Below are positions 1-20,005 of a DNA stretch of 20,005 nucleotides, in pieces (position 1 is the first letter of the stretch; every line of letters starts with the position of its first letter). The notes below the pieces were generated by a model. It did not search any database and was not told the origin of the DNA. It was given only the letters and a program-made list of their open reading frames with translations. The position numbers were made by a program, and so were the translations under genes. The DNA is taken from the IMG/VR virus record IMGVR_UViG_3300032241_000617, positions 1 to 20,005 of that record; one strand, given 5' to 3'. Origin of the DNA: a virus.

Positions 1-1125
1 ACTAGCTCGATTAATTACAATATAATCAGCTACGCTTGCATAACCTGTAGCATCACTAAAAGGTTCTATATCAAAAGGACTATTATCAAATTCAATAGCT
101 TCAGAAGTAGTATAAGGACTAACAATTTCTAAAATTGATTCTGGAATTAATATAATAGCAGAGCCCACGCCGTCTACATAATATTGTCCGGTGGTATACA
201 ATGAAGGAGTAACATTACCTCCAAAGTTTATTTTCATACCATTACTTAAAGGAGTACCATTAGACAATGTATAAGATTTTTTACCTAAGACATCTGCGGC
301 TACATCAATATAAGTATTTTCGTCTATATCAAATATTTCAAATACTCCGCCTAAATTAATATCAGCTTCACTTTGATAATATAAAATTGTAGGAGCATTA
401 GTCGGAACTGTAAATGTGATAGTACCGTTTTCCACTCCGTAGTTATCGATAGAACTGACAATATATCGATCTGTTATACCTGTACTTCGAGATAATTTTA
501 TACTAAATGGATTGCCTGGACTTGTAATATCAAAAGTATAAGTTTGTCCTCTATATAATTTAATAACTGGATTAGGTGTAAATCCGTTAGGTGTAAAAAT
601 ATAAAGATTATCATTGCCAACTGATTGTAAATTAACTGTATATGTGCTAGTTACTTGTTGTGCTTGACCAAAAATTGTTATAGTGTCAGGTCCGTAAGGT
701 AGCCAGTAATAATTTTGAAAATTTACTAGTTTATCCCAATCTATATGTGGATCCCAACTATACATTTCTTGTTTGTTTAGTCGTGCATGATTACTAGTAT
801 TACTACCAAATACATTTAATTGATTAATATAGTCAATATAATCTTTAAAAAATGTAACATTGCCTAAACTATCTTCTATAACTAATCCCGGTTCTAATTG
901 ATAATTTTGTCTTACTTGTGCGGCGGCAGTTACATAAACATCCTTGCCTGTCGATGCTTTAGCATTTTCTCTACCAATATACCCGCTGGTTTTAGTAACT
1001 GTTCCAGGTTGATATAACTGATCTATAGTAGCTTGTAAAAACTTCTTATTAGCAGGAGTTTGATAAAACCCTGGTAATAAATTTGTACTAAGCCCGTTAT
1101 TTCCAAAAGGAGTAGTATCAGCCAT
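1..1125 (-). CDS. Large tail/baseplate structural protein, partial (C-terminus beyond left edge)
   Basis: The reading frame is open from the ATG at 1125 to the window edge (375 codons seen). The start overlaps the last 8 bases of gp6 and has GGAG six bases upstream inside the gp6 end, so the two are probably translationally coupled. The N-terminus (MADTTPFGNNGL..., then NLLPGFYQTPANKKFLQAT and a GYIGRENAKASTGKDVYV stretch) is the kind seen in large virion proteins encoded just after gp6 in marine T4-like phages. Around residues 190-260 it has a beta-rich segment (YRGQTYTFDI, then NAPTILYYQS) like the cupredoxin/YHYH-type domains common in these proteins. In T4 the gene after 6 is gene 7, a very large wedge protein, so this may fill the gp7 position; that is inferred from position, not from clear similarity. 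The C-terminal part cannot be seen. Confidence 0.8.
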   Translation of the reverse strand, partial: MADTTPFGNNGLSTNLLPGFYQTPANKKFLQATIDQLYQPGTVTKTSGYIGRENAKASTGKDVYVTAAAQVRQNYQLEPGLVIEDSLGNVTFFKDYIDYINQLNVFGSNTSNHARLNKQEMYSWDPHIDWDKLVNFQNYYWLPYGPDTITIFGQAQQVTSTYTVNLQSVGNDNLYIFTPNGFTPNPVIKLYRGQTYTFDITSPGNPFSIKLSRSTGITDRYIVSSIDNYGVENGTITFTVPTNAPTILYYQSEADINLGGVFEIFDIDENTYIDVAADVLGKKSYTLSNGTPLSNGMKINFGGNVTPSLYTTGQYYVDGVGSAIILIPESILEIVSPYTTSEAIEFDNSPFDIEPFSDATGYASVADYIVINRAS

Positions 1126-4100
1126 TAGATGCTCCATTAGTTGCGCTGGTTATTGTTTGAGTATTAATTACTTGAGTCAAAGCAGATCCGGTTACTGTTT
1201 TAAGATTTGTACTTGTCAATCCTGGTACTACAACAATATCACTAGCTTGGGCACAACTAATGAATATCTGATTACTAGGGCATTGAATTTCAAAGAGGCC
1301 GCCAAAATATTGACCTGCTTGTTTTGGAACTATAACAAAATTTGTTATGTCTGGTGCTAATTGTGTCAACACATAAGTTGATAATTCTGTAAAATAAAAT
1401 GTATCTCCAAAATTCCAATTTTCAAGTGCGAAGAATTGATTAATAGATGTTAATATCCTTGCAATGATATTTGAATCCGATGCAGTTGAGTTTGGATTTA
1501 CTACCACATTAAATGTAGCTTGTAAACTAAGGTCGGCTGCTGATCCGAATAATAATCTATAACTAACAGGATGATAGATAATTTCATCGCTAATGGATTT
1601 AATTAAATTTAAATTGGCACTTAACAATGTATTCAATTCACTACTGCTAGGAGGTAATGGTTCTGTTACATTTGCTCCAGATAGCCACTGTCTAAATTGT
1701 GTATCGTAACTGTTGGTCAACACATAAATGTCCATGATATTACTAGCACCTGGATCTATACGACTATCATAGTCGGCACTATGTGTGTACTGGAAGCGTA
1801 GATTGTCTCTTCCTGAATATACTTTATAATCTAAACTAGGAACAAATCCGTTGGCATTTGTATATTGTGCTACTGTATTTGTGTCAACAAAATAATAATA
1901 ATTACCGTTGACACCGCCAGAAGGTTTAGTGGCTAAAATAATTACTGGCCCGTTGACTGGATCGTTAGTTACATATTGGTAATCTTCTTGGCCTTGTGTG
2001 ATAAGATATCGTTGTTGGACAATATATTTGGTTAACGGATTATAACTAGGAGATACTATATCTAAAAATAATTGAGGATTATCTGCTATGCCGTTATTAG
2101 CCGAATCAGTAAAACTTATAACAATTTTACTAGGATCTATATATCCATCTGCACCGTTGTATTCGCTAACAACTTGCCATGATAAATCTCTTGTAAACGG
2201 AATAATTCCAAGATTATCTTCAGGACTAGTAGGACGTGGATTTACACTTAAAATATTAATAGAATCTTTGATTATATTACTACTAATTGTGTCATATATT
2301 TTAACATTAGAATCAAAATAGAATGTAACCTGATTACTACTTTCAAAAACGTAACGCAACTGTCTTGAAGTTATTGTATAATATTCATTATTTGTAGTGA
2401 ATAATAACATCCAACTAGAATCTTTTTGTAAATTTGTAATATCACCTTGATTAGATAAACTAAAAGAAGAAGTTGTATTTAAATTACTTTCAAATACAAT
2501 TTGCCAGCTCATTGATGAACCATTATATCCATAAGTTAGTCCAAAATTTTGATTTGAAAAAATCAAATCTTGCATGGTTGTGATAGTTGTCGAATCGATA
2601 GTATTTGTAAACTTAGGAATAATCTGACTTAAAACTGCATTAGTTGGAATAACTTTATTTAAAGTAATAGGTCCGAACGAAGTAGACAAAATTCCTGTTC
2701 CATTGGCAGTGCCATCATCTGTTACACTAACAACTTCGGCCCACAAATATGTGCTAGTACCAACTGAATTAGGATTACCAGTAACTATGGCATTGCTATT
2801 TTTGTTATCAAAGTATTGTGTAGTAGGATCGGATACTGAAAATTTAATTAATGAACCAGGTGTAAGATATTTTAAATCTGTAGATGTAAATGACCCTACT
2901 TTATATGGAGCTGCGCTAGTTGTACCTCCTACACCGCCAACATAACCAGTACTGCTATTGCTATCACTAGTAATATTATACCAAATAATATTTAAACTAG
3001 CTGTTAGATAAGTTATATAATTTGAATAATAAAAATTTTTTAAATTAAAATCGTTTAAAATATCATAAACATCACCGTAGATAACACCGTCAATATCAGT
3101 TTGTGTAATATAACTAAAATTTATTGTTGATACAAAAGGCTCTTTATAAATTATGCCATCGTCTGCAAACAAATTAGTGCTTGAATATTTTCCTGTAGGA
3201 TCTACTAAATCAAAATAACGACTAATACCGCTACTGGATCTGTTGACTGCTTTAACTTTAGCCACTTGAGTAGTGGCACTCAGTGGACTAATATTATAGT
3301 CTTCTCCAGTAATCATACGATCTTGCGTATAATATGTCTGAGGAGCATTTTGTTGTATGCTGGCATTAGTTTCTGTTTGTGCGGCATTTGATACCGTAGT
3401 AACTAAACTTAAACTAATAGTCAAATTTTCATTTGAGCCTTGAGCAGACTGATAAGGAATAGTGATAGATATATTTTTAATATCTGTAGGAGTTATTGTA
3501 TAATTTAAATTGTTACTGGCTCGGTAGTATACTCTGAAATTACCTATTGGTAAATTTCCAAATGTACCATCACTAAAATTAAGACTGACTGCATCAGAAG
3601 CCCTAGTAATAACGCTATAAATATTTTTAATATTGCTGTTAATGCTGTTATAGATAATATTATTACCAGTAGTTGACGGCACTTGTGTCCATAATGTGCT
3701 TTCAAGTCCGTTAGAATCCAACCCGTATAACCACACATCACTATTATTAATATTTTGAGTAGCTACATCCACTAGTTGATTACTACTAGGTTGTGTTATA
3801 GTAAAATTACCAGTGTTTAATGTACCTTGTGTAAAGTTAAAAAAGAATCCGGTACCTGAACTACCTGCGCCATAACCGTCATCTTGATAGATGCAGGCTA
3901 TACTATTACCAATCTTTGGAGGTTCTTCATAGATATAAGACTGATTTGCAAATGTTGTACTGGTAATTTCAAAATCCATGTTACGGCCTGCAACAGGTTT
4001 AGTAAAATTATATACAGGAACATCAGTATTCGTAGCATTAAATCTATATTGTGCAGTACTAATATCATAAATGGTAGCACTATCTGATGGGTTACCAAAC

Positions 4101-4606
4101 TGCTGAGTACTAGGAAAAGCTGCATTTAAAATTTTAATAAATTGATCATACCAGCTAGGATTGGCACTATCATTCCACGTAATATATTGTCCTGCAAGAT
4201 TACGGCCGTTACTATCAATAACACTTTCTGTAGTACTAATAGTACCAAATTTTAATAAACCTCTTGCGGCAGTATTTCTACTGGCATTATAACTAATCAT
4301 ACGTGCCAAACGTAGTATACTATCTCGACGTTCTGCTAACTCAAGGAAGTTTTCACGAGCATTCAAATCAACGCGGAAAGCTATGCTTTGGCCCACATAA
4401 GCAATAAGGTCAATCAGGGCAAGGTATTCGCTGGACTCAATATAATCGTTAAAATCTTCTGGGAAATTCGTACGGATGTAGTCAATCATTGTTCGACGTA
4501 GGTTGTCGAAATCATAACTTTGAAAGTCTGCGTTCTTGAATGATTGATAAATTTTCTGCCAATCTTCAGATATTAACAGGTTGTTTTGTCTATCTGTTGA
4601 GCTCAT
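1118..4606 (-). CDS. 6: Baseplate wedge subunit gp6
   Basis: This is a 1162-residue protein that I recognise as gp6, the wedge protein that forms the inner ring of the T4 baseplate and controls sheath contraction. The N-terminus is characteristic: a DWQKIYQSF stretch, then DNLRRTMIDYIRTNFPEDF, then SSEYLALIDLIAYVGQS and LNARENFLELAERRDSILRLAR at about residues 15-100. The end (TQLAPDITNFVIVP, FGGLFEIQCP, then an IFIS...DIVVV stretch) also fits. It is much longer than T4 gp6 (660 residues), as is usual in marine T4-like phages; the extra length is Ser/Thr/Asn-rich, probably beta domains in the middle. The start ATG has AGGA six bases upstream and a late-type octamer 18 bases upstream. The stop overlaps the next gene by 8 bases. 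Confidence 0.93.
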   Translation of the reverse strand: MSSTDRQNNLLISEDWQKIYQSFKNADFQSYDFDNLRRTMIDYIRTNFPEDFNDYIESSEYLALIDLIAYVGQSIAFRVDLNARENFLELAERRDSILRLARMISYNASRNTAARGLLKFGTISTTESVIDSNGRNLAGQYITWNDSANPSWYDQFIKILNAAFPSTQQFGNPSDSATIYDISTAQYRFNATNTDVPVYNFTKPVAGRNMDFEITSTTFANQSYIYEEPPKIGNSIACIYQDDGYGAGSSGTGFFFNFTQGTLNTGNFTITQPSSNQLVDVATQNINNSDVWLYGLDSNGLESTLWTQVPSTTGNNIIYNSINSNIKNIYSVITRASDAVSLNFSDGTFGNLPIGNFRVYYRASNNLNYTITPTDIKNISITIPYQSAQGSNENLTISLSLVTTVSNAAQTETNASIQQNAPQTYYTQDRMITGEDYNISPLSATTQVAKVKAVNRSSSGISRYFDLVDPTGKYSSTNLFADDGIIYKEPFVSTINFSYITQTDIDGVIYGDVYDILNDFNLKNFYYSNYITYLTASLNIIWYNITSDSNSSTGYVGGVGGTTSAAPYKVGSFTSTDLKYLTPGSLIKFSVSDPTTQYFDNKNSNAIVTGNPNSVGTSTYLWAEVVSVTDDGTANGTGILSTSFGPITLNKVIPTNAVLSQIIPKFTNTIDSTTITTMQDLIFSNQNFGLTYGYNGSSMSWQIVFESNLNTTSSFSLSNQGDITNLQKDSSWMLLFTTNNEYYTITSRQLRYVFESSNQVTFYFDSNVKIYDTISSNIIKDSINILSVNPRPTSPEDNLGIIPFTRDLSWQVVSEYNGADGYIDPSKIVISFTDSANNGIADNPQLFLDIVSPSYNPLTKYIVQQRYLITQGQEDYQYVTNDPVNGPVIILATKPSGGVNGNYYYFVDTNTVAQYTNANGFVPSLDYKVYSGRDNLRFQYTHSADYDSRIDPGASNIMDIYVLTNSYDTQFRQWLSGANVTEPLPPSSSELNTLLSANLNLIKSISDEIIYHPVSYRLLFGSAADLSLQATFNVVVNPNSTASDSNIIARILTSINQFFALENWNFGDTFYFTELSTYVLTQLAPDITNFVIVPKQAGQYFGGLFEIQCPSNQIFISCAQASDIVVVPGLTSTNLKTVTGSALTQVINTQTITSATNGASNG

Positions 4607-4624
4607 ATTATGTCCTAATATCAG

Positions 4625-4632
4625 TATTTATT
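4625..4632 (-). promoter_or_regulatory. T4-type late promoter for gp6 (AATAAATA)
   Basis: On the minus strand the octamer AATAAATA lies in the 47-base gap between gp25 and gp6. It differs from the T4 late element TATAAATA at the first base only. Eighteen bases separate it from the gp6 ATG, with AGGA between, the same spacing as before the gene at 15141. A gp55-type sigma factor is encoded in this window. The match is short in AT-rich DNA, but the position in one of the few gaps makes it credible. Confidence 0.6.
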
Positions 4633-4653
4633 GATTAAAATTATGTACGTAGT

Positions 4654-5082
4654 TTAAGTTATTAGCCCATTAGCTTGGTCAAACTTTAACTGTAAGTTTT
4701 GTTGTATGTTATAAGGCACATATTTCAATGTAGCTTCTATCTGAATGCCGGTATCATAGGGCGTGACCAGCACGTTTGTAGCTTGTACTCTAGGATCATA
4801 ATTTAAAATTTCATTAACATTTTGCAGTATAAGATCCTGAATACTTGGTGTTAAGGGTTCAAATAACAAACTCCATATAATAGTTCCAAACGATGGTTGC
4901 ATCAGCCTTTCACCTTGTCTGATATAAAAATGATTGATCAAATCTTGTTTGATTAATTCAAAGTCATAAAGCACAAAATTTTCACTGTTGGCGTTAACTG
5001 TGCTAAATCCTCTATACATTTGAGGGGCGGCAACTGTGGGTGCAACTGCTGGCGGAAGAACAACTTTTTTATATATGGTCAT
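4654..5082 (-). CDS. 25: Baseplate wedge subunit gp25 (GPW/gp25 family)
   Basis: The protein has 142 residues, close to T4 gp25 (132). It belongs to the GPW/gp25 family, which includes phage P2 W and TssE of type VI secretion. The family core is clear: VLYDFELIKQDLINHFYIR at about residues 37-55, then GERLMQPSFGTIIWSLLFEP at about 57-76, with the conserved Glu-Arg, Pro, Phe-Gly and Phe-Glu-Pro. The remainder (DPRVQATNVLV, then IQIEATLKYVPYN) is the usual beta strand and tail. gp25 locks gp6, gp53 and gp7 together at the centre of the wedge and helps start sheath assembly. The ATG is five bases after the gp5 stop, with AGGA inside the end of gp5, so the two are probably coupled. Confidence 0.95.
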   Translation of the reverse strand: MTIYKKVVLPPAVAPTVAAPQMYRGFSTVNANSENFVLYDFELIKQDLINHFYIRQGERLMQPSFGTIIWSLLFEPLTPSIQDLILQNVNEILNYDPRVQATNVLVTPYDTGIQIEATLKYVPYNIQQNLQLKFDQANGLIT

Positions 5083-5087
5083 GATTT

Positions 5088-6632
5088 TTATCCTTGATTT
5101 TTAGTGAATGTGTCAGTCTTAGTGCTATAAGTTTTCCATGCTTTTGGCGGCGTGGATAACACTTTGCCCGTTTCTCTATCTGTCAAATCTGTTTTGAAAC
5201 TTAAAGGGTCTAAATTTTCGTGGCAAGGATAAGGTTCTGTTGTTGGTATACGTGCCATGATACTTGTTATTGTTGAAGTACCATCTTCTTTTAAATTATC
5301 AAATGTAGTTAATGCCGAGGCCGTTTCTGCCGCAGTTGCTTTCTTAGAATTAAGATTAATATTTCCACCATCTATAGCAGTATTCGCGGCCATAATACTG
5401 GTGTCACCACTTGATGTAAACTTATTTGTTCCGCCGCTATTAACGTCTAAATTAGTTTTTGTTGTAATTTTACCATTAGCTCCAACTATTACATTATAGT
5501 CTTTACCAGACTCTGATTGAAATCTTTCTGCAGATTTTAAGTTGATGTTTCTACCTGCTTCAAAATTAATGTCACGGTCAGCATAAAAATTCAAATCGTT
5601 TGAAGTATGTACACTAATACTATCTTGAGCATAGATATCAATTTTACCATCACTAGTCAATTCTATCCAACTTGTTCCACGACTGTTAGTAATATAAATT
5701 AAATCTTCGGTGTTATGAAATATGATTTGATGACCAGTACGTGTACGAATTCTAAATAATTCATTATGTAATAGCGTTGGATCTCCATCAGTTTCGCCGT
5801 TTTCTACACTTGCATAATCTGGCGGGCCTGAACTAGCGTCAGTTTTTCTAAGCCATTTATCATCGCCATCATCCATAACAAACGTTGTGCCGCCAAGACG
5901 ACTAACCGGAGCATTAGGAACTTCAGCTTCTCTTTTACCAATAGGACCAACCATAGATCCTGGTTGTTTATCTAAAGGTCCTGGAGTACTAATACCAAAC
6001 ACCATGCTAGGTGCTTCTCTACGAGCACTGCTAGTTGTAATTCCTCTAGCATCATCAAAAATTAATCCTTGACTACGCAACACAGTAGCTAACGGATGCT
6101 CTGGTTTTAACAAACGAGTAGGATCTGTAGGAGTATCATTACCTGGCTGAAGTTTATTATATTCTGCTACTGGTACTCGTCCATAGTTGCCGGCCATATC
6201 TGGGTCAACGTCTTCAACAACTCGTTGAGTGGCTGCAATGCCTGGAACACTGAAATTCATATTTTCGGCTTCACTACCCACACAGCCTATCCAATAACCG
6301 CGTTTAGGATCACCATCGATAAAAATTATCATTACATAGGCGCCTACATCAGGCGGTATCATCCACATTCCGTAAGATTTTTGTGTGTTGTTATAATCAT
6401 CAGGGTCTTGACCTAGATACCTACTACTTGTAGACCCCCAGAACGGACTCATGTATTTGACTTGATGCAGTTGTCCTTCTGCGCCTTCTGTGGCTCCCAC
6501 TGGTCGTAAAATTTCAACTTCCAGTATGCCCATGTAGGTAGGATCTATGTTGCTTACAACCTTGGCAAGAAACGGACCTGGTTTAGGATCAGGCTGGCTT
6601 GTACTGGAATAATTGATATCAGTATCGGACAT
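5088..6632 (-). CDS. 5: Baseplate hub / spike protein gp5 (OB fold and beta-helix, no lysozyme domain)
   Basis: I place the start at the ATG at 6632 (514 residues, MSDTDINYSSTSQ...), which overlaps the stop of the upstream gene in TAATG and has GGAGAAGG just before it. A longer frame to 6647 would need TTG. Residues about 20-125 look like the gp5/VgrG OB-fold (GPFLAKVVSNIDPTYMG, QVKYMSPFWGS, then VGAYVMIIFIDGDPKRGYW). The last third is a repetitive beta-helix with alternating short strands (IDIYAQDSISVHTSNDLNF, then FEAGRNINLKSAERFQ), which trimerises into the membrane-piercing spike. T4 gp5 carries a lysozyme domain between these parts; here the intervening region (GGTTFVMDDGDDKW and similar) shows no lysozyme-like segment. 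It sits directly after the hub gene, as expected for its partner. Confidence 0.9.
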   Translation of the reverse strand: MSDTDINYSSTSQPDPKPGPFLAKVVSNIDPTYMGILEVEILRPVGATEGAEGQLHQVKYMSPFWGSTSSRYLGQDPDDYNNTQKSYGMWMIPPDVGAYVMIIFIDGDPKRGYWIGCVGSEAENMNFSVPGIAATQRVVEDVDPDMAGNYGRVPVAEYNKLQPGNDTPTDPTRLLKPEHPLATVLRSQGLIFDDARGITTSSARREAPSMVFGISTPGPLDKQPGSMVGPIGKREAEVPNAPVSRLGGTTFVMDDGDDKWLRKTDASSGPPDYASVENGETDGDPTLLHNELFRIRTRTGHQIIFHNTEDLIYITNSRGTSWIELTSDGKIDIYAQDSISVHTSNDLNFYADRDINFEAGRNINLKSAERFQSESGKDYNVIVGANGKITTKTNLDVNSGGTNKFTSSGDTSIMAANTAIDGGNINLNSKKATAAETASALTTFDNLKEDGTSTITSIMARIPTTEPYPCHENLDPLSFKTDLTDRETGKVLSTPPKAWKTYSTKTDTFTKNQG

Positions 6633-8956
6633 TAACCTTCTCCCCAACCGTTATTGCCAACAGGACTTCCGTTAGCATCAACTGCACCGACTCCTGGTAG
6701 TATATTTTGTGCTGATGATCCAACATTTGATACTGGAACAGTTTTAGTAGTAGAAAATGTTTGAGTGGCTGTCAGTGCTGGTGCTGAAGATTCTTGTAAC
6801 GGTCTTCTTAAACCTGTTAGCGTTTGTTTAAATTGTCCATTGGCAAATGTACTATAAACTTGTGTAACTTGATATAGCCCGCTGAATTGCATGATAGGAG
6901 CTGTGCTAGATTTACCACCAAAGTCATACAAACCAGTAGTTTGATTTATATCTATAGGAGTTCTAAAGTTAACAACGCAATCCACTTCTCCATTTTGATA
7001 ACTCACACTACCATCGGTATTAAGATTGTAAAATTGTGTTGGTTGTGCTGTATAATTGCCCATACCGCTTTGTGCAATCCAGTAAGGATCTCCAATAATT
7101 TCTATTTCCAAATTGGTCATGTCTGTTCCACGATTTACACTGTCGTGAAATAATCTGGCTGCTCTGGTGGCTTGTGTTTCTGCGCCGCCACCGCCCAACT
7201 TGTCAGTACCAGCTAGTGTTTTGACAAATTTTACTATACTAGTACCAACACCTGGCGTAGAATCTGGAGTTGCTCCTTTACTCACTGGGCGAGTTTCTGG
7301 AGTTGGTTTTTGATTATCTGCCCCGCCTGAATCTTTGGCGGTTACATTATCTTGAGTGCCTTGAAGTCCGTCTGGACTCATGGGCAAATAAAAATTACCT
7401 TCATAATTAATATTAAATCTTATTACATCAACATTCTTACCGGTATAGATATAATCATATTGTTTTACTGCTTGTAATTTTAATTGGTCATAGCCCGGTG
7501 GTTTTTTATTTACAGGTAGTGCGCCTTTGCTTGCATGCACATTATATTCTACTACTCTATAAACTAGTAATTTTGGTTTTACACCTGTGACTTTGCTAAC
7601 TTCACCATTGTTATAAACCTGTACATCAATGCCAAACCATCCTCTGTAACCCTCGGGCGTAAGATTACTGGCATTAAATGCATCCACAATGTAGTTGCTG
7701 TTTAAAATTACTTGATTAATCGCATTAGTAATGTCTGTATCTTGTCTAAATTTAAAATCACTTACTTTAGGATCCACATTATTTTGGCTTCGATCCATGA
7801 TTTTTGTTTTATCATTCCATACTTTATTTTCGCTGCCTACAGGAGCAGATGCTTTTCTAGTTTCGTCAAATCCCATTTTGGAATTACCAATAGCATTTAC
7901 ATTGGCTGTTTGTTCTAGTAATCCACTTTTAGCACTTCTACTCACACCTAAAGATGCATATATTTGTTGGCTACTTGCTGAATCATTGGGGTTAACTGTG
8001 GCAGAAGATTTAGATTCAGTTGCGCCTGCGGCATTGTTGCTGTTGGCAGCTGAACTAATGTCTTTAGGAAATAAGATCAATATTTCATCAGGTTGTTCAA
8101 TACCATTTGTTTTGGCCACGTCTCTCAGTTTGGCGTTTAAACTAGCTTGAAGACTTTTTTCTCCTGTTTGTAACATTTCTTGTACAGAAGATCCCTTGGC
8201 CGCCATGTCGCTTTTAAATTTTGCATTGGCGTCTGATAATGCTGGTTGATTCCACGGTAAACCTTTACAAGTATATACAGCACCTTTTTCGCTGACTGTC
8301 ATACTAAGATCAGTCCATTGAAACGGAATGTAACGTGCTGTATTAGGAATGTTTTTTATTTGACCTGTTTCAGTGTTGCCTCTGAATTCAATAGCCATAA
8401 TAAATGGAGCATCACTACGCCAGTTTTTATGTCCAGATTTTTGTGCTATATCTTGTATGGCAATAAACAATAGGCCCATGCTGTAAGGTTCAATAATTTT
8501 AAATTCTAGACCTGTGGCATTTGTGTTCATGCCTGCTTCGTGTCCTATTAGACTTTCAATTTTAACATCGTCGATAAAAAAATCAAACTTACCATATGGT
8601 GTGTTTACACGATTATTAGGATCAGCATTGGCGCTTTTTAATAACAAAGGAAAAGGTTTTCCTGCTCTATAAGTAGTATCAGGATGATTAGCAAATTCAT
8701 CTGTTAGTACACCAATACTAATAACGTAAGAATAACTGGCATAATCAAATAACGGATTTGGTAAGGGAAGTTTTACATTTGAAGTTTGTTTAAAAACTCT
8801 ACTGACCGTAGATAATACTCCGCCCACAGTATCAGTTATAGCACTGAGACCCGATGCTAGTCCGCCTGAAATAGAAGTAATAGCACTTTCAGCAGAGCTA
8901 ATTGCATTCCCGCCCACTGTAGATATTGTGGCTCCTGCATCATCAAAAATTCCCAT
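6632..8956 (-). CDS. Large baseplate hub protein, gp27-like by position
   Basis: The protein has 774 residues. The ATG is one base after the gp53 stop, with AGGA eight bases upstream inside the gp53 end, and the stop shares a base with the gp5 start. The order tube cap - gp53 - this gene - gp5 - gp25 - gp6 points to the central hub that docks gp5 to the tail tube, the job of gp27 in T4. After a Gly/Ser/Ala-rich N-terminus (about 1-55), residues near 70-250 hold a folded domain (DFFIDDVKIESLIGHEAGMN, PYSMGLLFIAIQDIA, then YIPFQWTDLSMTV). A C-terminal domain near 640-720 ends LYQVTQVYSTFANGQFKQTL, the kind of strand pair seen in gp27/hub proteins. A long Ser/Asn/Ala-rich region separates them. 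T4 gp27 has 391 residues, so this is about twice as long. Assignment rests mainly on context. Confidence 0.75.
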   Translation of the reverse strand: MGIFDDAGATISTVGGNAISSAESAITSISGGLASGLSAITDTVGGVLSTVSRVFKQTSNVKLPLPNPLFDYASYSYVISIGVLTDEFANHPDTTYRAGKPFPLLLKSANADPNNRVNTPYGKFDFFIDDVKIESLIGHEAGMNTNATGLEFKIIEPYSMGLLFIAIQDIAQKSGHKNWRSDAPFIMAIEFRGNTETGQIKNIPNTARYIPFQWTDLSMTVSEKGAVYTCKGLPWNQPALSDANAKFKSDMAAKGSSVQEMLQTGEKSLQASLNAKLRDVAKTNGIEQPDEILILFPKDISSAANSNNAAGATESKSSATVNPNDSASSQQIYASLGVSRSAKSGLLEQTANVNAIGNSKMGFDETRKASAPVGSENKVWNDKTKIMDRSQNNVDPKVSDFKFRQDTDITNAINQVILNSNYIVDAFNASNLTPEGYRGWFGIDVQVYNNGEVSKVTGVKPKLLVYRVVEYNVHASKGALPVNKKPPGYDQLKLQAVKQYDYIYTGKNVDVIRFNINYEGNFYLPMSPDGLQGTQDNVTAKDSGGADNQKPTPETRPVSKGATPDSTPGVGTSIVKFVKTLAGTDKLGGGGAETQATRAARLFHDSVNRGTDMTNLEIEIIGDPYWIAQSGMGNYTAQPTQFYNLNTDGSVSYQNGEVDCVVNFRTPIDINQTTGLYDFGGKSSTAPIMQFSGLYQVTQVYSTFANGQFKQTLTGLRRPLQESSAPALTATQTFSTTKTVPVSNVGSSAQNILPGVGAVDANGSPVGNNGWGEG

Positions 8957-8957
8957 A

Positions 8958-9257
8958 TTATAATCCTAACACAGTTTTTAAGCTACTGCCTTTAGGTATG
9001 TAAATTTGTACACCTGGTACAAAATCAAGAATTGGATCTTGCAATATATCTAAATTGCGTTGTGTAAACACCCACCACAAATTGCTTTCGCCATACAAGT
9101 CATAAGCTAATAAATCGGGACGATATGTATACTGAGATTCTATCGTATAGAGAAAATCATCAACTTCAGCACTAACCGGTCTTATACTTAGAATATCTAA
9201 ATAATTTTGAGTTACTTGTGTGGTGTACCACGGACTTGTATTTGTATAAGTTGTCAT
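8958..9257 (-). CDS. 53: Baseplate wedge subunit gp53 (short form)
   Basis: I place the start at the ATG at 9257 (MTTYTNTSPWYTT..., 99 residues), three bases after the end of the tube-cap stop codon region. The longer frame to 9329 needs GTG, begins deep inside the tube-cap gene and adds a hydrophobic leader that is only the shadow of that gene. The core is typical of gp53: Tyr-rich start, then TYRPDLLAYDLYGESNLWWV and FTQRNLDILQDPILDFVPG followed by IYIPKG, a LysM-like ending. gp53 joins wedges to each other around the hub and binds gp25. T4 gp53 has 196 residues, so this copy lacks about half, apparently the part after the LysM-like segment. The spacing to the next gene is one base. Confidence 0.85.
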   Translation of the reverse strand: MTTYTNTSPWYTTQVTQNYLDILSIRPVSAEVDDFLYTIESQYTYRPDLLAYDLYGESNLWWVFTQRNLDILQDPILDFVPGVQIYIPKGSSLKTVLGL

Positions 9258-9258
9258 A

Positions 9259-10251
9259 TTAGATATATCCAAAACTATTGTTAAGATAGCCACCAGTAAC
9301 AAATCTATCAAGACTAAAATTACGGGCACTATTCCTACTGTAAATTGGTTTTAATTTTACAGTGAAAGTACTTTTTGTTGGCACGTGGCTTACACCACCA
9401 CTGGTAGTTCCACCGATGCCAAATGTTCCCAACAATCCTGCTACTTGTCCAACTCCGCCAGCTATGTTACTTACCGTACTCGTAATATCCGATATGCCTG
9501 GAATGGCTCCGCCTAAACTGCCTGCAAGGCCGCTGATACCATCAGCTACTCCTTGAACTGCGCCGGCGGCCGATCCTACTACATTGACTCCAATATAGTC
9601 GCACTCTTTGGACAGACTTGTACTAAAACTCGTAACTACTACAGGAATATTTTTAAACACGTAATTTCCGTAACCATTTAAGAAAATAACAGGAGGAGGA
9701 TTGCCTGCTTTTGGATCAGATCCAGCGAACATTTTGGTAAGACTTCTTAAATAATGAACTGCCGCAATCCAGTATAATCCCTGTGTTGCATCTTCAACGT
9801 TCATAGGAGCTGTTATAGTTATTTCTCCTGGATCGCTGTTTTGAAACGCATGGAATGTATAGTTTGTGTGGGTGGTGCCTATGTCATTGTATTTGGCACT
9901 GCTACTAATATTAATTTCAGGAGTGTAAGGAAAAATCAATCCACCAGCATCTTTTAAAGGTTGTAATACAGGGCTACTTCTGAAACTACTCCAGTTAGCC
10001 AAACTTAATCTTACACGCCAATCGTTGGCATTAGCATCGCCACCAAAGCTGGCTACTGCGCTTACTAGGTCTCCCACTGCTTCTCCGGCGGCTGGCAAAT
10101 TAATGCTACGGATAGCACTGGCTACATCGCCTGGACTGCTTAGTGGGCCCGATAATGCTTGTGACAAGTTGCTGGCAACATTGGCAACGCCTGCACCTGC
10201 TCCAATTAAATTTTGCGATGCAGTTAATGTCTGGGTCAGATTCAATGCCAT
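9259..10251 (-). CDS. Baseplate tail-tube cap/initiator protein (gp48/gp54 family)
   Basis: The protein has 330 residues. T4 has two related proteins here, gp48 (364 residues, tube cap) and gp54 (320, tube initiator), on which the inner tail tube polymerises. The folded core, at about residues 75-230, shows DWRVRLSLANWSSFRSSPVL, then GGLIFPYTPEINISSSAKYN, DPGEITITAPMNVEDATQG, and a tube-protein-like ending. The N-terminal 70 residues and the stretch after 230 are Gly/Ala/Ser-rich. I cannot tell gp48 from gp54 by eye, and only one such gene is in the window. It is the first gene of the minus-strand baseplate run. The ATG has AGGA eight bases upstream and a late octamer 22 bases upstream. Confidence 0.82.
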   Translation of the reverse strand: MALNLTQTLTASQNLIGAGAGVANVASNLSQALSGPLSSPGDVASAIRSINLPAAGEAVGDLVSAVASFGGDANANDWRVRLSLANWSSFRSSPVLQPLKDAGGLIFPYTPEINISSSAKYNDIGTTHTNYTFHAFQNSDPGEITITAPMNVEDATQGLYWIAAVHYLRSLTKMFAGSDPKAGNPPPVIFLNGYGNYVFKNIPVVVTSFSTSLSKECDYIGVNVVGSAAGAVQGVADGISGLAGSLGGAIPGISDITSTVSNIAGGVGQVAGLLGTFGIGGTTSGGVSHVPTKSTFTVKLKPIYSRNSARNFSLDRFVTGGYLNNSFGYI

Positions 10252-10273
10252 AATTTTTTTCCTTTTGGTACAT

Positions 10274-10281
10274 TATTTATT
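10274..10281 (-). promoter_or_regulatory. T4-type late promoter for the baseplate run (AATAAATA)
   Basis: On the minus strand AATAAATA stands 22 bases before the ATG of the tube-cap gene, in the only gap ahead of the whole baseplate cluster. It would drive late expression of the tube cap, gp53, hub, gp5 and gp25. Its first base is also the first base of the right-facing -35 box. Confidence 0.6.
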
Positions 10282-10309
10282 TGACTTTATTAACTGCGTA
10301 GTTTATAAT
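10281..10309 (+). promoter_or_regulatory. Sigma70-type promoter for the gp55-gp47-gp46 operon
   Basis: TTGACT at 10281-10286 and a perfect TATAAT at 10304-10309 are separated by exactly 17 bases. Transcription would begin near 10316, followed by AGAGGA (10318-10323) and the gp55 ATG at 10333. This is a textbook host-type promoter, suitable for early or middle expression of the genes on its right. Confidence 0.75.
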
Positions 10310-10332
10310 AACACATTAGAGGACTCTTAAGG

Positions 10333-11166
10333 ATGACAGCAAAAGTTAACTACCTAAACAACAAGGATATGTTGTTAGAAATACATAGAAGCAAAACGTC
10401 ATACTGTAGCTTTACCCAACCAGAATATCATCAATATGATCTTATACTGCCCAGCGTAGACAAAATCAACATAAGAAGTATAGCAGAAGCCAAGCGAAAC
10501 AGGGCTAAAAGACAAGGTGATCAAGAATATGCCAGACGCAAGGCCCTTGGCGAAAAAGTCAAACAAGCAGACTGTGAAGTCGATTATAAAAAAATTGCCA
10601 AAACTGATGTAGTATTTAGAATTATGACATTTGATCATATTCCGTTAAATAACGTTCGGAAAAAGAATCCTAAAAGCCTTGCTGACCACAGAGACAAGGT
10701 AAACTTTCCACCATTCCAGCATTGGAAATTTAATGATGAAGATGAACTTGTTTGTGTAGGAAAAAGTCACTGGAAGGGTGATTTGATTAAAGGCAAGTTC
10801 GATAAAGATGCGGGCCAAATAACTAACACCTTGGCTAGGATGATGTTAAAATTGTGTGAGAGATACGCTACTCGCGGCAACGTGCGTGGCTATACTTACA
10901 ACGATGAAATGAAAGGTCAGGCTATACTACAGTTAACACAGATTGGATTACAATTTGACGAAAGCAAATCGGACAATCCATTTGCTTATTTTACTGCGGC
11001 TGTGACCAATAGTTTTGTTCGTGTTATTAACATTGAAAAACGCAATCAAAACATTCGTGATGATATCTTAGAAATTAACGGTATGAATCCTAGCTACAGT
11101 AGAACTGGTGCTGGAGAACATGCGGCAGCCATGAAAAGAAACGAAGAAGCAGGTCCTAGCGAATGA
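10333..11166 (+). CDS. 55: Late-transcription sigma factor gp55
   Basis: The protein has 277 residues. The C-terminal half carries the gp55 signature: GQAILQLTQIGLQFDESKSD at about 195-214, then NPFAYFTAAVTNSFVRVINI from 215, then EKRNQNIRDDILEING. gp55 is a minimal sigma factor that lets host RNA polymerase recognise the TATAAATA late promoter, working in T4 with gp33 and the sliding clamp gp45. T4 gp55 has 185 residues; here about 90-130 extra residues precede the core, lysine- and arginine-rich (SIAEAKRNRAKRQGDQEYAR, then KSLADHRDKVNFPPFQHWKF), a form I associate with marine T4-like phages. AGAGGA lies nine bases before the ATG. The stop overlaps gp47 in ATGA. Confidence 0.88.
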   Translation: MTAKVNYLNNKDMLLEIHRSKTSYCSFTQPEYHQYDLILPSVDKINIRSIAEAKRNRAKRQGDQEYARRKALGEKVKQADCEVDYKKIAKTDVVFRIMTFDHIPLNNVRKKNPKSLADHRDKVNFPPFQHWKFNDEDELVCVGKSHWKGDLIKGKFDKDAGQITNTLARMMLKLCERYATRGNVRGYTYNDEMKGQAILQLTQIGLQFDESKSDNPFAYFTAAVTNSFVRVINIEKRNQNIRDDILEINGMNPSYSRTGAGEHAAAMKRNEEAGPSE

Positions 11167-12176
11167 CAAATTTATTTAAACGAGTAGCTTGTTTTACAGA
11201 CATCCATTTTGGATTAAAATCTAACAGTTCAGTACACAACCAAGACTGCGAAGATTTTGTTGACTGGTATATTGCCAAGGCAAAGGAGGCAGGTTGTGAT
11301 ACAGGTATCTTTATGGGCGATTGGCATCATAATCGCAATAGCCTTAACATTACTACAATGGATTATAGTCTTAGGGCCTTGGAGAAGTTGGGTCAGGCGT
11401 TTGACAACTTCTATTTCTTTCCAGGCAATCATGATTTGTATTACAAAGACAAACGGGACATACACAGTGTGGAATTTGGAAAGTATATACCTGGTGTCAC
11501 TGTGGTACATGAGCCTACTACTATTGGAGATGTCACGCTGTGCCCTTGGCTTGTGGGAGATGAATGGCGAAACATAAGCAAGAAGGGTGGCAAGTATATC
11601 TTTGGTCATTTTGAATTGCCCAGCTTCTTTATGAATGCCATGGTGCAAATGCCAGATCATGGCGAGATACAACTGGATAGTTTTAAAAGTTATGAGCTGG
11701 GATTTAGCGGACACTTTCACAAACGACAACAACAGAAAAACATGATCTATATCGGCAATGCATTTCCACACAATTATGCAGATGCATGGGATGACGAGCG
11801 TGGCATGATGATATTAGAATGGGGTGGTGAGCCTGAATATCACCGTTGGCCAGATCAACCTACATTTCGTACTGTTAAATTAAGCCAACTAATTGACGAA
11901 GCAGACTCAATTATTAAACCTAAACAGCATTTACGTGTTACATTGGATATCGATATCACCTTCGAAGAAGCGAGTTTTATCAAAGAAAAGTTTATTGCAG
12001 ATTATGACATTCGCGAACTCACACTGATTGCTGAAAAGAAAGACATTGAAATTAATACCAACATCGATGTACAATCATTTGAAAGTGTAGATCAAATTGT
12101 TAGTAATCAGATTATCAACATCGAAAGCGACACTTACGACAAAAATATTTTGTTATCAATTTATAATAGCCTATGA
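11163..12176 (+). CDS. 47: Recombination nuclease subunit gp47 (Mre11/SbcD-like)
   Basis: The protein has 337 residues, close to T4 gp47 (339). All metallophosphoesterase motifs are in order: TDIHFG (Asp13, His15), GDWHHNR (Asp53), GNHD (Asn89, His90), FGHFE (His149) and GHFHKR (His184, His186). These bind two metal ions. With gp46 it forms the exonuclease that resects double-strand ends, feeding UvsX recombination and recombination-dependent replication, and in T4 degradation of host DNA. The C-terminal third has the capping and partner-binding region. The start overlaps the end of gp55 and the stop overlaps gp46, both as ATGA, so the three genes are translationally coupled. No key residue is missing. 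Confidence 0.96.
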   Translation: MTNLFKRVACFTDIHFGLKSNSSVHNQDCEDFVDWYIAKAKEAGCDTGIFMGDWHHNRNSLNITTMDYSLRALEKLGQAFDNFYFFPGNHDLYYKDKRDIHSVEFGKYIPGVTVVHEPTTIGDVTLCPWLVGDEWRNISKKGGKYIFGHFELPSFFMNAMVQMPDHGEIQLDSFKSYELGFSGHFHKRQQQKNMIYIGNAFPHNYADAWDDERGMMILEWGGEPEYHRWPDQPTFRTVKLSQLIDEADSIIKPKQHLRVTLDIDITFEEASFIKEKFIADYDIRELTLIAEKKDIEINTNIDVQSFESVDQIVSNQIINIESDTYDKNILLSIYNSL

Positions 12177-13948
12177 AAATAAAAGAATTAACGGTCAAAA
12201 ACTTTATGAGCGTGGGTAATCAAACCCAAGCTGTAAATTTTTGTAAAGAAAATCTAACACTTGTACTAGGTGAAAATTTAGATCAGGGCGGAGATGATAA
12301 TGGTAGCCGTAACGGTACAGGTAAAACTACCATTGTTAACGCACTCAGCTTTGCCTTGTTCGGACAAGCATTGACTAACATTAAAAAAGATAATCTTATT
12401 AACAAGATTAACAACAAAAATATGTTAGTTACCTTGTCATTTGAAAAAAATGGCGTGGACTATCGCATCGAACGGGGACGTAAACCAACACTGTTGCAGT
12501 TCTTTGTTAATGATCAAGCACAAGAAACAGATGAAACAGATGATGCTCAAGGTGATCAACGAGAAACACAGAAAGATCTAGATGAACTTATAGGCATGAG
12601 TCACGATATGTTCAAGCATATTGTAGCACTGAATACCTATACAGAGCCATTCTTAAGCATGCGGGCCAATGACCAACGTGCTATTATCGAACAGTTGTTG
12701 GGTATCACACAACTAAGTGAAAAAGCAGAAACGCTTAAAGAATTAATTAAACAAACTAAAGATTCAATTGTTCAAGAATCAGCTAATATCGAAGCTACTA
12801 AACGCAGTAATGAAGCTATACAAAAAAGTATTGATAGTTTATTAACTAGACAAGCAGCCTGGCGTACTCAGCACAATCAAGATTTAGAAAAGATTGGACG
12901 CAGTATTGTAGAGCTTGAAAGTGTAGATATCGAAACAGAACTTGCCAAGCATGCCGAACTTAAAGAGTATGAAGAAGCTTCGCAAAAGCTAAAAAGCCTA
13001 AATAAGGAACGTGCTACGTTAGATAGCGCGATAGCGCAAGCGGAGCGAAACGTCACGAAGTACGAGCGTGAGCTCAGCCTATTGGCTAGTAAGACCTGTC
13101 ATGCATGCGAACAACAGTTACATGATCACAAACATGAAGAAATGACTCTTGTGGCTACCACACACTTCGACGAGGCCCGACGATATTTTGACAAGGTTAC
13201 TCGAGATAGAAGCAAAATTGCCAAGGAAATAGACGCTATTGGTGAGATCAATGGTCGCCCACAAACATACTATGATACTGTGGAACAGGCTCTCAAGCAT
13301 CAGAATAATCTCAAGACGCTTGAAAATCAACTGGTGCAAAAAAGCCACGATGCTGATCCTTATCAAGAACAAATCGATGAATTGACAGATACTGCCATGC
13401 AGGAAATCACCTGGGACAATGTTAATGCGTTGACCAGCTTAAAGGATCATCAGGAGTTTTTATTAAAGTTGTTGACTAGTAAAGATAGTTTTATTCGTAA
13501 GAAGATTATAGATCAGAACTTGGCCTACTTGAATAATCGTCTGACCTATTACTTGGATCGGATGGGCTTGCCTCACACAGTTATGTTTCAAAACGACCTA
13601 ACAGTTATGATTACACAACTAGGGCAAGATTTAGACTTTGATAACTTGAGCCGTGGCGAACGTAACCGTTTGATACTGTCATTATCATGGGCATTCCGTG
13701 ATGTGTGGGAAAGTTTATATCAGCAGATTAACTTGTTGTTTGTAGACGAGCTTATTGACAACGGATTGGACGCCGCTGGTGTGGAGGGCGCACTGGCAGT
13801 ACTTAAGAAAATGGGTCGTGAACGTAAAAAGAATATTTTCCTAATATCACACAGAGATGAACTGATTGGTCGTGTTAACAATGTGCTAAAAGTTATCAAG
13901 GAAAATGGTTATACCAGCTATGCTAACGATTTGGAAGTAAATGAGTAA
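12173..13948 (+). CDS. 46: Recombination nuclease subunit gp46 (Rad50/SbcC-like ATPase)
   Basis: The protein has 591 residues (T4 gp46: 560). It is an SMC-type ATPase. Walker A is GSRNGTGKTT at residues 44-53, with an acidic insert (DQGGDDN) just before it. A Q-loop region, NTYTEPFLSMRANDQRAI, follows near 155-172. Two coiled-coil arms flank a zinc hook, CHAC (Cys309, Cys312), which joins two molecules. The ABC signature is LSRGERNRL from residue 492 and Walker B is LLFVDEL (Asp525, Glu526), with a D-loop (DNGLDAAG) and a switch histidine in LISHRDEL. It pairs with gp47, gating its nuclease by ATP. The stop overlaps the next gene by 8 bases. Nothing essential is missing. Confidence 0.96.
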   Translation: MKIKELTVKNFMSVGNQTQAVNFCKENLTLVLGENLDQGGDDNGSRNGTGKTTIVNALSFALFGQALTNIKKDNLINKINNKNMLVTLSFEKNGVDYRIERGRKPTLLQFFVNDQAQETDETDDAQGDQRETQKDLDELIGMSHDMFKHIVALNTYTEPFLSMRANDQRAIIEQLLGITQLSEKAETLKELIKQTKDSIVQESANIEATKRSNEAIQKSIDSLLTRQAAWRTQHNQDLEKIGRSIVELESVDIETELAKHAELKEYEEASQKLKSLNKERATLDSAIAQAERNVTKYERELSLLASKTCHACEQQLHDHKHEEMTLVATTHFDEARRYFDKVTRDRSKIAKEIDAIGEINGRPQTYYDTVEQALKHQNNLKTLENQLVQKSHDADPYQEQIDELTDTAMQEITWDNVNALTSLKDHQEFLLKLLTSKDSFIRKKIIDQNLAYLNNRLTYYLDRMGLPHTVMFQNDLTVMITQLGQDLDFDNLSRGERNRLILSLSWAFRDVWESLYQQINLLFVDELIDNGLDAAGVEGALAVLKKMGRERKKNIFLISHRDELIGRVNNVLKVIKENGYTSYANDLEVNE

Positions 13949-14210
13949 ACACGTAGAGCCGTCACCTTTTCAAAATGAGGAGTCGCACGAGCGTCTCATG
14001 GCGGCTTTTAAGGAATACTTCAAAGAAAATCAAAAATGGCAAGCTCGCGGTACTAGACGAGCCGGAGAAAATATGCGTTACTGGCTAGCGCAGATTCGTA
14101 TTATAGCACGTGAACGCAGAGAACATGTACAACAATACAGAGTTTATTTAGATCAAACCAAGGCACAAAAAAAGGCAAACCAAAAGGCAGGGGATGGTAC
14201 TGATGAATAA
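13941..14210 (+). CDS. Small basic protein of unknown function
   Basis: The protein has 89 residues. Its start overlaps the last 8 bases of gp46, and it lies ahead of the GIY-YIG gene, so it belongs to the recombination operon. It is strongly charged and probably all helical: KEYFKENQKWQARGTRRAGE at about 28-47, then MRYWLAQIRIIARERREHVQ at about 49-68, and a Lys/Gln-rich tail ending DGTDE. The Gly-Thr-Arg-Arg-Ala-Gly turn between two helices reminds me of small conserved proteins of marine T4-like phages that are of unknown function. A nucleic-acid-binding or accessory role for gp46/47 is possible from charge and position only. I do not recognise a named family. Confidence 0.75.
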   Translation: MSKHVEPSPFQNEESHERLMAAFKEYFKENQKWQARGTRRAGENMRYWLAQIRIIARERREHVQQYRVYLDQTKAQKKANQKAGDGTDE

Positions 14211-14222
14211 TATACATATATT

Positions 14223-14648
14223 ATGTCCTGGTACTATAACAATGAAATCGTTGAATCGCTTCCGGAAGAGTGTGTTGGGTTTGTATATTTGATAACAAAC
14301 ACCGTTTCCGGGCGCATGTACATAGGCAAAAAACTAGCTAAATTTTCTAAAACTACTTATCGAACAGTAAAATTAAAAAACGGCACTAAGAAAAAAAAGA
14401 AAATCCGCAGTAAAATTGATAGTGATTGGCAGACCTATTATGGCTCGTCGGATGAATTACTCAAGGATATTGCGCAGTTAGGTCAAGAAAACTTTCGCAG
14501 AGAGATACTATTCTATTGTAAATCCAAGGCAGAAACGTCATATATAGAGGCTCGTGAACAGTTCAGCCGTCGTGTGCTGGAATCAAAAGACTATTATAAT
14601 GGTCAAATTTCCGTGCGGGTACACGGTTCACATATACTCAAAAGCTAA
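14223..14648 (+). CDS. GIY-YIG family endonuclease-like protein
   Basis: The protein has 141 residues. The GIY-YIG core is visible: GFVYLITN at 19-26, in which Val-Tyr-Leu replaces Gly-Ile-Tyr, then MYIGKK at 32-37, a basic lysine-rich loop (about 50-64), DWQTYYGSS at 68-76, a conserved arginine pair (92-93, NFRREIL) and a glutamate in YIEAREQF (109 or 112) that could hold the metal. The order and length fit free-standing phage nucleases related to the T4 Seg homing enzymes, but there is no separate DNA-binding domain after it, so homing is uncertain. Marine T4-like phages often carry such a gene next to the gp46 region. The gene starts 12 bases after the previous stop, with no clear ribosome site. 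A run of eight A's codes the lysines. Confidence 0.8.
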   Translation: MSWYYNNEIVESLPEECVGFVYLITNTVSGRMYIGKKLAKFSKTTYRTVKLKNGTKKKKKIRSKIDSDWQTYYGSSDELLKDIAQLGQENFRREILFYCKSKAETSYIEAREQFSRRVLESKDYYNGQISVRVHGSHILKS

Positions 14649-14649
14649 T

Positions 14650-15035
14650 AAACTAGGCACGTAAAACACCAAATAAGCCCGCACAGGCGTTGACATTGTG
14701 CCCGTAATCCGTTCTGATGTGTGACGGTAAGGTAGTTCTGCTTGGTGTCAGAGTTATACATTACTATCCTTTACAGGACGATGATCAGATACGCCGCTAA
14801 CTGGTTTAATGTATAAGTAGGAGAATAAGGCTAAAAGAGGGGTAGTAGCCCCACGGTTTAATATGTGTTAGCGTATGTATTAGGCCCGCCGTCATATAAA
14901 GACTCTGCTCGTGGTACCGGATGACCGCCACTGTAATGCAGTAACGCTAAGGTGATATTGTGCAACTCAGATAATGTCCATTTCGCTTTGCCCGCTAGGG
15001 CAAAGTGTGACTGAACAATCTAGATAATATCGTTA
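14650..15035 (+). ncRNA. Candidate structured noncoding RNA (unknown class)
   Basis: No convincing gene fits in this gap, and the sequence is visibly richer in G+C than its neighbours. Complementary segments nest well: TTATACATTA (14754-14763) with TAATGTATAA (14807-14816), a perfect 10-base stem, encloses a TCCT/AGGA hairpin (14767-14778) and an ATCAG/CTGGT hairpin. TTAGCGT (14868-14874) pairs with ACGCTAA (14944-14950), enclosing GTCAT/ATGAC (14891-14895 with 14921-14925) and ACTG/CAGT (14930-14942). ATTGT plus TCAG (14957-14970) pair with CTGA plus ACAAT (15011-15019) around a 10-base stem with a GCTA loop (14984-15007). Upstream, GGCAC/GTGCC (14656-14660 with 14698-14702) and ACACCAA/TTGGTGT (14666-14672 with 14742-14748) could form a pseudoknot or exclude each other. 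Several stems use G-U pairs that favour the plus strand. Ends and function are unknown; no known RNA class was recognised. A long leader of the next gene is the alternative. Confidence 0.5.
14690..14718 (+). promoter_or_regulatory. Possible sigma70 promoter for the candidate RNA
   Basis: A perfect TTGACA at 14690-14695 is followed after 17 bases by TCTGAT at 14713-14718, which matches the -10 consensus at four of six positions. Transcription would start near 14725, just before the first strong stem. The -35 match may also be chance, since the same bases can pair within the RNA region. Confidence 0.3.
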
Positions 15036-15084
15036 ACGCTTCGCGCTTTTTAAAACAACAATAGTTCGAGCAAAAGCGAAGAAC

Positions 15085-15106
15085 AGAAGAACGCAAGTTC
15101 TTCTTT
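15085..15106 (+). terminator. Hairpin with GCAA tetraloop and short T tail
   Basis: AGAAGAAC (15085-15092) and GTTCTTCT (15097-15104) form a perfect 8-base stem closed by the stable tetraloop GCAA, followed by TT. It lies after the candidate RNA and just before the late promoter of the next gene, the right place to stop transcripts from the left. The T tail is short, so termination may be weak, or the hairpin may serve as an RNA 3' end. Confidence 0.5.
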
Positions 15107-15114
15107 AGTGTGTA

Positions 15115-15122
15115 GATAAATA
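15115..15122 (+). promoter_or_regulatory. T4-type late promoter (GATAAATA)
   Basis: GATAAATA stands 18 bases before the ATG at 15141, with AGGA (15129-15132) between. The arrangement is the same as before gp6. It differs from TATAAATA at the first base only. Confidence 0.6.
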
Positions 15123-15140
15123 TCACATAGGATAACAAAC

Positions 15141-16400
15141 ATGAAAGTTTATGAAGTAATCGCTGATGAAAGTATAGCTGGTGAATTATGGCAGGGAACT
15201 AAAGCTCTGGCTAAAGCTGGTGGCGAAAAGCTAATGGGTAAAGGATTACAAAGTCAAGCTATCGAACGACTTGAGAAAGAACTTACTGGCTTAAAAATTG
15301 ATGCAGTTAAGGCAGGCCACGATCCTAAAACTGTGCATTTAGATCCTGTGAGACTTGACAGTATTGCTGGAGGATTTATCAAAAAGGATCCTGAGATACT
15401 GGCCAAAGCTGAAGCCAAAGCCAATGCTGCCGCGGCCAAACTAGGCGGTATTAGTCTTAAGGCATTTGCTCCTGGCAATGTGTTTTACAAAGCATGGGAA
15501 TTATTCAAACTGTGGGGATTTACCGCAGCCAGCTTTGGTGCATGGAAGCAGTACTATGAAAATGTCACCAATGCTGAACAATACATGAATTTGCCCAACG
15601 GCGATCCACAAAAAATTACTCAAGCTCAATTTGATTCTATTCGCAGAGAAGAACTCACTATATTGATTGTAAAATTAGTAGCTTGCCTTCCGGCTATAGG
15701 TCTAAGCACTGCTAATAAGGTTACAAAAGTTATTGATAAAACACCATTCCTTAATGCTATTCCTGGAGTAACCAAACTAACCAAATTGGCCAGAGGCATG
15801 GACAATGCTATGTTGGGCTCTTGGTTATATTTTATCAATAGCGATACTGGCAAACAAATCGTAGTAAAAATTGCCTTGTTCAATGTGTGCGATGTATTGC
15901 CATTACAGGGTGTAAGCAAATTAACAGGTGTTGATCTGTGTGCTGATCTAAGTTCGCTAGTGGGCGGCACTGCTGAAACTTGGATTGACAAATTAAAATC
16001 AAACGTTCCTGCCATTTATAACTTTTTCAACTCAGTGGGTTCTGGAGTCAACACCGCAGTTAATGCAGTAACACCCTACACTGGTAAAATACCAGTAGTG
16101 GGAGGTGCTGTTAATCAAGCACTGGGTGCTAGACCTGACACAACTAGTGGTGGGCAAGGTACTAAACCTTCTGGTAATACTGCAACTGCCGGTCCGGCTG
16201 CCGGGTCAACTGCCCAAACAGATAAAGATGCTACTTCGCAACCAGCCGCAGGCGCTAATGCACCTAGTGCTAAATCAGAATGGCCGGGCGGTGCTCCGGG
16301 AACACCGGGAAGTCCTTGGCAAGACATGGGCGATGGTGAATTTATAAACAATAAAACGGGCGATGTTAAATTTATGCCCCGTGGTTCTAAATTAGATTAA
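15141..16400 (+). CDS. Putative virion/internal protein with T4 capsid-targeting-like N-terminus
   Basis: The protein has 419 residues and I do not recognise its family. The start is firm: AGGA eight bases upstream and a late octamer ahead. The first residues, MKVYEVIADES, resemble the MKTYQEFIAE start of T4 internal proteins and Alt, which targets them to the prohead before protease gp21 cuts it. No clear (L/I)-x-E cut site is visible in the first 60 residues. Two hydrophobic helices follow, near 110-140 (AWELFKLWGFTAASFGAW) and 172-187 (LTILIVKLVACLPAIG), and the middle has hydrophobic segments that may touch membrane. The last 90 residues are low complexity, Gly/Ala/Thr/Pro-rich, ending in a small motif, DMGDGEFINNKTGDVKFMPR. 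An injected or structural late protein is the best guess. Its end overlaps the converging gene by 9 bases. Confidence 0.8.
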   Translation: MKVYEVIADESIAGELWQGTKALAKAGGEKLMGKGLQSQAIERLEKELTGLKIDAVKAGHDPKTVHLDPVRLDSIAGGFIKKDPEILAKAEAKANAAAAKLGGISLKAFAPGNVFYKAWELFKLWGFTAASFGAWKQYYENVTNAEQYMNLPNGDPQKITQAQFDSIRREELTILIVKLVACLPAIGLSTANKVTKVIDKTPFLNAIPGVTKLTKLARGMDNAMLGSWLYFINSDTGKQIVVKIALFNVCDVLPLQGVSKLTGVDLCADLSSLVGGTAETWIDKLKSNVPAIYNFFNSVGSGVNTAVNAVTPYTGKIPVVGGAVNQALGARPDTTSGGQGTKPSGNTATAGPAAGSTAQTDKDATSQPAAGANAPSAKSEWPGGAPGTPGSPWQDMGDGEFINNKTGDVKFMPRGSKLD

Positions 16401-16580
16401 TGGCATTCCGGAAGTTTTAGTAGCTTCGATATTGTCATTGATAACACTATAGATCATTTGTCTATCTTCATAGCTGTAGATATGTAACAGATCATTCACA
16501 GAGATTCCTCCTCGCATGTACCAGGACACACGGAATAGCTCTAATTTAAATTCTTTTACTTGATCATCTAGCCTAACCAA
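16392..16580 (-). CDS. Small ORF after gp26, probably made as a -1 frameshift extension
   Basis: As a separate gene this would need the TTG at 16580 (62 residues) and has no good ribosome site. The frame has no ATG; it stays open upstream to a stop at 16659-16661, running through the end of gp26. From the proposed slip point the extension has 78 residues (FRLSLIGLTPEEIEQSLV..., then LFRVSWYMRGGISVNDLL and a tail ending MPLI). The Trp-Tyr-Met-Arg-Gly-Gly core is like small proteins encoded after gp26 in marine T4-like phages, whose job I cannot name; a tail-assembly chaperone is one possibility. Its 3' end overlaps the converging gene at 16392-16400. The coordinates given are the minimal TTG version; the transframe part begins at 16628. 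Confidence 0.7.
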   Translation of the reverse strand: MVRLDDQVKEFKLELFRVSWYMRGGISVNDLLHIYSYEDRQMIYSVINDNIEATKTSGMPLI

Positions 16581-16603
16581 ACTTTGTTCAATTTCTTCAG
16601 GCG

Positions 16604-16634
16604 TAAGCCCGATTAGGCTTAGACGAAAAAATTT
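16604..16634 (-). promoter_or_regulatory. Candidate programmed -1 ribosomal frameshift signal
   Basis: On the minus strand, near the end of gp26, the heptamer A-AAT-TTT (16634-16628) fits the X-XXY-YYZ slippery rule in the gp26 frame (AAT codes Asn270, TTT Phe271). Six bases later the stem TAAGCC (16621-16616) / GGCTTA (16609-16604) with a 6-base loop begins, and it contains the gp26 stop codon. A spacer of about 5-9 bases is usual. A -1 slip leads directly into the downstream ORF, which lacks a good start of its own. Confidence 0.55.
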
Positions 16635-17440
16635 GATTGATCTAGATCTACTCTGATGTTAGTTTCATGGCCGCAATTTTCGCACTTGACTGGAAAACTG
16701 GGAGTAGTCCACGTGGTTTTATTTTTTTCAATTTGATCTTTAATAGCATCAAATATTTTCTTATCACAATTTTCCAACCATTCTTTAATGTGTCCGCGTT
16801 CAGTAACTACGGTAGTGTCAATTTCTACACTTTCAACACTGAGCATGTACAGTTCATTTTGTATAACGGCCAGTTCTTTGAACAGTTGATTAACCATTGT
16901 TTGTTGTTGTTGCTGATCTTCTATCTGTTCAGCTTGACTAAGACGTTGTCTTAGACCAAAGTTTTTTACACTAAATCCAGAACTTTGTTTATAAGTCAGC
17001 GGTTGTGTTTTGATAACCATGTTGTCTAGAACAATCTTGTTGTCATAATGACAACTGCTAAAGTATTCGATAATTCTAGTCAAGTCCAAAGAGTAGTCAT
17101 TGTCTGTATTACATTGCGAGCAAGTGTGGCTAACGTCCATTAGATTACCATAGGTAGCAATTCTAATAGCTGAAAATATTAAATCAGTATCTAATACACT
17201 GAGATCCCAAGGATCTGTAATTGATGGACAGCAACTTTTGATAACTTGTACTGTACTTTCACCAGTGAGCAGACTATCCGGTGTTTTCATAATAATTTCG
17301 TCCATACCAGTCATACCAAAAACGGGCAAGCTGGTTACATCTCCTTTGATCACGTCAGGTTTATTGTAAATTCCTTGACTAGGTAATTTGATATAGATTT
17401 TAGCTTGTCTAAAATATTGTTGTAAAGGGTTATGTGCCAC
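16619..17440 (-). CDS. 26: Baseplate hub protein gp26-like
   Basis: I start at the GTG at 17440 (MAHNPLQQYFRQAKIYIKLP..., 273 residues). GGAG lies six bases upstream and a late promoter is 29 bases away, whose transcript would begin after the ATG at 17467, ruling that one out. The family core of T4 gp26 (T4 baseplate hub family) is clear: DVTSLPVFGMTGMDEIIMKT, PDSLLTGESTVQVIKSC, then DPWDLSVLDTDLIFSAIRI and ATYG. Two CxxC pairs (Cys107/Cys110 and Cys253/Cys256) probably make one zinc site. Between them is a Gln-rich helical region (EDQQQQQ). T4 gp26 has 208 residues and works in hub assembly. The gene lies back to back with the probable tape measure, and its end carries the frameshift signal, so it may act as a tail-assembly chaperone here. 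Confidence 0.82.
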   Translation of the reverse strand: MAHNPLQQYFRQAKIYIKLPSQGIYNKPDVIKGDVTSLPVFGMTGMDEIIMKTPDSLLTGESTVQVIKSCCPSITDPWDLSVLDTDLIFSAIRIATYGNLMDVSHTCSQCNTDNDYSLDLTRIIEYFSSCHYDNKIVLDNMVIKTQPLTYKQSSGFSVKNFGLRQRLSQAEQIEDQQQQQTMVNQLFKELAVIQNELYMLSVESVEIDTTVVTERGHIKEWLENCDKKIFDAIKDQIEKNKTTWTTPSFPVKCENCGHETNIRVDLDQSNFFV

Positions 17441-17451
17441 TATTATCTCCA

Positions 17452-17459
17452 GATAAATA
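17452..17459 (+). promoter_or_regulatory. T4-type late promoter facing right (GATAAATA)
   Basis: GATAAATA on the plus strand, 43 bases before the ATG at 17503. Transcription would begin near 17466. It faces the minus-strand octamer at 17470-17477, with 10 bases between, as an inverted repeat ATAAATA-N10-TATTTAT. Confidence 0.5.
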
Positions 17460-17469
17460 TAATACATAG

Positions 17470-17477
17470 TATTTATA
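17470..17477 (-). promoter_or_regulatory. T4 late promoter, exact TATAAATA, for gp26
   Basis: On the minus strand this is the exact T4 late octamer TATAAATA, followed by CTATG. It is 29 bases upstream of the GTG start of gp26. The start site would fall near 17464, downstream of the ATG at 17467, which supports the GTG start. Confidence 0.7.
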
Positions 17478-17502
17478 TACGCATATTTCCTGGAATTTTT
17501 TT

Positions 17503-20005
17503 ATGACAGATGAAGTTAACCTTAGTAAAAGCTCGATAGACGCCTTGGCAGAAAAGCTGGGTGGCGGTAATTCTGCTGCAAGAGAGTCCAGCGGTGGTGG
17601 TTTATCGGGTCTGAAGCTTGATGCAGACAGTTTTAACCGTGTTCTTGCAACAGCATCTCCCTTAGCAGTAGCATTTGGTGATCTTACCAAAGGTGCAAGT
17701 GGTGCTACTACAGTACTAAATGGACTGGCTTCAGGTGTTAAAGCTGTAGGATTAGAAGGTTTTGGTAATGCGTTAGGCACTTACGGCAAAGCATTGCTTG
17801 ATAACAAAGCTCAATTGGATGCTGCCGGTAAGATTGGTCTAGGTGGAAATGATATTGGTGCGTTTAATAGACAGGCCAAAGACGCTGGATTATCTACTCA
17901 AGAATTTACGCAGACCATACAAGAATCTAAGGGTTCTATTGGAGGCTTAACTGGTAGCGCATATCGCACAGGCGATGTGTTTAGTAAGTTGGCAGCGGAT
18001 GTAAGAACCAGCGATACTGGTCGCAATTTTCAAGCATTAGGTGGTACAACTAAAGAACTAGCAGATATTACAGCATTGAGCGTAATGAACGCTCGTAAAT
18101 TAGATCTTTCTAGACAAGAAGATCAATTAAAAGCCAAAATAGCCGCACAAGAACTAGCACAACAAATTACAGAAACTAGTCTAGCTACTGGAGTAAGCAG
18201 AGATGCTATTATTGCCGGCACCAAAGCAGAATTAGAAAAACCTAAAACTGCCATGGCCATGGCACAGATGTCAGAAGAACAACGAAAGGCATTTGAAAAA
18301 ACTCAAGCTTCGTTAGTTACTCTTGGACCAAGTGTACAAAATTTAGCTACAGAAATTATGACAGGCGGTGCCCGTACCAAAGATGCCAAAGACACACTGG
18401 CGGCTTTGGGTGCGCCGGGTATTGAACTACAACAAGCATTGTTAAGACAAAAAAATGCATCTACAGAAGTAGAAAAAGCTGAAGCTGCCAGAGCCGTTGA
18501 AAAAGCCAAGGCAGATATTAATGGTTTAATGGCTCAGAAAAGTTATAATGATCAGGCACAAACTGGTACAAGTGCAGTAGCACAGCAAATGGTCAAGTTG
18601 TATGGTGAAAATCAGTCATTAAATTCAGCTGCCGCTGCCGCAAAAGAAAATCAAAATAACTTTGAAAAAGGTCAACAAGCACAACAGGATGAGTCTCGTG
18701 CAAGAATGGCTGGACAAAAAGTAGATAAAGAAGGTAAACCAGTAGTAGATGAAAAAGGCAAAGCTGTAGCAGAAGAAGGACAACAAGCCACTAGATTAGT
18801 AAATGAACTAAATGCTAGAACTAAAGATCAGGCCGCAGGCTTGATGAATAACATTGAAAAAGCTAACAATGCTTTTTTCAAAACTCCCGAAGCTGTAGCT
18901 AATGCTAACAAGGCGTTAGACACACTAGTGGGTCCAAGACAAAATGTAAAAGAAGCTACTGAAAATCAAGCTTCTAAAATGAATGATGTTAAAGATTTAC
19001 TTAAAGATACTGTAAATTCTGTAACTGGCGGTAAGACCAGTGTGCCCGCCCCACAAGTACAAAGAGATGCTAGCGGTAATATTGCTCCTCCAGGTAGAGA
19101 CGGTGGTACATTAGAAAAAACAGGTAGTCCAGTTGAACCAAATGATGCTATTGTAAAAATCCACAAAGGCGAAACTGTATTAACTCCTGATGCTACTAAA
19201 AACATGGGCAAGGTAGTTTCAGATGCTAGTAAAACTGGTTCGCAAACTATCGATTCTACTCTAAGCCCAGCCAAGAGTCCCAATGCTCCTGGAGAAGGTA
19301 CAGCCAAAGAAAAAACTTCAGTAACTGAAGCCGATAGTGCTGAATACATGGCACAATGGAAGAAAAATTACAACGAACAAAGTGTTGTGATGATCGGTGC
19401 TGAAAAGCGTGATACCGAAGAAAGCATCCAGCGCAATCAAGAAAGAATTGCCCAGAAATCTGCAAAAATAAAAGAACTTGAAGATATCAAAGCCACTAGA
19501 GAACTAACAGATTCTGAACAAAGCGAACTTAGAATAGCTGAAAGAAGAAAGGCCAGAGCAGAACAAAACTTGGCAAGTGATCAAGCTCGCATAACAGTAT
19601 TGCAAGATATTGAAAAAAATGGACTAGGCAATCAAGCGGCCATGGTAGCAAAATGGCAAGAAGGTCAGGCACAAGCAAAGAAAGCTCAAGACGAAACAGC
19701 CGCGGCCACAACTAAAGCTCACGAAGAAGCAAAAGTTAAAGCAATAGAGAACGTTAAAGAAACTGTTACAATCAATGGCAAGGTAGTAGATCCCAACAGC
19801 CCTGAAGCACAAGCTGTAAAAAATAATGTTGCCGAAGCCAAGACCAGAATGTCTGAAATGCTTAAGAACATGGATCCTAAGTCTATTACAGAAATGGCAC
19901 TAATGGGCAAAGGAGATTCAGCTAAACAGGCAAAAGAATTTTTAATGAATCAGGTTAAAGAAACTATGCCTGATCCTACTAAACTAGCAGAGAAGATGCC
20001 AAGTG
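17503..20005 (+). CDS. Probable tail tape-measure/structural protein, partial (C-terminus beyond right edge)
   Basis: The frame is open from the ATG at 17503 to the window end (834 codons). It is rich in Ala, Gln, Lys and Glu and looks mostly helical, with long coiled-coil stretches (for example near 325-350, and about 625-700, AQKSAKIKELEDIKATREL). The first 100 residues are Gly/Ala/Ser-rich with a hydrophobic patch. At residues 547-561, NDAIVKIHKGETVLT is the I-H-K-G-E-x-V-L motif I know from tape-measure proteins of many phages. The tape measure sets tail length and is threaded in the tube. T4 gp29 has 590 residues; this is already longer. It lies next to the gp26/frameshift pair, as tape measures usually do beside tail chaperones. 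There is only a weak ribosome site (GGA eight bases upstream). Another large virion protein is the alternative. Confidence 0.78.
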   Translation, partial: MTDEVNLSKSSIDALAEKLGGGNSAARESSGGGLSGLKLDADSFNRVLATASPLAVAFGDLTKGASGATTVLNGLASGVKAVGLEGFGNALGTYGKALLDNKAQLDAAGKIGLGGNDIGAFNRQAKDAGLSTQEFTQTIQESKGSIGGLTGSAYRTGDVFSKLAADVRTSDTGRNFQALGGTTKELADITALSVMNARKLDLSRQEDQLKAKIAAQELAQQITETSLATGVSRDAIIAGTKAELEKPKTAMAMAQMSEEQRKAFEKTQASLVTLGPSVQNLATEIMTGGARTKDAKDTLAALGAPGIELQQALLRQKNASTEVEKAEAARAVEKAKADINGLMAQKSYNDQAQTGTSAVAQQMVKLYGENQSLNSAAAAAKENQNNFEKGQQAQQDESRARMAGQKVDKEGKPVVDEKGKAVAEEGQQATRLVNELNARTKDQAAGLMNNIEKANNAFFKTPEAVANANKALDTLVGPRQNVKEATENQASKMNDVKDLLKDTVNSVTGGKTSVPAPQVQRDASGNIAPPGRDGGTLEKTGSPVEPNDAIVKIHKGETVLTPDATKNMGKVVSDASKTGSQTIDSTLSPAKSPNAPGEGTAKEKTSVTEADSAEYMAQWKKNYNEQSVVMIGAEKRDTEESIQRNQERIAQKSAKIKELEDIKATRELTDSEQSELRIAERRKARAEQNLASDQARITVLQDIEKNGLGNQAAMVAKWQEGQAQAKKAQDETAAATTKAHEEAKVKAIENVKETVTINGKVVDPNSPEAQAVKNNVAEAKTRMSEMLKNMDPKSITEMALMGKGDSAKQAKEFLMNQVKETMPDPTKLAEKMPS

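Follow-up and report, generated by a model that had tools for sequence, protein, structure and literature searches.

Does a gp26-like gene in a phage genome end at its own stop codon, or is it also read past that stop, in the -1 frame, into the open reading frame (ORF) that follows? The question arises in a window of 20,005 nucleotides, the whole stretch analysed here (IMG/VR record IMGVR_UViG_3300032241_000617), where a reading of the sequence alone had proposed a -1 frameshift that joins gp26 with the ORF after it, as in the tail-assembly chaperones of many dsDNA phages. Comparison with relatives strongly supports this proposal, since the frame relation, a slip site and a stem that covaries are all conserved and the extension evolves like a protein. 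Programmed -1 frameshifting, giving a short gp26 of 273 aa and a long chaperone of 349 aa at the tail-assembly-chaperone locus of a T4-like phage, is in our judgement very probably the correct explanation of these sequences.

Identity and start of the gp26 gene

The first ORF (ORF1) is homologous to the T4 gp26 chaperone family. It matches PF12322 (T4_baseplate) in Pfam above the family cut-off (E 3e-15) and phrog_150 (baseplate hub) in PHROG (E 2e-19), and its AF2 model (pLDDT 89.5) resembles models of T4-like gp26 in BFVD, where the matches bear the name T4-like baseplate hub assembly protein. An ORF1-derived HMM was uninformative when compared with individual T4 gp26 and gp51 sequences, and it was Pfam that settled family membership. 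No convincing fold match was found in the PDB, and the PDB lists contained no solved chaperone such as HK97 gp13. The BFVD matches to the gp26 fold also include proteins of ~450-690 aa from the jumbo phages Ralstonia RP12/RSF1, Erwinia phiEaH2 and Klebsiella Eowyn, which are perhaps in-frame fusions.

Translation likely starts at GTG 17440 (Table 1), judging by relatives in which AGGAG or GGAG precedes an ATG at the homologous codon, and because the alternative ATG at 17467 sits at about the expected transcription start, behind the T4-late-promoter-like element TATAAATA. This element has two exact matches within the window and is not significant alone; 48 of 56 distinct relatives also have it 5' of their gp26 gene. 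Given this start, the fusion comes to 349 residues on translation, which reproduces the length of about 349 that had been proposed.

Table 1. Coordinates of the features discussed (window numbering).
Feature	Position	Strand	Basis or remark
ORF1, putative gp26-like short tail-assembly chaperone	16619..17440	minus	273 aa from GTG; TAA 16621-16619 included
T4-late-promoter-like element TATAAATA before gp26	17470..17477	minus	exact match
Shine-Dalgarno-like GGAG	17447..17450	minus	sequence; 6 nt ahead of GTG 17440
Slippery heptamer T_TTT_TTC (U_UUU_UUC)	16625..16631	minus	invariant among readable relatives
Heptamer A_AAT_TTT of the sequence-only reading	16628..16634	minus	overlaps T_TTT_TTC
-1 frame extension, putative C-terminal domain of the long form	16392..16625	minus	77 codons, CGT to ATC, plus stop (16394-16392)
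Downstream stem, 5' arm (conserved core 16618-16609)	16605..16619	minus	covariation in alignment A1
Downstream stem, 3' arm (conserved core 16580-16571)	16570..16584	minus	covariation in alignment A1
6-bp hairpin TAAGCC/GGCTTA over the stop, of the sequence-only reading	16604..16621	minus	present in window, not conserved

A conserved slip site overlapping the one proposed

The gp26 gene ends with GAT CAA TCA AAT TTT TTC GTC TAA. The in-phase A AAT TTT that had been proposed as the slip site is indeed there, followed by TTC GTC TAA, and a second heptamer, U_UUU_UUC, overlaps it, starting three bases further 3', equally in phase and separated from the gp26 stop by one sense codon (GTC). To compare the two, we used relatives collected from IMG/VR by gp26 protein similarity alone (80 loci, 41-70% identical). 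All loci with a readable 3' end (~77/80) have NNT TTT TTC, then between one and four sense codons up to the stop, beyond which a -1 ORF extends for ~220 nt; four loci are shortened by contig ends, two of them (L019, L052) within the second ORF and two (L043, L079) at or before its start. T_TTT_TTC is also present in all distinct cyanophage 3' ends listed. These two sets give the unbiased counts; a motif-guided tally, in which 125 of 126 distinct loci have TTC and one has TTG, chooses loci by the motif, as do the statistics on 47 representatives of group A, to which the window belongs.

The -1 overlap thus occurs in every readable locus, as had been expected of relatives, but the heptamer conserved with it is T_TTT_TTC and not A_AAT_TTT. 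Since the codon ahead of the two Phe codons varies (AAT, AGT, ACT, GGT) while its third-position T is constant, A_AAT_TTT is incidental; it is kept in 21 of the 47 group-A representatives and absent from loci beyond the group, which rules it out as the selected slip site. The constant T is never replaced by C, against a background T use of ~0.7 at such sites, although C would be synonymous in gp26 and the position precedes any newly decoded -1 codon. For the two silent T positions jointly, the chance probability is ~1e-9 (31 group-A representatives of <70% identity), a figure that is approximate because of their relatedness. Phe-Phe is encoded in both frames, hence part of the conservation of the heptamer is amino-acid constraint. 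An SD-like stimulator 5' of the group-A slip site is absent from all 53 distinct sequences, the window's included.

The -1 extension evolves as a protein

Past the last shared Phe codon the -1 frame stays open for 77 codons, and it is open for exactly 77 codons in 50/50 representatives. Among these 50, changes fall at codon positions 1, 2 and 3 in proportions of 30, 14 and 56%, with a median NG86 omega of 0.15; judged by this pattern, the extension is under coding selection and evolves as a protein. In alignment A3 of the second ORF, F1, F2, R3, W37, M39, R40, G41 and N67 are invariant.

That this ORF lacks an ATG of its own stands in the sense that none precedes the conserved core: the first in-frame ATG is codon 36, inside the conserved WYMRGG motif, and no earlier one occurs in the window or in 38 of the 47 group-A representatives, so that starting at codon 36 would cost half of the conserved domain. 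GTG and TTG positions are not conserved among the group-A representatives. Within the second ORF of the window, AGGAGG lies 7 nt ahead of an in-frame GTG (VNDL; 16497-16512, minus strand); translation could begin internally here, as it does for T4 gene 26', or the AGGAGG may merely represent two Gly codons of the conserved GG.

The AF2 model of the second ORF is an all-helical domain (pLDDT 89.5). It matches the RaK2-type second ORF with an HH probability of 96%, and there is a weak structural hint towards a 'hub assembly catalyst' of phage ZZ1 (E 4.8). HH comparison with the cyanophage second ORF or T4 gp51 gave no significant sequence match, and its equivalence to gp51 therefore rests on position and frame.

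A covarying RNA stem downstream of the slip site

We found that the slip site is followed, 5-6 nt past U_UUU_UUC, by an RNA stem of 10-15 bp. In the 33 distinct nearest sequences (alignment A1) it corresponds to columns 14-23 paired with 52-61, and its 10-bp core is paired in 326 of 330 cells (99%), with compensatory changes at three core pairs. In order, pairs 1-5 are G-C, C-G, C-G, U-A/U-G and A-U/G-C, and pairs 6-10 are A-U, U-G/U-A/C-G, U-A/C-G/A-U, G-U/A-U and G-C/G-U/A-U. A 12-pair version of the stem is paired in 92.9% of cells, as against 17-52% in slid controls, and shows 19 both-side changes where shuffles give 5.5. The fold of the window's stem has a z of -3.2; the 60 nt 3' of the slip site fold better than shuffles, and in the nearest group all 28 representatives are significant against codon-shuffled versions.

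Further group-A loci, together with Atu_ph07, Phosso and PA5oct, have other stems at approximately the same start distance; those of Atu_ph07 (GGCTCTTTGT/ACAAAGAGCC) and Phosso (GGCTCTTGTC/GGCAAGAGCC) differ at the same spacing. In Atu_ph07 (L081, 6010-6095) the outer helix GGCTCTTTGT/ACAAAGAGCC, to which the statistics apply, appears to surround an inner hairpin, AGAACCGGA/TTCCGGTTCT. Of the more distant group-A loci, about half have no detectable stem, and RNAalifold run on all 50 group-A sequences together returned no structure because the position of the 3' arm differs in the distant loci.

The hairpin named by the sequence-only reading, a perfect 6-bp stem with a 6-nt loop that covers the stop six bases after A_AAT_TTT, exists as described (TAAGCC-TAATCG-GGCTTA, 16621-16604). 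Its role as stimulator did not survive comparison: across relatives 52.5% of its cells pair, and all six pairs form in 1/50. It is an alternative to the longer conserved stem, with which it competes, and is ruled out as the stimulator.

Frameshifting against its alternatives

The locus therefore has the features of a programmed -1 site: an in-phase X_XXY_YYZ heptamer just ahead of the zero-frame stop, a coding-selected -1 ORF without a start of its own, and a putative stimulator. Such sites have a structure ~5-9 nt 3' or, in bacteria, an SD-like element 5'; the stem here begins 5-6 nt 3', and cyanophages have an SD-like element 10 nt 5'. Several database records annotate the second ORF as a separate gene, which implies translational coupling, that is, its separate synthesis by ribosomes that terminate on gp26 and re-initiate close to its stop. 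The cyanophages, with a conserved ATG 1-3 codons beyond the stop, the ATGA overlaps of Atu_ph07 and Phosso, and the TAATG without heptamer of Cygsa01 and Vibrio phage K369 all speak for such coupling. It is at odds with the missing early ATG and the shifting GTG/TTG positions of group A, and it leaves unexplained the invariant U_UUU_UUC, the covarying stem and the SD-like element at 10 nt; we consider it improbable.

Fusion might also arise from mixed mRNA if RNA polymerase slipped on the T6 run, which is after all the invariant element. Six T, however, make a shorter run than those on which transcriptional slippage is known, and they form part of an in-phase tandem slip heptamer. Covarying structure 3' of such a heptamer and an SD-like element at a fixed distance belong to ribosomal frameshifting, which makes this reading very unlikely. 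Least credible of all is the idea that the second ORF is decayed, or an independent small gene, and that the heptamer merely reflects conservation of FF(R) in the protein: the Phe-Phe of both frames does account for part of the constraint, but not for an omega of ~0.15, an exact length of 77 codons in the -1 frame, or a silent T before the Phe codons that is never C.

Known systems

Frameshifting in tail-chaperone genes is a classic phenomenon, and the window would add to a known kind a case with a well-defined covarying stimulator. As proposed for the window, the gpG/gpGT locus of phage lambda, a tail gene of a long-tailed phage, makes a short protein and a rarer -1 C-terminal extension, and its heptamer lies close to where the first ORF stops. 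The lambda heptamer is G_GGA_AAG, different from that of the window, and there is no detectable sequence relation; the window differs further in its strong covarying stem and in its divergent neighbour, in place of a co-directional tape measure. The lambda pair and the conservation of the tail-assembly-chaperone frameshift were reportedly described by Xu, Hendrix and Duda in 2004.

A passage of a 2016 review states that the tail-chaperone -1 frameshift is conserved among long-tailed phages except T4 (PMC5009743), and according to part of another article (PMC10885494) chaperone genes of T4-like phages were identified by Vladimirov et al. (2022). The remark that T4 gp26 is not usually described in this way holds for older reviews but not for this 2022 paper. 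We found no mention of a frameshift in the papers on RaK2 and Atu_ph07, nor any annotation of the slip site and RNA stem in the database records consulted. Vandenendeviridae and Andersonviridae (phage Adele) resemble the window, in the portion of the source that describes them: a poly-T motif where their short-form gene ends is the site of a conserved -1 frameshift. They belong to another phage lineage, their motif is GTTTTT, and that portion describes no stem covariation (PMC12846349).

Distribution among T4-related phages

T_TTT_TTC with a -1 ORF is present in Atu_ph07, Phosso, RaK2, 121Q, GAP32, Munch, XaC1, Kaldavass and PA5oct, as well as in the Vibrio T4-like phage VH7D, Aeromonas Aswh_1 and Rhizobium IC12; the heptamer of RL38J1 is T_TTT_TTG. 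T4-like cyanophages, whose gp26 is accompanied by a short gp51 called 'baseplate hub assembly catalyst' (PMC3037559), share with the window T_TTT_TTC and the -1 relation of gp51 to gp26. Their second ORF has ~60-70 residues, without detectable sequence relation to that of the window, and there is a conserved ATG past the stop. Unlike the window, they carry GGAGG exactly 10 nt 5' of the heptamer in 43 of 52 distinct sequences, and GAGG at 10 nt in five more. A significant downstream stem is seen in 11 of 14 cyanophage representatives (L084, L088-L167), and on these sequence features cyanophages may combine SD-like and stem stimulators. Vibrio phage K369 (L175), Kuttervirus SH19 (L177) and Pseudomonas phage Cygsa01 (L087) lack the heptamer and keep the second ORF in the -1 frame. 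These three may use coupling, and the TAATG stop-start overlaps of K369 and Cygsa01 suggest that coupling replaced frameshifting there.

In T4 itself, the hub assembly chaperones gp26 and gp51 come from two separate divergent genes, as opposed to one gene with a putative frameshift, and the homologous end of T4 gp26 reads GAG TTC TTT GAG, with no slip site. ORF1 shares its Pfam family with gp26 and with the N-terminal 200 residues of gp51. As T4 gp26 and gp51 each match the full PF12322 model, gp51 consists of a gp26-like domain plus a C-terminal domain; phrog_634 is common to the C-terminus of T4 gp51 and the short gp51 of cyanophages, and a passage of Sullivan et al. (2010; PMC3037559) treats cyanophage gp51 as the counterpart of the C-terminal part of T4 gp51. 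Like the window, T4 would thus have a short form and a form bearing the C-terminal domain, the same two products apparently made from two genes. We lean slightly towards the view that, across T4-related phages (jumbo RaK2/Atu_ph07-like phages, cyanophages, Vibrio and Aeromonas T4-likes), frameshifting at one fixed U_UUU_UUC is the ancestral means of producing both chaperone forms, that its stimulator was swapped repeatedly (the window's group having a covarying stem, cyanophages an SD-like element at 10 nt), and that T4 gp26/gp51 represent a derived duplication that froze both forms.

Proposed mechanism and implications

Under programmed frameshifting, most ribosomes would read gp26 to its stop and release the 273-aa form. 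A minority would halt at the stem just past the slip site, where tRNA-Phe, on both slip codons, could re-pair one base back, on UUU UUU; reading would then continue in the -1 frame to the 349-aa form with its predicted helical C-terminal domain of 77 residues. By analogy with gpG/gpGT of lambda, we expect the short form to coat the tape measure and the rare long form to recruit tail-tube subunits, with both departing before the virion is complete. The slippage itself, its efficiency and the chaperone role are what we infer from the conserved features described above.

T4 gp26 and gp51 have long been listed as hub parts or as an assembly catalyst of unknown action, and relatives with one frameshifted gene make a reading as short and long chaperone directly testable. 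This would also correct the annotation of isolates, where the records consulted give the second ORF as a separate, truncated or missing gene. The family also offers a natural data set on the pairing of a single slip site with varied stimulators.

Neighbouring genes

Divergent from gp26 lies an ORF rich in Ala, Lys and Glu that runs off the window end and encodes at least 834 aa (17503-20005, plus strand). It has no PHROG match, and homologues are found at this location in relatives. In RaK2 the corresponding neighbour carries an annotation of similarity to a tape measure and barely resembles the window's ORF (E 0.011), in which a stretch, IHKGETVLTP, recalls tape-measure proteins; we regard the ORF, which the sequence-only reading had called a probable tape measure, as no more than a candidate. 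On the other side, a convergent ORF of 419 aa with no Pfam match and a weak PHROG match (15141-16400, plus strand) faces the second chaperone ORF, which it overlaps by 9 nt on the opposite strand.
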